In this document: one piece after another, positions 1 to 64,000 of the stretch
How positions within the stretch are numbered: the first letter of the stretch is position 1
How the letters are laid out: every line of letters begins with the position of its first letter
Assembly: GCF_000015825.1 (NCBI RefSeq)
Contig: NC_009051.1
Span: 1,792,695 to 1,856,694 of the forward strand
Length of the DNA stretch: 64,000 nt
Direction: 5' to 3'
Source of the DNA: Methanoculleus marisnigri JR1
GTDB taxonomy: Archaea; Halobacteriota; Methanomicrobia; Methanomicrobiales; Methanoculleaceae
Made by a program: the position numbers and the translations under genes
The notes under the pieces: model-generated
What the model was told of the DNA's origin: nothing
The model's input: only the letters and a program-made list of their open reading frames with translations
Databases searched by the model: none

Positions 1-104
1 ATTATTAGGCCATCATACCAAAATTAGTAGGCACAAGTCATAGAATGCTGTGTCTGGAGCAACACCATTGCGTGTTGCGAGTATCGAAAGATGCGAAGTT
101 CTAT
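1..104. other. Leading intergenic stretch
   Basis: No convincing reading frame or RNA fold is seen before the tRNA. The stretch is AT-richer than the following operon and probably carries the promoter for the tRNA-Ser and ribosomal transcript, but no TATA box is clear enough to call. Confidence 0.3.
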
Positions 105-189
105 GTTGAGGTAGCCAAGCCTGGTATGGCGCAGGTTTGCTAAACCTGTGTCCCCCTGGGACTCGAGGGTTCAAATCCCTCCCTCAGCG
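105..189 (+). tRNA. tRNA-Ser (GCU anticodon)
   Basis: The acceptor stem GTTGAGG (105-111) pairs with CCTCAGC (182-188), followed by discriminator G. The anticodon stem CAGGT/ACCTG encloses a seven-base loop with anticodon GCT at 139-141. The T arm is GAGGG-TTCAAAT-CCCTC. A long variable arm between 149 and 163 is typical of serine tRNAs. No CCA is encoded. It lies 34 nt before the uS13 start on the same strand, so cotranscription with the ribosomal operon is possible. Confidence 0.95.
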
Positions 190-223
190 CTTTCACCGAC
201 AAGGTCGATGATGAGGCGATCAC

Positions 224-673
224 ATGGATGAAGAAGAGATAAAGTACTTTGTTCGAGTCAGAAACACTGATCTCGACGGCACCAAGGCAGTGCACATCGC
301 ACTGACCGGGATCAAGGGCATCGGTCCGCACACGTCGCGCACCATCACCGCCCTTGCCGCCGTGGACCCGCATGCCATACTCGGCAAGCTGGACGACGAA
401 TCCGTCGGACGGATCGCAAACGCCGTCGACACCTACACCGAACAGGTGCCCGACTGGATGGTAAACCGCCAAAAAGACGTCTACACCGGAGAGGTCCGCC
501 ACCTCCTCGGAACCGATCTCACCATGATGAACGACGACGACGTCAACCGCATGAGAAAGATGCGGAGTTACCGCGGCATCAGGCACGAGACCGGGCAGAA
601 GGTCCGCGGCCAGCGCACCAAGTCCACCGGAAGAACGGGCACGACCGTCGGCGTCAAGAGGAAGAAAGACTGA
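224..673 (+). CDS. rps13: 30S ribosomal protein uS13
   Basis: This is small-subunit protein uS13, which binds the head of the 30S subunit and contacts the P-site tRNA. The 149-residue product has the family pattern [14 protein letters not shown] near residues 28-41 and the basic C-terminal tail [17 protein letters not shown], both typical of archaeal S13. The ATG at 224 follows GAGGCGATC, a near match to the 16S anti-Shine-Dalgarno complement seen at this organism's own 16S 3' end. It opens the classical archaeal S13-S4-S11-rpoD gene order. Confidence 0.97.
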
Positions 674-684
674 ACGGTGATTGA

Positions 685-1233
685 ATGGGATATCCAGGAA
701 AAAACCATAAACAGTACGCGACGCCCAAGCGGCGGTTCGAGAAGACCAGACTTGAGGACGAAAAGCGGCTCATCATCGATTACGGCCTGCGGAACAAGCG
801 CGAACTCTGGAAAGCCCAGAGCGTGCTACGGAAATACCGCGCCGGCGCCCGTGAACTGGTGGCGCTGCGCTCGGGTGGGCTCAGCACGGAGGACTACCTG
901 AAGAAGAGAGACCAGCTCGTCAACCACCTGTACCGCTACGGTCTCGTCGGCGAGAACGCCGATGTCGGTGACGTTCTCGCGCTCAAAGTCGAGCAGCAGC
1001 TCGACCGCCGGCTTCAGACGCTGGTTCTCCGCAGAGGGTTCGCACGATCCCCCAAGCAGGCGCGCCAGTTCATCACCCACGGCCACATCGCGATTAAAGG
1101 TCGCCGCGTGACCATCCCTGGTTACCGGGTCGAGAGAGCCGAAGAGGCCGAGATCAGTTACTACGGCCCCTCCCCGCTCACGAACGAGGTTCATCCCGAG
1201 AGAAGCCGCATCGCCCGCGCAGGAGTGAGGTAA
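685..1233 (+). CDS. rps4: 30S ribosomal protein uS4
   Basis: uS4 is a primary 16S-binding assembly protein. The 182-residue product has the archaeal N-terminus ([19 protein letters not shown]) and an S4 RNA-binding domain at about residues 105-165, with [20 protein letters not shown] followed by [10 protein letters not shown]. It starts 11 nt after the uS13 stop and ends 4 nt before uS11. Length fits the archaeal family, and nothing appears truncated. Confidence 0.97.
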
Positions 1234-1237
1234 AACC

Positions 1238-1627
1238 ATGGCAGAAGAGAAATGGGGCATCGCGCACATCTTTGCCTCCTTTAACAACACCATCATCACC
1301 GTCACCGATCTCTCCGGAGCGGAGACTGTCACCAAGAGCAGCGGCGGAATGGTCGTAAAGCAGGACAGAAACGAGAGCTCGCCGTACGCAGCCATGCAGA
1401 TGGCGATCCAGGTCGCGCAGAACGCACGGGACAAAGGGATCACCGGCGTCCACGTGAAAGTCCGCGCACCCGGCCGCGGCAAACAGCGGAGCCCGGGGCC
1501 CGGAGCCCAGGCAGCGATCCGCGCCCTTGCCCGTGCAGGGATGAGGATCGGCCGCATCGAAGACGTCACCCCGGTGCCTCACGACAGCATCCGCGGCAAA
1601 GGCGGCCGGAGAGGAAGGAGAGTGTAA
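1238..1627 (+). CDS. rps11: 30S ribosomal protein uS11
   Basis: uS11 sits on the 30S platform near the mRNA exit. The 129-residue product shows [19 protein letters not shown] near the start and the conserved C-terminal [19 protein letters not shown]. The glycine- and proline-rich [20 protein letters not shown] segment is also characteristic. Its stop codon shares a base with the rpoD start (TAATG at 1625-1629), indicating translational coupling with the RNA polymerase subunit, as in other archaea. Confidence 0.97.
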
Positions 1628-2457
1628 TGGAGATAGCGTTTTCTCGACTGGACGAGAGAGTCGCCAAATTCACCCTGAGCGGCGTTTCGATGTCGTTTGC
1701 CAATATGTTACGGCGAGCGATGATCAGCGAAGTGCCGACACTCGCCATCGAAGATGTCCGCATCTACGACAATACAAGCGTTCTCTTCGATGAGATGCTG
1801 GCGCACCGCCTGGGGCTCATACCACTCCGAACCGACCTGAAACGCTATAAGCCGCGCAGCGAATGCACCTGCGAAGACGCAGGATGCCCGGTCTGCACTG
1901 CGACCTATACGCTCTCCGTCGAGGGGCCGAAGACCGTCTACTCAAGCGACCTGATTCCGCAGGATCCCGACGCCGCACCGGCGGATGAGAAGATCCCCAT
2001 CATCGAACTCGCGCGGGACCAGAAGCTCGTGCTCGAAGCGCAGGCAATCGTCGGCACCGGAAAAGAGCATGCCAAATGGCAGGCGACGACCGCCTGCGGT
2101 TACAAGAACTACCCGGTGATCGCCATCGATGAACGGTGCGACGGGTGCGGCATGTGCATCGACGAGTGCCCGAGGAGCGTGCTTGAGACCGCACAGGGAA
2201 AAATCCGGGTCGTCGAAGAGCGGCAGGAACTCTGTTCCCTCTGCAGGCTCTGCGAGCGGGCATGCCTTGCCGGCGGCATCGGCACCGAGCCGGCCATCCA
2301 TATCGGTACCGATGCGGAGAGATTCATCTTCGTGGTGGAAGGCGACGGCTCGATACCCGTCCGCGAGATCATCGAGAGAGCGCTACAATACATCCAGAAA
2401 TCATCAGACGACCTGGTAGACGTGATGAACGAGATAACGGGAGAGGGGACTGAATGA
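1627..2457 (+). CDS. rpoD: DNA-directed RNA polymerase subunit D (Rpb3-like) with two 4Fe-4S motifs
   Basis: Subunit D, with subunit L, forms the alpha-like assembly platform of archaeal RNA polymerase. The 276-residue protein starts with the alpha-type dimerisation motif (SFANMLRRAMISEVPTLAI, about 23-41). A cysteine cluster lies at about 80-90 (CTCEDAGCPVC). An inserted ferredoxin-like domain at about 168-215 carries two full CxxCxxCxxxC motifs (C171/174/177/181 and C203/206/209/213), so two 4Fe-4S clusters are expected. Some archaeal D subunits have lost one or both clusters, and this one keeps the full set. Its stop overlaps the eL18 start by 4 nt. Confidence 0.96.
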   Translation: MEIAFSRLDERVAKFTLSGVSMSFANMLRRAMISEVPTLAIEDVRIYDNTSVLFDEMLAHRLGLIPLRTDLKRYKPRSECTCEDAGCPVCTATYTLSVEGPKTVYSSDLIPQDPDAAPADEKIPIIELARDQKLVLEAQAIVGTGKEHAKWQATTACGYKNYPVIAIDERCDGCGMCIDECPRSVLETAQGKIRVVEERQELCSLCRLCERACLAGGIGTEPAIHIGTDAERFIFVVEGDGSIPVREIIERALQYIQKSSDDLVDVMNEITGEGTE

Positions 2458-2822
2458 AGAAGACAACCGAGAATAAATCGAACCCCCGGCTGACCGCCCT
2501 CATCGTGACGCTCAAAAATGCGTCACGCGCACATGAGGCGAACATCTGGCGCGAGATTGCAAAGAGGCTGGATGCACCCCGGAAGAACTACGCCGAGGTG
2601 AACCTCAGCAAGATCAACCGGTACGCGAATGAGGACGAGACGATTCTGGTGCCGGGCAAGGTGCTCGGCAGCGGCGCGCTCAGCCTGCCGGTGAAGATCG
2701 CTGCACTGGACTTCTCCGAGGCGGCGGTGAGCAAGATCACCGGCGCAAACGGGACGTGCATGACTATCGAGGACCTCGTTCGGGACAACCCGAAGGGGAG
2801 CAGGGTACGGATCCTCAGGTGA
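2454..2822 (+). CDS. rpl18e: 50S ribosomal protein eL18
   Basis: This is the archaeal/eukaryotic large-subunit protein L18e, 122 residues. Recognisable are the N-terminal [20 protein letters not shown], the mid segment [16 protein letters not shown], and [11 protein letters not shown]-type glycine turns. The ATG overlaps the rpoD stop (ATGA at 2454-2457). It ends 5 nt before the uL13 start, continuing the ribosome/RNA polymerase operon. Confidence 0.95.
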
Positions 2823-2827
2823 GACGA

Positions 2828-3250
2828 ATGGTTACAGTTATCGACGCAGACGGATTACTGCTCGGAAGGATGGCCAGCATCGTCGCGCAGCGTGCGCTTG
2901 CCGGCGAGGAGATCGCCATCGTGAACGTGGAAAAGGCGATCGTCTCCGGAAGCAGGGCGCAGGTGCTCGCGAACTACACCACAAAGCGCGAGCGCGGATC
3001 CCGCGAGGGCGGCCCGTTCTTCCCGCGCAGGCCCGACCATATCGTCAAGCGCACCATCCGCGGGATGCTCCCGTACAAACGCGAGCGCGGTATCGCGGCA
3101 TTCAAGCGGATCAAGACCTACGTCGGCGTTCCGATGGAGTTCGCCGGGATGGAGACGGAGACGCTCGAAGCGGCCCACATCGATCGGCTGGGCAACACGA
3201 GATACGTGACGATCGGGGCAATAAGCACCAACCTCGGAGCAAAATACTAA
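2828..3250 (+). CDS. rpl13: 50S ribosomal protein uL13
   Basis: uL13 is an early 23S-binding assembly protein. I place the start at the ATG at 2828 ([17 protein letters not shown]), giving 140 residues, the normal archaeal length. The longer upstream reading frame runs backward into eL18 and has no family similarity. Conserved features are [10 protein letters not shown] near residue 40, and [19 protein letters not shown] near 75-93. It is followed by uS9 after 13 nt. Confidence 0.95.
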
Positions 3251-3263
3251 ATGAGGTGATGAA

Positions 3264-3665
3264 ATGGCAAAGATCATCAATTCAAGCGGTAAGAGAAAGA
3301 CGGCAATCGCCCGCGCGACCTTAAAGCCCGGCAGCGGTCGGGTCCGCATCAACTCCGTGCCCCTGGAGATCTACGGGACGGAGTTGCTCCGCCTGAAGAT
3401 CGCCGAGCCGCTGCTGCTCGTTCCGAACGCGCTCGACGGCGTCGACGCAGCGATCGACGTCTCCGGCGGCGGGACGATGGGACAGGCAGAAGCGGTCCGG
3501 ACGGCGCTCGCGCGCGGCATCGTGGAGTGGCACAACGACCCTCAGATCAAGGACGCATTCCTTGCATACGACCGGACACTGCTCGTAAACGACTCGCGGC
3601 AGAAAGAGAGCAAGAAACCGCACGGCCCCGGTGCACGGGCGAAGTTCCAGAAGTCCTACCGGTGA
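3264..3665 (+). CDS. rps9: 30S ribosomal protein uS9
   Basis: uS9 reaches the P site with its basic C-terminal tail. The 133-residue protein starts [20 protein letters not shown] and ends [17 protein letters not shown], whose final arginine is the conserved tRNA-contacting residue. The start is preceded by GAGGTGATG at about 3253-3261, a strong Shine-Dalgarno match. The uL13-uS9-rpoN-rpoK order is the usual archaeal one. Confidence 0.96.
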
Positions 3666-3672
3666 GCAAAAG

Positions 3673-3682
3673 AGATATAAGG
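3673..3682 (+). promoter_or_regulatory. Possible internal TATA box for rpoN
   Basis: AGATATAAGG lies about 25 bp before the rpoN ATG at 3700, and no Shine-Dalgarno sequence precedes that ATG. Together these fit a leaderless internal transcript covering rpoN, tRNA-Pro and rpoK. This rests on spacing and composition only. Confidence 0.35.
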
Positions 3683-3699
3683 GATACTGGACCATTATT

Positions 3700-3888
3700 A
3701 TGATACCCGTACGATGTTTTACATGCGGTAAGGTCGTCTCTACAGCCTGGAAGGAGTTCAAGGAGCGACGGGATGCAGGCGAGGATCCAAAACGGATCCT
3801 CGACGATCTCGGTCTGGAGCGTTACTGTTGCAGGCGGATGCTGCTGACGCACAAGGAAACAGTGGAGGACCTGAATCCGTACCAATGA
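3700..3888 (+). CDS. rpoN: DNA-directed RNA polymerase subunit N (Rpb10-like)
   Basis: This small zinc-binding subunit helps assemble the D/L platform of RNA polymerase. The start at 3700 ([12 protein letters not shown]) gives 62 residues, the family length. Upstream codons in the same frame have no similarity. The zinc ligands are the N-terminal CFTCG and the later CCRRM pair (about residues 44-45), which is the atypical zinc-binding pattern of Rpb10/N proteins. The stop codon is immediately followed by the first base of tRNA-Pro at 3889, so the mRNA must be cut there or the tRNA processed out of it. Confidence 0.95.
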
Positions 3889-3962
3889 GGGGTCGTGGGG
3901 TAGCCTGGCCATCCTATGGCGTTCGGGATGCTGTGACCTGAGTTCAAATCTCAGCGACCCCA
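3889..3962 (+). tRNA. tRNA-Pro (CGG anticodon)
   Basis: The acceptor stem GGGGTCG (3889-3895) pairs with CGACCCC (3955-3961), with discriminator A at 3962. The T arm contains GTTCAAATC. The anticodon loop TTCGGGA gives CGG at 3924-3926, and its stem relies on several G-T pairs. No CCA is encoded. It is wedged directly between rpoN and rpoK without any spacer on the 5' side. Confidence 0.93.
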
Positions 3963-3992
3963 TTTTATCATTAATGATTTTGAGGCTGCACG

Positions 3993-4160
3993 ATGGAATC
4001 ATATACCCGGTATGAACGGGCGCGAATTATAGGGGCTCGTGCTCTCCAGATCTCGATGGGTGCGCCTGTTCTGGTCAAAACACCAAAAACAGAGCCGCTC
4101 GAGATCGCACTTGAAGAGTACGATCAAGACATGATCCCTATAACGGTGAAGAGAAAGTAG
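3993..4160 (+). CDS. rpoK: DNA-directed RNA polymerase subunit K (Rpb6-like)
   Basis: This 55-residue frame reads [19 protein letters not shown] then [11 protein letters not shown] and ends in a basic VKRK tail. It matches the Rpb6/omega core, which clamps the large subunit. GAGG at 3982-3985 lies 7 nt before the ATG. The position between rpoN and enolase is the usual archaeal one. The gene ends 7 nt before eno. Confidence 0.93.
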
Positions 4161-4167
4161 TGATCAG

Positions 4168-5355
4168 ATGACGACCATCGAACAGATTATCCTGAGAACG
4201 ATCCTGGATAGCCGCGGAAACGAGACCGTCGAGGCTGAAATCTACACAGATTGCGGCTTCGGACGGGCTGCGGCACCCAGTGGTGCCAGCACCGGAACCT
4301 ATGAAGCAAAGGTGCGGCCGCCGCGCGAGGCTGTCGAGGACGCGCGGAAAAACCTGATTCCATCGCTCATCGGTGAAGACACCCGTGATCAGATCACGTT
4401 CGACGCACTGCTCAGAGAAAATGACGGAACACCCGACTTCAGTTCGATCGGCGCAAACGTTGCCGTAGCGCTCTCGCTTGCATGTGCAAAGGCGGCGGCG
4501 GCGTCTCTCGACCTCGAACTCTTCCGCTACCTCGGGGGCACATTTGCCGCCGATACGCCCCTGCCGCTCGGCAACGTCATCGGCGGAGGCGCGCACGCCC
4601 CGAACGCCACCTCCATCCAGGAGTTCCTGGTGGTTCCCACCGGGGCTTGTGGCGCGACGGAAGGCGTCTTCGTGAACGCTGCCGTTCACAAGACCGTGAA
4701 AAAGATGCTGCAGGAGCAGGGCAAACTCTCCGGGAAAGGAGATGAAGGCGCCTGGGCACCTGCCGTCTCCGACATTGAGGCGTTCGAGATCATCGGCGAG
4801 GCAATCGACACCGTCTCCGACGAGACGAACGTCGAGATCAGGATGGGGATCGACGTAGCGGCAAGCGAACTCTGGAACGGCGAGCAGTACCGCTACAAGG
4901 ACGCGAAACGGAGCCGGGAGGACCAGGTCGCGTACATGGCGGATCTCGTCGACCGCTACAACCTCATCTACATCGAGGACCCCCTCTTCGAGGAGGACTT
5001 CGAGGCGTTTGCCGACCTCACCGAACAGGTCGGAGACCGTTGCCTGATCTGCGGCGACGACCTCTTCGTGACCAACGTCGAGCGGATCATGAAGGGGACC
5101 GAGACAGGCGCGGCAAACTGCGTCCTGATCAAACCAAACCAGATAGGGACACTCACCGACACCTTCGAGGCGATACGCCTCGCCCAGGAGAACGGTATGG
5201 AGACCGTCATGAGCCACCGTTCCGGAGAGACGACCGACGCGACGATAGCACACCTTGCAACCGCGTTCGGGTGCATCTTCCTCAAGACCGGCGTGGTCGG
5301 CGGTGAACGGATAGCCAAACTGAATGAACTGATTCGCATAGAGGAGCTGATCTAA
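4168..5355 (+). CDS. eno: Enolase
   Basis: Enolase interconverts 2-phosphoglycerate and phosphoenolpyruvate, used here mainly in gluconeogenesis. The 395-residue protein has the N-terminal DSRGNETVE, the flexible loop [10 protein letters not shown], metal-binding acidic segments IEDPLFEED (about 268) and GDDLF (about 295), the catalytic-lysine loop KPNQIGT (about 322) and SHRSGET (about 348). It is slightly shorter than bacterial enolases (about 430), as is common in archaea. The gene lies in the archaeal rpoK-eno-rps2 arrangement and ends 1 nt before the uS2 TTG. Confidence 0.96.
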
Positions 5356-5356
5356 C

Positions 5357-5974
5357 TTGACAGGAAACGAACTTGAGATTGAACTGAAAGAACCGCTGTT
5401 GCCCGTTGAGGAATACCTCGCGGCAGGTGTGCACATCGGCACCCAGCAGAAGAGCAAGGACATGATGAAGTTTATCTACCGCGTGCGCGGAGACGGACTC
5501 TATATCCTGGACATCCAGGCCACCGACGAACGGATCAAGACTGCTGCGAAGTTCCTTTCGCAGTACGAGCCTTCGAAGATCCTGGTCGTCACGTCCCGGC
5601 AGTACGGCCAGTACCCGGCAAAGAAGTTCGCCGATGCGATCGGCGGCATGGCGGTCGTCGGCCGCTTCATCCCCGGGATGCTCACTAACCAGCGCTTACA
5701 TGGCTTAAATAAGTACATCGAGCCCGACGTCGTCGTGGTGACCGACCCCATCGGCGACTCCCAGACGATCGCCGAGGCTGTCCAGGTGGGTATCCCGATC
5801 GTCGCTCTCTGTGACACCAACAACATGACGAAATACGTCGATGTGGTCATCCCGACGAACAACAAGGGCCGGAAAGCCCTCTCGGTGATCTACTATCTCC
5901 TGACAAAGGAACTGCTCCGCCTGCGCGGCGTGGCCACATCGCTCACGCCCGAAGACTTTGAGACAGAGTTATAA
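5357..5974 (+). CDS. rps2: 30S ribosomal protein uS2
   Basis: uS2 completes the back of the 30S subunit. The product is 205 residues with a TTG start at 5357. Archaeal S2 motifs seen are [20 protein letters not shown] near residue 20, [14 protein letters not shown] near 100-115, and [16 protein letters not shown] near 125-140. The start codon follows the enolase stop by a single base, indicating tight coupling. Confidence 0.95.
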
Positions 5975-6001
5975 GATCCGAAGCACAAGAGCTCAACCTT
6001 G

Positions 6002-6790
6002 ATGGATATGCGCCCATGCAGTGTAGCGGGAATGTTCTATCCTGCCGAGCCCAGGCATCTGGAGCAACTGCTGGAGACATTCTTCCGGAAGAGGGGACCG
6101 GGGATAACATCCCGGGGCATCGTCTCTCCCCATGCAGGATACGTATACTCGGGGGAGACCGGAGCCTGTGCATTCTCTACCATACCACCTGATTTTGACG
6201 GCACATTTCTGGTCATCGGCCCGAGTCACCGTGGGTACATGACCTCTGCCTCCGCCGTACCGTGGGAGACGCCGCTCGGGATCGTCGATGTCGATACGGA
6301 ATTCATCGACGCGATGGATATCGAGATAGACGAGGCATCGCACCAAAGCGAGCACTCGATCGAGGTGCAGATGCCGTTCATAAAATACCGGTTCCCGAGA
6401 GCAAGGGCCGCACCCGTTCTCATGGGAGAACAGAGTTACGAAGCGGCAGAAAGCCTCGCGGAGCACCTGCTCCAGGCAGTCGAGCACACGAAACGGGACG
6501 TTCGGATCGTCGCCTCGAGCGACTTCTCCCATTACGTCCCGGACGAGGTGGCCCGCAAACAGGACCTCTACGCGATCGAGGCGCTCAAAACCCTGGACCT
6601 ACCCGAGTTTTACCGGCGGCTCCAGGAGACACGTGCCACGGTCTGCGGCTACGGCCCGATCGCGACCATGTGCATCGCATGCCGGTCGCTCGGTGCGACG
6701 AGAGGGGAACTCTTGCGGTATACGACCAGCGGCGATGTGACGGAGGATTACAATCAGGTAGTGGGGTATGCGGCGATAGCGGTGGTGTGA
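6002..6790 (+). CDS. MEMO family protein (AmmeMemoRadiSam system protein B)
   Basis: This belongs to the MEMO1/YjbQ-neighbour family fixed at this place in archaeal genomes, next to the mevalonate genes. Signatures are SVAGMFYPAEP near residue 8, SPHAGYVYSG near 40-50, GPSHRG near 75, and SSDFSHYV near 170. The histidines resemble the metal site of extradiol dioxygenase-like folds, but no enzymatic reaction has been settled for the archaeal members. The ATG at 6002 is chosen over a TTG one codon earlier, and neither has a good ribosome binding site. The stop abuts the mevalonate kinase TTG. Confidence 0.85.
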   Translation: MDMRPCSVAGMFYPAEPRHLEQLLETFFRKRGPGITSRGIVSPHAGYVYSGETGACAFSTIPPDFDGTFLVIGPSHRGYMTSASAVPWETPLGIVDVDTEFIDAMDIEIDEASHQSEHSIEVQMPFIKYRFPRARAAPVLMGEQSYEAAESLAEHLLQAVEHTKRDVRIVASSDFSHYVPDEVARKQDLYAIEALKTLDLPEFYRRLQETRATVCGYGPIATMCIACRSLGATRGELLRYTTSGDVTEDYNQVVGYAAIAVV

Positions 6791-7660
6791 TTGGCAACGT
6801 GGAGCGCGCCGGGCAAAGTATTCCTGTTCGGCGAGCATGCAGTGGTCTACGGAAAACCGGGGGTCGCGATGGCGATCAAACCCCGTGTCTTCGTCACGGT
6901 GAGGAAATCCCGCAACCCGACCCGCCCGAAGTCGCCTTACATCGACGAGTGTTTCAGGATGATGGGTGTCCGGGGCAGTGTCTACGTCCACTCCCAACTC
7001 CAGAGTTCGTCGGGGCTCGGGTCGTCGGCCGCGGTGACGGTGGCGACGCTCTCTGCGATCAACGATGAGTTCAACCTCGGGCACGCCCGCGAGTACATCG
7101 CCGAGACCGCGTTCGCCATCGAAAAGAAGGTCCAGAAAGGGCGGGCAAGCCCCACCGATACCTACGTCTGTGCAAACGGTGGAATGGTGCTCATCACAGG
7201 GAACTCCAAGCGGAGACTGCCCCCCGAGAACCTGCAGGTCGTCGTGGGGAACACCCTGGTGTCGCACAGCACCGCAAAGATGGTGGAGCAGGTCGGGAAC
7301 CTGCGGCGGAAGCATCCCGAAGTTGCGAACCCGATCCTGGATGCCATCGGGGCGCTGACACTTGCAGCTCTCCATAACATCGGCAATCCGAAGGAACTCG
7401 GGCAGTATATGGACATGAACCACGCCCTCCTGGAAGCGCTCGGCGTGGGGCACCCGGCGAGCAGTAAACTCGTGCTTGCGGCACGGGCAAGCGGCGCGTA
7501 CGGCGCGAAGATAACAGGGGCCGGAGGCGGCGGATGCATCATCGCCCTCTGCCCGCGTCGTGCGAAAAGCCGGGTTGCCGGGGCCATCGAGGCCTGCGAA
7601 GGAAGAGCAATCATCACGACGATAGATACGGACGGCGCGAGAAAAGAGAAGCATGACTGA
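6791..7660 (+). CDS. mvk: Mevalonate kinase
   Basis: Phosphorylates mevalonate to mevalonate 5-phosphate, the first committed kinase step toward archaeal isoprenoid lipids. The 289-residue GHMP kinase has the N-terminal SAPGKVFLFGEHAVVYG, the ATP-binding loop QSSSGLGSSAAV (about 70-81), and the C-terminal KITGAGGGGC motif. It uses a TTG start directly after the preceding stop and overlaps ipk by 8 nt. With ipk and fni next door, the arrangement fits the archaeal mevalonate pathway, where decarboxylation precedes the last phosphorylation. The dehydratase and decarboxylase are not in this window. Confidence 0.95.
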   Translation: MATWSAPGKVFLFGEHAVVYGKPGVAMAIKPRVFVTVRKSRNPTRPKSPYIDECFRMMGVRGSVYVHSQLQSSSGLGSSAAVTVATLSAINDEFNLGHAREYIAETAFAIEKKVQKGRASPTDTYVCANGGMVLITGNSKRRLPPENLQVVVGNTLVSHSTAKMVEQVGNLRRKHPEVANPILDAIGALTLAALHNIGNPKELGQYMDMNHALLEALGVGHPASSKLVLAARASGAYGAKITGAGGGGCIIALCPRRAKSRVAGAIEACEGRAIITTIDTDGARKEKHD

Positions 7661-8417
7661 GAGAGTGGTACTGAAACTGGGGGGGAGCGTAATCACCGAC
7701 AAGTCGGGAGAGTGCGCCATCGATCACGCCCGCCTGCGCGATATTGCGGAGGTACTCGCCGCAAATAGGGATACCGCCCTCGTGCTCGTCCACGGTGCGG
7801 GGTCGTGCGGGCATCCCGAGGCCCGGCGCTACCGCATCAACGACGGGCTCACTAACGATAACGTCCCCGGTGTCTACGAGACGCATACTGCCGTCTCGAG
7901 CCTGAACACGGCGGTCGTCGACGCCCTGCGGGACGCGGGGGTCGAAGCGATCGGCATCCACCCCCTCCACCTCGGCCTCGCCGAAGACGGACGTCTGGCC
8001 TCGTTCGAGACCCGCCACATCGCCGAAATGACGGAACACGGCATTGTACCCGTGCTGCACGGCGACGTGGTGATGGACCGTCTTCGTGGCTCCTGCATCG
8101 TCTCGGGCGACCAGCTCGTGACCCGTCTTGCCGCCGCTCTCGGGAGCCGGCGCGTGGGCCTTGCAACGGATGTGGCCGGGGTCCTGCAGAACGGCGCGGT
8201 CGTCCCGCGTATCGACCGGAGCACGATAGAATCGCTCGATGTCGGCGGATCGGGAAACACCGACGTGACCGGGGGCATGCGTGGCAAGCTTGCGGAGCTC
8301 CTGGCACTGGCCGATGCAGGCATCGACTCGCACATCTTCCATGTCTCGAAGATCGGCCGGTTCCTGGACGGCACCGGGCATGGCGGAACAACGATAACCG
8401 CAAGGAGTAAACCATGA
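7653..8417 (+). CDS. ipk: Isopentenyl phosphate kinase
   Basis: Converts isopentenyl phosphate to isopentenyl diphosphate with ATP, the hallmark enzyme of the archaeal mevalonate route. The 254-residue amino-acid-kinase-fold protein has LKLGGSVITDK at residues 7-17 and VLVHGAGSCGH with the family's catalytic histidine at about residue 54. The usual GGGSFGH is here GAGSCGH, a conservative variation. It overlaps mvk (8 nt) and fni (4 nt). Confidence 0.94.
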   Translation: MTERVVLKLGGSVITDKSGECAIDHARLRDIAEVLAANRDTALVLVHGAGSCGHPEARRYRINDGLTNDNVPGVYETHTAVSSLNTAVVDALRDAGVEAIGIHPLHLGLAEDGRLASFETRHIAEMTEHGIVPVLHGDVVMDRLRGSCIVSGDQLVTRLAAALGSRRVGLATDVAGVLQNGAVVPRIDRSTIESLDVGGSGNTDVTGGMRGKLAELLALADAGIDSHIFHVSKIGRFLDGTGHGGTTITARSKP

Positions 8418-9466
8418 CAGAAGAGACCGCCACGTCCTCGAGAAAACGGGATCACCTGCAGATATGCTGCGAGCAGCCCGTCGAGGCCGGCAACGCCGGA
8501 TTCGGGGACGTGCGCCTGGTTCATAACGCTCTTCCCGAGTGCGATATGGACGCGATCGAGACGAAGACGCGGTTCCTCGACAGAGCGCTTGGCTCTCCCC
8601 TCTTCATTGCAGCGATGACCGGAGGACATCCGGATACCCTCGAGGTGAACCGGCGGCTGGCACGTGCCGCCGAACGGTATAACCTCGGCATGGGTGTCGG
8701 TTCTCAGCGAGCGGCACTGGAAAAGCCCGAACTGGAGGGAAGTTTCACCGTCGTGCGGGAGGAAGCGCCACATGCGTTCCTCTGCGCGAACCTTGGAATC
8801 ATCCAGCTCCGCGACCACGGCATCGAGTGGGCGGAGCGGGCTGTCGAGATGATCGATGCACAGGCGATCGCCATCCACGTCAATTCGCTTCAGGAAGCGA
8901 TTCAGCCGGAAGGCGATCACAACGCAGAGGGGTGCATCGAAGCGCTGCGTGACCTCTGCAAAGAGTTCTCCTACCCCGTCATCGTGAAGGAGACAGGTTC
9001 CGGCATATCAGCCGGGACCGCAAGGGTTATCCGGGGCGCGGGAGCAAGCGCCATCGATATCGGCGGCTACGGAGGCACGTCGTGGGCGAAGATAGAACGC
9101 CTGCGGGCGAGCGGCTCCGAACTCGCCGATCTCGGGGAGGCATTCCTCTCGTGGGGCATACCGACGGTGGTGAGCCTCCGTGAGGTGCGGACGGCAGGAG
9201 GCCCGATCATCGCGACGGGCGGACTGCGGTCGGGGATCGATATCGCGAAAGCCGTTGCTCTCGGGGCGGACCTCGGGGGCATGGCGCTCCCCCTCTTAAA
9301 ACCGGCCATGGAGAGCGATGATGCTCTCTCTCTGGCCGTCGAGGCGATGCACCGCGAACTTCGCGTGGCGATGTTCCTGACGGGATCCCGATCCATTGCG
9401 GATCTCCGGCACGCCAGAACGTATATAACCGGCCTGACCCGGCAAATGATTGAAAACAGCGACTAA
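8414..9466 (+). CDS. fni: Type 2 isopentenyl-diphosphate delta-isomerase
   Basis: FMN-dependent isomerase interconverting isopentenyl and dimethylallyl diphosphate. The 350-residue TIM-barrel protein has KRDHLQICCE at the start, FIAAMTGGHP (about 60-69), LGMGVGSQRAA (about 93), VKETGSGIS and IDIGGYGGTSWA (about 214-226), and GGLRSGIDIAKAVALGA at the phosphate-binding end. Length and motifs are complete. It follows ipk with a 4-nt overlap. Confidence 0.95.
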   Translation: MTEETATSSRKRDHLQICCEQPVEAGNAGFGDVRLVHNALPECDMDAIETKTRFLDRALGSPLFIAAMTGGHPDTLEVNRRLARAAERYNLGMGVGSQRAALEKPELEGSFTVVREEAPHAFLCANLGIIQLRDHGIEWAERAVEMIDAQAIAIHVNSLQEAIQPEGDHNAEGCIEALRDLCKEFSYPVIVKETGSGISAGTARVIRGAGASAIDIGGYGGTSWAKIERLRASGSELADLGEAFLSWGIPTVVSLREVRTAGGPIIATGGLRSGIDIAKAVALGADLGGMALPLLKPAMESDDALSLAVEAMHRELRVAMFLTGSRSIADLRHARTYITGLTRQMIENSD

Positions 9467-9500
9467 CAATGGAAAAAAAACAATTCTACAAGGTGACTAC

Positions 9501-10838
9501 ATGGATATTGAAATCATAGCAGTGGGCGGATATAACGAAGTCGGCAGAAATATGACTGCCGTCCGCTGCGGAAAAGAGATTGTCATCTTTGACATGGGCC
9601 TGCGGCTCGACCAGGTGATGATCCACGAGGATGCTGATATCGAGAATATGCATTCCCTGGACCTGATCGAGATGAAGGCCATTCCTGATGACACCATCAT
9701 GAATGCAGTCGAAGGGAGCGTCAAGGCTATCGTCTGTTCGCACGGGCATCTTGACCATATCGGCGCGATACCGAAACTGGCGCACCGCTACAACGCCCCG
9801 ATCATCAGCACTCCCTACACCACGGAACTGATCAGACAGCAGATTGCAGGCGAACAGAAGTTCGGAGTGAACAATAAGCTCTTCGCCCTGAAAGCCGGAC
9901 AGCGCTACACCATCTCCCCGCACCTCACGCTCGAGTTCGTGCAGAGCCAGCACTCGATCATCGACACCGTCTTTCCGGTCCTGCATACGCCGCGGGGCGC
10001 GGTCGTCTACGCGAACGACTTCAAACTCGACCGGACGCCGGTGCTCGGGGCGCCCCCGGACTTCGCCCGGCTACGGCAGATCGGGAAGGAGGGTGTCATT
10101 GCTCTCATCACGGAGAGTGTCAACATCGCCGATAACGGACGGTGCCCGAGCGAGCGGATCGCGCGGGACCTTGTCCGGGACACCATCACCAGTTACGAGG
10201 ACGACAAGAACGCTCTCTTTGTCTCGACGTTCTCCTCGCACATATCCCGTGTCAAGGCCATCGCCGAATGCGCCCACGAGATCGGCAGAAAACCGGTTCT
10301 CCTCGGGCGCTCGATGGAGCGCTACAGCTCGGCGGCCGAACAACTCAAACTGGTCGGATTCCCCGAGTCGCTCTCGATGTTCGGCAACCGGCGGACCGTT
10401 GATAGGACGCTCCGGCGGATCATGAAGACCGGGAAGGACAAGTTCCTCCCGATCGTCACCGGCCACCAGGGGGAGTCGGGCGCCATCCTGACGAGGATCG
10501 TGATGGGGGATACCCCCTACAAACTCGAGAAGGGCGACAAGATCCTCTTCTCGGCGAAGGTGATCCCGAACCCGATGAACTTCGGGCAGCGCTACCTGGT
10601 CGAGGCCCGGGCGAAGATGGCGGGCGTGCGGATCTTCGACGAGCTGCACGTCTCGGGCCACGCTTACCGGGAGGATCACTACGAGTTCCTGCACCTCTTG
10701 AACCCGCAGCATGTCATCCCGTCCCACGGCGATATCGGCATGACCGGCGGCTACGCGAAGTTCGCGGAGGAGATGGGATATACCCTCGGCAACGACCTCC
10801 ATATCCTCCGGAACGGAAATAACGTCCTGATAAAGTAG
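9501..10838 (+). CDS. rnj: Ribonuclease J (archaeal beta-CASP metallo-beta-lactamase)
   Basis: Archaeal RNase J is a 5'-3' exoribonuclease of the beta-CASP family acting in RNA turnover. The start at 9501 (MDIEIIAVGGYNEVG) is chosen because AGGTGA at 9491-9496 lies 4 nt upstream; the frame opens earlier but inside fni. The 445-residue protein has the metal motif HGHLDHIG (H81, H83, D85, H86), YANDFKLD, the beta-CASP region SERIARDL and FVSTFSSHISR, and the C-terminal SGHAYREDHYEF and PSHGDIGMTGG. All expected catalytic motifs are present. Confidence 0.94.
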   Translation: MDIEIIAVGGYNEVGRNMTAVRCGKEIVIFDMGLRLDQVMIHEDADIENMHSLDLIEMKAIPDDTIMNAVEGSVKAIVCSHGHLDHIGAIPKLAHRYNAPIISTPYTTELIRQQIAGEQKFGVNNKLFALKAGQRYTISPHLTLEFVQSQHSIIDTVFPVLHTPRGAVVYANDFKLDRTPVLGAPPDFARLRQIGKEGVIALITESVNIADNGRCPSERIARDLVRDTITSYEDDKNALFVSTFSSHISRVKAIAECAHEIGRKPVLLGRSMERYSSAAEQLKLVGFPESLSMFGNRRTVDRTLRRIMKTGKDKFLPIVTGHQGESGAILTRIVMGDTPYKLEKGDKILFSAKVIPNPMNFGQRYLVEARAKMAGVRIFDELHVSGHAYREDHYEFLHLLNPQHVIPSHGDIGMTGGYAKFAEEMGYTLGNDLHILRNGNNVLIK

Positions 10839-10848
10839 GAGAGAGTGC

Positions 10849-11814
10849 ATGACGACGCTTGAAGACTACCTGGAGATGAACGCTGAGCGGATCGACAAGG
10901 TGCTCCACCGTTACTTCGGAGACGTCCACGGCGACCTCTTCCGGGCGAGCGCCCACCTGCTGCTTGCAGGCGGCAAACGCCTCCGCCCGGCGGTCGTCAT
11001 ACTCGCCGCGGATGCGGTGAGGAAGGGCAGCTCCGACGACCTGATCCCGGCGGCTCTTTCGCTCGAACTGACCCACAACTTCACCCTCATCCACGACGAC
11101 ATCATGGACGGCGACGCCGCCCGGCGCGGCGTGCCGACGGTGCACACGATCTGGGACGAGCCGACGGCGATTCTTGCCGGGGACGTCCTGTATGCGAAAG
11201 CGTTCGAGTTCATCTGCTTCTCGGAAGCCGCGGATGCCGCCAAGATCCGGGCGGTGAAGATGCTTGCCCGGACATGCACTGATATCTGCGAGGGGCAGAG
11301 CATGGACATGGCGTTCGAGAAGCGCCACGACGTCTCGGAGGTGGAGTACCTGGAGATGGTCAGCAAGAAGACCGGCGTGCTCTACGGGGCATCCGCCGCC
11401 ATCGGTGGAATCCTTGCCGGGGCGAGTCCCGTCCAGGCCGACGCCCTCTATCAGTACGGGGTGAACAGCGGCATCGCCTTCCAGATACAGGACGACCTCA
11501 TCGATCTCCTTGCGAGCAGTGAAGCGAGCGGCAAGGACCGGGCGTCGGATATCCGGGAAGGGAAGCAGACCCTGATTGCTATCCGGGCGCGGGAGAAGGG
11601 GATCGATCTCGCCCCGTACCGGAGAGAACTCTCCGGCGCCGAGATCGACGACCTGATCGCCCGGCTCCGGGAGGCCGGGGTCATCGACCAGGTCAGGGCG
11701 GTCGCCGTCGAGCGGGCCGGCATCGCGAAACAGGCGCTCTCGATCCTCCCGGACTCGGAGGAGAGGCGGCTTCTTGAGGAGATCGCCGATTTCTTCATTG
11801 CTCGAGGCAACTGA
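10849..11814 (+). CDS. idsA: Short-chain isoprenyl diphosphate synthase (geranylgeranyl/farnesyl diphosphate synthase)
   Basis: Head-to-tail prenyltransferase that makes the C15/C20 precursors of ether lipids. The 321-residue all-helical protein has GGKRLRPA at about 41-48, the first aspartate-rich motif DDIMD (D83-D87) and the second QDDLIDL near residue 214. Residues before the first motif (THNFTLIH) would set product length; with no bulky aromatic pair visible, geranylgeranyl diphosphate is the likely product, but this is inference. It lies 10 nt after RNase J and 4 nt before gltX. Confidence 0.93.
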   Translation: MTTLEDYLEMNAERIDKVLHRYFGDVHGDLFRASAHLLLAGGKRLRPAVVILAADAVRKGSSDDLIPAALSLELTHNFTLIHDDIMDGDAARRGVPTVHTIWDEPTAILAGDVLYAKAFEFICFSEAADAAKIRAVKMLARTCTDICEGQSMDMAFEKRHDVSEVEYLEMVSKKTGVLYGASAAIGGILAGASPVQADALYQYGVNSGIAFQIQDDLIDLLASSEASGKDRASDIREGKQTLIAIRAREKGIDLAPYRRELSGAEIDDLIARLREAGVIDQVRAVAVERAGIAKQALSILPDSEERRLLEEIADFFIARGN

Positions 11815-11818
11815 TACC

Positions 11819-13504
11819 ATGGACGGCGATATCGAGCACCTGCTCTTTATCTACGCTCTGCAGAACGCAGTGAAACACGATAGCGCCCCGAAGAGCGGGA
11901 CGGTCATCGGCACGGTGCTCGGCAAGCACCCCGAGTTCCGGAGCCGTGCGCGGGAACTCGGCCCTCTTGCAGGGAAGGCGGTCGCACAGGTGGGGAAGAT
12001 GAGCGCGGCGGATAGGAAGAGCCGGCTCGAAGCACTCGCGCCCGAACTTCTCGCGGAGCTCACCGAGACGCACGAACACGTCCGGAAACTCCCCGATCTC
12101 GAGGGTGCCGAGAACGGCGTGGTGATGCGGTTCGCGCCGAATCCGAGCGGGCCGCTGCACCTCGGGCATGCCCGCGCCTCCATCTTAAACGACTACTATG
12201 TCAGGAGATACGGCGGCCGGTACGTCCTCCGCGTCGAGGATACCGATCCGAAAAGGGTCGATCCCGATGCATACGCGATGGTGCTCGAGGACGTCGAGTG
12301 GCTGGGGCTCGGGATCACCGATATCGTCTACCAGAGCGACCGCCTCGATATCTACTATGACTGGTGCAGGAAACTCATCGAACTCGGCGGCGCTTACGTC
12401 TGCGTCTGTGACTCCGAACGCTTCCGCGAACTCAAACTCAAGGGGAAGGCATGCCCCTGCCGGGAGTTGACGGTGGAGGAGAACCTGGAACTCTGGCAGC
12501 AGATGCTTGACGGTGAGTTCTACGAGGGCGACGTGACCGTCCGGGTGAAGACGGATCTTGCCCACCCCGACCCGGCGATGCGGGACTACTCCGCGATGCG
12601 GATCGTGAACGCACCTCTCCACCCGCGGGTGGACGCCACGGTCTTTCCGCTGATGAACTTCTCGGTCGCGGTGGACGACCACCTGCTCGGGATCACCCAC
12701 GTCATCCGCGGCAAAGACCATATCGCGAACACGCGCAGGCAGCGCTACATATTCGACTACTTCGGCTGGAAGCCGCCGGTCTACCGCCACTACGGTCGGA
12801 TGGGGATATCGGGTGTCGTCCTCTCTACGTCGGGGATGCGCGAGGGGATCAACAGCGGTCTCTACACCGGCTGGGACGATATCCATCTCGGGACTATGCG
12901 GGCGATCGCGCGTCGCGGCATCGAGCCCGAGGCTGTCCGGAACGCCATGGTCGATATCGGGATCGGGGAGACCGACATATCGTTCTCGTGGGAGAACCTC
13001 TACTCCCGGAACAAGGAACTCGTCGACCCGAAGGCGAACCGCTACTTCTTCGTCCCCGACCCGGTCGAGGTGACCGTCGAGGGCGCCCCGCGCCGCGAGG
13101 CCCACGCGGCCCTCCATCCGAACGATCCCTCCCGGGGGGTCCGCACCCTCGTCGCGGAGGAAGCGATCCTCCTCCCGCGGGCGGATATCGAAGGGAAGAG
13201 CATGGTCCGGTTAAAAGACCTCTACAACGTGAAGATCGCGTGGGACGGCGATACGCCGCGGGTATCCTACGCGGGCGACTCGCTCGAAGAGGCCCGGCAC
13301 GAGAAGGCGCCGATCATCCAGTGGCTGCCGGCAGACGCGAAACTCCCCTGCACTCTCCTCCGGCAGGACGGGAGCCTCGAAGGGTTCTGCGAGCCGCTGG
13401 TCGCGGGAGAGACCGACCGCGTCGTCCAGTTCGAGCGGATCGGGTTTGCCCGGATCGATTCGGCGGACGGCGGCCGGGTAAGCGCGTATTTTGCGCACCG
13501 GTGA
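11819..13504 (+). CDS. gltX: Glutamyl-tRNA synthetase (archaeal, GlnRS-like)
   Basis: Charges tRNA-Glu, and in methanogens also tRNA-Gln for transamidation. I start at the ATG at 11819 (MDGDIEHLLFIYALQNAVKH); the earlier in-frame start overlaps idsA. The 561-residue protein has the class I motif PSGPLHLGHAR near 110-120 and a KMSKS-equivalent VVLSTSG near 333. An archaeal N-terminal helical extension of about 100 residues is present, along with a GlnRS-like beta-barrel C-terminus. It is the last gene of the 13-kb run; a G-rich tract and a T run follow. Confidence 0.95.
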   Translation: MDGDIEHLLFIYALQNAVKHDSAPKSGTVIGTVLGKHPEFRSRARELGPLAGKAVAQVGKMSAADRKSRLEALAPELLAELTETHEHVRKLPDLEGAENGVVMRFAPNPSGPLHLGHARASILNDYYVRRYGGRYVLRVEDTDPKRVDPDAYAMVLEDVEWLGLGITDIVYQSDRLDIYYDWCRKLIELGGAYVCVCDSERFRELKLKGKACPCRELTVEENLELWQQMLDGEFYEGDVTVRVKTDLAHPDPAMRDYSAMRIVNAPLHPRVDATVFPLMNFSVAVDDHLLGITHVIRGKDHIANTRRQRYIFDYFGWKPPVYRHYGRMGISGVVLSTSGMREGINSGLYTGWDDIHLGTMRAIARRGIEPEAVRNAMVDIGIGETDISFSWENLYSRNKELVDPKANRYFFVPDPVEVTVEGAPRREAHAALHPNDPSRGVRTLVAEEAILLPRADIEGKSMVRLKDLYNVKIAWDGDTPRVSYAGDSLEEARHEKAPIIQWLPADAKLPCTLLRQDGSLEGFCEPLVAGETDRVVQFERIGFARIDSADGGRVSAYFAHR

Positions 13505-13524
13505 AGCGGGTTCGCCGAAGCCGA

Positions 13525-13570
13525 GGGAGGGAGGGAGGGAGGGGGGCCTCCCCTTCACGTGATCTTTTTT
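13525..13570 (+). terminator. G-tract plus T-run terminator after gltX
   Basis: Twenty-one bases after the gltX stop lies (GGGA)x4 followed by six G (13525-13546), which could form a G-quadruplex in the RNA. GTGAAG just after the stop (13501-13506) could pair with CTTCAC at about 13553-13558. Six T at 13565-13570 then form the U-rich release signal used by archaeal RNA polymerase. Confidence 0.6.
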
Positions 13571-13766
13571 GGGACGGCCTATGAAGGCCGACTCCGTAGC
13601 CCTTCTGCCTTGTTGGAACCCTTCTCTGGATAGTAGTCCCTGGAACAGGCCCGCACTTCAGATCGACCCTTGTCACGATTGCAATGAATCTATAGGGTGC
13701 GAGTGCTGACTGGCCGGGAGAGAAGCACTCGGCATGGACGATGAAAAAGCCCAGTACAGTGGACCA

Positions 13767-14093
13767 TGGGGATATCGCCACGGGGAGTGGGGACAGGGGA
13801 GGGGGGATGCTCCCCCCTCGAAACTCTTCGAGTTTCTCAAGCTCCGTTCCTGTCGGAACGTCGCACCTCGCACCTAACGGGGGTCGAACTCCGGTTCTTC
13901 GCACCTTCGGTGCTCACGCTCCGGTTCTAACGAACCGTCGCGCTTCGAACCATCGCACCTCGCACCTAACGGTGCTCAAGCTCGCTTCGCTCGCACTCCC
14001 CGTCAGCCCCTCCTCGCACCTGACGGTGCTCACACTCCTGCCGTCCCGGCAGTCGCACTCCGGAGCGTCGTTCCCCCAATGGCGATATCCCCA
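13767..14093. repeat. 327-bp segment bounded by 14-bp perfect inverted repeats
   Basis: TGGGGATATCGCCA at 13767-13780 is matched exactly by its reverse complement TGGCGATATCCCCA at 14080-14093. The interior contains hairpin repeats and no gene. The shape resembles a miniature inverted-repeat element, but no target-site duplication can be seen at its ends (GGACCA on the left, CGAAAT on the right), so mobility is unproven. Confidence 0.5.
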
Positions 14094-14205
14094 CGAAATC
14101 CGAGCCAGATGTGACCGGAGGTCATTGCCGGACGCAAGGGTTCGGGAGCGTACGTTATCAGCACAGGGGGGAGCGTGAGCACCGTCAGGTGCGAAATGCC
14201 GTTCA
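13855..14205. repeat. Dispersed GCACC(T)-GGTGC hairpin repeat copies
   Basis: Several degenerate copies of a unit containing TCGCACCTNACGGTGCTCA or TTCGCACCTTCGGTGCTCAC followed by GCTCCGGTTCT and ACGAACC lie here. One copy near 14165-14200 is inverted. The core is self-complementary. Related copies occur near 18581, 41920 and 44826. Confidence 0.6.
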
Positions 14206-14259
14206 CCGGGGTAACCCATTAATAACAAAATGTTCAAGATCGTATACAAAGGCAGCAGT

Positions 14260-14760
14260 ATGAAGCGAAACACGTTCTATCTTCTGGCCGGGATCGTTGC
14301 GCTCGCCGAAGTCGGCATCTTCTGGCTCGCGGTGCAGGTCGAGAGGCCGATCCTGATCCAGGTTGCGTTCGTCCTCGGCATCCTCCTGCTCTATCTCGCG
14401 CGGCGGAGGGTGGACGAGACGATAGAGGATGAACGGACGGCGATGATCACCCAGAAGGCAGCGCTCCGGACGCTGGAGGTCTCCTGGGTGGTTTTCTTCG
14501 TGATCAGCCTGGGGGGCGCGGTTGCTGCGTTCTCAAGGCCGCTCGGGCTGCGCCCGCCCCATCCGCCGGACCCGAACGTCACGCACATGGTGGTGATACG
14601 GCTGCAGGATCATCCCGACTTCCTTTCCTTCGACCTCTTCGGCAGATTTGCCATCGGCCAACTGGTACTCCTCTGCCTGATGATCTTCTTGTACGTCGGG
14701 TTCAGGATGTATTACGCCCGCAAGTACGGAGAATGGGATACCGATGAAGAACAGGATTAA
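14260..14760 (+). CDS. DUF2178-like membrane protein
   Basis: A small membrane protein of about 166 residues. Hydrophobic segments lie at about 5-22 and 28-43 near the N-terminus, then at about 72-92 and 130-150. A charged stretch RRRVDETIEDERTAMI lies between the second and third, which is the recognisable conserved part of the DUF2178 family. The ATG at 14260 (MKRNTFYLLAGI) is preferred; an in-frame ATG at 14230 adds ten residues. The gene overlaps the downstream HTH regulator by 17 nt, the usual pairing for this family. Function is unknown; the pair may sense a membrane state and control transcription. Confidence 0.75.
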   Translation: MKRNTFYLLAGIVALAEVGIFWLAVQVERPILIQVAFVLGILLLYLARRRVDETIEDERTAMITQKAALRTLEVSWVVFFVISLGGAVAAFSRPLGLRPPHPPDPNVTHMVVIRLQDHPDFLSFDLFGRFAIGQLVLLCLMIFLYVGFRMYYARKYGEWDTDEEQD

Positions 14761-14953
14761 GGTCTACCGGGCGATGCACGACCTGACCCAGGAAGGGCTC
14801 GCAAACGAGCTCGGGGTCACCCGGCAGACCATCCTCGCCATCGAGAAGGGGAAGTACGATCCGTCGCTCGAACTCGCCTTCAAGATCGCCGGGTTCTTCG
14901 GCGTCACGATCGAGGACATCTTCCTCTACGGCGATGCGGCAGAGCGGAAGTAA
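14744..14953 (+). CDS. Small XRE-family HTH transcriptional regulator
   Basis: A 69-residue Cro/CI-type helix-turn-helix protein made almost entirely of the DNA-binding domain: MHDLTQEGLANELGVTRQT then ILAIEKGKYDPSLELAFKI, followed by a short tail (VTIEDIFLY). It overlaps the DUF2178 gene by 17 nt, so the two are co-translated. It resembles YozG-like regulators that accompany small membrane proteins. The target is likely its own operon, but no operator could be recognised. Confidence 0.88.
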   Translation: MKNRIKVYRAMHDLTQEGLANELGVTRQTILAIEKGKYDPSLELAFKIAGFFGVTIEDIFLYGDAAERK

Positions 14954-15221
14954 TCCCAACCGGGGCCGCTGCCGCAGGCGTTTCCGGCCTCAGCTTCGAC
15001 TCGCCATACCCCATAAAACGTCCTGCCGCCCGCCCATCACCTTCACTCTTCTATCCAGTATTTCGTGCGTCGTTTGATCGCTGATCCTGCATGGCCCACC
15101 ATGCCGGTGCACGATCCGCGGGCACCGGTGGTCCGCGAGACGTACCCGTAGGCCGGAATCCTTTCACGGCAGATGTCCAGTCAACCCACCATTTTGTTCA
15201 AAAATCACGCCAATTAGTAAG
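14954..15221. other. Intergenic stretch before the COG1361/ABC operon
   Basis: No gene recognised. The first part is GC-rich, including a GC-rich inverted segment near 15095-15150. The last 40 bases are AT-rich and lead into the predicted promoter of the next operon. Confidence 0.4.
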
Positions 15222-15230
15222 AAATAAATA
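15222..15230 (+). promoter_or_regulatory. Predicted TATA box of the COG1361/ABC exporter operon
   Basis: AAATAAATA in a locally AT-rich patch is the only TATA-like sequence upstream of the operon. A start site about 25 bp downstream (near 15252) would leave a leader of about 155 nt before the first ATG. Confidence 0.45.
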
Positions 15231-15256
15231 ACAATATGTAAAATCTACCTTACATT

Positions 15257-15296
15257 GTCGCACAGCCCTTCCCACAGTTTCCGGGGAGGGCGCGAC
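15257..15296 (+). promoter_or_regulatory. Strong hairpin at the 5' end of the predicted leader
   Basis: GTCGC (15257-15261) pairs with GCGAC (15292-15296), and CCCTTCCC (15266-15273) pairs with GGGGAGGG (15283-15290) with one T-G pair. A 9-base loop and a small internal bulge remain. It would cap the predicted mRNA leader and could stabilise it or regulate it. It does not resemble a riboswitch class I know. Confidence 0.45.
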
Positions 15297-15371
15297 ATCA
15301 GAGCAGCAGAACCAGAGCGAAGTGAAAAGATCATGGAAACTGCCAGAACACTACCGGAACAGCACCGATGC

Positions 15372-15389
15372 CATGGAGGAGCCTCCATG
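15372..15389 (+). promoter_or_regulatory. 18-bp inverted repeat just upstream of the operon start
   Basis: CATGGAGG-AG-CCTCCATG has perfect 8-bp arms with a 2-bp centre, 17 nt before the ATG at 15407. In RNA the arms could pair only with a strained loop, so a DNA-level operator is as likely as an RNA element. The real Shine-Dalgarno GGAGG (15394-15398) lies just after it. Confidence 0.4.
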
Positions 15390-15406
15390 CGACGGAGGCA
15401 GAGACG

Positions 15407-16660
15407 ATGATGAAACACAACCTTTGCATCGTGCTTCTCCTCCTGTCGGCAATCGTGGGTGCCGCCGCCGCGGCCAATACGTCGTTGGAGGAACAGATTG
15501 CGGTCACCGGGGTCACCGTCAATCCCGACGCGCTCATGCGCGGAGATACGGGCACGGTGACGGTCGAGATCAAGAACACCGGGGAGACGGGCGTCGCCAT
15601 CAGCAGGGCCGAACTTTATCCCAACGGCATCTCCGTCGTCAACGACAAGACCTACGATTCGGTGGGCACCATCGGCCCCGGGAACACCATGTCGTTCACG
15701 TTCACCGTGCGGGCCGATGCCTCGGACGGCATCTACTACCCGATCTTCTACCTGGACCTCAGGGACAGCGGGAGCATCCGCTACTCCGTCCCGGTGACGG
15801 TCGAAAGTACCGAGATCCAGGTCAATATCGTCGACGCCCCGAAAACCTTCCCGGCAAACAGCGAAGACACCATCGTTCTTTCCGTCGGTAACCCCCGCGG
15901 GAACAGCGTGAACGGCGTAACGGTCACCCCGACCGGCGAGGGCGTCGCAAGCACCCAGACAGCCGTCTTCCTTGGAGCCCTCTCGCCGGACGAGGAGAAG
16001 AACGCCTCGTTTCGGATCCAGGCATCGCAGTCGACCAAACTCACCTTCGACGTCTCCTACAGGAACGGTCTCAACGAACACCACGCCACCCTGACCATCC
16101 CCGTCGAGATCGGCGAGCGGGCGGTCGAACCGGAAATGGTGGTCAACAACATCGAAGTCGCCCGGAGCGGCAGTACGGTCACGCTGACCGGCGACGTGAC
16201 CAACGCCGGCCTGAAAGATGCCTACTCCGTCAAGGTCACCGTCGACGACCCCGCGACCCCGACCGACCCCTACCCGGTCTACGTCGTCGGCGGACTGGAG
16301 TCCGATGACTTCTCGAGTTTCGAGATCACGTGCCTCGCCCAGGGCGCATCTTCGATCCCGCTTCTTGTCCAGTACAAAGACGAGGACGGTGAAACCCACA
16401 GCGAGACCGTGACCGTCTCCCTATCCTCCACAGAGCAGACAGGTGCGGGCAACCAGGTCCAGACCGGCGGCTCGGGAGTGATTACACGGAGCGGCCCCCA
16501 GACAGTGACCAGATCCGGGGGCATGGGCATGTCGTTCGGCGGCGGGTTTGCGCAGGTCCCGCTCCTTGAGATCGGCCTCGTGGCCGTCGGGGGCGTGGCC
16601 GTCGCCGTCGCGTGGCGGAAGGGTTACTTCGGGAAGATCCGTGACCGGATCCGGAAGTAA
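15407..16660 (+). CDS. Secreted/anchored COG1361-like protein of an ABC exporter operon
   Basis: A 417-residue exported protein. A signal peptide is seen at about residues 1-23 (hydrophobic LCIVLLLLSAIVGAAAA). Repeated CARDB/NEW3-like beta-sandwich domains follow (ITVEIKNTGETG-type, then VTVTP, and VTLTGDVTNAGLKDAYSVKV near 255). A glycine/threonine-rich stretch precedes a C-terminal membrane helix (VPLLEIGLVAVGGVAVAVAW) with a basic end. GGAGG at 15394-15398 fixes the start. It sits 17 nt upstream of the ABC ATPase, so it probably works outside the membrane with the MacB-type permease. The substrate is unknown. Confidence 0.82.
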   Translation: MMKHNLCIVLLLLSAIVGAAAAANTSLEEQIAVTGVTVNPDALMRGDTGTVTVEIKNTGETGVAISRAELYPNGISVVNDKTYDSVGTIGPGNTMSFTFTVRADASDGIYYPIFYLDLRDSGSIRYSVPVTVESTEIQVNIVDAPKTFPANSEDTIVLSVGNPRGNSVNGVTVTPTGEGVASTQTAVFLGALSPDEEKNASFRIQASQSTKLTFDVSYRNGLNEHHATLTIPVEIGERAVEPEMVVNNIEVARSGSTVTLTGDVTNAGLKDAYSVKVTVDDPATPTDPYPVYVVGGLESDDFSSFEITCLAQGASSIPLLVQYKDEDGETHSETVTVSLSSTEQTGAGNQVQTGGSGVITRSGPQTVTRSGGMGMSFGGGFAQVPLLEIGLVAVGGVAVAVAWRKGYFGKIRDRIRK

Positions 16661-16677
16661 CCCCGGGAGGACGATGC

Positions 16678-17349
16678 ATGAGCATACCGGTTATCGAACT
16701 CGACGACGTCACGAAGGTCTATCCCCTCCCTGCAGGCGACGTCACGGCCCTCTCCGGGATATCTATCAGGATCGACGAGGGGGAGTTCGTCGCCATCATG
16801 GGGCCGTCGGGGTCGGGAAAATCAACCCTCCTCAACCAGATCGGGTGCCTCGACCGCCCCACCTCGGGCGACCTCTTCCTCGCAGGGAAGAACACCCGGG
16901 AGATGGACGACCGGGAGCTGACCAGTCTCCGGCTCTCGTCCATCGGCTACATCTTCCAGAAATTCAACCTCATCCCGCTTCTCTCCGCCTACGAGAACGT
17001 CGAATACCCCTACATCATGAAGCACCGCAAAAACGACGACACCGGGAGGGTGCGGGACCTTCTCGCCCTGGTCGGAATCGACGAAAGCCTCTCGACCCAT
17101 AAGCCGAACGAACTCTCCGGCGGTCAGCAGCAGCGCGTTGCAATCGCCCGGGCGCTCGTGAACGACCCGGCGATCCTCCTCTGCGACGAGCCGACCGGAA
17201 ACCTGGACTCGCAGACCGGCACCCAGATCATGGAGGCGCTCTCGGAACTCCACAAAAAAGGCCGGACGATCGTCATGGTGACCCATGAATCCGAGATCGC
17301 GGCATATGCAGAACGGACGATCGTCATCCGGGACGGGAGGGTGGCATGA
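16678..17349 (+). CDS. ABC transporter ATP-binding protein (MacB/LolD type)
   Basis: A 223-residue ATPase energising an exporter or mechanotransmission-type ABC system. Walker A is GPSGSGKST at about 41-49, the Q-loop lies in YIFQKFNLIP, the signature is LSGGQQQR near 143, Walker B is ILLCDEPTGNLD near 163-174, and the switch histidine is in MVTHE. The PTGNLDSQTG segment is typical of the MacB/LolD branch. It overlaps the permease by 4 nt. Confidence 0.95.
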   Translation: MSIPVIELDDVTKVYPLPAGDVTALSGISIRIDEGEFVAIMGPSGSGKSTLLNQIGCLDRPTSGDLFLAGKNTREMDDRELTSLRLSSIGYIFQKFNLIPLLSAYENVEYPYIMKHRKNDDTGRVRDLLALVGIDESLSTHKPNELSGGQQQRVAIARALVNDPAILLCDEPTGNLDSQTGTQIMEALSELHKKGRTIVMVTHESEIAAYAERTIVIRDGRVA

Positions 17350-18572
17350 TCGGAAACGACATCATCCTCGCACTCTCGGTAAGAAGCGTCCGGCTTCACT
17401 TCCTGCGATCGGTCCTCGCCGCCCTCGGCATCGTCATCGGCGTCGTCGCCATCGCCTCGATCGGGATGATGGGGACGAACATGACGCTCTCGGTCACGGA
17501 AGAACTCTCTGATATGGCAAACAAACTCACCGTCACCCCCTACACCGGCGGCGGGGGCGTGACGATGGGCGGACCGGGGATCAGGATCGCCGCTGGCGGC
17601 TCCTCCGACGACGACGATTTCATCGCCGAAGATCAATTCCGGGATATCGAACGGATCGTCGCGAAGTACGGGACCGCCTATACCGTCAGGTCCGAGTCCG
17701 ACCGGATCGAGGTAGGATCGGAGACAGGGAGGGCGACGATCTACGGTCTCGACCCCGATATCATCCGCGAGCTCCTCGTCGTCGAGGAAGGGGAGTACCC
17801 CAAGAGCACGACCTCGGTGGTCATCGGGCCGACGCTTGCGGAAAGGCTCGACCTCAAGGTCGGGAGCAAGATCGATATCGGCGACCCCGATGAAGGGCCC
17901 ACCACGACCGTCCGGGTCGTCGGGGTCCTCGAAGAGCGGGGGATGTCGATGGATCTCTCCACGGATATGGCGATCATCGGCACGGATAAACTCTTCACCG
18001 GGATCTATGGCGGCGAGGGGGAGTACGACCAGGTCAACGTCGTCGTGAACGACATCAACAACGCTGATGCGGTCAAGACGGCGATCGAAGACGAACTCAA
18101 CAGGAAGGAGGACACCGTCACCGTCCAGGACAGCAGCCGCATGATGGAGAGCATCACCTCGTCGCTCTCCACGATGACGACGTTCGTGATGGCGATTGCC
18201 GCGATCTCGCTCCTGGTTGCCGCGGTCTCGATCTTCAACGTGATGATGATGTCGGTGAACGAACGGGTGCGGGAGATCGGGATCCTCCGCTCCATCGGAA
18301 CGCAGCGAACCGAGATCCTGCGAATGTTCATCTACGAAGCGGGGATCCTCGGGCTCGTCGGGGCGATCATCGGTGCCGTCGCGAGCCTCATCATCGGCTA
18401 CATCGTCGTGCTCGGCATGGTCGGCACCGCCGAATACTTCTTCGCACCGGCAAGTATCGTCTACGTCCCGATGGCCATGGCCGTCGGCGCCGCGATATGC
18501 ATCGTCACCGGGGTCTACCCGGCGTGGCGGGCCTCGAACCTCGACCCGATCGAGGCGTTGAGGGCGGAGTAA
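17346..18572 (+). CDS. MacB-like ABC transporter permease (FtsX domain)
   Basis: A 408-residue permease. One N-terminal membrane helix (about 17-40, LRSVLAALGIVIGVVAIASIG) is followed by a large extracellular MacB-type periplasmic-core domain (about 50-275). The C-terminal FtsX domain has three helices (about 285-305, 335-355 and 375-395) and the signature NVMMMSVNERVREIGILRSI. The final PAWRASNLDPIEALR is the family's coupling end. In archaea the extracellular domain likely works with the secreted COG1361-like partner encoded upstream. Confidence 0.94.
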   Translation: MIGNDIILALSVRSVRLHFLRSVLAALGIVIGVVAIASIGMMGTNMTLSVTEELSDMANKLTVTPYTGGGGVTMGGPGIRIAAGGSSDDDDFIAEDQFRDIERIVAKYGTAYTVRSESDRIEVGSETGRATIYGLDPDIIRELLVVEEGEYPKSTTSVVIGPTLAERLDLKVGSKIDIGDPDEGPTTTVRVVGVLEERGMSMDLSTDMAIIGTDKLFTGIYGGEGEYDQVNVVVNDINNADAVKTAIEDELNRKEDTVTVQDSSRMMESITSSLSTMTTFVMAIAAISLLVAAVSIFNVMMMSVNERVREIGILRSIGTQRTEILRMFIYEAGILGLVGAIIGAVASLIIGYIVVLGMVGTAEYFFAPASIVYVPMAMAVGAAICIVTGVYPAWRASNLDPIEALRAE

Positions 18573-18580
18573 AGTCTGTC

Positions 18581-18658
18581 GCGAAGTGCGACGGATGGGA
18601 CATCCGGAGCTTGAGCACCGTCAGGGGCGAAGTGCGACGGATGGGACACCCGGAGCTT
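18581..18658. repeat. Two 32-bp repeat copies with 46-bp period
   Basis: GCGAAGTGCGACGGATGGGA starts copies at 18581-18612 and 18627-18658, which differ at one base. The spacer GAGCACCGTCAGGG is the inverted form of the repeat-family core found near 13.9 and 44.8 kb. They lie immediately behind the permease stop, between convergent genes. Confidence 0.7.
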
Positions 18659-18700
18659 AAGAGGCAGGTAGAAGGTAGATCCCGGAGGGACCGGCCGCGC

Positions 18701-19342
18701 TCATCGCCGCGGGACTGCCGCCCTCTCCACCCGGCGGGCGAGTTCCCGGAGCACCGCCCGCGCGAGATCCACATTGCCGTAGTCACGCTCCCGGGCGACG
18801 TCGCGGATGCAGGCCGGCACCTCAATGACGCGCCCGGCCTCCCGGATCTCGGACACGAGCGCTTCGATGTCCCTTCTCTCCCGCATCCGGTCCCGGTGCC
18901 AGGCCGCCGATCCCCGCTCCGGGTCGATCGAGAGAACCGCCTCGTAGCACTCTGCCGCCTCATCGTAGCGGCACATGGCCCCGAGCACCCAGCCCCGGCT
19001 CTGCCAGGCGAGGATATGCTCCGGATCCAGCATGAGCGCCCGGTCACAGCAGGCGACGGCGCTATCGTGCTCCCCGAGGTGCGCGAGAACGTAGCCCTTT
19101 CTCTGCCATGCCGTCGCGTCTTCGGGGTCGAGCGCGAGCGCCCGGTCAAAAGAGGCGACCGCCTCCTCGTAGCGGCCGGCCCTGATAAGAGCAAACCCCC
19201 TCCTCCGCCAGAGAACGGGGTCGTCGGGGGATAGTTCAAGTGCCTTATCGTAACAGACGACCGCCTCGTTGAAACAGCTGGTGGTGCAGAGACCCTGACC
19301 TCTGTGATACCATCTTCCGGGATTCTCATCTCTAGTCGCCAT
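18701..19342 (-). CDS. Tetratricopeptide repeat protein
   Basis: A 213-residue protein with about four TPR units: YHRGQGLCTTSCFNEAVVCY..ALELSPDD, WRRRGFALIRAGRYEEAVAS, WQRKGYVLAHLGEHDSAVAC and WQSRGWVLGAMCRYDEAAEC (roughly residues 11-150). A charged helical C-terminal part follows. No signal peptide or membrane helix is seen, so a cytoplasmic scaffold role is likely. The partner is unknown. It is convergent with the ABC permease and divergent from the flavodoxin gene. Confidence 0.85.
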   Translation of the reverse strand: MATRDENPGRWYHRGQGLCTTSCFNEAVVCYDKALELSPDDPVLWRRRGFALIRAGRYEEAVASFDRALALDPEDATAWQRKGYVLAHLGEHDSAVACCDRALMLDPEHILAWQSRGWVLGAMCRYDEAAECYEAVLSIDPERGSAAWHRDRMRERRDIEALVSEIREAGRVIEVPACIRDVARERDYGNVDLARAVLRELARRVERAAVPRR

Positions 19343-19426
19343 CGGAACCTAAGAGGGAACCAAACCCATAAGAACGTAACCTTGACCCGCAACGAATAAG
19401 ACCGGTCGAGCGAGAAGTAACTGCTT

Positions 19427-19933
19427 ATGGCAGAGAGGATTCTTGTTGCCTACGCCACCCGCTACGGCTCTACCGCAGAAGTGGCGGAGGCGATCGGCGA
19501 CGAACTCCGGAAGGTCGGCGCAGAGGTCGATGTAAGGCCGGTGGACGAAATCCGGGATCTCTCCCCGTACCGGGCCGCCGTCATCGGAAGCCCGATATAC
19601 ATGGGGAAATGGCTCCCGGAACCGCAGGTCTTCATCGAGAAGAACCAGCAGCGCCTGCGCACCATCCCGGTCGCCTACTTCTCCGTGGGGCTCACGGTCA
19701 CGGACAGAAGCCCCGAGATCCTCAGGAAAGCGGAAGCATCGATGGACGCGGTCAGGATGCTCGTTAATCCGGTGGAAGTCGGGATCTTTCCGGGTAAACT
19801 GGAGAGCAGCGGCCTGTCCTTCACCGACCGCACCATCGTCAAGATGATCCGGGCCAAGACGGGAGACTTCCGCGACTGGGAGATCGTACGTTCCTGGGCG
19901 CAGGCAGTGCACCGGAAGCTCACAGCGGCGTGA
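19427..19933 (+). CDS. Flavodoxin domain protein (HemG-like)
   Basis: A 168-residue FMN-binding flavodoxin-fold protein. The phosphate loop is VAYATRYGSTAEVAEAIG at about residues 7-24, and the flavin-contacting segment is IGSPIYMGKWLPE near 56-68. It resembles menaquinone-dependent protoporphyrinogen oxidase-like flavodoxins (HemG family), which in methanogens are annotated as electron carriers. True HemG activity is doubtful because this lineage uses other heme routes. It stands alone, divergent from the TPR gene. Confidence 0.85.
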   Translation: MAERILVAYATRYGSTAEVAEAIGDELRKVGAEVDVRPVDEIRDLSPYRAAVIGSPIYMGKWLPEPQVFIEKNQQRLRTIPVAYFSVGLTVTDRSPEILRKAEASMDAVRMLVNPVEVGIFPGKLESSGLSFTDRTIVKMIRAKTGDFRDWEIVRSWAQAVHRKLTAA

Positions 19934-20056
19934 CCGGCCGCGACGTGACGGTGTGCAGGCACAGGAACCGCCTCATTTCTCGTTCAGGCTGCCGCAACGC
20001 ACGAAAAAGTGCTTATAGGACGGCCGCGCACCTATAAAAATCACAAGGTGAACCGG

Positions 20057-21574
20057 GTGAACAAATACTCTTTCGTAGCCAGAATGCCCGACAAACCGGG
20101 CGCGCTGCACCGCGCGGCCGAGATCGTCAAGTCATATTCGGGCAACATCATCCGCATCCAGTACGACCGCCGGATCGATCCCGCCACGGTCTTCTTCGAG
20201 GTGACCGCAGCACAGGAGAGTTACTCCCGGATGAAGGAAGACCTTCACGCGATCGGCTACCTCCAGGAGTCGCTGCCCACGCTCGGGTTTCTCAAATTCT
20301 CCGTATACCTCCCTCACGAACCCGGATCCCTCTTCGAACTCCTCACCTACATCACCGGTGCGGGGGCGAACATCGCCTACATCGACTTCGACGACCGGAG
20401 GCCGGACCCCGGGAGAGTCACGATCAGCCTGAACGTCGAAGAGACCGCGATCGTCGAGAGCCTGCTCGACCGGCTGAAGTCCCGCTACCGTCTCGAGATC
20501 CTGGAGTACGACACCACCGGTGAGAGACTCGACGACACCGTCTTCTACGTCCGATTCGCCCAGGCGGTGCGCGGGCTGATCGGGACGGCCGAGGACGAGT
20601 TCCTGCTCTCGCTCCTGCAGGACGTCAACCATATCGTCCAGGAACTCAACAGCCTCGGGCAGGACCCGAGAGAGGTCTTCGAGTCCATCCTGCTCACGGG
20701 CCGGACACTCCGGGACACCACCGGCGACCGGTTTTACGCGGACGTCCAGCGCATCAGCCTCACCGACGACGTCGAGGTCTTCTGCTTCCAGATGCCGGGC
20801 GGTGGGAACATCTTCCTGCTCCGGGCCCCGGGCGAGATCGTGATGATCGATACTGGATACGGGATATACCACGAGGATGCCGTGCGGATGTTCCGGCACT
20901 ACGGGCTCGGGGATCCCGGGAATATCCGGAGGATCTACATCACCCATGCCGATGCCGACCACTGCGGGGCGGGCGGGCTTTTCGAGGCGAAAGCGTATAC
21001 GCACACCGGGTCGCTCGAGATCATCCGCCGGGCGAACCGAGCATACGGGTCGCGCAGCGAGTCCTCGATCCTCGAAGAGGTCTACACGACCGTCATCAAC
21101 CTCTTCTCGCACTTCACCCCACCCGGGGACCTCGAGGTCTTTCCGGCGAAGGAGATCGGCATGCGCTCGATCTTTCCTGTCCTCGCGCGCTTTACGGTCC
21201 ACGACCTCGAGTTCGAGGTGCTGGAATCTCTCGGCGGGCACATGCACGGCCAGGTCTACTTCTTCTGCCCCACGCACGGGATCATCTTCACCGCCGATAC
21301 GCTGATCAACTTCGGGAGCCTCGATGAAGAGCGGAAACGCTACAATTCGCTCGCCGACTTCCTGGTGACCTCGGTCAACGTCGACAGCGACCGCGCCCGC
21401 AGGGAAAGGACGGCGCTGCTCGAACTGATCCAGAACCTGGACAAGGAACTCGCCCCGTCAGGCCGCCGGTGCCTGGTCGCGTGCGGTCACGGCGCCATAT
21501 CCGCCCTCTCGAACGGGAGACTGGAAGCGGTCGGGCGGATCGAACGCTACCGGGCAAAAGAGGGGCAGGATTAG
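20057..21574 (+). CDS. ACT-ACT-metallo-beta-lactamase fusion protein
   Basis: A 505-residue protein with two ACT-like ligand-binding domains (about residues 1-72 and 77-160), a helical linker (about 170-235), and a metallo-beta-lactamase fold (about 240-495). The metal motif is THADADHCG, so the usual HxHxDH reads HxDxDH. Other metal positions appear as GGHMHG, TADTL and CGHG. The GTG at 20057 is chosen because AGGTG at 20046-20050 lies 6 nt upstream. ACT domains usually sense amino acids, so an amino-acid-controlled hydrolase is plausible. The substrate is unknown. The stop codon overlaps the convergent APC permease gene. Confidence 0.85.
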   Translation: MNKYSFVARMPDKPGALHRAAEIVKSYSGNIIRIQYDRRIDPATVFFEVTAAQESYSRMKEDLHAIGYLQESLPTLGFLKFSVYLPHEPGSLFELLTYITGAGANIAYIDFDDRRPDPGRVTISLNVEETAIVESLLDRLKSRYRLEILEYDTTGERLDDTVFYVRFAQAVRGLIGTAEDEFLLSLLQDVNHIVQELNSLGQDPREVFESILLTGRTLRDTTGDRFYADVQRISLTDDVEVFCFQMPGGGNIFLLRAPGEIVMIDTGYGIYHEDAVRMFRHYGLGDPGNIRRIYITHADADHCGAGGLFEAKAYTHTGSLEIIRRANRAYGSRSESSILEEVYTTVINLFSHFTPPGDLEVFPAKEIGMRSIFPVLARFTVHDLEFEVLESLGGHMHGQVYFFCPTHGIIFTADTLINFGSLDEERKRYNSLADFLVTSVNVDSDRARRERTALLELIQNLDKELAPSGRRCLVACGHGAISALSNGRLEAVGRIERYRAKEGQD

Positions 21575-22881
21575 GCGGCGGCCGACCGCCGCTCCCCGAC
21601 CAGGGCGATCGCCGCACCGACAACGACCACGATCCCGCCGACCAGCAGCACCAGAGACTCAAGCTGGGCGAGGAGAAGGAGCGTCGAGGCGATGCCGACG
21701 GCCGGGATGACCGGGAACCTGCCGATGCTGCCTGGTATCCGGAACGGCCGGGGCGCATCCGGCGCACGGTAGCGAAGCAGAATAACGGACGCGTTGATGA
21801 CGGCGAACGTCACGAAGAGCGTGAAGTTCGTGACGTTTGCGACGAAGTCGATCTTGCCTGCAAAGAGGAACGCGATGGAGGCAAGCGCAACGGCGACGAT
21901 GGCCGTCCATGGCGTCCGTGTCCGGGGGTGGACCCGGGCGAGGATAGGCGGGAGCGAGAAGGAGGATGCCATCCCGTACATGATCCGGGACGACGCCATC
22001 ATCATCAGGAGAGCGGTGTTTGCCGTGGCAAAGAGGGCGATGATGGAGATGAGAGTGAACGCCGCAGGGCCGAGAGCGACGGCCGCGACGTCGGCGAAAG
22101 GCGCCCGGGATGCGGCGAGCTGCTCCCACCCGACGACCGACACGGCGGCGAGAGAGACCAGGATATAGAGGATGACGGAGACGGCAAGCGCGATCATCAG
22201 GGCTATGGGGATGGTTCGTTCCGGGTTTCTGGTCTCCTCCGAGAGTTTCACCATCTCCTCGAATCCCATATAGGCAAAAAAGACGAGTGCGGATGCCTGC
22301 AGGAGGCCCGGAACCCCGAGGGGCATATCGAAGTAATCCACCCGCCCGAGGTGCGGAAGACCGATCAGGATGACCATGACGATCCCTCCTACCTCGATGA
22401 GGGTCATGGCGATGGCGGCCCGGGCGGTCTCCTTGATGCCGTAGAAAAGGATCCCGGCAAGGACGAGGATGATCAGGACGGCGGAGGGGACGCGCGGGAA
22501 GCCGACGAGATCCGAGAAGTAGCCGGCAAACCCGAGCGAGACGGTTGCGGCCCCGAGGATGCCGGAGAAGATGATCAGCCACCCGACGACGAACGCAAGC
22601 CTCCTCCCGAAGGCGTTTCTGACATACTCGAACTCGGCGCTCGCACGGGGGTACATCGACGAGAGTTCGGCGTAACCTAGTGCGCTGAACCCGGCGATGG
22701 CGGCGGCGACGGCGAACGTCAGCCAGACGGCGTTGCCGGCCATGCCGGCCGCTTCCCCGAGCAGGGCATAGATTCCTGCCCCGAGAATGATCCCGACGCC
22801 CGAGAGGGTGACTGCGGGAAGGCCCAGCTCGCGCCGGAGTTTCGTTCCGGGAGTCGGGGCGTCCCGATCCTCGTTCGCCAT
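21571..22881 (-). CDS. APC family amino acid permease
   Basis: A 436-residue integral membrane transporter of the amino acid-polyamine-organocation superfamily, with about 12 hydrophobic segments. The first helix carries the unwound-helix motif GVGIILGAGIYALLGE, typical of substrate-binding TM1 in APC carriers. GYAELSSMYPRASAEFEYV is the conserved TM2-3 region. The ATG at 22881 follows AGGA by 6 nt, and an upstream TTG is less likely. It overlaps the ACT-ACT-MBL stop by 4 nt, tail to tail, so the putative amino-acid sensor and the permease adjoin but are not cotranscribed. Confidence 0.9.
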   Translation of the reverse strand: MANEDRDAPTPGTKLRRELGLPAVTLSGVGIILGAGIYALLGEAAGMAGNAVWLTFAVAAAIAGFSALGYAELSSMYPRASAEFEYVRNAFGRRLAFVVGWLIIFSGILGAATVSLGFAGYFSDLVGFPRVPSAVLIILVLAGILFYGIKETARAAIAMTLIEVGGIVMVILIGLPHLGRVDYFDMPLGVPGLLQASALVFFAYMGFEEMVKLSEETRNPERTIPIALMIALAVSVILYILVSLAAVSVVGWEQLAASRAPFADVAAVALGPAAFTLISIIALFATANTALLMMMASSRIMYGMASSFSLPPILARVHPRTRTPWTAIVAVALASIAFLFAGKIDFVANVTNFTLFVTFAVINASVILLRYRAPDAPRPFRIPGSIGRFPVIPAVGIASTLLLLAQLESLVLLVGGIVVVVGAAIALVGERRSAAA

Positions 22882-23015
22882 GTACAATCCTATGTGCCTG
22901 CAGCATTTATGGATATCCGGCGGCTACTATCGGGCATCGGCACGATACGCCACACAGCCGGATGCATCGTTGCCGGGGGGACAGGCAAGGCTACGGGACG
23001 GAACTGCGCATAACG

Positions 23016-23023
23016 TATATATA
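23016..23023 (+). promoter_or_regulatory. TATA box upstream of hemerythrin gene
   Basis: TATATATA within AACGTATATATAGC is a very strong archaeal TATA box. A start site is expected near 23045, about 30 nt before the ATG at 23076, leaving room for the GGAAGTGATC ribosome binding site. Confidence 0.7.
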
Positions 23024-23075
23024 GCAGTCTCGCCCCTCATGGCTTCTTCCCTGCAGAGCGGGGGGAAGTGATCAG

Positions 23076-23525
23076 ATGGCACAGAACGTTATCGACATCC
23101 TGAAGCAGGAGCACGAAATGGTGCTCTCGCAACTCTCGGAACTCTCGAGCAAGGGCACGAGCAACCGGGAGCAGAAATATAACTCCTTGAAAGAGAACCT
23201 CATGCCGCACATGATCGGGGAGGAACAGGCCGTATACCCAAAACTCATGGATGCAGGGATGCAGGAGATGGCCCTTGAGTCGATCGAGGAGCACAACGCG
23301 GTCAAGACACTGCTATCCCAGCTCGACAGTGCGTCCACGTCAAAAGAGGACGTCTGGGTGGCGAAGATAACGGTGATCAAGGAGAACGTGGAACACCACA
23401 TCAGCGAGGAGGAGGAACATATCTTCCCCGAGATGCAGCAGAAGATGAGCAGCGACGAACTCTCGAGTCTCGGCAACAGCTACGAGGAGGCAAAGAAGAG
23501 CGCGATGCCGGTTGCGGCACGCTGA
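23076..23525 (+). CDS. Hemerythrin HHE-domain protein
   Basis: A 149-residue four-helix-bundle protein with hemerythrin-like iron ligands: KQEHEMVL (helix 1), PHMIGEEQAVYPKL (helix 2), EEHNAVKTLL (helix 3) and VEHHISEEEEHIFPEM (helix 4). A diiron site for oxygen, NO or peroxide handling is likely; in an anaerobe that suggests oxidative or nitrosative stress defence. GGAAGTGATC precedes the start. A strong TATA box lies upstream and a T8 terminator downstream, so it forms its own transcription unit. Confidence 0.9.
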   Translation: MAQNVIDILKQEHEMVLSQLSELSSKGTSNREQKYNSLKENLMPHMIGEEQAVYPKLMDAGMQEMALESIEEHNAVKTLLSQLDSASTSKEDVWVAKITVIKENVEHHISEEEEHIFPEMQQKMSSDELSSLGNSYEEAKKSAMPVAAR

Positions 23526-23552
23526 GCGATCGGACGGAGGCACCGACGCTCC

Positions 23553-23560
23553 TTTTTTTT
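23553..23560 (+). terminator. T8 terminator after the hemerythrin gene
   Basis: A run of eight T lies 27 nt after the stop, behind GGCACCGACGCTCC, in the form of a typical archaeal intrinsic terminator. Confidence 0.65.
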
Positions 23561-23627
23561 GTCAGGTTCGCCCGGGCGAAACCGTTAAGTTCCTCATCCC
23601 CTATTCTCCCCCGGACGGAGGACGCGC

Positions 23628-24065
23628 ATGCCGCAAATTCTTGAATTGATCCGGGAGGACCACGATCTCATCAGGGCCCTATTCGACGAACTCGAGAGCA
23701 ACCCCGAGACACGGGACGTCCGGTGTATCACGCTTCGCCGGGAGCTGCCGGGGCACATGTACGCGGAGGAGGCGACACTGTATGCGCACCTCCGGGAAAG
23801 GGTTCCGGAGGAGATACGGCGGTCGCTCGACGAACATACCGAGGTCAGGGAGACGCTCGCACGCTTCGAGACCATCCCCCAGAGGGACGACGCCTGGATG
23901 CCGGCGCTCGTCGATCTCCGGGAGCGGGTCGAGGCTCATTTCGCCTCGGAAGAGGGCGAGGTCTTCGCCCGGGCGGAGGAGCATCTCGGCAGGAGTGACC
24001 TGTTCGCGCTCGGCGAAACGTTTGGGCGGGAGAAGGTGGCGGCGGCGCGGTACATTGCGGTGTGA
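23628..24065 (+). CDS. Second hemerythrin HHE-domain protein
   Basis: A 145-residue relative of the preceding gene: REDHDLIRALFDEL, PGHMYAEEATLYAHL, DEHTEVRETLARF and VEAHFASEEGEVFARAEEHL give the same ligand order. It is separated from the first copy by a terminator, so the paralogues are probably separately expressed. Sequence divergence between them is considerable, suggesting an old duplication with different roles. The ATG at 23628 follows GGAGG at about 23616-23620. Confidence 0.87.
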   Translation: MPQILELIREDHDLIRALFDELESNPETRDVRCITLRRELPGHMYAEEATLYAHLRERVPEEIRRSLDEHTEVRETLARFETIPQRDDAWMPALVDLRERVEAHFASEEGEVFARAEEHLGRSDLFALGETFGREKVAAARYIAV

Positions 24066-24212
24066 TGGGCGCTGTCCGCATTACCGGGGTGCCCGGCACC
24101 CCTTCTGTTCTCGCAAATGCCACCCACCACATAAAATAAACCCCCTTAATTTTTACCATCAGTAAACATGGGAACGTAAACATTATCGGTGCGGAAGTCA
24201 GACAGACCATTA

Positions 24213-25976
24213 ATGCACGTTCTCATCACGAGCGGGAGGACAATCGCCCAGGGCAGGCAACTCTACTACAAAGACATGCCCGGATATTCCTATGAAACGG
24301 CACGCTGTTTCGTCAACCCGTTCGATCTCCTGGAACTCGGGGCCTCGGCAGGAGACTATCTTCTTCTCTCGACCGGGACAGGAGAAGAGGTGTTTGTCGC
24401 CACACCCTGCGACGATCTCGTCTCCGGAACCGTATTCATCCCCTGCGGACCGCACGCGAACGCAATCCTGCACGCGACCACGCGGGGAACCGGTGCTCCG
24501 GACTACAAATGGCTGGAAGGGACGGTGACGCGAACCGATCTCTCCCCACGATCAGGCTGGGCGATCCTCATCGAGGAAGGCGGCGGCGCATGCCCTCCGG
24601 TGCCGGTGCCCTGCGGGGAAGACGGCGGCGGTCCCGTAACCATCCGCGATGTTGCCTGCCCTCTCTGCGGGTGCCTCTGCGACGACCTGGTCGTGAAGGT
24701 CGAGGGCGGGGCGGTCACGTCGGTCGATAACGCATGCTCGCTCGGCTCGGAGAAGTTCCTGTCGCAGAGCCGCCTCAGATCGCCAATCCTGAGGGATGAT
24801 AACCAGTCATGGAGCCCGATCGGGTTCGCGGAGGGTATCCGGTATGCCGCAGAAATGCTCGCCGACGCCGAACGGCCACTCCTCTTTGGATGGAGCGGGA
24901 CGTCCGCGGAAGCGCAGTGCATCGGCATCCAGATCGCCGAGACGATCGGGGGCGTGATCGACAACTGTTCGTCGATCTGTCACGGCCCCTCGATCATGGG
25001 CATCCAGGAGGCGGGCCACCCGGGGTGCACGCTCGGTGCGGTGAAGAACCGGGCCGACGTCGTGATCTACTGGGGCTCGAACCCCATAGAGTCGCACCCG
25101 CGCCACCTCTCCCGGTATACGACGTTCGTCAACGGGAAGTACCGGGAGAACGGGCATCACGACCGGACTCTCGTCGTCGTGGACATCAGGATGACCGATA
25201 CCGCAAAGATTGCCGACGAGTTCATACGGATCAAGCCGGGTGGGGATTACGCCGTTTTTTCAGCCCTGCGGGCAATCATCAGGGGCCACGCGGATACCCT
25301 TCCTGCAAGCATCGGAGGGGTCCCGCGGGAGAGGCTGATCTGGCTGGCGGACCTCTGCAGGAACGCCCGGTTCGGCGCGCTCTTCACAGGGATCGGCCTG
25401 ACGCAGTCTCGGGGCAGGTACAAAAACGTCAGGAACGCCATCCAGCTCGTCGATGAACTCAACCGGCATACGAAGTTCACCCTGACACCCATGCGCGGGC
25501 ACTGGAACGTCAACGGCACCAACCAGACGTTTTCATTCCTCACGGGCTACCCGTACGGCGTCGATTTTTCGCGCGGCACTCCGTATTACAACCCCGGCGA
25601 GACGACGGCGGTCGACCTGCTCGGCCGGGGAGAGGCCGATGCATGCCTCATCATCGGCGCCGATCCGGGGGCTCATCTGCCGAGGAGGTGCAACGAACAC
25701 CTCGCGACGATCCCGACCATCGTCATCGATCCATTCGTCTCGCTCAGCACCTCCTTTGCGGATATCCATATCCCGGTCGCATGCGTGGGCATCGACTGCG
25801 AGGGAACGGGTTACAGGATGGATTCCGTCCCGATCCGGATGAAGAAGGTTCTCTCCTCGGGTCTCCCGACCGACGAGGAGGTGCTGTCGCAGATACTCCA
25901 CCTGATACAAGGACGCCGGCCTTACGGTGTAAACGTCCCAAAGGCACTATCCCCGGAGGCACCGCCGGTAGCATGA
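24213..25976 (+). CDS. Fused formylmethanofuran dehydrogenase subunits D and B
   Basis: About 587 residues. The first 130 resemble FwdD/FmdD, the molybdopterin-dinucleotide-binding small subunit (LITSGRTIAQGR at the start and GPHANAILHA near 80). After a proline/glycine-rich linker comes a complete FwdB/FmdB: CPLCGCLC then NACSLG supply the 4Fe-4S cysteines, and SSICHGPSIMG holds the cysteine that coordinates Mo or W. It is cysteine, not selenocysteine. FwdBD catalyses reduction of CO2 to formate and its condensation onto methanofuran needs FwdA, which is absent here, as are C, F and G. A GTG 8 codons upstream (24189) is an alternative start. Neither start has a ribosome binding site. Confidence 0.85.
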   Translation: MHVLITSGRTIAQGRQLYYKDMPGYSYETARCFVNPFDLLELGASAGDYLLLSTGTGEEVFVATPCDDLVSGTVFIPCGPHANAILHATTRGTGAPDYKWLEGTVTRTDLSPRSGWAILIEEGGGACPPVPVPCGEDGGGPVTIRDVACPLCGCLCDDLVVKVEGGAVTSVDNACSLGSEKFLSQSRLRSPILRDDNQSWSPIGFAEGIRYAAEMLADAERPLLFGWSGTSAEAQCIGIQIAETIGGVIDNCSSICHGPSIMGIQEAGHPGCTLGAVKNRADVVIYWGSNPIESHPRHLSRYTTFVNGKYRENGHHDRTLVVVDIRMTDTAKIADEFIRIKPGGDYAVFSALRAIIRGHADTLPASIGGVPRERLIWLADLCRNARFGALFTGIGLTQSRGRYKNVRNAIQLVDELNRHTKFTLTPMRGHWNVNGTNQTFSFLTGYPYGVDFSRGTPYYNPGETTAVDLLGRGEADACLIIGADPGAHLPRRCNEHLATIPTIVIDPFVSLSTSFADIHIPVACVGIDCEGTGYRMDSVPIRMKKVLSSGLPTDEEVLSQILHLIQGRRPYGVNVPKALSPEAPPVA

Positions 25977-25978
25977 GA

Positions 25979-25991
25979 GGGGCGCAGCCCC
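25979..25991 (+). terminator. Hairpin after fwdDB
   Basis: GGGGC-GCA-GCCCC begins 3 nt after the stop codon. No T run follows directly, so it may protect the 3' end rather than terminate. Confidence 0.35.
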
Positions 25992-26372
25992 CCGAGGTAA
26001 ATGAGATAAGGTCGACAAGAAACAAAAGTTAAATAAACAATATCATCAACAGATAGAATGGTGCCACCGCAACGGCGGCGCATCATTGAGATCCAATCGT
26101 TAAAGCCTCAATTCCATCAACCCAAACCGCGGAACACCCGCAACTCCAGGAACGGGAAGGGGACGAACCGGGCGTCGTGCCGGATGTCCCGGGTTTCAGC
26201 GGGGCGACAGAGATCGCTCCCCCCTTTCCGACCGGGTTCTGTTGTATCGAGGATATTTTCAGGATAATATCGATGTAAAAACCTGCGCTACAGAGAAGAA
26301 GGAACTATCGAAGATACATTACTAACGTTCGCACAGTAAAACACGAGAAGAACAGTTTTTCAGATTAAAGGG
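25992..26372. other. Intergenic region between fwdDB and the rRNA operon end
   Basis: No gene is supported. A short open frame near 26058-26264 is basic and low in family resemblance. AT-rich patches near 26030 and 26270-26340 are present. This is where the rRNA precursor (minus strand) must end; its last base runs into CTTTAATCTG and then TGTTTTACT. Confidence 0.4.
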
Positions 26373-26500
26373 AGGTAATAGCAGCGAGCCGTGCTTCCCG
26401 AGGGCTCGCGCACCTCAGTACCACATGGCACGTGAGAGGGCTTAACTGCTGGGTTCGGAATGGGTCCAGGTGTTTCCCCTCTGCTATGGCCGCTATTACC
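26373..26500 (-). rRNA. rrf: 5S ribosomal RNA
   Basis: Read on the minus strand, the gene starts GGTAATAGCGGCCATAGC and contains CCTGGACCCATTCCGAACC and CAGCAGTTAAGCC. The 3' end GCTATTACC pairs with the 5' end. About 128 nt, with ends accurate to a few bases. It is the last gene of the rRNA operon. Confidence 0.95.
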
Positions 26501-26586
26501 AGTTACGACCGGGTGTGATGCGTTTGGATGGAGTCAAAAATCCTTACGGATTTTCTCCCCGCCCAGCCGCTTCGCGCCCGGTCGGA

Positions 26587-26658
26587 AGCCAAGGCCCGGA
26601 CTTGAACCGGGGTGTAGTTGATCTGCAGTCAACCGCGTGGCCGCTCCGCCACCTTGGC
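26587..26658 (-). tRNA. tRNA-Cys (GCA anticodon)
   Basis: On the minus strand, GCCAAGG pairs with CCTTGGC, followed by discriminator T, as in cysteine tRNAs. The anticodon stem GTTGA/TCAAC encloses CTGCAGA, giving anticodon GCA. The T arm reads CCCGG-TTCAAGT-CCGGG. It lies between the 23S processing stem and 5S, rather than after 5S as in several other euryarchaea. Confidence 0.95.
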
Positions 26659-26739
26659 AAGCTGTGTTGCCTTACTATGTTGTCGCCCAATCTATTTAAG
26701 GGTTACACCCTCATCAGATTCGGCCGCAAGGCGTTTTTC

Positions 26740-26775
26740 GGTGCGTACTCTGGATTTCGTCTGAGTTCAACGGAA
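26740..26775 (-). ncRNA. 3' half of the 23S bulge-helix-bulge processing stem
   Basis: GGTGCGTACTCTGGA (26740-26754) and TGAGTTCAACGGAA (26762-26775) are complementary to 29708-29722 and 29687-29700. In the precursor RNA these form two helices of 15 and 14 bp separated by an asymmetric internal loop, the target of the archaeal splicing endonuclease. Confidence 0.8.
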
Positions 26776-29686
<2,911 letters not shown>

Positions 29687-29722
29687 TTCCGTTGAACTCA
29701 TTTAACGTCCAGAGTACGCACC
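29687..29722 (-). ncRNA. 5' half of the 23S bulge-helix-bulge processing stem
   Basis: The partner of 26740-26775: TTCCGTTGAACTCA at 29687-29700 and TCCAGAGTACGCACC at 29708-29722 on the plus strand, exact reverse complements of the 3' flank. The internal-loop bases are 29701-29707. Confidence 0.8.
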
Positions 29723-29817
29723 TATACACAGCTTCCTCAGGTCAAAGACCTTCAGCCCTTCCCCGGTGATTCACATCTCCGGGTGCATTTTCGGCAGGAC
29801 TGTTTAGTCCTGTCGAG

Positions 29818-29890
29818 TGGACTCAGGGGGATTTGAACCCCCGGCCTCCGCCTCGCAAAGGCGGCGCTCTTCCAACTGAGCTATGAGCCC
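29818..29890 (-). tRNA. tRNA-Ala (UGC anticodon) in the 16S-23S spacer
   Basis: On the minus strand, GGGCTCA pairs with TGAGTCC, then discriminator A. The anticodon arm CCGCC-TTTGCGA-GGCGG gives TGC. The T arm is GGGGG-TTCAAAT-CCCCC. A spacer tRNA-Ala is standard in euryarchaeal rRNA operons. It lies 8 nt from the 16S processing stem. Confidence 0.96.
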
Positions 29891-29898
29891 GAATCTCC

Positions 29899-29938
29899 CG
29901 TTGACATCGGCAATTTTACGTTTTGTTCAGCAACCGCT
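29899..29938 (-). ncRNA. 3' half of the 16S bulge-helix-bulge processing stem
   Basis: Plus-strand CGTTGACATCGGCAAT (29899-29914) and TTTGTTCAGCAACCGCT (29922-29938) pair in the precursor with 31485-31500 and 31461-31477. They give helices of 16 and 17 bp (a few G-U pairs) around an internal loop of about 7 nt per side. Confidence 0.78.
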
Positions 29939-29956
29939 GACCCAAGTAATTTCTTT

Positions 29957-31423
<1,467 letters not shown>

Positions 31424-31460
31424 TTGGAAGTAATGCACACTACTAAACTTGGGAGGAATT

Positions 31461-31500
31461 AGCGGTTACTGAACAAATTTCCGCATTGCCAATGCCAACG
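31461..31500 (-). ncRNA. 5' half of the 16S bulge-helix-bulge processing stem
   Basis: AGCGGTTACTGAACAAA (31461-31477) and ATTGCCAATGCCAACG (31485-31500) on the plus strand pair with 29899-29938. Compensatory G-U and base-pair changes between the two sides support a real RNA helix rather than a chance repeat. Confidence 0.78.
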
Positions 31501-31570
31501 TCAGAATCAACCCGCTCAATGGCGGTCGTGTTGATTCCCCATCACCAGGAGAACAATGTTTATTTTACAA

Positions 31571-31580
31571 CTATTTAAAC
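31571..31580 (-). promoter_or_regulatory. rRNA promoter TATA box, proximal (1 of 6)
   Basis: GTTTAAATAG on the minus strand. A transcription start is expected near 31547, about 125 nt before 16S and upstream of the processing stem. Confidence 0.6.
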
Positions 31581-31703
31581 ATGTTTTCCTGCATCGGATT
31601 CGAGAATGTTCTCGAATCTTCATGTCCTTTTTGAATACAGGGAACGTGACCCGAATCGGGTCGAGAACTTCACCTGCGCGGAGATTAATGTTTGTGCTTC
31701 AAC

Positions 31704-31716
31704 ACATATAAACATT
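31704..31716 (-). promoter_or_regulatory. rRNA promoter TATA box (2 of 6)
   Basis: AATGTTTATATGT on the minus strand, with the same 13 bases found at copies 3 and 4. Followed in the transcription direction by an ACAAACATTAA segment shared with copy 3. Confidence 0.65.
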
Positions 31717-31848
31717 TTCACCCCGCGCTGGGATCCGCGCCGGAGATCCAGAGAGAATCTCCGGCTCGATCGAGGAAATCGCCCGGAATTTTACGTCCCG
31801 GACGCCCTGATACTTCACCTGTGCAGGAACTTATGTTTGTGAGTTATC

Positions 31849-31861
31849 ACATATAAACATT
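31849..31861 (-). promoter_or_regulatory. rRNA promoter TATA box (3 of 6)
   Basis: AATGTTTATATGT on the minus strand, 145 bp from copy 2. The downstream CACAAACATAAGT and CAGGTGAAGT segments are shared with copy 2, so the whole module is duplicated, not only the box. Confidence 0.65.
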
Positions 31862-31979
31862 TGTTCCCACCCGAGTTTCGAGCCGGAAATCAAACACATA
31901 TTCCCGACCCGGACGCCCCGATTCATCCGCATTGCGGATGTTTGAGGAGGCCTTGTGAGAATACATATTGAATCCCCAG

Positions 31980-31992
31980 ACATATAAACATT
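31980..31992 (-). promoter_or_regulatory. rRNA promoter TATA box (4 of 6)
   Basis: AATGTTTATATGT on the minus strand, 131 bp from copy 3, identical in its 13-base core to copies 2 and 3. Confidence 0.65.
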
Positions 31993-32124
31993 GTCACCCT
32001 GCATCAGACCCGAACGAATGTTCGGGCCCTCACAGCGGTTGAAGAGACACGGAATCAGACCACCCACGAAGGGCTGCACGATCCGACGTCCTGACAACAC
32101 AGCCTTACTATGTTATCATCAATG

Positions 32125-32137
32125 CCATATAAGCATT
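32125..32137 (-). promoter_or_regulatory. rRNA promoter TATA box (5 of 6)
   Basis: AATGCTTATATGG on the minus strand, 145 bp from copy 4, a two-base variant of the core. Confidence 0.55.
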
Positions 32138-32270
32138 TCCCTGCTCCGTCGGATCCAAGCGCACGGCTTTGACCCCCATAAACGTTGAGATCTCCCGGCA
32201 TCCTGCACACATCGTGCAGGATTCACGCGGAATTCGCTCCCAACTTGACTATTACATGTTGATACCGGAG

Positions 32271-32283
32271 ATATTTAAACATT
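32271..32283 (-). promoter_or_regulatory. rRNA promoter TATA box, distal (6 of 6)
   Basis: AATGTTTAAATAT on the minus strand, 146 bp from copy 5. It is the outermost, 177 bp beyond the 3' end of scpA. Confidence 0.55.
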
Positions 32284-32459
32284 TACCCAGAACCCATTCA
32301 AAAAAGTGGAATCACGTTGCAAAATCACCCCGATTTGCCACTAAAAGGCTTCACCGGGTATCCGGAGCGCAGGCGAAGACCCATGCGCGCAGCGCCACCG
32401 ATCCCGAATCCCACAGGAATTTCACGGGAACAGAACGATCGGTGTCATATGGTCGAGTA

Positions 32460-33212
32460 TCACGCATCCTCGCCGGCCCCATCGGGACCGTCCTCGGGGA
32501 TCTGCTCGCCGACATAGATCTCGCCGAAGAACTCGTCCTGCCAGAGCGCGAGTTTCCCCTCGAGCATCAGGAAGAGGAGCGGGATGTAGACCTCGCGGCG
32601 ACTTCGCCCCATGGCACCGGAGAGGTCGCCCAGCGTCAGGATATCACCGTTCCGGGCAGCGCGCTGGAACTCCGTCATGACGACCGCAACCGCACCCTGG
32701 TATCCTTCGTCATGCGCCACCGCCACCACGTCTCCGGCGCTGAGGTTGAGATCCGGCTCCCTGGGCACAGAGACCCTTTTGCGCTGCCTGCGACGCTGCT
32801 CCTTCTCCGCCGTCTTCAACTGCTTGATGAGTTCGTAGAGCGTGACCGGCGGACGTTTCCGCAGGTTCTTTCGCCCCAGACGACGCTGGATCTCCCGCTC
32901 CAGGCGCCCCATCGGCTCGACCTCTCCGGCCGACTCGTAATCGAACCCGAGATCCTCAAACGACTCGTCCTCATCGTCGGCAAACGAATCTTCGTCTTCT
33001 TCTTCGCCCCAGCCGTCGAGATAATCCGACTTCAGGCGCAGCAGGCACGCGGCATAAAAGAGCGTCCTCCCCGAGATCCGCAGGTCGAGCTCCTTCCTCC
33101 GGTCGAGTTCGGCGAGGAACCGATCGGTCACGTCCACGATATCGATGTTCCAGGGATCGACCTCTCCCCGCTCGGCCATGCCGGCCAGGATCTCGACAGG
33201 TTCCTCATCCAT
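32460..33212 (-). CDS. scpA: Segregation and condensation protein A
   Basis: The kleisin subunit that bridges SMC heads in the prokaryotic condensin. The 250-residue protein starts MDEEPVEILAGMAERGEVDP, has the kleisin N-terminal helix pattern (WNIDIVDVTDRFLAELDR, then LRISGRTLFYAACLLRLKS), an acidic middle (about 75-105), and a winged-helix C-terminus (GAMGRSRREVYIPLLFLMLE). The start at 33212 overlaps the smc stop by 8 nt. No scpB is next to it. Confidence 0.93.
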   Translation of the reverse strand: MDEEPVEILAGMAERGEVDPWNIDIVDVTDRFLAELDRRKELDLRISGRTLFYAACLLRLKSDYLDGWGEEEDEDSFADDEDESFEDLGFDYESAGEVEPMGRLEREIQRRLGRKNLRKRPPVTLYELIKQLKTAEKEQRRRQRKRVSVPREPDLNLSAGDVVAVAHDEGYQGAVAVVMTEFQRAARNGDILTLGDLSGAMGRSRREVYIPLLFLMLEGKLALWQDEFFGEIYVGEQIPEDGPDGAGEDA

Positions 33213-36200
33213 TGTTCTGCACACCGGTCACGTAGGTGCTCTTGTCGGCACGGATCGTCACGCCCACGATGCGGTCGGCGCGCTCGATCATCGGCTTTCG
33301 GAGCGAAACGATGATCGACTGCGCGCTCCCCGAGAGCTCGCTCATCATGGCGGCAATGCGGCCGACGTTGTTCCCGTCGAGGAACATATCCACCTCATCG
33401 AGCGCGTAGAACGGCGCGGGCATGAACTGCTGGATGGAGAAGATGAACGCGAGCGTGGTCAGCGACTTCTCGCCCCCGGAGAGCGAAGAGAGGAGGTGAA
33501 CCTTCTTGTCGCGCGGCTGAACCGCGAACGTCATGCCGCCGGCGAAGGGATCCTCTTCGTTATCGAGGATCAGCCTCCCGGTCCCGTCGGTCAGGCGCGC
33601 GAAGATGTCGCGGAAGTTCCCATCGATCGCGGTGAAAGCGGTCATGAAGGCGTCGTACTTCAACTTCTCGTACTTCTCGATCCGCTCAAGGAGCATCATC
33701 CGCTCCCGCGAGAGCACCTCTTTCTTCTCCGTCCGCTCCTCGACGCGGGCAGCGACACGGTCGCACTCCTCGATCGCGAGCATGTTCACCGCACCGATCT
33801 TCTTTAGCGCCCGCTCGGCCTCCGCGATCCCGGCGTCGATGGCGGCGATGTCGAGATCCGTCTCCACGTCGCCGGCCTGCTCCCGGAGCACCGCGAGTTC
33901 CGCGAGGAGCGACCGTTCCCGCTCCTCGAGGGCGCTGATCTGCATCCGGATGCGCTCCATCGCACCCGAGAGTTCGAGAGCCCGCTGGTCGAGCACCCGG
34001 ATCTCCTCGAGGATCCGGTCGCGCTTCTCGTGCAGGCCTGCAAGTTCGTCGGAGAACTCCTTCTGGCGCGCCTCGAACTGCACGATCAGGCGGCGCTGAT
34101 CCTCGATCTGCTCCTCCGTTGCGGTGATCTCACCGTCGATCTCCTGGTTCTTCGTCTCCAGGCGGCTCCGTTCCGCGGCAAGTTCCTCGATACGGTTTGC
34201 GAAATGCTGCCGCTCGCGTTTGGCGTCGGTGATGTCGGCGTCCTTGTTCCGGAGCCGCCGCTCGATATCCTCCACCGCCTTACGGATGCTCTCGTACCGC
34301 TCGGTGAGCACGGGAACCTCGGTGTCGTCGAGCTTCTTCTTGAGGTCGTCGACCTCCGCCGATACCTGCGCGATCTCGCCGGTTATCCGCTCGAGATCGG
34401 CCTCGAGCCGCGCAAGTTCCTCGCCGCCGGTCTTCGCGGCATCGAGCATCTCATGCAGGCTCTCTTCGAGCGTCCGTTTCTCGCCGGAAAGCACCTCGAT
34501 CCGCTTCTGGAACTCGTCCACCAGCATGCGGTAGCGCGCAACCTGCTCGTCGATCGAACTCCGCTCCGCCCGCTTTGCCTCCGCGGCCACGGCAAAGCGG
34601 CCGATGGACGCTTCGATCTCGCCCGCTTCCGCCTCGAGTTCGGCGAGCTTCGCGCGGACCCGCGCGACCTCGTCGTCGACGGCCACCCCGAACCCGCGGA
34701 TCTTCTTCCCCTGTGATCCGCCGGTCATGGCGCCGCTCCTCTCGACGAAATCGCCCTCCAGGGTGACCATCTTGTACCGGCCCATCAGCCGCCGCGCCCG
34801 CTCGAGGGTATCCACCACCACCGTCGCGCCGAAGACGACACGGAACGCGCGGTCGAACGCCGGGTCGAACTCCAGGAGATCGACCGCGTAGCCGACGATG
34901 CCCGGATCGGCCTCGAGCGGCGAGAGGATCGGGGGCCGGAGTTTGTTGAGCGGCAGGAACGTGACCCGCCCGAGCCGGTTCTCTTTTAAGTAGCGGATCG
35001 CATCGGACGCAACCGCGTCGGTATCGACGATGGCCCACCTGAGCCGGCCCATCGCCGCCACGTCGAGCGCGGTCGCGTACTCCGGCGGCGCCCGCCCGAG
35101 CTGCGCAACGGTGCCGTGGACACCTTCCATGCCGAGAACGACGTCCATCGCCTTCCCGCCGGCATCGCCGTGCGCCTGCTGCTGCGCCTCCAGGCGCATC
35201 AGGTTCTGCTCGTTCTCCCGGATCTCTTTCTTCAGCCGATCGAGCGCCGACCGCCGCGCAAAGAGCGTGCTTTCCGCCTCGGAGAGAGCCCGCTCGATCT
35301 GGCGTTTCTGTTCCTCGCAGTCGGCCATGCAGGAGGAGTACTCCGCGACCTGCTCCTGCTTGTTCGTGAGTTCCTCCTCGATCTGGGCGATACGCGCGTC
35401 CAGGCGTTCCCGTTCCGACGTCCGCATCCGGCTCTTCTCGATGAAGATATCCTGCTCGCGGAGGATCTTCGACCGGAGCTCCTTTTTGCTCTCGAGATCC
35501 TCCATCCTCTCGAAGAGCTGGTCTTTTACCCCTTCGACCTCTTTGCTCTCGCTTGCGATACGCTCCTCGACCGTTTTCATCTCGTCGCGCTGCGTCGCGA
35601 GCTCCATGGCAAGATTCGCCCGGTCTATCGAGAGGTTGCGGATCTGCGTGGCGCACTCCTCGACTTTCGCCTCGGCGCGTTTGCCATCAAGGTAGATCCG
35701 CTGGACCGCCTCGGCATTCTCTTCCCGGTTGACCTTCAGCCGTTCGATGGTCTTCTCGCCGAGCTTGATCGCGCTTCGCGCCTCTTCGAGCCGTCCGACG
35801 AGTTCGAGATACTCGGGGCCGCTTTTGTGGTTTATCTCCTCTTCGACGGCATGCTGGCGTTCGCGCGCCTCCTCGATCTCTTTTTTGACGGCCTCGCCCT
35901 CACCCTCGGTGCGTGCGATTGCCGCCTGCTGGTCGTGCGCGAGATCGTGAAGGGTGCCGATCTCCTGCTCTTTCTGCCGGACGAGCGCCGCTCCCCGGCA
36001 CTGCCCGAGGTGTTCCAGCTCGCCCTGCCACCGCCGGTACTCCACCGCCTGCTCGCGCTCGTGCTGGAGCGCATCCAGCCGCGCCACGAGCTCGTTCAAG
36101 AGAAGCTCCTCGCGCTCGAGCCGCTCCCGCACCACCTCGAGTTCCGAGAACGCCTGTCCGCGCTTGTGGTCGAACTCAGCGACACCTGCTATCTCGTCGA

Positions 36201-36648
36201 TAATCTTCCGCCGTTCGCCGTCGGTCATCTCCATGATGCGGGTGATGTCACCCTGCATCACGACGTTGTAGCCCTCCGGCTTGATCCCGATCTTTGCGAG
36301 GAACTCGATGACGTCGCCCTGCTTGCAGAGACGGTTGTTCAAGTAGTTGTAACTGTAGTATCCCGTCGGCGTCCGCTTGATCCGGCGGCGGATCGTCGTG
36401 CCGTCCGAGAACGTGGCCGTCACCTCAGCGGTGTTCTTCCCGGAATTGACGTTGATGAGATCGGTCAGCTTCTCGGCCCGCAGCCCCCGCGCACCCGAAA
36501 GGGCCAGGACGAAGAGGAGGCTGTCGATAATATTGCTCTTTCCGGAACCATTCGGGCCTGAGACGACTGTAAATCCTTCGAAAAAAGGAATTTTCGTCTT
36601 TCTGGCGAAAGACTTGAAGTTGTCGATCTCAAGCTGCGTGATGTACAA
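33205..36648 (-). CDS. smc: Chromosome segregation protein SMC
   Basis: The condensin ATPase, 1147 residues, normal for archaea. Walker A is GPNGSGKSN at 31-39. Two long coiled coils (about 165-500 and 665-1010) flank a hinge near 510-640 whose glycines (GALGVEGVHG-like region) allow dimerisation. The signature motif LSGGEKSLTTLAF and Walker B YALDEVDMFLD sit near residues 1050 and 1085. It lies between a coiled-coil gene upstream and scpA downstream in one unit. Confidence 0.97.
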   Translation of the reverse strand: MYITQLEIDNFKSFARKTKIPFFEGFTVVSGPNGSGKSNIIDSLLFVLALSGARGLRAEKLTDLINVNSGKNTAEVTATFSDGTTIRRRIKRTPTGYYSYNYLNNRLCKQGDVIEFLAKIGIKPEGYNVVMQGDITRIMEMTDGERRKIIDEIAGVAEFDHKRGQAFSELEVVRERLEREELLLNELVARLDALQHEREQAVEYRRWQGELEHLGQCRGAALVRQKEQEIGTLHDLAHDQQAAIARTEGEGEAVKKEIEEARERQHAVEEEINHKSGPEYLELVGRLEEARSAIKLGEKTIERLKVNREENAEAVQRIYLDGKRAEAKVEECATQIRNLSIDRANLAMELATQRDEMKTVEERIASESKEVEGVKDQLFERMEDLESKKELRSKILREQDIFIEKSRMRTSERERLDARIAQIEEELTNKQEQVAEYSSCMADCEEQKRQIERALSEAESTLFARRSALDRLKKEIRENEQNLMRLEAQQQAHGDAGGKAMDVVLGMEGVHGTVAQLGRAPPEYATALDVAAMGRLRWAIVDTDAVASDAIRYLKENRLGRVTFLPLNKLRPPILSPLEADPGIVGYAVDLLEFDPAFDRAFRVVFGATVVVDTLERARRLMGRYKMVTLEGDFVERSGAMTGGSQGKKIRGFGVAVDDEVARVRAKLAELEAEAGEIEASIGRFAVAAEAKRAERSSIDEQVARYRMLVDEFQKRIEVLSGEKRTLEESLHEMLDAAKTGGEELARLEADLERITGEIAQVSAEVDDLKKKLDDTEVPVLTERYESIRKAVEDIERRLRNKDADITDAKRERQHFANRIEELAAERSRLETKNQEIDGEITATEEQIEDQRRLIVQFEARQKEFSDELAGLHEKRDRILEEIRVLDQRALELSGAMERIRMQISALEERERSLLAELAVLREQAGDVETDLDIAAIDAGIAEAERALKKIGAVNMLAIEECDRVAARVEERTEKKEVLSRERMMLLERIEKYEKLKYDAFMTAFTAIDGNFRDIFARLTDGTGRLILDNEEDPFAGGMTFAVQPRDKKVHLLSSLSGGEKSLTTLAFIFSIQQFMPAPFYALDEVDMFLDGNNVGRIAAMMSELSGSAQSIIVSLRKPMIERADRIVGVTIRADKSTYVTGVQNNG

Positions 36649-36666
36649 AGACGGGGCTCCCTTTAC

Positions 36667-37287
36667 CTATCGATCGAGGTCGACGGTGTCGTCCTCTTCG
36701 GCCTGGATGACATCGTCGACCGGACGTTCCTTCTGCTCGACGAAGAGCTTGCGTTCGGACGGCTTGCCGCCTTTCCCCCGGCCCTTTGCCGGGACGCCCC
36801 GGGAACCGGTGCTGGCGACGATGTACTCGGAGGACCTCCTTGGCTCCGGCTTCAGCGTCCCGTCGTTCTGCATGATAAGATCGAGATCGCTGTCGTCATC
36901 CGGAACAGGCGCGGGCGGCCGCTGTTCAACCTGGCGCGCGGGGGTCTTTCGCTCCGCGGCACGCGCGGGCCGGGGAACGGCCGCGGCGCGTGGTTCCGCC
37001 TGGAGCGTAACCTCGACCTTCTTCTTCTCGGCCGGCACCGGCGCTTTCCGGCGCTCATCCACGTCCCGGGAGAGTTTCATCGCCACGGACTTGACGTCCA
37101 GGATCTCTTCCGTCAGGCCTTTCACCACGGCCTCGAGCTCCCGCACTTTCCGCTCGAGGTCACGCAGGCGCTCGTCTCCCGCCTCTGATACGGGCGGCTG
37201 TTCTCGCTCTCTCATTGTCTCCATCTCCTTCTCGCGCTCCGCAAGTTCCCGCTCAAGAAACCGTATCCTCGCATCTTTCTGCGCCAT
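36667..37287 (-). CDS. Coiled-coil protein upstream of smc
   Basis: A 206-residue hydrophilic protein not assigned to a known family. Residues 1-75 are a predicted coiled coil (ARIRFLERELAEREKEME, then LRDLERKVRELEAVVKGL). The middle is disordered, rich in proline, alanine and arginine. A basic patch (PAKGRGKGGKPSERK, about 170-185) precedes an acidic C-terminus. The ATG at 37287 follows GGGAG. It precedes smc by 18 nt, so a role with the condensin complex or nucleoid is inferred from position only. Confidence 0.75.
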   Translation of the reverse strand: MAQKDARIRFLERELAEREKEMETMREREQPPVSEAGDERLRDLERKVRELEAVVKGLTEEILDVKSVAMKLSRDVDERRKAPVPAEKKKVEVTLQAEPRAAAVPRPARAAERKTPARQVEQRPPAPVPDDDSDLDLIMQNDGTLKPEPRRSSEYIVASTGSRGVPAKGRGKGGKPSERKLFVEQKERPVDDVIQAEEDDTVDLDR

Positions 37288-37321
37288 TATCTCCCTCAAA
37301 CTAATCCTTGATAATGATTAC

Positions 37322-37334
37322 GTAATAATATTAC
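37322..37334. promoter_or_regulatory. AT-rich palindrome in front of the smc operon
   Basis: GTAATA-A-TATTAC is a perfect 6-bp-arm palindrome 35 bp upstream of the coiled-coil gene's ATG. It could overlap the promoter of the smc operon or be a regulator site. Confidence 0.35.
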
Positions 37335-37498
37335 TATAGATTCCCCAAATGAAGAAGTATTACATTTAATCCGGGGTGCAGTCGGGAAAATCCCGGCAGC
37401 CGTTGCGAATGGCTCTACAACCACCTCCCCCCGGACCCATGCCCGCGTCTCTGAAAGCCGTACAAAGAACGCCTCTTAGGCAGCCGTAAACAGCTCCG

Positions 37499-37506
37499 TA
37501 TAAAAG
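37499..37506 (+). promoter_or_regulatory. TATA box of the glyA operon
   Basis: TATAAAAG, close to the archaeal consensus, 37 bp before the glyA ATG. A start site near 37526 leaves a leader of about 18 nt. Confidence 0.6.
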
Positions 37507-37543
37507 AAAGCATATTACCTCAACGGAGCAACCCTTTTTCTGC

Positions 37544-38815
37544 ATGTCTAGTCTGGCAAACGTCGATCCAGAAGTCGCAGGTCTCATCGAGGAAGAGCGC
37601 CTGCGTCAGGTCAATGGGTTGGAACTGATCGCCTCCGAGAACGTCGTGAGCAAAGCGGTTCTCGAGGCGATGGGTTCTATCATGACCAATAAATATGCCG
37701 AGGGTTACCCCGGCAAGCGTTATTACGGCGGCTGCGAATTCCACGATGTCGTGGAGAACCTGGCGCGCGACCGCCTCTGCAAACTCTTCGGGGCCGAGCA
37801 CGCGAACGTCCAGCCCCACTCGGGGAGCCAGGCGAACCAGGCAGTCTATTTCGCCTACCTCGGCTACAAGGACAGGATCATGAGCCAGAGCCTCACTCAG
37901 GGCGGCCATCTCTCTCACGGCTCGCCGGTCAACATCACCGGGCGCTGGTACTCCATCTTCCACTACGGCGTCGATCACGAGAGCGAGACGCTCGACTACG
38001 CGGCGATCGAGGACCTGGCACGGACAGTGAAACCGCAGATGATCATCTGCGGCGCGAGCGCCTACCCGCGCGAGATCGACTTCAAAGCCTTCCAGGAAGT
38101 CGCCGATGCCGTCGGCGCGAGGTGCATGGCCGACATCGCCCACATCGCCGGACTCTGCGCGACCGGATACCACAACTCCCCGGTGGGGGTCGTCGACATC
38201 GTGACGACGACAACGCACAAGACCCTGCGCGGCCCCCGCGGCGGCGCCATCATGTGCAGCAAGGAGGATGCCCAGGCAATCGACAAGTCCATCTTCCCGG
38301 GGATGCAGGGCGGCCCGCTGATGCACACCATCGCGGCAAAGGCGGTCTGCTTCAAGGAAGCCCTGACCCCCGCGTATAAGGACTACTGCGGACAGGTCGT
38401 CAAGAACGCGAAGACGCTGGCCGATGTCCTCAGCCAGGAGGGGCTCGACCTCGTCTCCGGCGGCACCGACAACCACCTCATACTGCTCGACCTGACCGGG
38501 GTCTCCACGAACGGCGAGCACCTCACGGGTCTTGCGGCCGAGGTCGCGCTCGGAGAAGCCGGCATCACCGTGAACAAGAACACTATCCCCCGCGAACAGC
38601 TCAGCCCCTTCGTGACGAGCGGTCTACGAATCGGCACGCCCGCCGTCACCTCGCGCGGCATGAAAGAGGAGGAGATGAAGCAGATCGCCCACTGGATTGC
38701 CCGGGTCGTCAAGGACATCGCGAAGGACAAGACCTCGAAGAAGGCGATCACCGAAGTGAGAGAAGAGGTTATTGCCCTCGCGAGCAAGTATCCCCTCTAC
38801 CCTGAAGTAGCATGA
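37544..38815 (+). CDS. glyA: Serine hydroxymethyltransferase
   Basis: PLP enzyme interconverting serine and glycine with a pterin one-carbon carrier (tetrahydrofolate or tetrahydromethanopterin). The 423-residue protein has [15 protein letters not shown] near 22-36, [13 protein letters not shown] near 52-64, the PLP-lysine segment [13 protein letters not shown] near 222-234, and [12 protein letters not shown] near 365. It heads a tight operon with folD (4-nt overlap). Confidence 0.96.
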
Positions 38816-39663
38816 TACTCGACGGCAAAGCGGTCTCGGAGAAGAGGCTTGAACTCCTCAAGGAGGAGATAGAAGAGTCCGGGCTCTACCCGCGGCTCGC
38901 GACCGTCATCGTAGGCGAAGACCCCGCGTCGCAGATGTACGTCCGCATGAAACACCGGGCGTGCGAGCGCGTCGGGATCGGGTCGATCGGGATCGAGCTC
39001 CCGGCGGATGCCTCCACCGAACAGGTGCTCGAAGCGGTCGCGCGCCTCAACAACGACCCGGACATCAACGGCATCCTCGTCCAGCTCCCGCTCCCGGGCG
39101 GGGTGGACACCACCCGCGTCATCGACGCGGTCGCACCCGAAAAGGACGTGGACGGGTTCCATCCCTGCAGCCTAGGCAGGCTGTTTTCCGGAACCCCGGT
39201 CTTTGCGCCCTGCACTCCGCAGGGGATCATGACGATCCTCGATGAATACAGGATCCCGATCCGCGGCAAGCGGGCGGTCGTCGTCGGCCGGAGCATCGAC
39301 GTCGGCCGGCCCATGGCCGCCCTGCTCCTGAACGCCGACGCGACCGTCACCATCTGCCACTCGAAGACCGAGAACCTTGAAGACGAGATGCGGAGAGCCG
39401 ACATCCTGGTCAGCGCGATTGGGAAGGCGAAGTTTGTCGGGCCGGAGATGGTGAAGGAGGGCGCGACGGTCATCGACGTCGGGATCAACCAGGACGAGCA
39501 GGGCAAACTCTGCGGCGACGTCGATTTCGACGCGGTGAAAGACCGTGCGGGGGCGATAACCCCGGTTCCCGGAGGCGTCGGCCCCATGACCATCGCGACG
39601 CTGATGGAGAACACGTTCAGGGCAGCCAAGTTGAGGACATGCGGCAACAACACTGTACGGTAA
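38812..39663 (+). CDS. folD: Bifunctional methylene-tetrahydrofolate dehydrogenase/cyclohydrolase
   Basis: Oxidises methylene- to methenyl- and formyl-tetrahydrofolate. The 283-residue protein has the catalytic segments [13 protein letters not shown] (conserved lysine) and [12 protein letters not shown], plus the dinucleotide site [24 protein letters not shown] and [10 protein letters not shown] at the end. Next to glyA it suggests a folate-like biosynthetic one-carbon cycle separate from the methanogenic pterin pathway. It overlaps glyA by 4 nt and the next gene by 25 nt. Confidence 0.95.
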
Positions 39664-40454
39664 ACCGTCTCCGGATCGGCGGCGACGCCCCAGTCCGCCT
39701 GATGGGCGTCATCAACTGCAGCCCCGAATCGTTCTACCGGGGCTCCTACATCCCGGCCGGAAAAGTATACGATCGCGCCCTCGCCATGGTGGCGGCGGGC
39801 GCCGATATGATCGATCTCGGGGCGCGGAGCACGGCCCCGGGCTCTTCTCCAATAACCGTAGCCGAAGAGGCGGCACGGGTGGACGCGGCCCTCTCGGAAC
39901 TCGACGGGACCGGGATCACCCTCTCGGTGGACACCCGGCACCCGGAGGTGCTCGAGGTCTGCCTCCGCCACGACGTCCATGCGGTGAACGACATCTCCGG
40001 GCTTGCCGAAGAGCGCTACGCGCGGGCGGTCGCCGACTCCGGGCTGCCGGTCTTCGCGATGGCGAGTTGCCGGGAGCCCGGCGACGCCGCCGGGCTTGCC
40101 GCCACGCGGGATGCCCTCGAAGCAGTCGTGAAGAGGTGCGCGCTTCTCGGGATCGAGGAGTATGTCCTCGATCCCGCCGTCGGGCGATGGGTCCCCGGGC
40201 GGACGAGCGAGGACGACTGGGAGCTCTGCCGGAACTTTACCTCGTTCCTGGAGTTCGGCCGCCCGGTGCTTGCCGCGGTCTCGAGGAAGACGTTCATCGG
40301 CGACCTGCTCGGCCGCCAGCCCGAAGACCGGCTCGCGGGCACGCTCGCGGTCACGACGATGCTCGTCTCGGCGGGAGCAGCCGTCGTGCGGAGCCACGAC
40401 GTCGCCGAGACCGCCGATCTCCTGCGGGTCCATGCAACGATGAGGCAGACATGA
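39639..40454 (+). CDS. Dihydropteroate synthase-like protein
   Basis: A 271-residue TIM-barrel protein with recognisable DHPS motifs: [43 protein letters not shown] and VRSHDV. The pterin-binding residues are therefore largely kept. Methanogens make pterins with a different condensing enzyme (a ribofuranosylaminobenzene phosphate synthase), so the reaction of archaeal DHPS-like proteins is less certain. In a glyA-folD operon, a role in folate or pterin assembly is likely. The start overlaps folD; a shorter start within it is possible. Confidence 0.85.
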
Positions 40455-41257
40455 CGACACCTTCATTCTCGGTATACGGTCTTGCGACTCCCCTGCTCCG
40501 CCCCGGTGACGACGTCGCGACGCACCTTCTCTCGTCCGTCGAACGCTCGCCCGCCCGGAACTTCGAGGCGGGCGACGTCGTGGTCGTTGCGGAGTCCGCG
40601 CTCGCCACCGCCGAAGGCCGGGTCGTGAAGCTCGGCGATATCGAGCCGTCGGCAAAAGCCCTCCGGCTCGCCGAAGAATATCATATGGATCCCCGGCACG
40701 CCGAGGTGGTGCTCCGGGAGAGCGACCGGATCGTCGGTGGTATTCCCGGGTTCCTGCTCTGCATGAAGAACGGGACGCTCCTCCCGAACGCCGGGATCGA
40801 CGCCTCGAACGCCCCGGAAGGGTCGCTCGTCCTCCTCCCCCTCGACCCGGACGCATCCGCGGCACGTATTCGTGCCGCGATCGCAGAGCGGTCGGGTGCG
40901 GACGTCGCGGTCATCGTCGTCGATTCCCGGACGCACGCGATGCGCCTCGGGTGCTCCGGGGTCGCCATCGGCTGTTCGGGCATCCCCTCGGTGATCGACG
41001 AGCGCGGGAAAAAAGATCTCTTCGGCCGCGAACTCGAGGTCACGAAGCGGGCGGTGGCGGACTGCATCGCGTCCGCCGCCGAACTCGTGATGGGAGAGGC
41101 GGGCGAGTGCGTCCCCGCGGCGGTGGTGCGGGGGATCGGGCTTCCCGTCGGCGACTACGCCGGGGTCGCCACGATCGACGCTTCAGAGTGCCTCTTCATG
41201 GGGGTCGCGCTGCACGCCGACCCGTCCCTTCTCGTCAAGGGCGATAGAGAATCCTGA
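40451..41257 (+). CDS. cofE: Coenzyme F420-0:L-glutamate ligase
   Basis: Adds glutamates to F420-0 using GTP. The 268-residue protein has the N-terminal VYGLATPLLRPGDD, then GDVVVVAESALATAEGR, ISVDSRTHAMRLGCSG-type and GRELEVTKRAVADCIASAAEL, matching CofE. The start at 40451 overlaps the DHPS-like stop (ATGA). Its last 75 nt are covered on the other strand by cofC, so the two C-termini share DNA. Confidence 0.93.
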   Translation: MTTPSFSVYGLATPLLRPGDDVATHLLSSVERSPARNFEAGDVVVVAESALATAEGRVVKLGDIEPSAKALRLAEEYHMDPRHAEVVLRESDRIVGGIPGFLLCMKNGTLLPNAGIDASNAPEGSLVLLPLDPDASAARIRAAIAERSGADVAVIVVDSRTHAMRLGCSGVAIGCSGIPSVIDERGKKDLFGRELEVTKRAVADCIASAAELVMGEAGECVPAAVVRGIGLPVGDYAGVATIDASECLFMGVALHADPSLLVKGDRES

Positions 41258-41830
41258 GTTCTCCAGGTACTCCCTGCTCCTTCTCCCTTTTCCGTGGATG
41301 AGGATCTCGACCAGGTCTTCCTTCTCGTCGATATCGGTCGACATCCTGAATGAATCGATCACCTCGACGGAGAAGCCGCACTCTTCTGCAATCCGCATGT
41401 GGTCGAGGAAACTCGCGCCGTAGTAGTCGGCACGGAAGCACCGCGGTTTTTTGAGGAATATGATATTCGTCCCGCCGCCCCGGCCCGGCACGATGGACAT
41501 GTCCTTCTCCGTCCGGATCAGCCGCTGGATGTCCCCGGCCGTCACCAGAGGGATGTCGCCCATGATGATGAGCGCCGGGCAGTGGAACTGGCCGAGCGCC
41601 CAGTTAATGGCGTCGTTGAGCGGTTCCGTCCGGACGGCGACGAGGGCGTTCTCGTGTTTGAAGGAGTGGGTGCAGAGCAGGGTGGCGCTGCACCCGGACT
41701 TCTGCACGGCGGCGATCACGTCTTCAAGCATCGCCCGGGCAAACGCTTCCCGCTCCTCCTGGTTGAGGATACAGGAGAGGCGCGTCTTGGGGTTCACCGG
41801 CTTGAAGGGGATGAGCGCGTGGAAGTACAT
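41183..41830 (-). CDS. cofC: 2-phospho-L-lactate guanylyltransferase
   Basis: Activates 2-phospholactate (or an equivalent) with GTP for F420 assembly. The 215-residue nucleotidyltransferase-like protein has the start ALIPFKPVNPKTRLSCIL, the GTP-binding segment PLNDAINWAL, LIIMGDIPLVTAGDI and IVPGRGGGTNIIFL, and STDIDEKEDL near the end. It converges on cofE and overlaps it by 75 nt, with 24 codons of cofC inside that overlap. Confidence 0.93.
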   Translation of the reverse strand: MYFHALIPFKPVNPKTRLSCILNQEEREAFARAMLEDVIAAVQKSGCSATLLCTHSFKHENALVAVRTEPLNDAINWALGQFHCPALIIMGDIPLVTAGDIQRLIRTEKDMSIVPGRGGGTNIIFLKKPRCFRADYYGASFLDHMRIAEECGFSVEVIDSFRMSTDIDEKEDLVEILIHGKGRRSREYLENSGFSIALDEKGRVGVQRDPHEEAL

Positions 41831-42105
41831 CGAGAAACGGTTGTCGGGGCTGCATCAAAAAGGCATCGTTTCCAGTGCGGCGGGAAAAGGCCGGGCCGGG
41901 CTAAATCGAAAACTTCGGGTCCCACCTATGGGGTGCTCACGCTCCGAATCTGCGGGGAGGCCGCACCTGCCGCTACCTTGATGCTCAACTCACGCGAAGA
42001 CGCGAAGTCCAGTATAGTTGCCTAAAAATCCCTTCGCGTTCTTCGCGCGAGGGAACGTCGCCCTCACGACCGAAAGTTCATGTGAGACGATGCCGACATG
42101 TACCC
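41831..42105. other. Intergenic region between cofC and cofG
   Basis: No gene. It contains a degenerate copy of the hairpin repeat family (about 41924-41957: CCCACCTATGGGGTGCTCAC then GCTCCGAATC) and a large inverted repeat at 41993-42047. Promoters for the divergent cofC and cofG genes should lie here but no clear TATA box stands out. Confidence 0.5.
41993..42047. repeat. Large near-perfect inverted repeat
   Basis: CGCGAAGACGCGAAG (41993-42007) is opposed by CTTCGCGTTCTTCGCG (42032-42047), differing by one inserted base, with 24 bases between. Each arm is itself a tandem of CGCGAAG. It can form a long cruciform or RNA hairpin upstream of cofG. Confidence 0.6.
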
Positions 42106-43101
42106 ATGCACCGGCGCGTGATCACCTTCTCAAAGAACGCGTTTCTTCCCCTGACGACGGTCTGCCAGAACCGCTGCGGCTACTGCTGTTTCCGCACTCC
42201 CGTGCGGGAAGGGTGCGTCATGGCACCCACTGAAGCAATCCGGACGCTGGAAGCGAGCGCGGCCCTCGGGTGCACGGAAGCGCTCTTCACCTTCGGGGAG
42301 CGGCCCGGCGCGGTGCCGGGCTTTAACGAGATGCTCGGGCGGCTCGGCTACGCGGATATCCTCGACTACGTCTACCACCTCTCCCTCGCGGCCATCGAGC
42401 GCGATCTGCTGCCGCACACCAACGCCGGCATCCTCACCTACGCCGAACTCGACCGCCTCCGCGAGGTGAACGCAAGCATGGGGCTGATGCTCGAGACGAC
42501 CGCGGACGTTCCGGCGCACAGGAACTCTCCAGGGAAGGACCCGGCGGTCAGGATAGAGATGATCGAGAACGCCGGGAAGCTCTCGATACCGTTCACGACC
42601 GGCATCCTGCTCGGGATCGGCGAGACAGAGGACGACCGCGAGGAGTCGCTCCGGGTCATCGCCGACCTCCACCGGCGGTACGGCCATATCCAGGAGGTGA
42701 TCGTCCAGAATTTCTGCCCGAAACCCGGGACCGCAATGGAGGGTGCGGCGGTTCCCGGCCCCGACGAGATCGGCGCGGCGATCAGCCTCGCACGCGAGAT
42801 CCTTCCGGCAGACGTGGCTGTGCAGATACCCCCGAACCTTGCGGACGCATCCCGCCTCATCGGGTGCGGCGTCAACGACCTCGGCGGGGTCTCCCCGCTC
42901 ACCATCGATTACGTCAACCCGGAGCACCCCTGGCCGCAGCTCGATGAACTCCGGCGGATCGCCGGCGATGCCGAACTCCGCGAACGGCTCTGCATCTACC
43001 CGCAGTACATCGAGAAGGGCCGGTACTCCCCCCTGCTCGAACCCCTCATCCGGCGGCTCGCGGAGAGGATTGCCGCACCCGGCCGGGACGCGGGTGCATA
43101 A
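42106..43101 (+). CDS. cofG: FO synthase subunit 1 (radical SAM)
   Basis: With CofH, this makes the deazaflavin chromophore FO of F420. The 331-residue protein has the radical SAM cysteines CQNRCGYC (C20, C24, C27), LFTFGERPG near 60, TNAGILTYAEL near 106, GILLGIGETEDDREESL near 165, and QNFCPKPGTAM. I chose the ATG at 42106 (MHRRVITFSKN); an in-frame start 24 nt earlier is possible and neither has a clear ribosome site. cofH is not in the window. Confidence 0.94.
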   Translation: MHRRVITFSKNAFLPLTTVCQNRCGYCCFRTPVREGCVMAPTEAIRTLEASAALGCTEALFTFGERPGAVPGFNEMLGRLGYADILDYVYHLSLAAIERDLLPHTNAGILTYAELDRLREVNASMGLMLETTADVPAHRNSPGKDPAVRIEMIENAGKLSIPFTTGILLGIGETEDDREESLRVIADLHRRYGHIQEVIVQNFCPKPGTAMEGAAVPGPDEIGAAISLAREILPADVAVQIPPNLADASRLIGCGVNDLGGVSPLTIDYVNPEHPWPQLDELRRIAGDAELRERLCIYPQYIEKGRYSPLLEPLIRRLAERIAAPGRDAGA

Positions 43102-43144
43102 CCTCATGACAAATCCCGGACAACACATATCAGGAGATCTGGCC

Positions 43145-43870
43145 ATGAAACAGGTTGACCTCCTCTACACGGGGAAGGCTAAATCCGTCTACCGCACCGA
43201 CGACCCGGAAGTATACATCATGAAGTTCCGGGACGACATCACGGCGTTCGACGGCGAGAAGAAAGACACCCTGGAAGGGAAAGGGAGATACAACGCGGAA
43301 GTTTCGACCTTCATCTTCAGGTACCTGGAAGAGCACGGGATCCGGACGCATTACCTCGCGAGCATCGAGTCCGGCGTCATTGCCGTGCGGAACCTTACGA
43401 TGATCCCGCTCGAGGTGATCGTGAGAAACGTCGCGGCCGGCTCGATCGTGCGCAACTACCCGTTCCGGGAAGGAGAGCCGCTCGACCCGCCGTTGATCGT
43501 CATCGACTACAAGAGCGACGCTCACCATGACCCGATGCTGAACGACGAACTGATCTACGCTCTCGGTCTCGCCACGCCTGAGGAACTCGACCAGATCAAG
43601 GCCATGGCGCTCGCGATAAACGAGTTGCTCTCGGATTACCTCGACCTGCGCGGCATCACCCTGGTCGATTTCAAGATGGAGTTCGGCCGGTACAACGGCG
43701 AGATTGTCGTCGGCGACGAGATCAGCATGGACTCGATGCGGCTCTGGGACAAAGAGACCGGGACGTCTCTCGATAAGGACGTTTACCGGTTCGGCAAAGG
43801 GGACGTCATGGAGACCTATGCCGGCGTCGCGAAACGAATCCTCTCCCCACCCTGGGGCGAGCCTGCATGA
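43145..43870 (+). CDS. purC: Phosphoribosylaminoimidazole-succinocarboxamide synthase
   Basis: SAICAR synthetase of purine synthesis. 241 residues: LLYTGKAKSVYRTDD, FRDDITAFDGEKKDTLEGKG, EVIVRNVAAGSI, LRGITLVDFKMEFGRYNGE, and GDEISMDSMRLWD, all SAICAR synthetase signatures. The ATG at 43145 lies behind AGGAGA (43132-43137). The frame continues upstream through cofG in another reading frame but without similarity. It overlaps purS by 4 nt. Confidence 0.95.
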   Translation: MKQVDLLYTGKAKSVYRTDDPEVYIMKFRDDITAFDGEKKDTLEGKGRYNAEVSTFIFRYLEEHGIRTHYLASIESGVIAVRNLTMIPLEVIVRNVAAGSIVRNYPFREGEPLDPPLIVIDYKSDAHHDPMLNDELIYALGLATPEELDQIKAMALAINELLSDYLDLRGITLVDFKMEFGRYNGEIVVGDEISMDSMRLWDKETGTSLDKDVYRFGKGDVMETYAGVAKRILSPPWGEPA

Positions 43871-44109
43871 AATATACCGTAGCCATCACCATTGGACTCA
43901 AAGAGGGGATGCTCGACCCCGAGGCGCGTGCCATCCGGCACGCCCTCGCGAACCTGATGTTCCCGACCGATGACCTGACTACGGCGCGGCTGGTTCGGAT
44001 CACGCTCGATGCACCGGATGCTGTGGCGGCACGGGAGGAGGCGGCACGGATGTGCGAGCTGCTCCTCGCGAACCCGATCATCCACGACTACACGATCGAG
44101 GTCGAGTGA
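43867..44109 (+). CDS. purS: Phosphoribosylformylglycinamidine synthase subunit PurS
   Basis: The small scaffold subunit of the three-part PurSQL enzyme, which channels ammonia from PurQ to PurL. The 80-residue protein starts KYTVAITIGLKEGMLDPEA and ends CELLLANPIIHDYTIEVE, as expected. It sits between purC and the internally deleted purQ. Confidence 0.93.
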   Translation: MKYTVAITIGLKEGMLDPEARAIRHALANLMFPTDDLTTARLVRITLDAPDAVAAREEAARMCELLLANPIIHDYTIEVE

Positions 44110-44112
44110 GGT

Positions 44113-44481
44113 ATGAGGTTCGCTATGCTACAGTTCGGCGGCAGCAACTGCGACCGGGACACCCACCACGTCCTCGCGGACGTCTGCGGGGTCGATACGG
44201 ATCGGGTCCGGTATAAGGACGGACTTTCACGCCTGAACCGCGAAGGAAGGGTCGCGTTTCGGTTCTGCGACGAGCACGGCAACGTAACGCCGGAGAGCAA
44301 CCCGAACGGGTCGGCGGAGAAAATCGCCGGTCTCCTCTCGGAGGGCAACAACGTGCTCGCGATGATGCCGCACCCCGAGCGGGCGAGCGTGCCCGTGCTC
44401 GGGTTGGATGACGGAGTCAAAATATTTAACTCGATGATACCCTATATCGAAGAGTACGGGCGCCAGCGAGTTGTACAATAG
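44113..44481 (+). CDS. purQ: PurQ-like protein with a large internal deletion
   Basis: 122 residues, against about 220-270 for PurQ. Residues 1-38 match the N-terminus (LQFGGSNCDRDTHHVL) and residues about 46-122 match the C-terminus (VAFRFCDEHGNVTPESNPNG and MMPHPERAS with the catalytic His/Glu). The middle, which should hold the nucleophile loop (GICNGFQ), is missing in frame. The product cannot hydrolyse glutamine. Either the gene is a pseudogene relic, or the remnant has only a structural role and another PurQ exists elsewhere. Reading frame and stop are intact, so loss may be recent, or the sequence could contain an assembly deletion. Confidence 0.8.
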   Translation: MRFAMLQFGGSNCDRDTHHVLADVCGVDTDRVRYKDGLSRLNREGRVAFRFCDEHGNVTPESNPNGSAEKIAGLLSEGNNVLAMMPHPERASVPVLGLDDGVKIFNSMIPYIEEYGRQRVVQ

Positions 44482-44491
44482 GAGTTTTATT

Positions 44492-44770
44492 ATGAGTGAA
44501 GAAGGGATCGAAGAGGCGCGGACCAGGGCAAAAGAGTACGCGAAAGAGAAGGGCTACATTTTAAACGTCGACGAGAAGCAGCTCGGGGCGGTTCTCCGCG
44601 GGCTCGCCCGGAACAAGGAGCGGTTCGGGGAGGCATACTGCCCCTGCAGGCTCCGGAGCGGCGACCCCGAGAAGGACCGGATCATCGTCTGCCCCTGCAT
44701 CTACCACGAGAAAGAGATCGAGGAGCAGGGCACCTGCCACTGCCGGCTGTTCTTCAAGAAGGGCGAATAA
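44492..44770 (+). CDS. Ferredoxin:thioredoxin reductase catalytic-subunit-like protein
   Basis: A 92-residue protein with three cysteine pairs in the FTR pattern: CPC (about residues 47-49), CPC (about 64-66, after 14 residues) and CHC (about 79-81, after 12 residues). These hold a 4Fe-4S cluster next to a redox-active disulphide. In methanogens such proteins pass electrons from ferredoxin to thioredoxin-like partners. AGGAG at 44480-44484 lies 7 nt before the ATG. It follows purQ by 10 nt and a T7 run ends the unit. Confidence 0.88.
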   Translation: MSEEGIEEARTRAKEYAKEKGYILNVDEKQLGAVLRGLARNKERFGEAYCPCRLRSGDPEKDRIIVCPCIYHEKEIEEQGTCHCRLFFKKGE

Positions 44771-44771
44771 C

Positions 44772-44778
44772 TTTTTTT
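44772..44778 (+). terminator. T7 terminator after the FTR-like gene
   Basis: Seven T start 2 nt after the stop codon, the usual archaeal intrinsic termination signal. Confidence 0.6.
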
Positions 44779-44825
44779 CACGGCCCGGCAGCCGTACTGC
44801 GCAAATCCGGCCGAGCGGGGCTCGA

Positions 44826-44992
44826 GCTCCGGTTCTTCGCACCTGAAGGTGCTCACGCTCCGGTTCTTCGCACCTGAAGGTGCTCACGCTCCGGTTCTTC
44901 GCACCTGAAGGTGCTCACGCTCCGGTTCTTCGCACCTGAAGGTGCTCACGCTCCGGTTCTTCGCACCTGAAGGTGCTCACGCTCCGGTTCTT
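44826..44992. repeat. 31-bp tandem repeat array, five perfect copies plus a partial
   Basis: Units start at 44826, 44857, 44888, 44919 and 44950, with a partial sixth from 44981. Each unit begins GCTCCGGTTCTTCGCACCTG and ends AAGGTGCTCAC. All five full copies are identical. The unit contains GCACCTGAAGGTGC, which can fold as a hairpin, and 31 is not a multiple of three, so the array is not coding. It lies between convergent genes. Confidence 0.95.
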
Positions 44993-45050
44993 ACGAACCA
45001 TCGCGTTACGAACCATCGCGCTACGAACCGTGGCGTTACGAACCGTCGCT
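44991..45050. repeat. 15-bp tandem repeat, four copies
   Basis: TTACGAACCATCGCG occurs at 44991 and 45006, then CTACGAACCGTGGCG at 45021 and TTACGAACCGTCGCT at 45036. It starts inside the last partial 31-bp unit and continues to 16 bp before the ubiB stop. Confidence 0.85.
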
Positions 45051-45065
45051 CCCGCGCCCCGTCAT

Positions 45066-46715
45066 TCATCGCCGAAGCCCCCGGCTGTGCCTGAAGACGA
45101 TATAGACCGCGTAGAACCCGACGATCACCGCGAAGACGTAACCCAGCGTCGCGAGAACGGAGACGTAGCCGGGGACCGGGAGATCGGCTATCCGGAGTAT
45201 CAGCGACGAGCCCACGACGACAGCGGCAACCACCAGCCCGACGATGATCTTGTCGCTCGTCCGGTCGATGACGCCGACGATCCGGTCGAGGTCGTGGTTC
45301 TCGAGCTCGAGCGTGACGGTGCCCTCCGAGAGGGTCTTTAACGTCTCGTTCACGTTTCCGGGGATGGCAAGCAGGCCTTCCGCCGCGTCCACGATCGACC
45401 GCACCGCGCCCGTCACGTTATCCGGGGAAAGACGCTGTTGCGCGGCAATCTCCAGCAGGTACGGCCGGACCCTCTGGTCGAAGTTGAACGCGGGATCGAG
45501 CCGGGTGCCGACGTCCATAACCATGACGATCACCTTCATCATCAGCATCAGGGTGGACGGCACCCGGATATGGTACCGCCGGAGGGTGTCGGTCAGGCCG
45601 CGGATCGCGACGGCGAAGTTCACCCGCTCGAGTTTCATCTCCCGGTAATCCAGCATGACGAGGTAGAGGTCGTCCTTTACGGCGTCGAGGTCCGCCGGGT
45701 TGATATGCACGTCGAGTTTTCCGAGCGCGGCGATCACGCCTGCGACGTCCTTGCGGGTCATGGCGAGGAGGAAGTCGACAAAGACCCGCCTTCTCTCCAG
45801 GCGGAGGACGCCCACGATGCCGTAGTCGAGGAAGACGATCTCCCCGAGTTCGGTCACCAGAAGGTTTCCCGGGTGAGGATCGCCGTGAAAGAAACCGTCG
45901 ACGAAGATCTGCTGGACGTAGGCGGCAAACCCGGTGTCGGCGATATCTTCCGGGAAGAGGCCGAGGGCCCGGATCGCCTCCACGTCGTCGATCCGCACGC
46001 CTTCGACGTAGTCCATGGCCAGCAGACGGGGACCGGAGATTTCCCAGTAAACCCGGGGAATCTTCACGCATTCCAGATCCTGCAGGTTCCGCCTGAGGCG
46101 CTCCGCGTTCGCCCCGTCCTGGGTAAAGTCCAGTTCCCGCCGGATCTGGGCCGAGAACTCGTCCATCATACCCTGCAGGTTGTATACCCGCATGTCCGGG
46201 AAGATCGACTCCACCCGGGTCACGAGCGACTGCAGGATCAGAAGATCGGTCTCGATGAGGTCGACGATCCCCGGGCGCTGCACCTTGAGTGCGACGACAT
46301 GGCCGTCCCTCGTCACCGCACGGTGCACCTGCGAGAGGGAGGCCGCCGCGACCGGCTCCTCCTCGATGATGTCGAAACACTCCTCGAGGTTCGGACAGTA
46401 CTCCATGATCACCGGCCGGATCTCTTCAAACGGAACCGGGGCAACCCGGTCCTGGAGTTTCTGCAGTTCCTCGATCAGATCGGGCGGCAGGAGCTCTCGC
46501 CGGGTGCTCATGATCTGGCCGAACTTGATGTAGGTCGGCCCCAGTTCCTCGATCGCAAGCCGGATCCGTTCGTATACCGATCGTTTCTCTTCGGGAGGTC
46601 TCCTGAATACCCGCAGCCGTTCGGCCCCGGGAATGACCTCCTCGACGAGAACTCCGAAACCATACTTGACCAGCACATCTGCTATCTGGCGGTAGCGCCG
46701 GAGCCGGGTGACCAT
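45066..46715 (-). CDS. ABC1/UbiB family atypical protein kinase
   Basis: 549 residues with UbiB/ADCK signatures: the KxGQ motif in TYIKFGQIMSTRRELLP, the alanine-rich loop AAASLSQVHRA, VALKVQRPG, the catalytic DPHPGNLL and the DFG-like FLDYG. Two C-terminal membrane helices (about 505-545) anchor it. In other organisms UbiB supports isoprenoid quinone synthesis; methanogens of this group lack those quinones, so here it may act on other prenyl lipids. Start at 46715 (MVTRLRRYRQIADV), because the longer frame runs into the MFS gene. Confidence 0.9.
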   Translation of the reverse strand: MVTRLRRYRQIADVLVKYGFGVLVEEVIPGAERLRVFRRPPEEKRSVYERIRLAIEELGPTYIKFGQIMSTRRELLPPDLIEELQKLQDRVAPVPFEEIRPVIMEYCPNLEECFDIIEEEPVAAASLSQVHRAVTRDGHVVALKVQRPGIVDLIETDLLILQSLVTRVESIFPDMRVYNLQGMMDEFSAQIRRELDFTQDGANAERLRRNLQDLECVKIPRVYWEISGPRLLAMDYVEGVRIDDVEAIRALGLFPEDIADTGFAAYVQQIFVDGFFHGDPHPGNLLVTELGEIVFLDYGIVGVLRLERRRVFVDFLLAMTRKDVAGVIAALGKLDVHINPADLDAVKDDLYLVMLDYREMKLERVNFAVAIRGLTDTLRRYHIRVPSTLMLMMKVIVMVMDVGTRLDPAFNFDQRVRPYLLEIAAQQRLSPDNVTGAVRSIVDAAEGLLAIPGNVNETLKTLSEGTVTLELENHDLDRIVGVIDRTSDKIIVGLVVAAVVVGSSLILRIADLPVPGYVSVLATLGYVFAVIVGFYAVYIVFRHSRGLRR

Positions 46716-46758
46716 CGGGGATGAATCCGCACTCCCGGTACTTAAGGGATGGGGCGGA

Positions 46759-47928
46759 TCATCCCCGGGAGGGGAGCCGGCCCCGGACGAGGGATTTCCA
46801 GGGGTAGGGGACGAGGAGGAAGAGCGGCACGGCAAGGACGATCGCGAGCGGGATCGTTGCGAGCCCGAGCGTCAGCGTGGTCATATCGGCGATCCAGCCG
46901 GTGACCGAGACACCCATCCCGCCCACGCCGACCGCGAGCCCGAGCATCAGGCCGGAGACGAGCCCGACGTTGCCCGGGGCAATCTCGTGGGCCATGGCAA
47001 CGGTGACGGCGAAGGTCGACCAGAGGATGAACCCGAAGACCATCAGCGCGGCGAGCGAGAGAATGCCGCCGGTGGTGAGGAATATGACGAACGGCGGGAT
47101 AGCGGTAACGAGCCCGATGATCGTAAACTCTTTGCGGCCGTAGCGGTCGGAGAGCACGCCGCCGACCACCTGCCCCACGACCCCGGCGATGAGCATGCCC
47201 GAGACCAGGATATTCGCGGTCACGAGATCGATCCCCCGCATGGTGAGGATGGTGGGGAGGAAGGCGACCGAGCCGAAGATCGCCCATGCTCGCAGGCCCG
47301 AGGCCGCGATCAGGAGGACGATCGCCCGGTAAGAGGGTTTGGCGGCGGGGGCGGGCATCTTCGGGACGGCTGCGCGGTCGGGGGCGGGGAGGATACGCCT
47401 GAGTACCACCGCCATCACGAGACCGGGGACGGCGAGGACGACGAGACCCGGAAGGCCCATCAGCCCGACGGCGACCCCGGCGCAGATGGGGCCGATCGCG
47501 TAGCCGAGGTTGCCGCCGATGACGAAGTAAGAGGTGATCCGGCCCCGGATAGAGTCACTGGCCAGACGGCTGACGGTGCCGAGCGCGCTCGGGTGGAAGA
47601 AAGCGTGCCCCAGCGCCGCAACGGCGACGGATGCGAGGACGAGGAAGTAGTTGTCCAGGAGCCCGACGATGGATATGAAGATCGCGCTTATGGCCACGCT
47701 CGTGCCGACGTGGACGGCAAACCCCCGGGTATCGAAGACCCAGCCGACGAGCGGCTGCACGAACGACGACGTGAGGTTGTAGACCGTGACGATCAGCCCG
47801 GCGAGGAAGAACGAGTAGCCCTGCTCTGCGATGAGGAGCGGCAGGATTGCAGGAAGAACGGGTGAATAGAGGTCAGTTACCAGATGGGCAGCGGAGAGCC
47901 CCCAGACGGGTTTGGTATCAACAGTCAC
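46759..47928 (-). CDS. Major facilitator superfamily transporter
   Basis: A 389-residue MFS carrier with about 12 hydrophobic segments. The loop 2-3 motif appears as GWVFDTRGF, and the mid-protein repeat GGVLSDRYGRKEFT is the typical MFS A-motif. It resembles FSR-like drug or sugar effluxers. GTG start at 47928, with GAGGATC just upstream inside the methyltransferase end. Substrate unknown. Confidence 0.9.
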   Translation of the reverse strand: MTVDTKPVWGLSAAHLVTDLYSPVLPAILPLLIAEQGYSFFLAGLIVTVYNLTSSFVQPLVGWVFDTRGFAVHVGTSVAISAIFISIVGLLDNYFLVLASVAVAALGHAFFHPSALGTVSRLASDSIRGRITSYFVIGGNLGYAIGPICAGVAVGLMGLPGLVVLAVPGLVMAVVLRRILPAPDRAAVPKMPAPAAKPSYRAIVLLIAASGLRAWAIFGSVAFLPTILTMRGIDLVTANILVSGMLIAGVVGQVVGGVLSDRYGRKEFTIIGLVTAIPPFVIFLTTGGILSLAALMVFGFILWSTFAVTVAMAHEIAPGNVGLVSGLMLGLAVGVGGMGVSVTGWIADMTTLTLGLATIPLAIVLAVPLFLLVPYPWKSLVRGRLPSRG

Positions 47929-47933
47929 GAGTG

Positions 47934-48545
47934 TCAGATCCTCTTTAACCGTACGACCTCAACCGTGATATCCACTCGGTCTTTGCGGTGGTGCGCAAAC
48001 GTCCGCCGCATGGGAAACGCGCACCGGATCACCTCCTCGATCGTCGCCCGGCCTTCCGTATAGGCGGCGACGAACGGGGTCGAGCCCTCGTTGAAGATGC
48101 CGTAGACCTCCCCCGCGAGTTCGAGCCCGAGATCGATGAACGGCCGGTCGGCGTGCGCCTTCTGCGCCCCGAACGGCGGGTTCATCACGACGGTGTCGCA
48201 GGCAAGCGCCTCCCGGTCGAGATCGGGGTCCCGGACGTCGGCGACCTGGAACTCGACGGTGACGCCGAGCAGTTCCGCGTTTCTCCGGGCGACGGCTATC
48301 GCGGCCGGGTCGATGTCTATCCCGGTCACGGCCGATGCCCCGAGGAGGGCCGCGCCGCAGGCGAGGATTCCGGTCCCGCACCCGAGGTCGCAGACTGCTC
48401 GCCCCTCGATCGCGCCCTGCATCGCGGCATGGTGGAGGAGCCGGGCCGCCACCGGCGCAGGGGTCTGGTACTGTTCGAGCCGGGCCGTCGGCCGCTCGAA
48501 TCCCTCCAGGCGTTCGAGCCGCATCTCAAGGTGCCGCAGGTTCAT
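47934..48545 (-). CDS. METTL5-like RNA N6-adenine methyltransferase
   Basis: A 203-residue class I SAM methyltransferase: CDLGCGTGILACGAALLG (SAM-binding motif I), GIDIDPAAI, and the catalytic MNPPFGAQKAHAD. The NPPF plus N-terminal RLEQYQTPAPVAA pattern matches the METTL5 family, which in eukaryotes makes m6A in 18S rRNA; archaeal members probably modify 16S rRNA. The start overlaps the dph2 stop by 4 nt. Confidence 0.88.
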   Translation of the reverse strand: MNLRHLEMRLERLEGFERPTARLEQYQTPAPVAARLLHHAAMQGAIEGRAVCDLGCGTGILACGAALLGASAVTGIDIDPAAIAVARRNAELLGVTVEFQVADVRDPDLDREALACDTVVMNPPFGAQKAHADRPFIDLGLELAGEVYGIFNEGSTPFVAAYTEGRATIEEVIRCAFPMRRTFAHHRKDRVDITVEVVRLKRI

Positions 48546-49489
48546 GGCGCGAGGTACTCGTCGATGGTGTAGTCGTCCCAGTCCCGGGCCCCGCAGAGGA
48601 TCTCGAACTCCGGCGGGGTCAGCACCGGGACGGGGAACCGGATCTGGTCGTCGTAGGCGAGCCGGGGGCAGGCGGTGTTCACATAAGCCCCGAATCCGAG
48701 GTCGAGCATCTCGGCGGGCGAGACCTCGCGCATCGCGACAAGGAACGCCCGATCCGAGAGAGAAGCGAGCCGCCGGGCAAGGTCCATCCGCTGCTGCCCG
48801 CTCTTGGTGCTGACGATGATCCCGTAGTTCGCGGCGTCACGCGCCTTTTCCATCACCGCGGCGCGGCGGCGGACCAGGCGGTCGGCATCCACCTCCTGCG
48901 CCTCGCGGGTGTAGGGGTCGAGCGCCACCACACGGGCCCGGGTTGCGAGCCGGATGCCGATGGGGTGGAAGACCCCCGTCCCGACGAAGAGGATCTCATC
49001 CGCCCCCGTCGCCCGTGCGGCGGCGAAGTTGCACCCGAGCACCTGCCCGGGGATCGGTGTCCGGCCGTCGCCGGGCGCAACGACCGCCTCGATGCCGTGG
49101 TCACGGAGGAACGCCGCCATCGCGCCGAGCAGGTGAACGTGCTGAACGGTGGTGACGAGGCCGACGCGCAGGCCGGTGAGAAGAGGAAGGGCCTTCTCCA
49201 GCACGGTTACGTCGAAGTCGAACCGGACGGGCTCGTAGATGACGTTGGGGCGCTCCTCGACCGGCGCGTGGCCGAAGTGGACCAGCACGTCCGCATATAG
49301 GAGTGCGTCGAGCGCGAGGTCGCAGCCCCCGTAGCAGGGGTCGCCGCTGACGACCACCTCGAACCCCGCGTCGCGGAGGGCGGCGGCCGTCCCCGGCGCC
49401 TGCCGGGCGAGCCCGGCGGGGAACTGAAGGGCGACCGACCGTGCCCCGCGCTCGCGGAGCCTTTCGATGAGATCAGAGACAGGTATCAA
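48542..49489 (-). CDS. dph2: Diphthamide biosynthesis protein Dph2
   Basis: Transfers the 3-amino-3-carboxypropyl group of SAM to elongation factor 2, the first step of diphthamide. The 315-residue protein keeps the three cluster-binding cysteines in GDPCYGGC, LGCNFAAA and NTACPRLAY. The TTG at 49489 is chosen: AGGTG (49501-49497) lies 7 nt upstream. GTG (49495) or TTG (49492) one or two codons earlier are also possible. The start sits inside the hpt gene end. Confidence 0.9.
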   Translation of the reverse strand: MIPVSDLIERLRERGARSVALQFPAGLARQAPGTAAALRDAGFEVVVSGDPCYGGCDLALDALLYADVLVHFGHAPVEERPNVIYEPVRFDFDVTVLEKALPLLTGLRVGLVTTVQHVHLLGAMAAFLRDHGIEAVVAPGDGRTPIPGQVLGCNFAAARATGADEILFVGTGVFHPIGIRLATRARVVALDPYTREAQEVDADRLVRRRAAVMEKARDAANYGIIVSTKSGQQRMDLARRLASLSDRAFLVAMREVSPAEMLDLGFGAYVNTACPRLAYDDQIRFPVPVLTPPEFEILCGARDWDDYTIDEYLAP

Positions 49490-50024
49490 CAACACGCACC
49501 TGCGTCTCGGAGACCTCGATCCTGACCAGGGTCTTGAGCGGGCGGCCGATATCCGCATCGCCCCGGCCGATGACCACGCAGATGTCGGCGATCTCGGCAC
49601 CAACCTGTTCGATCGCGCTGATGAGAGCACGGAGCGTCCCCCCGGTGCTGCAGACGTCGTCGATGATCACGACCCGGTCGCCCGCGGCGACGCCGTTTAA
49701 GTAGAGTTCGCCCTTCGAGTAGCCCGTCGCCTGGTGCACCGCGACCTCCCCGGGGAGATCGTAGGGGCGTTTCCGGACGACCACGAGGGGTATGTCGGTC
49801 ATCATCGAGAAGGCGACGCCGATGTGAATGCCCATCGCCTCGCAGACGACGATCTTGTCGATCTTCGCAAGATCGAGGTTCCGCACCATGGCGCACCCGA
49901 TCTCGCGGAGGAGCGCGGGCTCAAGGAGCGGCACCCCGTCGGTGATCGGGTTGATGAAGTAGTTGTACTCTCCCCGCTTCATGACGGGGGAGGTTTCCAG
50001 CGAATGAATCAGGCGTTCAAGCAT
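49473..50024 (-). CDS. hpt: Hypoxanthine/guanine phosphoribosyltransferase (archaeal)
   Basis: Purine salvage enzyme, 183 residues. PRPP-binding motif VVIIDDVCSTGGTLRAL near residues 118-134. The start MLERLIHSLETSPVMKRGEY and NPITDGVPLLEPALLREIG are characteristic of the archaeal HGPRT type, not adenine PRTase. The ATG at 50024 follows GGTGAT by 4 nt. It overlaps both mfnA (8 nt) and dph2. Confidence 0.88.
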   Translation of the reverse strand: MLERLIHSLETSPVMKRGEYNYFINPITDGVPLLEPALLREIGCAMVRNLDLAKIDKIVVCEAMGIHIGVAFSMMTDIPLVVVRKRPYDLPGEVAVHQATGYSKGELYLNGVAAGDRVVIIDDVCSTGGTLRALISAIEQVGAEIADICVVIGRGDADIGRPLKTLVRIEVSETQVRVVDTCL

Positions 50025-51114
50025 CTGTATCACCCATATCTACAAGGAACTGCTCGACCACGTCGCGGGTGACGTGAGGCATGCAGACGATCCGCATATG
50101 CCCGTTCCGGGTCGTCGAGACCCGCCACCCGACGGGTGCACGCTCGCAGGAGAACGTCGCCACGTTGACGTCCGGGGTCACCGCCCTCGGGTAACCGAGC
50201 GTCTCCATCCCCTCGATCAGCCGGCGACAGTTCTCCATGCACCCGGCGACCACCGCCCGCATGCCGTCCATCCCCAGGTACTCGAGGACGGCGATCGCCG
50301 CGGCCACCGACGCGCCCGGCCGGGTGCCGGCGAGGGTGCACTCCCGCTTCACCGTCAGGTAAGGGGTGTCGACGTTGAGGCACGAGAACCATTCCGCGCT
50401 CCGTGTGAGGAGGCAGCCTGCCGGGATGGTGCTCATCCCCATCTTGTGAGGGTCGACGGAGATGGAGGAGACGCCGGGGAGGCTGAAATCGAACGGGACG
50501 GGCCGGTCGAGGAACGGGACCACCATCCCGCCGAACGCGGCGTCGACGTGAAGGAAGACGTTCCGGTCGAGGGCGATCTCCGAGAGCCGGCTGATCGGGT
50601 CGACCATGCCGTACTCCGTCGTCCCGACCACCCCGACGAGAGCGACCGTGTTATGATCTATGAGGCCGTCGACCGCCTCCGTCTCCATCCGGAACCCGGC
50701 ATCGAGCGGCACCGTCCTCATCTCGAGCCCGAGGATGTCGCAGGCCTTCGTGAACGAAAAATGGCTCGACGCCGGAACCACCACGTTCGGGGACTTCGCG
50801 GATTTGAGTTTCTTTGCGATCCGGAACGCCTGGATGTTCGATTCCGTTCCGCCGCTCGTCGCGTACCCCCCGGCGTCAGGAAGGTGCATCAGGGTGCCGA
50901 GCCTCCGGACGAGGAGATCCTCGAGCGCTGCCGTCCCGGGGAAGAGCCCTGGGTCGCCGAGGTTGGTCTCGAGGAACATCGCGTGCGCCCGCGCCGCGAC
51001 CGGGTGGGGCGGCGTGCACATCGAACTCAGGATATTCCGGTAGCCGAGATCCTCCCGCCGTTTCGACGAGAGGAAGGAGAAAAGGTCTTCCTCAGGGCAA
51101 CCAACTTCACGCAT
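50017..51114 (-). CDS. mfnA: L-tyrosine/L-aspartate decarboxylase MfnA
   Basis: PLP enzyme making tyramine for methanofuran (and possibly beta-alanine for coenzyme A). 365 residues: GYATSGGTESNIQAFR near 80-95, HVDAAFGGMVVPFL near 190, and the PLP-lysine motif SVDPHKMGMSTIPAG near 220. The ATG at 51114 (MREVGCPEEDLF) matches the family start; two more methionine codons lie upstream. It overlaps ppsA by 8 nt. With fwdDB, it is the second methanofuran-related gene here. Confidence 0.92.
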   Translation of the reverse strand: MREVGCPEEDLFSFLSSKRREDLGYRNILSSMCTPPHPVAARAHAMFLETNLGDPGLFPGTAALEDLLVRRLGTLMHLPDAGGYATSGGTESNIQAFRIAKKLKSAKSPNVVVPASSHFSFTKACDILGLEMRTVPLDAGFRMETEAVDGLIDHNTVALVGVVGTTEYGMVDPISRLSEIALDRNVFLHVDAAFGGMVVPFLDRPVPFDFSLPGVSSISVDPHKMGMSTIPAGCLLTRSAEWFSCLNVDTPYLTVKRECTLAGTRPGASVAAAIAVLEYLGMDGMRAVVAGCMENCRRLIEGMETLGYPRAVTPDVNVATFSCERAPVGWRVSTTRNGHMRIVCMPHVTRDVVEQFLVDMGDTDA

Positions 51115-53395
51115 TTCTTCTCGCCGCATCAAGAAGGATCTGCTGCTCTTTCCGCGCTACGGCCTCGCGGATGCGGGGGACCGCATCGATATTCGCCGAA
51201 ACGCTGGAGATGCCGTGCTCGACGAGCCACGTGACCATGTCGGGGTCCGAGCCGGCCTGGCCGCAGATGGAGCACTCGACGCCGTTCTCCCTGCAGACGC
51301 CGATCGCGTAGTCAATCAGCCGGAGCACGGCAGGGTGCTTGGGCTGGTACATGTCGGCGACGTGCTCGTTGTTCCGGTCGATGGCGAGCGTGTACTGGAT
51401 GAGGTCGTTCGTCCCGAAGGAGGCGAACCGGATCCCGGCCCGGATGAAGTCCTCGATCAGGATTGCGCTGCTCGGGATCTCGATCATGACCCCGAGGGTC
51501 GCGTTCTCCACGTCGACTCCCCATTCCTTCATCATCGCCCGGGCTTTGACGAACTCGTTCGGGTGGTTGACCATGGGGAACATCAAGCCGAGGTTATTGT
51601 AGCCCGCGGCCCAGAGCCTCTTGAAGGCCTCCACCTGCAGGCGGAACTGGTCGGGGCTCCGGAGATCCCGGCGGATGCCGCGCCAACCGAGCATCGGGTT
51701 GTGCTCGATCGGCTCGTTCTCGCCGCCTTCCATGTTGCGGAACTCGTCGGTCGGGGCGTCGAGCGTCCTGACCCAGACGGGTTTCCCCGGGAAAGCGTCG
51801 AGCACTGTCTTGATCCCGCCGTAGAGTTCAGCGATGAACGTCTCTTCCTCACCGTTCTCGATGTACCAGCCGGGAGTCTTCGCGAGGCCGAGGATGAGGT
51901 GCTCGATCCGCAGAAGGCCGACGCCGTCCGCTCCGGTTGCGGCGGCCCGCTGTGCTGCCTCGGGGAGAGAGACGTTCACCTTGACGAGCGTGCCGGTGAT
52001 GACCGGGGCGGCCGCTGCCGCCGCCGGTGCAACTGCCGGGGCCGCAGGTGCCGGCGCCTGAACCGCGCCGTCGTAGATGAGGCCTTTCTCACCGTCGACG
52101 GTGACGATCTGGCCGTCCTTGAGCAACTTCGTCGCCTTCTTGGTTCCGACGACTGCGGGCGTCCCGAGCTCGCGGCTCACGATGGCCGCGTGGCAGGTCA
52201 TGCCGCCTTCATCGGTGACGATGGCGCTGACCCGGCGCATCGCCGGCACCATGTCGGGATTGGTCATCTTGGTGACCAGGATGTCGCCGTCCTTGACGGC
52301 GCTCGTGTCCTTGACGTCGCGCACAATCACGACCCGGCCGCTCGCGACGCCGGGGGAAGCCCCCTGGCCTTCGACCAGCACCACGCCGAGCACGCCTTTC
52401 TGTTGCCCTGCGGCCCCGCCGTGCGGGATCTCCGGGCGCTTGATCGTCGTTATCGGCCGGGACTGGAGGATGAAGACATCGTCGCCGACGATCGCCCACT
52501 CGACGTCCTGCGGGATGTCGTAGTGGTCCTCGGCGATCTTGCCGAGCGTTGCGAGGCGCGCCACCTCCGCGTCGGAGAGCACCGGGGCGGTGCGCTGTTT
52601 CGCAGAGAGGTTGACGGTCTTCGTCCCGTGCCTGCCCTCGGGAATGATCATGATCTCCTTCTCGGCGATCAGGCGGTCGACGACCCGCCCGGAGCGCAGG
52701 TCGAATACGTAGTTGTCGGGGGAGACACTCCCCGAGACGACGGCTTCCCCGAGACCCCAGGAGCCTTCGACGATCGTCAGGGGCTCGCCGGTGACGGGGT
52801 GGGAGGTGAACATGACGCCGGACTTCTCCGAACCGATGAGTTCCTGCACGACGACGGCGATGTTCACGCTCCGGTCGTCGAACCCCTGTTTTGCCCGGTA
52901 GTAGATAGCGCGCGCGCCGTACAGCGAGGCCCAGCACCGCTGGACCGCGTCAAGGAGGTCGGTTTCCCCGAGGATATTGAGAAACGTCTCCTGCTGGCCG
53001 GCAAAACTGGCATCCGGCAGGTCTTCGGCGGTGGCGCTCGAACGGACGGCGACGACGGTTCCGTCAGCCCCCATCCGGGCGTATGCTTCGACGATCTCCT
53101 GTCGGATCTGGTCGGGCATCTCGGCGGCGAGGACGATGTCCTGCACCTCCCGGGAGACCGATTCGAGCGCTCCGTTGTCGTCTACGTCCAGACGCTCCAG
53201 CCTGCGGAAGAGTTCTTCTTCGATCCCGGTCTCGATAAGAAATCTTCGGAACGCCTGGGCGGTCACCACAAACGCCTTCGGCACGGGCAGGCCGATAGCC
53301 GTCATCTCGCCCAATGAGGCCCCCTTTCCACCTACAGAAATGATATCTTCCTTTTTTATTTCTTCGAGCCACAGAACGTTGGGCATTTCCTTCAT
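51107..53395 (-). CDS. ppsA: Phosphoenolpyruvate synthase
   Basis: Makes phosphoenolpyruvate from pyruvate and ATP for gluconeogenesis. About 762 residues: N-terminal ATP-grasp (VGGKGASLGEM, then VRSSATAEDLPDASFAGQQE), the phosphohistidine domain GGMTCHAAIVSRELGTPAVVG, and the C-terminal PEP/pyruvate barrel (FGTNDLIQYTL, CSICGQAGSDP). An alanine/proline linker (about 18 residues) separates the last two domains. The ATG at 53395 is preferred; a methionine codon lies 3 codons further in. It probably heads the downstream genes as far as ubiB. Confidence 0.95.
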   Translation of the reverse strand: MKEMPNVLWLEEIKKEDIISVGGKGASLGEMTAIGLPVPKAFVVTAQAFRRFLIETGIEEELFRRLERLDVDDNGALESVSREVQDIVLAAEMPDQIRQEIVEAYARMGADGTVVAVRSSATAEDLPDASFAGQQETFLNILGETDLLDAVQRCWASLYGARAIYYRAKQGFDDRSVNIAVVVQELIGSEKSGVMFTSHPVTGEPLTIVEGSWGLGEAVVSGSVSPDNYVFDLRSGRVVDRLIAEKEIMIIPEGRHGTKTVNLSAKQRTAPVLSDAEVARLATLGKIAEDHYDIPQDVEWAIVGDDVFILQSRPITTIKRPEIPHGGAAGQQKGVLGVVLVEGQGASPGVASGRVVIVRDVKDTSAVKDGDILVTKMTNPDMVPAMRRVSAIVTDEGGMTCHAAIVSRELGTPAVVGTKKATKLLKDGQIVTVDGEKGLIYDGAVQAPAPAAPAVAPAAAAAAPVITGTLVKVNVSLPEAAQRAAATGADGVGLLRIEHLILGLAKTPGWYIENGEEETFIAELYGGIKTVLDAFPGKPVWVRTLDAPTDEFRNMEGGENEPIEHNPMLGWRGIRRDLRSPDQFRLQVEAFKRLWAAGYNNLGLMFPMVNHPNEFVKARAMMKEWGVDVENATLGVMIEIPSSAILIEDFIRAGIRFASFGTNDLIQYTLAIDRNNEHVADMYQPKHPAVLRLIDYAIGVCRENGVECSICGQAGSDPDMVTWLVEHGISSVSANIDAVPRIREAVARKEQQILLDAARRNA

Positions 53396-53489
53396 GCTCG
53401 CACCACACATATACTTCTCACCATCACATAAAAGATTTCGGAGGAAAAAGCATCAATACATATGATGTTGAATTAGTATGGGTTGAACC

Positions 53490-55073
53490 GTGAAATATAG
53501 AGTGCTGGTCAGCGACCCGCTGGCAGAGGAAGGGATCGACATCCTGAGAGAATTCTGCGATGTGGATGTCAACACCGGGCTGACCGAGGATCAGCTTGTT
53601 GCTATTATCGGAGACTACGATGGTCTGCTGGTGCGCTCGGGAACAGAAGTGACGGCGCAGGTCATCGACGCGGGAGCAAAACTCAAGTTCATCGGCCGTG
53701 CCGGCGCCGGGGTCGACAATATCGATACGGATGCGGCGACGAGGAGAGGCATCATCGTTGCGAACGCTCCCGAGGGAAACACTCTCGCGGCCACGGAGCA
53801 CACGATGGCGATGATGCTCTCGCTCGCGCGCAATATCCCCCAGGCGACGGCATCCTTAAAGAAAGGCGAGTGGAAACGTTCGAAGTTCATGGGGGTCGAA
53901 CTGAACGACAAGATCCTCGGGATAATGGGATTCGGGCGTATCGGGCGCGAGGTGGCGAAGCGCGCACAGGCAATGCAGATGAAGTGCATCGCCTACGATC
54001 CGTTCATCACCCAGGAGCGGGCCGCAAGCCTCGGCGTGGAGATGGTGCCGCTCGACGAGCTCTTCCGGAGGGCGGATGTGATCACGGTCCACACACCGCT
54101 GATCAAGGAGACGCGCCACGTCATCAACGCCGAGACGATTGCGACGATGAGGGACGGGGTCCGGCTGATCAACTGCGCCCGCGGCGGGATCATCGACGAG
54201 AAGGCGCTCGCGGACGCGGTTGCGAGCGGCAAGGTCGCCGGTGCGGCGCTGGACGTCTTCGAGAACGAGCCGCCGACGGACTCCCCGCTCCTCGGGCTCG
54301 ATAAGGTGATCGTCACCCCGCACCTCGGGGCGAGCACGGTCGAGGCGCAGAAGAACGTCGCGGTCTCGGTCGCAAACCAGTGCATCAGCGTGCTTTCAGG
54401 CGGCTCTGCAAAGTACGTGGTGAACGCGCCGATGATCCCGGCGGAGCAGCAGGCGCTGGTCGAGCCCTACGCGATGCTCGCGCAGAAGATGGGCAGCCTC
54501 CTCATCCAGCTCGTCGAAGGAAGGCTCGAGTCGCTCGAGATCACCTACGGGGGCGAGGCTGCGGGGCTTCCGAACACGAAGTTCGTCACCCGCGTCATCC
54601 TGAAAGGCATGCTCGACCCGATCCTGCAGGTGCCGGCCAATATCGTGAACGCGGAGTTCGTGGCAAAGGAACGCGGCATCCGGATGAGCGAGACGACGAC
54701 GGAGGAAGCGCAGGGGTTCAAGAACATCATCACCATCACCGCGAAGACCGACAGGATGACGGAGACGGTGAGCGGGAGCGTCTCCGGCCCGAACCGCGCG
54801 CGGATCGTGAGCATCGGCGGCTACATGACCGACCTGACCCCGACCGGCCACGTGGTCATCTCCCGCCACACCGACAAGCCGGGCGTCATCGGCAAGGCCG
54901 CGACGATCCTCGGAAGCGTGAACGTGAACATCGCGGGGATGCAGGTCGGCCGCAACAAGCCCGGCGAAGAGGCCCTGATGGTCCTCACCGTCGATTCTGC
55001 GGTGCCGGCCGACGCGATGGACGAGATCAAGAAGATCGACGGCATCCACACGGCAAAGCACGCCGAGATCTGA
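53490..55073 (+). CDS. serA: D-3-phosphoglycerate dehydrogenase
   Basis: First step of serine synthesis. The 527-residue long-form enzyme has VSDPLAEEGIDIL, GRAGAGVDNIDTDAAT, the NAD site MGFGRIGREVAKRA, INCARGGIIDEKALADA, and PHLGAS with the catalytic His region. An ASB domain and C-terminal ACT domain (HVVISRHTDKPGVIGKAA..VNIAGMQVGR) probably give serine feedback. GTG start at 53490. It is divergent from ppsA; the shared upstream region is AT-rich. It supplies the serine used by glyA. Confidence 0.95.
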   Translation: MKYRVLVSDPLAEEGIDILREFCDVDVNTGLTEDQLVAIIGDYDGLLVRSGTEVTAQVIDAGAKLKFIGRAGAGVDNIDTDAATRRGIIVANAPEGNTLAATEHTMAMMLSLARNIPQATASLKKGEWKRSKFMGVELNDKILGIMGFGRIGREVAKRAQAMQMKCIAYDPFITQERAASLGVEMVPLDELFRRADVITVHTPLIKETRHVINAETIATMRDGVRLINCARGGIIDEKALADAVASGKVAGAALDVFENEPPTDSPLLGLDKVIVTPHLGASTVEAQKNVAVSVANQCISVLSGGSAKYVVNAPMIPAEQQALVEPYAMLAQKMGSLLIQLVEGRLESLEITYGGEAAGLPNTKFVTRVILKGMLDPILQVPANIVNAEFVAKERGIRMSETTTEEAQGFKNIITITAKTDRMTETVSGSVSGPNRARIVSIGGYMTDLTPTGHVVISRHTDKPGVIGKAATILGSVNVNIAGMQVGRNKPGEEALMVLTVDSAVPADAMDEIKKIDGIHTAKHAEI

Positions 55074-55209
55074 TCGGCCGGATCATCACCACCCCCATTT
55101 TCACCGCGTGCCGGCCCCCGATGCGGCGGAGCCGGGACGGGGCGATTTTTGGCGCGTGGCAATAATTTTATACCCGGAGCACCAACCTTATGGATCGTCG
55201 GGCAGACAC

Positions 55210-55283
55210 GGGCTCGTGGTCTAGCTGGTTATGACGTCGCCTTGACATGGCGGAGGTCCTGAGTTCGAATCTCAGCGAGCCCA
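55210..55283 (+). tRNA. tRNA-Val (GAC anticodon)
   Basis: GGGCTCG (55210-55216) pairs with CGAGCCC (55276-55282), discriminator A at 55283. The anticodon arm TCGCC-TTGACAT-GGCGG gives GAC. The T arm has GTTCGAATC. A gene on the other strand overlaps its 3' 55 bases. Confidence 0.95.
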
Positions 55284-55462
55284 TCACCGTTTTTGCGAAA
55301 CTTTGCTTTTATAAGGTTCTTTCCGGAGAGGATATTCCGGACGAGGCTATCGATGAATCGGGAGATGTTTCTCGCGTTTTCATGCAGGCAATCGTATACT
55401 TCCCGTGAGATTGTGATGTGCAATATCAGGCTATCGCGTTTATTTTTCGATTTACTCTTCAT
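55229..55462 (-). CDS. Ribbon-helix-helix-like small protein running into tRNA-Val
   Basis: A 77-residue basic protein. MKSKSKNKRDSLILHITISR followed by EVYDCLHENARNISRFIDSL resembles a ribbon-helix-helix DNA-binding protein. A perfect ribosome site GAGGTGAT (55473-55466) lies 3 nt before the ATG at 55462, so it is probably expressed. The last 18 residues (AEIRTQDLRHVKATS) are read from the antisense of tRNA-Val, so the gene's end was created by landing next to the tRNA. A palindrome 29 bp upstream of the start may be its operator. Confidence 0.65.
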   Translation of the reverse strand: MKSKSKNKRDSLILHITISREVYDCLHENARNISRFIDSLVRNILSGKNLIKAKFRKNGDGLAEIRTQDLRHVKATS

Positions 55463-55490
55463 AATATCACCTCTGCCCTTGCCCCATGGG

Positions 55491-55502
55491 GTGTCCGGAC
55501 AC
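55491..55502. promoter_or_regulatory. Perfect 12-bp palindrome upstream of the RHH gene
   Basis: GTGTCCGGACAC is fully self-complementary and lies between the gene start (55462) and the likely promoter near 55545. Ribbon-helix-helix repressors often bind such sites to control themselves. Another palindrome, CCCATGGG, is adjacent at about 55483-55490. Confidence 0.5.
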
Positions 55503-55641
55503 TCGCACCGGAATACAGACATCCTGGTTCGCTGGTGATATTGTAGCACGGGCTAAATATGATGACAGCCTGAGCCACTTAGCCAGAAGGCAAGGGATCT
55601 ACTCGCACCCTCGATGTTCCAAAAAGGGTATTAAAAGAATG
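55503..55641. other. AT-rich gap in the accessory patch
   Basis: No gene is supported. It carries the likely promoter of the RHH gene (minus-strand CATATTTAGC near 55552-55561). Confidence 0.3.
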
Positions 55642-56004
55642 TTATTTCGTGTGCAGTTTTCTATGGCAGTTGGGGCATACAACAAGTAGATTCACTTTTC
55701 GATTATCTGCCGGATCCCGATTTTTATGGTGAATGTCGGGTTTCAGACCCTTCAAAGAGGTATGGCATTTCTCACATTTCCCCTTGCACCTAAGCAGAAT
55801 TTCCGTTTTAATACTTTGAGGGATAGGTACGCGTTTTTTCTTCTCATCGAATTGATCAATGGTGTTTAATCCTGTAAAACCCAAGCCCTCCCAGGTGATC
55901 TTTGGCAACACCGGCTCTTTAATCTTCGGAGTTTTCGGCAAGGTGAGTTTAGGTAACTTAATTGGTTCTAAGTCAAAGGGATCCTTTTTCCTTCGAGTAG
56001 CCAT
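55642..56004 (-). CDS. HNH endonuclease-domain protein
   Basis: A 120-residue protein. Its first 60 residues are basic and proline/lysine-rich without resemblance. The C-terminal part has an HNH pattern: RCKGKCEKCHTSL and then PDIHHKNRDPADNRKVNL and CPNCHRKLH, giving both zinc-finger CxxC pairs and the HH..N..H catalytic core. It may be a mobile-element or defence nuclease. Low GC and lack of housekeeping neighbours suggest acquisition. AGGTGT precedes the ATG. Confidence 0.8.
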   Translation of the reverse strand: MATRRKKDPFDLEPIKLPKLTLPKTPKIKEPVLPKITWEGLGFTGLNTIDQFDEKKKRVPIPQSIKTEILLRCKGKCEKCHTSLKGLKPDIHHKNRDPADNRKVNLLVVCPNCHRKLHTK

Positions 56005-56012
56005 GCCAACAC

Positions 56013-56126
56013 CTAGTCCTTATGGTATCTACCCATAATCTGCCCTTTTTTTCCCTTATTGGTAGTCCTTTGCCGAATGCGGAAATCTGCATGTGTTTTT
56101 GGGTTGTTAATCCTTTCCTTTGCCAT
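56013..56126 (-). CDS. Small basic protein upstream of the HNH gene
   Basis: A 37-residue frame (MAKERINNPKTHADFR..KGQIMGRYHKD) in front of the HNH gene, separated from it by 8 nt. GGTGGAA lies about 6 nt upstream of the ATG at 56126. No family recognised. The size, basic charge and linkage suggest a small partner, but the frame could be by chance. Confidence 0.4.
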   Translation of the reverse strand: MAKERINNPKTHADFRIRQRTTNKGKKGQIMGRYHKD

Positions 56127-56337
56127 AATTATTCCACCAGACAATGAGCAATAACCCATTCGAGTATATAAAAATAGACACCTGAACTTTTTGAGTGAAT
56201 ATTCCATTTTACTATAAGCAAACAAAATCAGAATAGATGTCAACGAATAGCATAAGCACTCACTCCTGGGACTAATTCATCTGGCATGCAACACCAGATT
56301 CATCCCCCGGCCAGCATATCCACATACATCTCTCAAA

Positions 56338-56349
56338 CATTTAAATATT
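56338..56349 (+). promoter_or_regulatory. TATA box of vapBC
   Basis: CATTTAAATATT lies about 26 bp before the antitoxin ATG at 56370, with no ribosome site between, so the transcript is probably leaderless. Confidence 0.55.
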
Positions 56350-56369
56350 TCAACTATCTATGTATACCC

Positions 56370-56609
56370 ATGGGCACGATCACCCTGAGCATCGATGACG
56401 GAACGGAGCAGGACTTCCGGAGGCTGGTCGAGAAGATCCTCGGGAAGCGGAAGGGAGCGCTCGGCGAAGCGGCGACCGAAGCGATGAAGATCTGGATCCG
56501 GGAGAAGACGCAGGAGGAGGTTGCACAGGACGCTCTCGAACTGACCGAAAAGGCGTACCATCTTGGGGCACGGAAGTATACGTCGAGGAAGGACCTGTAT
56601 GACCGGTAA
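56370..56609 (+). CDS. vapB: VapB-type antitoxin
   Basis: A 79-residue protein encoded 11 nt into overlap with the downstream PIN toxin. The N-terminus GTITLSIDDGTEQDFRRLVE is ribbon-helix-helix-like; the rest is a charged helical tail that would wrap the toxin. The longer upstream frame lacks resemblance and the ATG at 56370 fits the predicted leaderless start. Confidence 0.78.
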   Translation: MGTITLSIDDGTEQDFRRLVEKILGKRKGALGEAATEAMKIWIREKTQEEVAQDALELTEKAYHLGARKYTSRKDLYDR

Positions 56610-57036
56610 CCCGCCGCTCATCGACACGAACATCCTCGTCTACCTCTTCGACGCGGACGCACCTGAGAAGCGGCCCATATCGAGGGATCTCGTTACGGCG
56701 TGCTGGGAGTCGGAGATGCGCTACTCGGTCTCGGTACAGAACCTCGCGGAGTTCTCGGTGGTCGTGACCGAGAAGGTCGAGAACCCGATGCCGACGGAAG
56801 ACGTGCAACGATTCATCCGGGACATCCAGGACTTCGAAGGCTGGAATGTTGTCGGCTACGGCAGCGAGACTATCCTCTCCGCCCACGAGATCCGTGATAG
56901 GCACAACGTCCACTTCTGGGATGCGCTCCTCGTCGCAACGATGATCGAGTCCCGGATCGGCACGATAATCACCGAAGACGCGCACCTCCAGCGCATCCCC
57001 GGAATCACAGTCGTCAACCCGTACCGGGAAGGGTGA
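56599..57036 (+). CDS. vapC: VapC-type PIN-domain toxin
   Basis: A 145-residue PIN ribonuclease. LIDTNILVYLFD near residues 7-18 holds the first acidic residue, EFSVV the next, and HFWDALLVATMIE and IITEDAHL supply the rest of the acidic quartet. It overlaps vapB by 11 nt. It would be a typical type II toxin-antitoxin pair cleaving a tRNA or rRNA target. Confidence 0.9.
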   Translation: MTGNPPLIDTNILVYLFDADAPEKRPISRDLVTACWESEMRYSVSVQNLAEFSVVVTEKVENPMPTEDVQRFIRDIQDFEGWNVVGYGSETILSAHEIRDRHNVHFWDALLVATMIESRIGTIITEDAHLQRIPGITVVNPYREG

Positions 57037-57087
57037 GCGGACCGCAGGTGTACCTCCTGCCGTTCATCCCCGTCGCACCCGACAACC

Positions 57088-57618
57088 CTACTTCTGCAGC
57101 CTCTCCAGGAGTTCGTCCAGCCGTGAATAGGAATCCTTCGTGCCTGCCTCCATATCGGACTCCATCATCCCGTCGCGGTCTTCAACCGAGAGGAAGACCG
57201 ACTGGCCGGTAAACTTCGTCCGGTTGCCGGGCAGTTCCTCGAACTTCGCCACATCCAGGGCGACGTGCCCGGACTCCGGGAGCCCCTCGAACTCGAAGGT
57301 CTGGATGATCCGCTCGGGCGGCGTCAGATCGTGGTTCACCCCATGGAACCCGTACTCGTTCCCCTCCTCGTCCGTCTGGACGTACCTCCAGCGGCCCCCG
57401 TTCCGCGGCTCGAACGTGTCTATCCTCGTAGTGAGACCCCGCGGGCCGATCCACTGCTTGAAGAGTTCCGGATCGGTGTGGGCCCGGAAGACCAGTTCTC
57501 GCGGGGCGTCGAACTCCCGGACGACGAACATATCCTGCTTTCCCGGTTCTGCCGTGATCCGGGTGGGGTTCCGCTCTTCCCGGGCCGGCTCTTCGCTCTT
57601 CTGGAGTTCCTGTGCCAT
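57088..57618 (-). CDS. SRPBCC (AHSA1-like) domain protein
   Basis: A 176-residue START/Bet v1-like fold protein: [20 protein letters not shown] at the start, then [20 protein letters not shown], and the C-terminal amphipathic helix ([16 protein letters not shown]). AHSA1-like proteins bind small ligands. The ATG at 57618 follows AGGAG by 9 nt. Its ligand is unknown and it stands alone, convergent with vapC. Confidence 0.88.
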
Positions 57619-57708
57619 TCTGTTCATCTCCTTTTGCACCCCCTGGGGGCTTCATCTTGTTTATAGATTGTCGGCCGTCCCGACGGTGTCGGATTAACGG
57701 CACACTCT

Positions 57709-58836
57709 TCATTGCAGCGGTTCTCGCCGCACCCGCGACTCCCCGAGCACCCACCCGGCGTACGGAACGCCGGAGAGGAGCCGCACGCCCGCATAACTCC
57801 CGAGCACCGCCGCGATGAAGACCGCCGGGTAGGTCGGCCAGTCCGCCCACGCGAGCCCCGTGAGCGAGGCCCAGAGACTCGCAGCGGCGGCGATGACGAG
57901 CGGGTGGACGAGGTAGATCCCGTAGGAGTGCTCCCCGAATGACCGGGTGGCAGCCGCCGGGCGGCCGGCCGTCTCCTCCAGCCGCCAGGCCGCGAGGACG
58001 AGCACCGCGATGACCGGGACGTAGTAGAGCGGCTCCAGGATCCGGTAGATGCAGAAGACCGCGAGCGTCGTGCCCGCGAGGCTCCCGTAATGGATCACGC
58101 TCGCGATCCAGATCCCGCCGAGGAGGAGAGCGCCCGCACCGGCCGCGGCGAGAACCCATCCCGGCGGGATCGACCGGAGGGCCGAGCGGCAGTCATCGGT
58201 ATGCCGGGCGGCGTGGATACCGAGGACGAAGTAGAGGAGGTGCGACGGAAAGAGGCGGATCAGGGCTGTGTACCACTCCGGACCCGCGAACGCTCCCGCG
58301 AGGTGGGCGCCCGCGTTCCAGAGGATCTGGACGATGAAGAGAGCGAGGAGGAGGAAGAGGGACGCACCGAACCGGTCGATCCGGTCGTAGCCCCGCACGA
58401 TGAGCGGGAAGAGAAGGTAGAGCTGGATGATCAGCACGAAGAACCAGAGGTGGTAGGCCGCGTTCCCGAGGAGGAGGGCTTCTGCCACCCTCTCCGGAGA
58501 AGGCACCCCCGCGAACCCGATCGTCCCCTCGACCGCGACCAGGAGGTAGAACGCGGTGAAGAAGAGGTAGGGGGGAAGGATCGTCTTCGCCCGGCGGCGG
58601 TAGAACTCACCGACCGAGTAGTCCCCCGCATACCGCGCCGCGAGCACCCACCCGGAGACGAAGATGAAGACGGGCACGGCAAAATGGGCGGCGATATAGA
58701 TGAAGACGTCGAGGAGGGCGAGCGGGTTCACGGCGGGGATCCGGGTGTAGTTCATCGAGACATGGACGGCGATCACGGCGAGGGCGGCAAACCCCCGCAT
58801 GTACTCGACCTCCCGGAACCAGACCACCGCTGCCAC
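57709..58836 (-). CDS. Acyltransferase family 3 membrane protein
   Basis: A 375-residue integral membrane acyltransferase with about 10 helices. The first, FAALAVIAVHVSMNYTRIP, has the conserved histidine region; GEFYRRRAKTILPPYLFF and SFGEHSYGIYLVHPLVI are family signatures. It probably acetylates or otherwise acylates a cell-surface glycan. The start codon is uncertain: GTG at 58836 or a GTG three codons in. Confidence 0.88.
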   Translation of the reverse strand: MAAVVWFREVEYMRGFAALAVIAVHVSMNYTRIPAVNPLALLDVFIYIAAHFAVPVFIFVSGWVLAARYAGDYSVGEFYRRRAKTILPPYLFFTAFYLLVAVEGTIGFAGVPSPERVAEALLLGNAAYHLWFFVLIIQLYLLFPLIVRGYDRIDRFGASLFLLLALFIVQILWNAGAHLAGAFAGPEWYTALIRLFPSHLLYFVLGIHAARHTDDCRSALRSIPPGWVLAAAGAGALLLGGIWIASVIHYGSLAGTTLAVFCIYRILEPLYYVPVIAVLVLAAWRLEETAGRPAAATRSFGEHSYGIYLVHPLVIAAAASLWASLTGLAWADWPTYPAVFIAAVLGSYAGVRLLSGVPYAGWVLGESRVRREPLQ

Positions 58837-58957
58837 ACCTCTCTATCGCCCGCAGGACACTGGATCATCGCAGGCCGGGTATATAACTGCCCGTATACGC
58901 AGCGGGTCAGGCACTAATAATATCAGGCGACACCATCATATCAGGAGAGTTGAGTCC

Positions 58958-59407
58958 ATGCAGTACTCGGAAGGACAGGTCGGCAGGGTCTTCACCGTCC
59001 GGATCGACGACGGGGAGGACTTTCTTCGGGAGATCCAGCGGTTCGTCACGGCGATGAACATCAGGTGCGGCACGATCCAGTTCCTCGGCGCCGTCCGGTC
59101 GGCAACGATCGTGACGGGGCCGAAAGAGCCGGTCATCCCGCCGGCACCGCGGGGCGAAGAGATATTCGGGGGCTGGGAACTCGTCGGGTTCGCGACCATC
59201 TACCCCGGGGAGGACGGGCCGTCCATCCACCTCCATACGGCGGCAGGGAAGGGGATACGGTCGCTTGCCGGGTGCCTCCGGGAGAAGGCGGAGGTCTACC
59301 TGGTGATCGAAGCGATCGTCACGGAGTTCGTCGGCATCACCGCAAAACGGCTCCCCGACGAGAAGACCGGCGTCAACCTCCCGGTCTTCGACCGGACGCT
59401 CCCATGA
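58958..59407 (+). CDS. PPC/DUF296 domain protein
   Basis: A 149-residue protein of the plant- and prokaryote-conserved (PPC) domain: VRIDDGEDFLREIQRFV, RCGTIQFLGAVRSATI and GPSIHLHTAAGKG. In plants the domain occurs with AT-hook DNA-binding; prokaryotic stand-alone members have unproved functions, with conserved histidines in the HLH segment that could bind metal. AGGAG lies 10 nt before the ATG. It overlaps ygiQ by 4 nt. Confidence 0.87.
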   Translation: MQYSEGQVGRVFTVRIDDGEDFLREIQRFVTAMNIRCGTIQFLGAVRSATIVTGPKEPVIPPAPRGEEIFGGWELVGFATIYPGEDGPSIHLHTAAGKGIRSLAGCLREKAEVYLVIEAIVTEFVGITAKRLPDEKTGVNLPVFDRTLP

Positions 59408-61206
59408 CCGGGCAGCCGGAATACCTCCCGATGACGGTCGCGGAGGCGGAACGGCTCGGCATCGACCAGTTCGACATCATCCTCGTCACCGGCGACGCCT
59501 ACGTCGACCATCCCTCCTTCGGGACGGCGCTCCTTGGCCGGGTTCTCGTCGACGCCGGCTACACGGTCGGCGTCATCGCCCAGCCCGACTGGAAGAGCGG
59601 CGACGACCTCCGACGTCTCGGCGAGCCCCGGCTCTTCTTCTCGGTCTCGGCGGGAAACGTCGACTCACTGGTGAACGCCTTCACGCCGAACCTCAAGCGC
59701 CGGCACTCGGACGTCTACTCGCCGGGGGGGAGGCTTCTCCGGCCCGACCGGGCGACCCTGGTCTATACCGACCGCATCCACGCCCTCTTCCCGGAGACAC
59801 CGATCGTCATCGGCGGGATCGAGGCGAGCCTCCGGCGGTTCGCCCACTACGACTACTGGTCAGACGCCGTCCGGCAGTCCATCCTCGCCGACGCCCCCGC
59901 CGACCTCCTGGTCTTCGGGATGGGCGAGCGCCAGGTGGTCGCGATCGCCGACCGCCTCGCGGCCGGAGAGACCGCAAGAGCCCTCACCGAGGTCCCCGGC
60001 ACCGCCTACCGCGTCGAGAAGAAGGTCTGGCGGGGGATGGATCAGTCCGGCTACGTCGTCCTCCCCGGCTACCCAGAGGTGAAAGATGACCGGTATGCTT
60101 ACGCAAAGGCGTTTGCGATGCACTACGCCGAGCAGGATCCTCTCCGGGGCAGGCCCGTGGCCCAGCCGCACCCAAAGACCGTCGTCGTCCAGAACCCGCC
60201 GGCGATGCCGCTCTCGGGCGACGAACTCGACCGGGTCTACGAACTCCCCTACACGCGGAGAGCCCACCCCTCCTACACCGAACCCATACCCGCCCTCGAA
60301 CCCGTCAGGTTCTCGGTCGTCACCCACCGGGGGTGTTTCGGCGCCTGCTCGTTCTGCGCCCTCACCCACCACCAGGGCCGGATCATCCAGAGCCGGAGCG
60401 CGGACTCGATCGTCCGCGAGGTGGAGCGGATGGCAAAGATGCCGGAGTTCACCGGGGTCGTCCAGGACGTCGGGGGGCCGACTGCGAACATGTACGGCAT
60501 CCACTGCAGCCGGTGGGAGACCGCCGGCACCTGCCCCGACCGCCGCTGCATCGACTGCCCCGCACTCGACCGGAGCCACAAGGAGCAGGTCAGCCTGCTC
60601 CGGCGCATCCGGGAGCTCCCGCGGGTGAAACGGGTCTTCATCGCATCGGGCATCCGCTACGACTTAATCAGTCCGGATGACCGGGAGTACCTCTCGGAGG
60701 TCTCTACCCACCACGTCTCCGGGCACCTCAAGGTCGCACCGGAACACGTCTCGAAACGGGTCCTCGCCTCTATGGGAAAACCCTCCCGCGAGGTCTTCGA
60801 CGCCTTCCGCGAACGGTTCGAGGCCCTCCAGGAAGGAAAGAAGAAACGGCAGTACCTCGTCCCCTACCTGATGTCCGGCCATCCCGGCTGCCGGATCGCC
60901 GATATGGTCGAACTCGCCGAGTATCTCCGGGACACCGGCCTCTACACCGAGCAGGTTCAGGACTTCACGCCGACCCCGATGAGCATCTCGACGACCATCT
61001 ACCACACCGGGCTCGACCCCTTCACCCTCGAGGAGGTCTACGTCCCGAAAGGCCGGGAGAAGAGGGTTCAGCGGGCGCTCATGCACTACCGCGACCCGGA
61101 GAACTACGGGCTCGTCTGCGAAGGGCTCCGCGCCGCCGGGAGGGAAGACCTCATCGGGAGCGCGTGGGGATGCCTCGTCCCGGCAAGACGGAAGAAAAAA
61201 CGGTAA
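59404..61206 (+). CDS. YgiQ family radical SAM protein (UPF0313)
   Basis: A 600-residue radical SAM protein. The N-terminal domain (about 1-290) starts YLPMTVAEAERLGIDQFDII and resembles a Rossmann/cobalamin-like fold. The cluster motif GCFGACSFCAL lies near 309-319. HVSGHLKVAPEHVS near 440, and a C-terminal ELAEYLRD..QVQDFTPTP follow. The reaction is unknown. It is tightly coupled to the PPC gene. Confidence 0.92.
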   Translation: MTGQPEYLPMTVAEAERLGIDQFDIILVTGDAYVDHPSFGTALLGRVLVDAGYTVGVIAQPDWKSGDDLRRLGEPRLFFSVSAGNVDSLVNAFTPNLKRRHSDVYSPGGRLLRPDRATLVYTDRIHALFPETPIVIGGIEASLRRFAHYDYWSDAVRQSILADAPADLLVFGMGERQVVAIADRLAAGETARALTEVPGTAYRVEKKVWRGMDQSGYVVLPGYPEVKDDRYAYAKAFAMHYAEQDPLRGRPVAQPHPKTVVVQNPPAMPLSGDELDRVYELPYTRRAHPSYTEPIPALEPVRFSVVTHRGCFGACSFCALTHHQGRIIQSRSADSIVREVERMAKMPEFTGVVQDVGGPTANMYGIHCSRWETAGTCPDRRCIDCPALDRSHKEQVSLLRRIRELPRVKRVFIASGIRYDLISPDDREYLSEVSTHHVSGHLKVAPEHVSKRVLASMGKPSREVFDAFRERFEALQEGKKKRQYLVPYLMSGHPGCRIADMVELAEYLRDTGLYTEQVQDFTPTPMSISTTIYHTGLDPFTLEEVYVPKGREKRVQRALMHYRDPENYGLVCEGLRAAGREDLIGSAWGCLVPARRKKKR

Positions 61207-61211
61207 GGGTA

Positions 61212-61484
61212 TCAGCGCAGGGCCGAACTGACGGCGAACCCGGCGGCGATCGCGAGCGCCCGGCTCGGGATTCGGGGGATCACCAGGGTCGTCACCGCGA
61301 GCGTGACCGCGAAGTTGGCTGCCGTCCCGGGGGTGAAGACGTCGCTCGCCACCCGCATCGTGCAGGAGCGCCATTCGTGATGGGGCGACGAGGGGAGCGC
61401 TACCCGCTCTGCAAGATCGCTTGCCGTCCGCATGGCCGTCGAACGCCATGATTCCGTCTGCGGTACACTCTTTCTGCAGGGCAT
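61212..61484 (-). CDS. Possible small membrane protein
   Basis: A 90-residue frame whose C-terminal half is hydrophobic (ANFAVTLAVTTLVIPRIP then ALAIAAGFAVSSAL), giving one or two membrane helices. The N-terminal half is polar. No family recognised and no clear ribosome site. It ends 5 nt past the ygiQ stop. It may be real or a chance frame in GC-rich DNA. Confidence 0.35.
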   Translation of the reverse strand: MPCRKSVPQTESWRSTAMRTASDLAERVALPSSPHHEWRSCTMRVASDVFTPGTAANFAVTLAVTTLVIPRIPSRALAIAAGFAVSSALR

Positions 61485-61509
61485 GATAATCGGTGATGGG
61501 TTCTGAGAG

Positions 61510-61797
61510 TTACTTATTCTTATGGTCGGCGAACTCCTCCCGGATCCGGCGCATATGGTTCCGGTGGCAGGAGGGGCAGAGGGCTGCCAGGTTCCCGAGC
61601 GTACGGGGCCCGCCGCAGATCGCCGGCCGCCAGAGATCGAAGTGCGTCGATCCGGCGTCGAGCGAGACGCTGCACCCGGCGCAAAGATTCTTCTGCCGCT
61701 CGAGGATGGCCTGGACGGCCTCGTGCGTGAGATACGCATCCCCGATAGGCGCATCGTCGGGGTACACCGCGGCATGAGTCCCGCGATCGGATGTCAC
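61510..61797 (-). CDS. HNH endonuclease-domain protein (short)
   Basis: A 95-residue protein with LCAGCSVSL, THFDLWRPAICGG, LGNLAALCPSCHRNH: zinc CxxC pairs and an HNH-type core with N and H (the first catalytic His reads THFD). A GTG start at 61797 follows an AT-rich TATA-like AAAGTATATCA by about 27 nt, so it may be leaderless. Function is likely nucleic-acid cutting. Confidence 0.75.
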   Translation of the reverse strand: MTSDRGTHAAVYPDDAPIGDAYLTHEAVQAILERQKNLCAGCSVSLDAGSTHFDLWRPAICGGPRTLGNLAALCPSCHRNHMRRIREEFADHKNK

Positions 61798-61913
61798 GCG
61801 GAGAAATTATTTTTCCAGATGATATACTTTGCGATTCTGCGTCGGACTACAGCACAAGAAAGGAGAAAAACCTGCACCGGCGGCAGGGTGCAGACGAATT
61901 CCCCGCCCGGAAC

Positions 61914-62198
61914 TCAGGGGGAAGATGCAACCCGTTCGACGGTCTCGTTCACGAAACCCATCCCCGACTCCGCCAGGTTCATCAGGCGTTCGAGATACCC
62001 GATCCCCGTTTCGAGCCACCCGAGGACGTCGCGGGCGAACGAGAGCAGGTCGGCACCGGTCTGCGCGAGCTCCCCGACAACCTCCCGGATCGATTCGAGC
62101 GTCTCGAGCACGCTTCCCGGTGCGTCGGCGTCGGGCGGCGTGGCGGCGGCAGCAGCTAAAACGGCAAAGATGAGCAGGATGGTAGCGATCATCCTCAT
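61914..62198 (-). CDS. Small secreted helical protein
   Basis: A 94-residue protein with a signal peptide (MRMIATILLIFAVLAAAAAT, cut near residue 20-24) and a mature amphipathic helical part (VLETLESIREVVGELAQTG then LMNLAESGMGFVNETVE). GAGGTGG precedes the ATG by 6 nt, supporting expression. No family recognised. Confidence 0.7.
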   Translation of the reverse strand: MRMIATILLIFAVLAAAAATPPDADAPGSVLETLESIREVVGELAQTGADLLSFARDVLGWLETGIGYLERLMNLAESGMGFVNETVERVASSP

Positions 62199-62378
62199 GT
62201 TGCCACCTCACCGGCCGGAACGTCGATGAAGCGGATGATAGACAATCCGTTCCGCATAACGATCGTTACGGCATCGATCGCTATTAAGCCGTCCGCTCCG
62301 TAGTTCCCAAAAAACTGCCGCAGGCGTCCCGTGACCAAAGAGAAAAGACCAATTACCCAAAACGGAAGATATTCCGGT

Positions 62379-63065
62379 ATGCAATACGAGATCACCGGAG
62401 ACAACCTCCAGATGGTGAAACTCCGCCTCGCCCCCGGCGAGAAAGCCTGCGCCGAGGCCGGCGCCATGGTCAACATGAGCGGGAATATGCAGATGACCAC
62501 CAACATGAAGGGCGGGCTCTTCAAAGGGCTCAAGCGGATGATGACCGGCGAAGGGCTCTTCATGACCGAGTTCACCCCACAGGGGGGAGAGGGGTTCGTC
62601 TCGTTCGCCGGGAACGTCCCGGGGAAGATCTTCACCCTCGACCTGAACGGGAACGAGTTCATCGCCCAGAAAGACGCGTTCCTCTGCTCCGAACAGGGCA
62701 TCGACCTCGACATCGCGTTCACGAAGAAACTCCGGTCGGGCGTGTTCGGCGGCGAGGGGTTCATCCTCCAGAGGCTCTCCGGCAGCGGGAAGGCGTTCCT
62801 CCACTGCTGCGGCGACATCATGGAGATGACGCTTGCGCCGGGCGAGGTGGTCAAGGTCGAGACGGGCCTCGTCGTCGGGTTCGAGAGCACCGTCGATTAC
62901 AGCATCCAGGTTGCCGGCGGCGTGAAGACCGTCTTCTTCGGCGGCGAAGGACTCTTCCTGACGACGCTGACCGGGCCGGGCAAGGTCGTCATGCAGTCGA
63001 TGGATATCGCGAAACTCGCGAGTTCCCTGATCCCCTACCTCCCAATCCAGAACTCGTCGGGATAG
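62379..63065 (+). CDS. AIM24 family protein (TIGR00266-like)
   Basis: A 228-residue beta-rich protein with the AIM24 pattern: MQYEITGDNLQMVKLRL, CAEAGAMVNMSGNMQM, GGEGFVSFAGNVPGKI, FGGEGFILQRLSGSGK and FFGGEGLFLTTLTGPGKV. Repeating GGEG turns make a beta-solenoid-like trimer. The function in prokaryotes is unknown. The ATG at 62379 follows GGAAG; 16 extra in-frame residues upstream are not conserved in character. Confidence 0.88.
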   Translation: MQYEITGDNLQMVKLRLAPGEKACAEAGAMVNMSGNMQMTTNMKGGLFKGLKRMMTGEGLFMTEFTPQGGEGFVSFAGNVPGKIFTLDLNGNEFIAQKDAFLCSEQGIDLDIAFTKKLRSGVFGGEGFILQRLSGSGKAFLHCCGDIMEMTLAPGEVVKVETGLVVGFESTVDYSIQVAGGVKTVFFGGEGLFLTTLTGPGKVVMQSMDIAKLASSLIPYLPIQNSSG

Positions 63066-63163
63066 TTGAACACCATCCCACCCTTATGGACGGGGCCTTC
63101 TCACCCATCATCCGCAAGCCCGCAGAGGTAACCTGATAGTCCTCGAAGACCTAAGATCAGGGT

Positions 63164-64000
63164 ATGACCTCCCCGACGGCGGACATCGTCATGGTGGTGC
63201 ACGGCCCCGAGGCCTTCGATGCCGGCGACGTCGGGCGGCTGATCGATCTGCTCTCGCCCCGGCGGGTGCTGGTCGCGGGGGTGATGGCCCGGACGGCCGC
63301 CGAGGAGTCGGGGCTCCCGGTCGTCTGCACGGACGAGCGGCCGAGCGTGGTGCTCGGGGGCATCTCGGAGCGTGCATGCCTGGTCAACCGGGGAAAGACC
63401 CCGGAGTCCGGGCGGATATTCGGCGAACTTGTCGCCGGCAGGCTCCCGGGGCTCGTCCACGTCGAGACCTCGAGCGGCACCGTCTACTGCTGGAACCGCG
63501 GGGACAGCACGCTCGCTGAGGAGATCGCACGGCTGACGGGTTACGCCCTCGTCTCTATAGAGAGCGACGCCGCCCGGCGGGAAGGCGTGCGGGAGGTTCG
63601 TGGGTGCCTGCCCGGGGAGGCGGTCTTCGTGAACGGGTTTGTCATCGGAATCGCGACGGCGGAGACGGTCGTCCTCGCGAGCGAGAACGGGACGCTCCGG
63701 GCAGTCTCGGGGCTCGATCCGAAACCGCACGGGTTTGAGAAACTCCTCCGCGCGGGTCTTCCCGATATCCGGAAAGCCTGGTGCAAGAGCGGGCCGGTGC
63801 GGAAGGTTTCGCCCCGGCAGGGCAAGCGCGCCCGCCGCGGGGGCCGGGTCGCGGTCATAGACCACTGCGGCCATACCCTCTACCGCGAGATCGGGGAGGA
63901 TATCTCCGGCGTCCTTGCCGTCGGCGACGATACCACGGCCGTCTGCGGGCACATCTGCTCGCACTCCGGCATCCCGGTCTTCGGCGTGGTCGACGGGGAC
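63164..64000 (+). CDS. DUF2117-like protein, cut by the window end
   Basis: The first 279 codons of an open frame that runs past 64000. MVVHGPEAFDAGDVGRLIDL at the start and GDDTTAVCGHICSHSGIPVF near the end fit an archaeal uncharacterised family (DUF2117-like) common in methanogens. Mid-region VSIESDAARREGVREVRGC and a basic patch (PRQGKRARRGGRV) are seen. It is predicted cytoplasmic. A role has not been assigned. The true end is outside the window. Confidence 0.65.
   Translation, partial: MTSPTADIVMVVHGPEAFDAGDVGRLIDLLSPRRVLVAGVMARTAAEESGLPVVCTDERPSVVLGGISERACLVNRGKTPESGRIFGELVAGRLPGLVHVETSSGTVYCWNRGDSTLAEEIARLTGYALVSIESDAARREGVREVRGCLPGEAVFVNGFVIGIATAETVVLASENGTLRAVSGLDPKPHGFEKLLRAGLPDIRKAWCKSGPVRKVSPRQGKRARRGGRVAVIDHCGHTLYREIGEDISGVLAVGDDTTAVCGHICSHSGIPVFGVVDGD

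Follow-up and report, generated by a model that had tools for sequence, protein, structure and literature searches.

A tandem array of promoter-like boxes and structured RNA modules ahead of the single rRNA operon of Methanoculleus marisnigri JR1

Why should a single rRNA operon be preceded by six TATA-like boxes at nearly even distances, and what do the sequences between them contribute? We addressed this question in a 64-kb window, the whole stretch of DNA analyzed in this study, which covers positions 1792695-1856694 of the Methanoculleus marisnigri JR1 genome (2.48 Mb; 2,478,101 bp). The genome contained one copy of the rRNA operon, and the leader is likewise single-copy. The operon was arranged in the order 16S, tRNA-Ala, 23S, tRNA-Cys, and 5S, with tRNA-Cys placed between 23S and 5S (positions are those of the window):

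31423-29957, minus strand, 16S rRNA
29890-29817, minus strand, tRNA-Ala
29695-26767, minus strand, 23S rRNA
26658-26587, minus strand, tRNA-Cys
26497-26376, minus strand, 5S rRNA

The gene located 5' of the leader, also on the minus strand and ending at 32460, reads by translation as ScpA and lies behind an SMC protein. The intergenic leader between scpA and 16S spans 31424-32459 and harbors six TATA/BRE boxes on the minus strand, which is the rRNA strand, together with a candidate terminator:

32300..32305, minus strand, T6 run that separates scpA from P1 and is a candidate terminator for the smc-scpA transcript; T-runs of at least 4 lie just upstream of P1 in 12/15 species
32272..32279, minus strand, P1 TATA box TTTAAATA with BRE AAATG upstream, kept in 15 species, between -841 and -863 relative to 16S
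32126..32133, minus strand, P2 TATA box CTTATATG, conserved genus-wide
31981..31988, minus strand, P3 TATA box TTTATATG, conserved genus-wide
31850..31857, minus strand, P4 TATA box TTTATATG, with core dyad AATGTTT..AAACATA
31705..31712, minus strand, P5 TATA box TTTATATG, conserved genus-wide
31572..31579, minus strand, P6 TATA box TTTAAATA, within a ~48-nt imperfect palindrome CAGGAAAACATGTTT..AAACATTGTTCTCCTG

The box-to-box spacings from P1 to P6 were 146, 145, 131, 145, and 133 bp, an evenness (CV 0.047) with a P of about 1e-5 against random placement. Six 13-mers within three mismatches of AAATGTTTATATG were found in the leader, compared with 0.24 expected from dinucleotide shuffles (maximum 4 in 2000), whereas the opposite strand of the leader contained one and the rest of the 64-kb window only two more on both strands. 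The exact 13-mer AAATGTTTATATG occurred twice genome-wide (2.48 Mb), both times in this leader, and AATGTTTATATGT was common to three boxes. These results agree with a preliminary description of the locus, which had reported six minus-strand boxes spaced by 131-146 bp (with coordinates one base off at one end), a core common to three of them, and an extended likeness of two copies; the last was recovered between units 4 and 5 (31667-31717 and 31812-31862) as 80% identity over 51 nt.

Each unit combines a BRE/TATA box with an initiator-like (A)AACAT element, and hairpins were clearest in units 1, 2, 4, and 5. A position-specific matrix, which is descriptive and no independent proof because it was trained on the very sites it scores, resolved the sites into three parts, with the BRE/TATA core AAATGTTTATATG preceded ~10-14 bases upstream by a G-rich stretch and followed, ~19-25 bases past the first T of the TATA box, by an initiator-like element reading AACAT or AAACATT. 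The usual archaeal distance would put transcription starts ~25-30 bases past the box. The extended motif was rejected as a promoter of stable RNAs in general: its other near-matches in the genome sit at other genes, with a two-mismatch match at tRNA-Lys, and those examined were without the initiator arm. Separately, a tRNA-Lys(ttt) gene was observed in two copies ~15.7 kb apart in one genome, with identical upstream promoters (loci L136 and L137).

Leaders were then taken from congeneric genomes, among which 15 species, including M. marisnigri, had a resolved 16S start. In this alignment with related Methanoculleus genomes, a check that the preliminary description had proposed, the boxes were kept across the genus and recurred at about -856, -710, -567, -435, -292, and -156 from 16S in the 15 species. 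Together with one more genome (G016), six intact boxes were present in 16 species, so that M. marisnigri shares them with 15 other single-operon Methanoculleus genomes. The blocks between the boxes were as conserved as the boxes themselves, and the last ~85 bases ahead of 16S were near-invariant in the genus because the 16S processing stem is located there. According to one explanation, the promoter closest to 16S is the only functional one and the other boxes are decaying duplicates, as might be read from the erosion or deletion of some boxes in two-operon and small-genome species. We consider this highly improbable, since conservation across the genus is about as good for P1 and P2 with their RNA modules as for the later units, and sister genera have also kept unit 2.

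The following structured elements were predicted in the leader and at its junction with 16S, where a pair was counted as changed when at least one sequence had both sides altered and the pair retained:

32139..32263, minus strand, unit 1 RNA module, 29 consensus pairs, 14 changed on both sides
31991..32117, minus strand, unit 2 RNA module, 43 consensus pairs, 12 changed on both sides
31585..31696, minus strand, unit 5 structured leader with hairpins GACCCGA/TCGGGTC and GATTCGAGAA/TTCTCGAATC
31504..31537, minus strand, unit 6 hairpin GAATCAACACG..CGGGTTGATTC, immediately before the 16S processing stem
31447..31502, minus strand, 5' strand of the 16S processing stem, predicted to pair with ITS1 (-68 kcal/mol) and hardly varying within the genus
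29899..29947, minus strand, 3' strand of the 16S processing stem, located within ITS1 ahead of tRNA-Ala

The leader runs into the 16S processing stem directly after unit 6, and the complete leader of M. marisnigri folds 13 standard deviations below shuffles (z -13). Apart from the processing stem, no leader segment of the array was better conserved than the unit 2 module, and unit 3 was weakly structured (RNAalifold, -11.5 kcal/mol). The RNAalifold consensus folds of units 1, 2, 4, and 5 were far better than those of column-shuffled controls. In units 1 and 2, 97% of cells were paired compared with 25-46% in slid controls, and none of 500 shuffles scored as high in covariation. As RNAalifold selects G-U-permitting structures, a G-U excess alone is no proof of the RNA strand; better evidence is the modeled energy difference between sense and antisense folds, which were -30.7 and -9.4 kcal/mol for unit 1, -63.9 and -23.4 for unit 2, and -38.9 and -27.0 for unit 5, respectively. 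The predicted folds on the rRNA strand are maintained through compensatory changes, and those in units 1, 2, 4, and 5 indicate selection on RNA pairing.

No match above the gathering score was obtained for 31424-32459 among 4227 Rfam families; the best non-rRNA match in the leader was a snoRNA (E 0.56; 21.9 bits against 57), and permissive thresholds gave nothing real. In the same database, the L4-Archaeoglobi ribosomal protein leader matched a Methanomicrobiales genome (L124:2435-2513, 48.6 bits). The last hairpins of units 1, 2, 5, and 6 (within 31504-31680, 31991-32060, and 32139-32190, minus strand) had conserved flanks, with UGR on the 5' side of the stem and GAY on its 3' side, in which A/U and G/C swap together between units. 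The flanks are UGA and GAU in units 2 and 5, and UGG and GAC, better suited to ordinary pairing, in units 1 and 6. These flanks are possibly one protein-binding or pairing motif; a kink-turn (L7Ae-binding) reading, which calls for a 3-nt bulge with tandem G.A pairs after it, was not adopted, as 2/4 units misfit.

The folds also bear on the spacing of the boxes. The P1-P2 (145-146 bp) and P2-P3 (144-145 bp) distances varied by one base in 16 species despite 75% and 83% identity, respectively, whereas the P3-P4 spacer measured 115-133 bp in the 16 species and 87-97 bp in two others. Strong RNA folds occur in the fixed spacers, and the variable spacer 3-4 has little conserved fold; therefore, the regular period is best read as the length of the RNA module, and the even spacing looks like its by-product. 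The special role previously suggested for the regular ~140 bp spacing is not upheld by a spacer ranging from 87 to 133 bp and by fixed spacers that carry conserved folds. The genome contains two histone genes, and chromatin effects on spacing are possible, but they are needless for explaining the period. An alternative holds that only the multiplied promoters matter, with duplication having raised output, the spacing set for polymerase loading or histone phasing, and the folds incidental. The conservation of six boxes, the near-constant spacings at units 1 and 2, the histone genes, and the loss of boxes in all eight two-operon genomes described below are in line with it, but the compensatory changes in units 1, 2, 4, and 5 and the length tolerance of spacer 3-4 are not, and we regard it as unlikely.

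Tandem Repeats Finder returned only a 27-bp chance array, missing the units because they are too diverged. With filters off, the unit-2 covariance model matched units 1 and 5, and the unit-1 model matched units 2 and 5, all in register (E 0.0008-0.08), although these cross-matches are individually weak (E ~0.01) and shared promoter sequence near the module start may contribute to the likeness of units 1 and 2. Tandem matches were also found in two further genera of the family (L052 and L054). The cross-matches between units therefore suggest an array that arose by old tandem duplication, as had been proposed from the M. marisnigri sequence, and the units appear to descend from one ancestral promoter-plus-leader cassette, within the family as far as the search reached. 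The boxes, their conservation, and the paralogy of the units can be read from the sequences themselves.

The unit-2 model gave one match in each of 24 Methanoculleus genomes (at least 90% completeness), and its carriers include M. sediminis, M. chikugoensis, and Ca. M. thermohydrogenotrophicum. It also matched two sister-genus genomes and had no match in 109 other genomes of the order. Throughout the 135 genomes of the order, the unit-2 RNA was always in cis upstream of 16S and nowhere else. T-runs of at least 5 were depleted inside the array (2 in 15 species, compared with ~11 expected), and no terminator-like site, i.e., a stem followed by a T-run, was found between units. The units might instead be separate small RNA genes, one per promoter, each ending before the next promoter and having roles outside the rRNA operon. 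The compact and highly conserved fold of unit 2, present once per genome and absent from the second operon of two-operon species, would suit such genes; the constant position in cis to 16S and the lack of terminator-like sites or T-runs between units would not, which makes this explanation quite improbable. The array seems arranged to be transcribed without interruption once separated from scpA. Conservation of the RNA between P1 and P2 implies that transcription begins at P1 or upstream of it, and the RNA covariation past P1 lends indirect support to more than one start.

At P4-P6, the initiator arm and the BRE/TATA arm are complementary sequences, as in the P5 core:

31687..31716, minus strand, P5 core dyad AATGTTT..AAACATT, 7/7 pairs in 16/16 species

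The P5 arms occur in three states, AACGTTT/AAACGTT (11), AATGTTT/AAACATT (4), and AACATTT/AAATGTT (1). At least 6/7 pairs were present in 19/20 for the P4 dyad, in 15/15 for the P6 dyad at a register one base shorter, and in 0/26 for P1 (long-array a operons), and the first promoter of short-array (b) operons again tends to the weakest arms (4-6 of 7). No G-U intermediates were detected at P4 or P5. These palindromic cores could be operators for a dimeric DNA-binding regulator overlapping TATA and initiator, and the array would then be regulated. Arms of 7 bp centred ~21 bp apart, the invariant pairing of P5 in 16/16 species, the lack of G-U cells at P4 and P5, and outer arms GCAGGAA/TTCCTGC at P5, at P6, and in b operons are features that such a regulator would explain. 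However, one genome keeps AATG/CATT at P4 but AACG/CGTT or AACA/TGTT at P5, and the first promoter has the weakest arms, which would be expected of arms that function in read-through RNA. A dimeric DNA operator was rejected as the sole cause of the dyads on the basis of these different arm sequences, and the operator explanation as a whole seems rather unlikely. Since the P4 and P5 arms differ within one genome, complementarity itself seems to be what is kept, and the comparison speaks more for arms that pair within the read-through transcript than for a sequence-specific dimer. Complementarity of BRE/TATA and initiator across three sequence states would represent an unusual core promoter constrained by nucleic-acid pairing.

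Eight Methanoculleus genomes had a second rRNA operon elsewhere, with 3-4 boxes and no unit-2 RNA there. In these two-operon genomes (L062-L077), the long-leader operon lies behind scpA and the short-leader operon elsewhere; 6/8 short-leader operons share an upstream context (with a neighbor that is RecB-like by reading), and the other two share another. In the scpA-side array, at least one box was lost or eroded in 8/8 two-operon genomes and in 3/19 one-operon genomes. Six intact boxes were thus present in 16/19 one-operon and 0/8 two-operon genomes (hypergeometric ~7e-5, ignoring descent), a contrast between related genomes for which a poorly resolved single-gene tree gave only two supported independent contrasts. 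The lower number of intact boxes where a second operon exists is suggestive of promoter number compensating for operon number, and it fits dosage tuning, in line with the earlier idea that the array tunes rRNA output. With 3 to 6 promoters and one or two operons in different genomes, the array also lends itself to natural comparisons of leader structure with the numbers of promoters and operons.

Multiple rRNA promoters are known from haloarchaea. The rRNA operon of Halobacterium cutirubrum/salinarum has five promoters, all active and differing in strength (Dennis 1985, cited in PMC4983044), and, as far as that source describes it, resembles M. marisnigri in that several archaeal promoters, all on one strand, precede a 16S-23S operon present in one or few copies. 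Unlike the M. marisnigri array, the Halobacterium accounts, as reported there, give start sites and no covarying RNA modules between them, and none of the haloarchaeal rRNA contigs tested was matched by the unit-2 RNA model. In Haloferax volcanii, three starts were mapped at -185, -293, and -444 from 16S, with spacings of 108 and 151 (PMC4983044); this source describes three promoters for two operons with no regular repeat reported, compared with six for one operon in M. marisnigri. In other families of Methanomicrobiales, 1-5 promoter-like boxes were located upstream of 16S in several genomes (f4 and f6), as in Methanoculleus, but neither a regular array nor a unit-2 match was found, unlike in the Methanoculleus family. 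Bacterial rrn operons have P1/P2 tandem promoters and boxA leader antitermination. Both systems would place tandem promoters ahead of a leader RNA that may promote read-through, although the M. marisnigri promoters are of the archaeal TATA/BRE type and the relation is by analogy only.

Taken together, we consider it probable that the locus is a tandem promoter array feeding a single rRNA operon, with upstream transcripts serving as a structured 5' leader, and, as part of the same explanation, that about six copies of a ~145-bp unit were duplicated in or before the Methanoculleus ancestor. Each box would recruit TBP/TFB and RNA polymerase, so that several polymerases could be loaded onto one operon. 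Transcripts from P1-P5 would continue across the promoters that follow, and a chain of hairpins would form their 5' external spacer. The most likely job of the hairpins would be to keep the long untranslated leader folded and continuously transcribed, avoiding U-rich termination and pairing with the 16S processing stem, at which the leader would be cut off afterwards. Promoter activity and read-through, like the role of the folds, are predictions from comparative sequence data, and some boxes may be weak or silent. Of the preliminary interpretation, the conserved boxes and duplicated units stand and the role of spacing does not; the structured RNA modules and palindromic cores had been missed.

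More tentatively, and with somewhat less than even confidence, each repeat might be an evolving cassette in which a promoter is fused to a cis-acting structured RNA conditioning pre-rRNA elongation or processing, the later promoters being embedded in read-through hairpins and promoter sequence and leader folding being co-selected. The repeated promoter-plus-structured-RNA cassette with palindromic cores was absent from Rfam and not found in the open-access literature searched. If true, the promoter-RNA cassette would be an undescribed class of rRNA-leader RNA limited to the Methanoculleus family. As rRNA synthesis sets growth rate, it bears on how demand can be met from a single rRNA operon in an archaeon and on how a long leader escapes termination.

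Follow-up and report, generated by a model that had tools for sequence, protein, structure and literature searches.

The tandem array between two convergent genes of Methanoculleus marisnigri JR1 is one copy of a genome-wide family of palindromic repeats, and its 31-bp and 15-bp tracts are the two parts of one 46-bp unit. Probably, the array is a locally amplified member of this family, in which nesting was followed by slippage, or by further self-nesting, that lengthened the arms. The window, by which we mean the whole stretch of 64,000 nucleotides that was analysed, is part of the single 2,478,101-bp contig of this genome (G000).

The array and its locus

44492–44770, + strand: ferredoxin-thioredoxin reductase beta-chain gene, left neighbour (PF02943, E 5e-23)
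44772–44778, + strand: T-run directly after the stop of the left gene, upstream of the array (direct reading)
44826–44992, + strand: 31-bp array, (A B)5 A (TRF period 31, 5.4 copies, 100% matches)
44826–44837, + strand: first left arm A (GCTCCGGTTCTT), the outermost arm of the nested hpII (direct reading)
44826–44856, 44857–44887, 44888–44918, 44919–44949 and 44950–44980: full 31-bp units (direct reading)
44981–44992: partial 12-base unit GCTCCGGTTCTT (direct reading)
44993–45052, + strand: 15-bp array, four right arms C (TRF 44991–45049, period 15, 3.9 copies, 88%)
45066–46835, − strand: ABC1/UbiB-like kinase gene, right neighbour (PF03109, E 1.4e-72)

The whole array (224 bp) occupies most of the 295-bp gap between the two genes, and their convergence, noted in an earlier sequence-only reading, is borne out by the two Pfam matches on opposite strands. 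The same reading had described five perfect 31-bp units and a partial one, with a hairpin in each, which TRF and direct reading confirm; every full unit is composed of a left arm A and the hairpin hpI (B, CGCACCTGAAGGTGCTCAC), and contains GCACCTGAAGGTGC. Of the 15-bp array that it reported, the four units are present, but they are 88% alike and not identical (ACGAACCATCGCGTT, ACGAACCATCGCGCT, ACGAACCGTGGCGTT, ACGAACCGTCGC...). These right arms are of the type ACGAACC[A/G]TCGCGTT and complementary to A, and the pairing of A with C appears in predicted folds; by direct reading, six A stand against four C. At up to three mismatches, the 18-mer GCTCACGCTCCGGTTCTT has eight matches in the window, six of them within the array, against 0.05 expected. 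In addition, the predicted fold of the array region exceeds that of shuffled sequences, both as RNA (z −4.45 and −5.51 for the two strands) and as DNA (z −3.10). A CRISPR array was rejected, as the units stand head to tail and have no spacers, and 0 CRISPR repeats are reported for the JR1 genome in the available part of its description (PMC3035220).

The ferredoxin-thioredoxin reductase gene has relatives in 34 of the 35 genomes of the genus. At 44113–44481 of the window, a purQ-like gene encodes only 122 aa, while intact PurQ has 237–243 aa in four other genomes (G024, G025, G034 and G010). Compared with intact PurQ it is without an internal stretch including GGFSYGDYLRAGAI...LGICNGAQ, which we take to include the glutaminase Cys region. 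This gene seems to be undergoing decay in some members of the genus, because the PurQ frames are shortened differently in G004, G008 and G009.

Abundance and range of the repeat family

Compared with its own genome, the array region gives at least 42 matches at E<0.001, itself included, and at least 54 at E up to 10; 40 of the 57 candidates were scored, and several matches fall in one array. One example is a match of 84% over 89 bp at 1806562. Of 35 Methanoculleus genomes, 25 contain the hpI pattern TCGCACCTNNNGGTGCTCANNCTC; among 164 genomes from the rest of the order, one has it as well, while the reversed pattern gave 0 matches across the same genomes. The sole positive outside the genus (G119) belongs to a different genus of the same family and has seven matches to the hpI pattern. 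As for a viral source, the pattern has 0 exact matches in the viral_contigs set. The family is thus nearly restricted to Methanoculleus, and consists of non-coding palindromic repeats like REPs and GC clusters. Intergenic enrichment measured by masking long ORFs was uninformative, since repeat-rich, GC-rich gaps carry long spurious ORFs (ORF coverage 0.84); of the modules with TN(N)C loops, such ORFs took in 31 of 47 belonging to type I and 15 of 28 belonging to type II. A location in gaps is therefore claimed only for the loci that were directly read.

Hairpin grammar, stems and loops

From the copies, the grammar TCG[hpI]CTC-N3-CTC[hpII]TCG-N4 was derived, in which the two hairpins alternate. 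It was tested on 20 samples of 20 kb, evenly spaced along the genome, against five dinucleotide shuffles. In the JR1 samples, 66 type I hairpins were counted against 9–18 in the shuffles, and 35 of type II against 1–5. For four control box combinations the counts were 6, 12, 11 and 5, with ranges in the shuffles of 1–8, 3–10, 4–9 and 1–4, respectively, and three of these counts were slightly above the highest shuffle (12 vs 10, 11 vs 9 and 5 vs 4). A second genome (G003) showed 23 of type I against 3–12 and 15 of type II against 0–1, while G010, which is without the hpI pattern, had four and one, like its own shuffles. Within G010, two regions (L154 14076–15345 and L156 1653–2882) contain tandem repeats of 267 and 260 bp, about five copies each, whose G-rich and C-rich stretches resemble the ends of the composite element described below.

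Sites in the same JR1 samples and the window were also chosen by their boxes with pairing ignored. Among 238 type II sites, 17 then had at least five outer pairs, and none of 98 controls did; for type I, at least four were present at 51 of 310 sites and at 0 of 111 controls. Across all JR1 loci, 16 different perfectly complementary hpII stems of at least six pairs were listed. The constraint looks to be on folding and on the boxes, not on stem sequence, because these 16 compensated stems differ between the same boxes.

The loops follow a rule as well. Among JR1 loci, which were partly picked by similarity, TNC makes up 84 of 104 type I loops of 3 nt (GNA 1) and TNNC 30 of 40 of 4 nt; for type II the counts are 57 of 72 and 14 of 23. 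In the evenly spaced samples only, they are 25/36 and 9/15 for type I and 17/21 and 3/5 for type II, and at loci of other species 56/68 and 63/74, and 38/52 and 18/19, respectively. Two box controls contained TN(N)C loops in 0 of 5 and 0 of 3 cases. TNC and TNNC on one strand are GNA and GNNA on the other, and GNRA is a common stable RNA loop. According to the available part of PMC4686876, GNA and GNNA loops with at least two G–C pairs form unusually stable DNA mini-hairpins. The loop rule of the family is a better match to such DNA loops than to the stable loops usual in RNA, and the hairpins may matter as single-stranded DNA. On loop sequence, an RNA reading appears disfavoured, and not more than that, because in other species GNRA on the other strand accounts for 14 of 74 4-nt loops in type I hairpins and for 6 of 19 in type II (2 of 40 type I loops in JR1).

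In the window array itself, hpI has its boxes and stem (TCG-CACC-TGAA-GGTG-CTC), with the loop TGAA and not TN(N)C, and hpII (CTC-CGGTTC-TTAC-GAACCA-TCG) has five of six pairs, a C·A outer mismatch and a TNNC loop. The strict grammar scan does not score this array; because its hpI loop and hpII mismatch fail the strict grammar, its membership rests on sequence similarity.

Tandem and nested forms of the 46-bp unit

The family unit is hpI plus hpII, about 46 bp. It is found singly, as tandem copies or placed within the loop of a second hpII. In tandem it forms, for instance, an array of 14 copies at 1429835 of G000. Double modules enclosed by complementary arms with the right boxes were 25 of 131, compared with a mean of 3.6 and a maximum of 10 in 500 for permuted pairs; in this count, as in that of arm order, the copies are related by descent and similarity searches supplied many of the loci, so the cases are not independent events. 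The box-restricted test replaced an earlier one with loose arms (45 of 130, where permutations averaged 16.9 and reached at most 30). The nested unit plus spacer measures 45–49 bp, the loop that remains after its excision is TN(N)C in 18 of the 25 cases, and these 25 cases have at least three clearly different outer stems. Nested elements with the order A-B-A-C-C are present at loci elsewhere. The 31-plus-15 pattern is accounted for in this way, because nesting puts 31 bp (hpI and left arm) to the left of the loop and 15 bp (right arm) to its right.

For this arm family, the order A..AC..C, not ACAC, was found in 12 of 13 multi-arm clusters with both arms, out of 161 arm clusters of which 16 had at least two arms of a kind, 13 of these having both. 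The cluster count merges identical 40-base flanks, whereby an array of G000 with six A and eight C (the sister array below) is folded into its orthologue in G007, and its strict arm patterns register three C in the window array and two A in G011. Simple tandem duplications, of 46, 49, 61, 78 and 86 bp, are common in the family; at another locus, G012 has one copy of a 61-bp segment that G000 carries in tandem. In addition, a 63-bp array of 13.7 copies in G000 (L126 9697–10559) has a unit that contains the family hairpin AAAATGC-GCA-GCATTTT.

The window contains further members of the family:

13760–14120, + strand: large composite family element with about ten predicted hairpins
13768–13780 and 14080–14092: inverted repeats of the composite element (GGGGATATCGCCA and TGGCGATATCCCC)
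13889–13955, + strand: second nested double hairpin in the window, CTC-CGGTTC-T[46-bp unit]TC-GAACCA-TCG

At up to three mismatches, the outer pattern of the composite element occurs 54 times in the genome, while the reversed control gave 0. By eye, no composite element was seen in the orthologous gap of G009, and in G011 the composite shell is present with a different number of inner modules.

The sister array and the orthologous gaps

The closest among the matches scored is a sister array at 546793–547016 of the same chromosome, with the same architecture and 94% identity. Its locus is shared by other species, and the longest alignments of the flanks are 90–97% identical between them. Counted as left arms/hairpins/right arms, the sister locus has 2/1/2 in G008 (MAG HGW-Methanomicrobiales-6), 2/1/4 in G007 (M. 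sp. FWC-SCC3), 3/2/5 in G011 (M. sediminis S3Fa) and 6/5/8 in G000, the first three being named by identical sequence. Right arms exceed left arms by two in three of these species, which hints at paired growth steps, but by none in the fourth.

All five units of the JR1 sister array carry GACGGCG and all five of the window array GAAGGTG, while in G011 the sister locus has one unit of each. The units of each array seem to have been homogenised from a single one, because they are uniform within an array and mixed in G011. GACGGCG disrupts a stem pair, yet was copied five times in the sister array of G000; because a stem-breaking unit was nonetheless amplified fivefold, this argues against selection for the hpI hairpin.

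Each species was represented by a single genome, and comparisons of filled and empty sites are thus between species. For the window locus, the genus offers 30 orthologous loci when that of the window is counted: 26 with whole gaps and four with partial ones. The 31-bp array is found in one of the 26 whole gaps, the window's own, and in none of the four partial ones; two A-B units are absent from all 29 other loci (four of them partial). At this locus G011 has a single degenerate, unexpanded A/C hairpin, G003 has one A and two C, and G009 a tandem 46-bp array of seven copies. The recent expansion proposed in the sequence-only reading gains support from this single occurrence and from the variable copy number of the sister array among orthologues.

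Discussion

Origin and growth of the array

The proposed history begins with a unit placed in the loop of another hpII, which would give the order A-B-A-C-C. In this order, A would be directly repeated at a distance of 31 bp, around an intervening hpI, and C at a distance of 15 bp. Through slippage of strands between these direct repeats, or through more self-nesting, the left side might then gain 31 bp at a time and the right side 15 bp at a time, and stalling at the hairpins might assist slippage. Nesting would have come first at the window locus, where the A-B-A-C-C precursor was not seen in any relative, and slippage would drive the growth of the arms. Hairpin-linked slippage, suggested in the sequence-only reading, is plausible and the best account of how each arm grew. 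A strict model of pure nesting, with equal numbers of A and C, was rejected for the window array with its six A and four C.

A further reading, which has some merit but is doubtful, takes the 46-bp unit to be a mobile double DNA hairpin that is copied by an enzyme and inserts preferentially into the loops of its own hpII, producing branched nested trees and, through repeated self-nesting, split 31-plus-15 arrays. A host enzyme, or another hairpin-processing enzyme, would in this case act on single-stranded DNA with GNA/GNNA loops and copy the unit by copy-and-paste.

Plain tandem slippage is an unlikely explanation. According to it, the hairpins are passengers, the 31-bp and 15-bp tracts arose independently, and neither nesting nor a mobile unit had a role. 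Separate histories would suit 31-bp units that are identical beside 15-bp units that are 88% alike, as well as the unequal A and C of the window array, and simple tandem duplications are common in the family; however, 31 and 15 add up to the family unit, the nested order recurs at other loci where excision restores the standard loop in 18 of 25 cases, and the surplus of two C over A appears in three of the four sister-array orthologues. Local amplification of a nested family member, as proposed above, most likely leaves the array as selfish or neutral structured DNA, for which no function in gene expression is needed.

The transcription question

A role as terminator or RNA, also raised in the sequence-only reading, fared poorly. 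That the array serves as a bidirectional transcription terminator, or as a stabiliser of mRNA ends, between the convergent genes is very unlikely, and a role in transcription is at best weakly supported, because a T-run belonging to the left gene is found at 25 of 30 loci. This count is of at least five T within 20 nt of the stop at the orthologous loci, array or not, and we take the T-run at 44772–44778 to be the likely archaeal terminator of the left gene. The position between convergent genes and the strong predicted RNA fold on both strands would suit such a role, but the array is confined to one species, the stem is mismatched (GCACC...GGCGC) in every one of the five sister-array units, and the loops are of the DNA type, with few GNRA among the 4-nt type I loops of JR1. 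Moreover, at gathering score Rfam gives no match in the array, those elsewhere in the window being rRNA and tRNA only, and a search of five family loci gave only three sub-threshold miRNA matches (E 0.09–0.68).

Transposase and artefact

Movement as a REP/BIME-type element by an IS200/IS605-like (RAYT, Y1) transposase is highly improbable. Short interspersed palindromes, fixed flanking boxes and loops friendly to single-stranded DNA would be expected features of such an element, but Y1_Tnp (PF01797) has 0 matches in the genome, with 5 of 14 control genomes positive, and is above cut-off in 2 of 25 family-bearing against 4 of 10 family-free genomes of the genus. The hairpin feet are TCG/CTC (CGA/GAG on the other strand), not GTAG.

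Perfect tandem repeats are prone to copy-number errors of assembly and sequencing, and an array of 224 bp is short enough for one typical ABI 3730 read. That the copy number is such an artefact, a worry expressed in the sequence-only reading as assembly collapse, is extremely improbable, since JR1 was finished from ABI 3730 reads assembled with Phrap (PMC3035220, available part) and since the sister array and orthologues in other genome records share the architecture.

Relation to known repeats

Double-hairpin elements of fungi are said to be small palindromic elements akin to GC clusters, and insertion sequences that target REPs have reportedly been described. REP/BIME elements are likewise short interspersed palindromes; a constant tag flanks stems that vary, and the elements often occur in pairs and clusters (PMC3733652, in the part available). 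Their tags are GTAG and CGTC, whereas the Methanoculleus family has TCG/CTC boxes on both sides; moreover, unlike in REP/BIME, two hairpin types alternate and units nest in loops, and JR1 has no Y1. The string 'Methano' is absent from the available text of that paper. The GC clusters of yeast mitochondria, as presented in the accessible part of PMC4478555, are also palindromic, with stems more conserved than loops, and merge and shuffle into larger clusters; the mechanism of their amplification is unsettled, as it is in the Methanoculleus family. The latter differs from them in its archaeal chromosome, fixed box grammar, TN(N)C loops and loop-nesting that leads to split arrays.

Within the lineage, a G-quadruplex motif of Methanomicrobiaceae has been described that is intergenic and multi-copy, as the family is, and that in Methanoculleus has G-runs, a central loop CTGAC and a 3' C-rich tract (PMC8044849, available part). 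In our own reading, this motif appears to correspond to the G-rich stem found in the composite elements, for example GGGGTGGGGCTGACGGGGAG near locus L044. The available text of that study treats the G-rich/C-rich motif only, without hairpin grammar, nesting or arrays, and 'palindrom', 'transpos' and 'inverted repeat' are absent from it. A survey of prokaryotic satellites lists 21 for M. marisnigri, 71.4% of which have long repeats, and two families of satellites, of 45 and 51 nt; in the part of the source available, they are not treated as hairpins or as one repeat family (PMC6749651). No earlier description of the family was found in a literature search whose coverage mostly excluded subscription papers, the two latter studies giving partial views, and the hairpin-repeat family as such is apparently previously undescribed.

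Significance

The double tandem array offers a readable record of how a hairpin repeat grows, by loop nesting and then arm-wise expansion, with orthologous intermediates in sequenced species. It also provides an archaeal system in which DNA-loop stability, the maintenance of palindromes under sequence change and slippage can be separated. Moreover, the family may explain the strong divergence of two compared intergenic regions between close Methanoculleus species.
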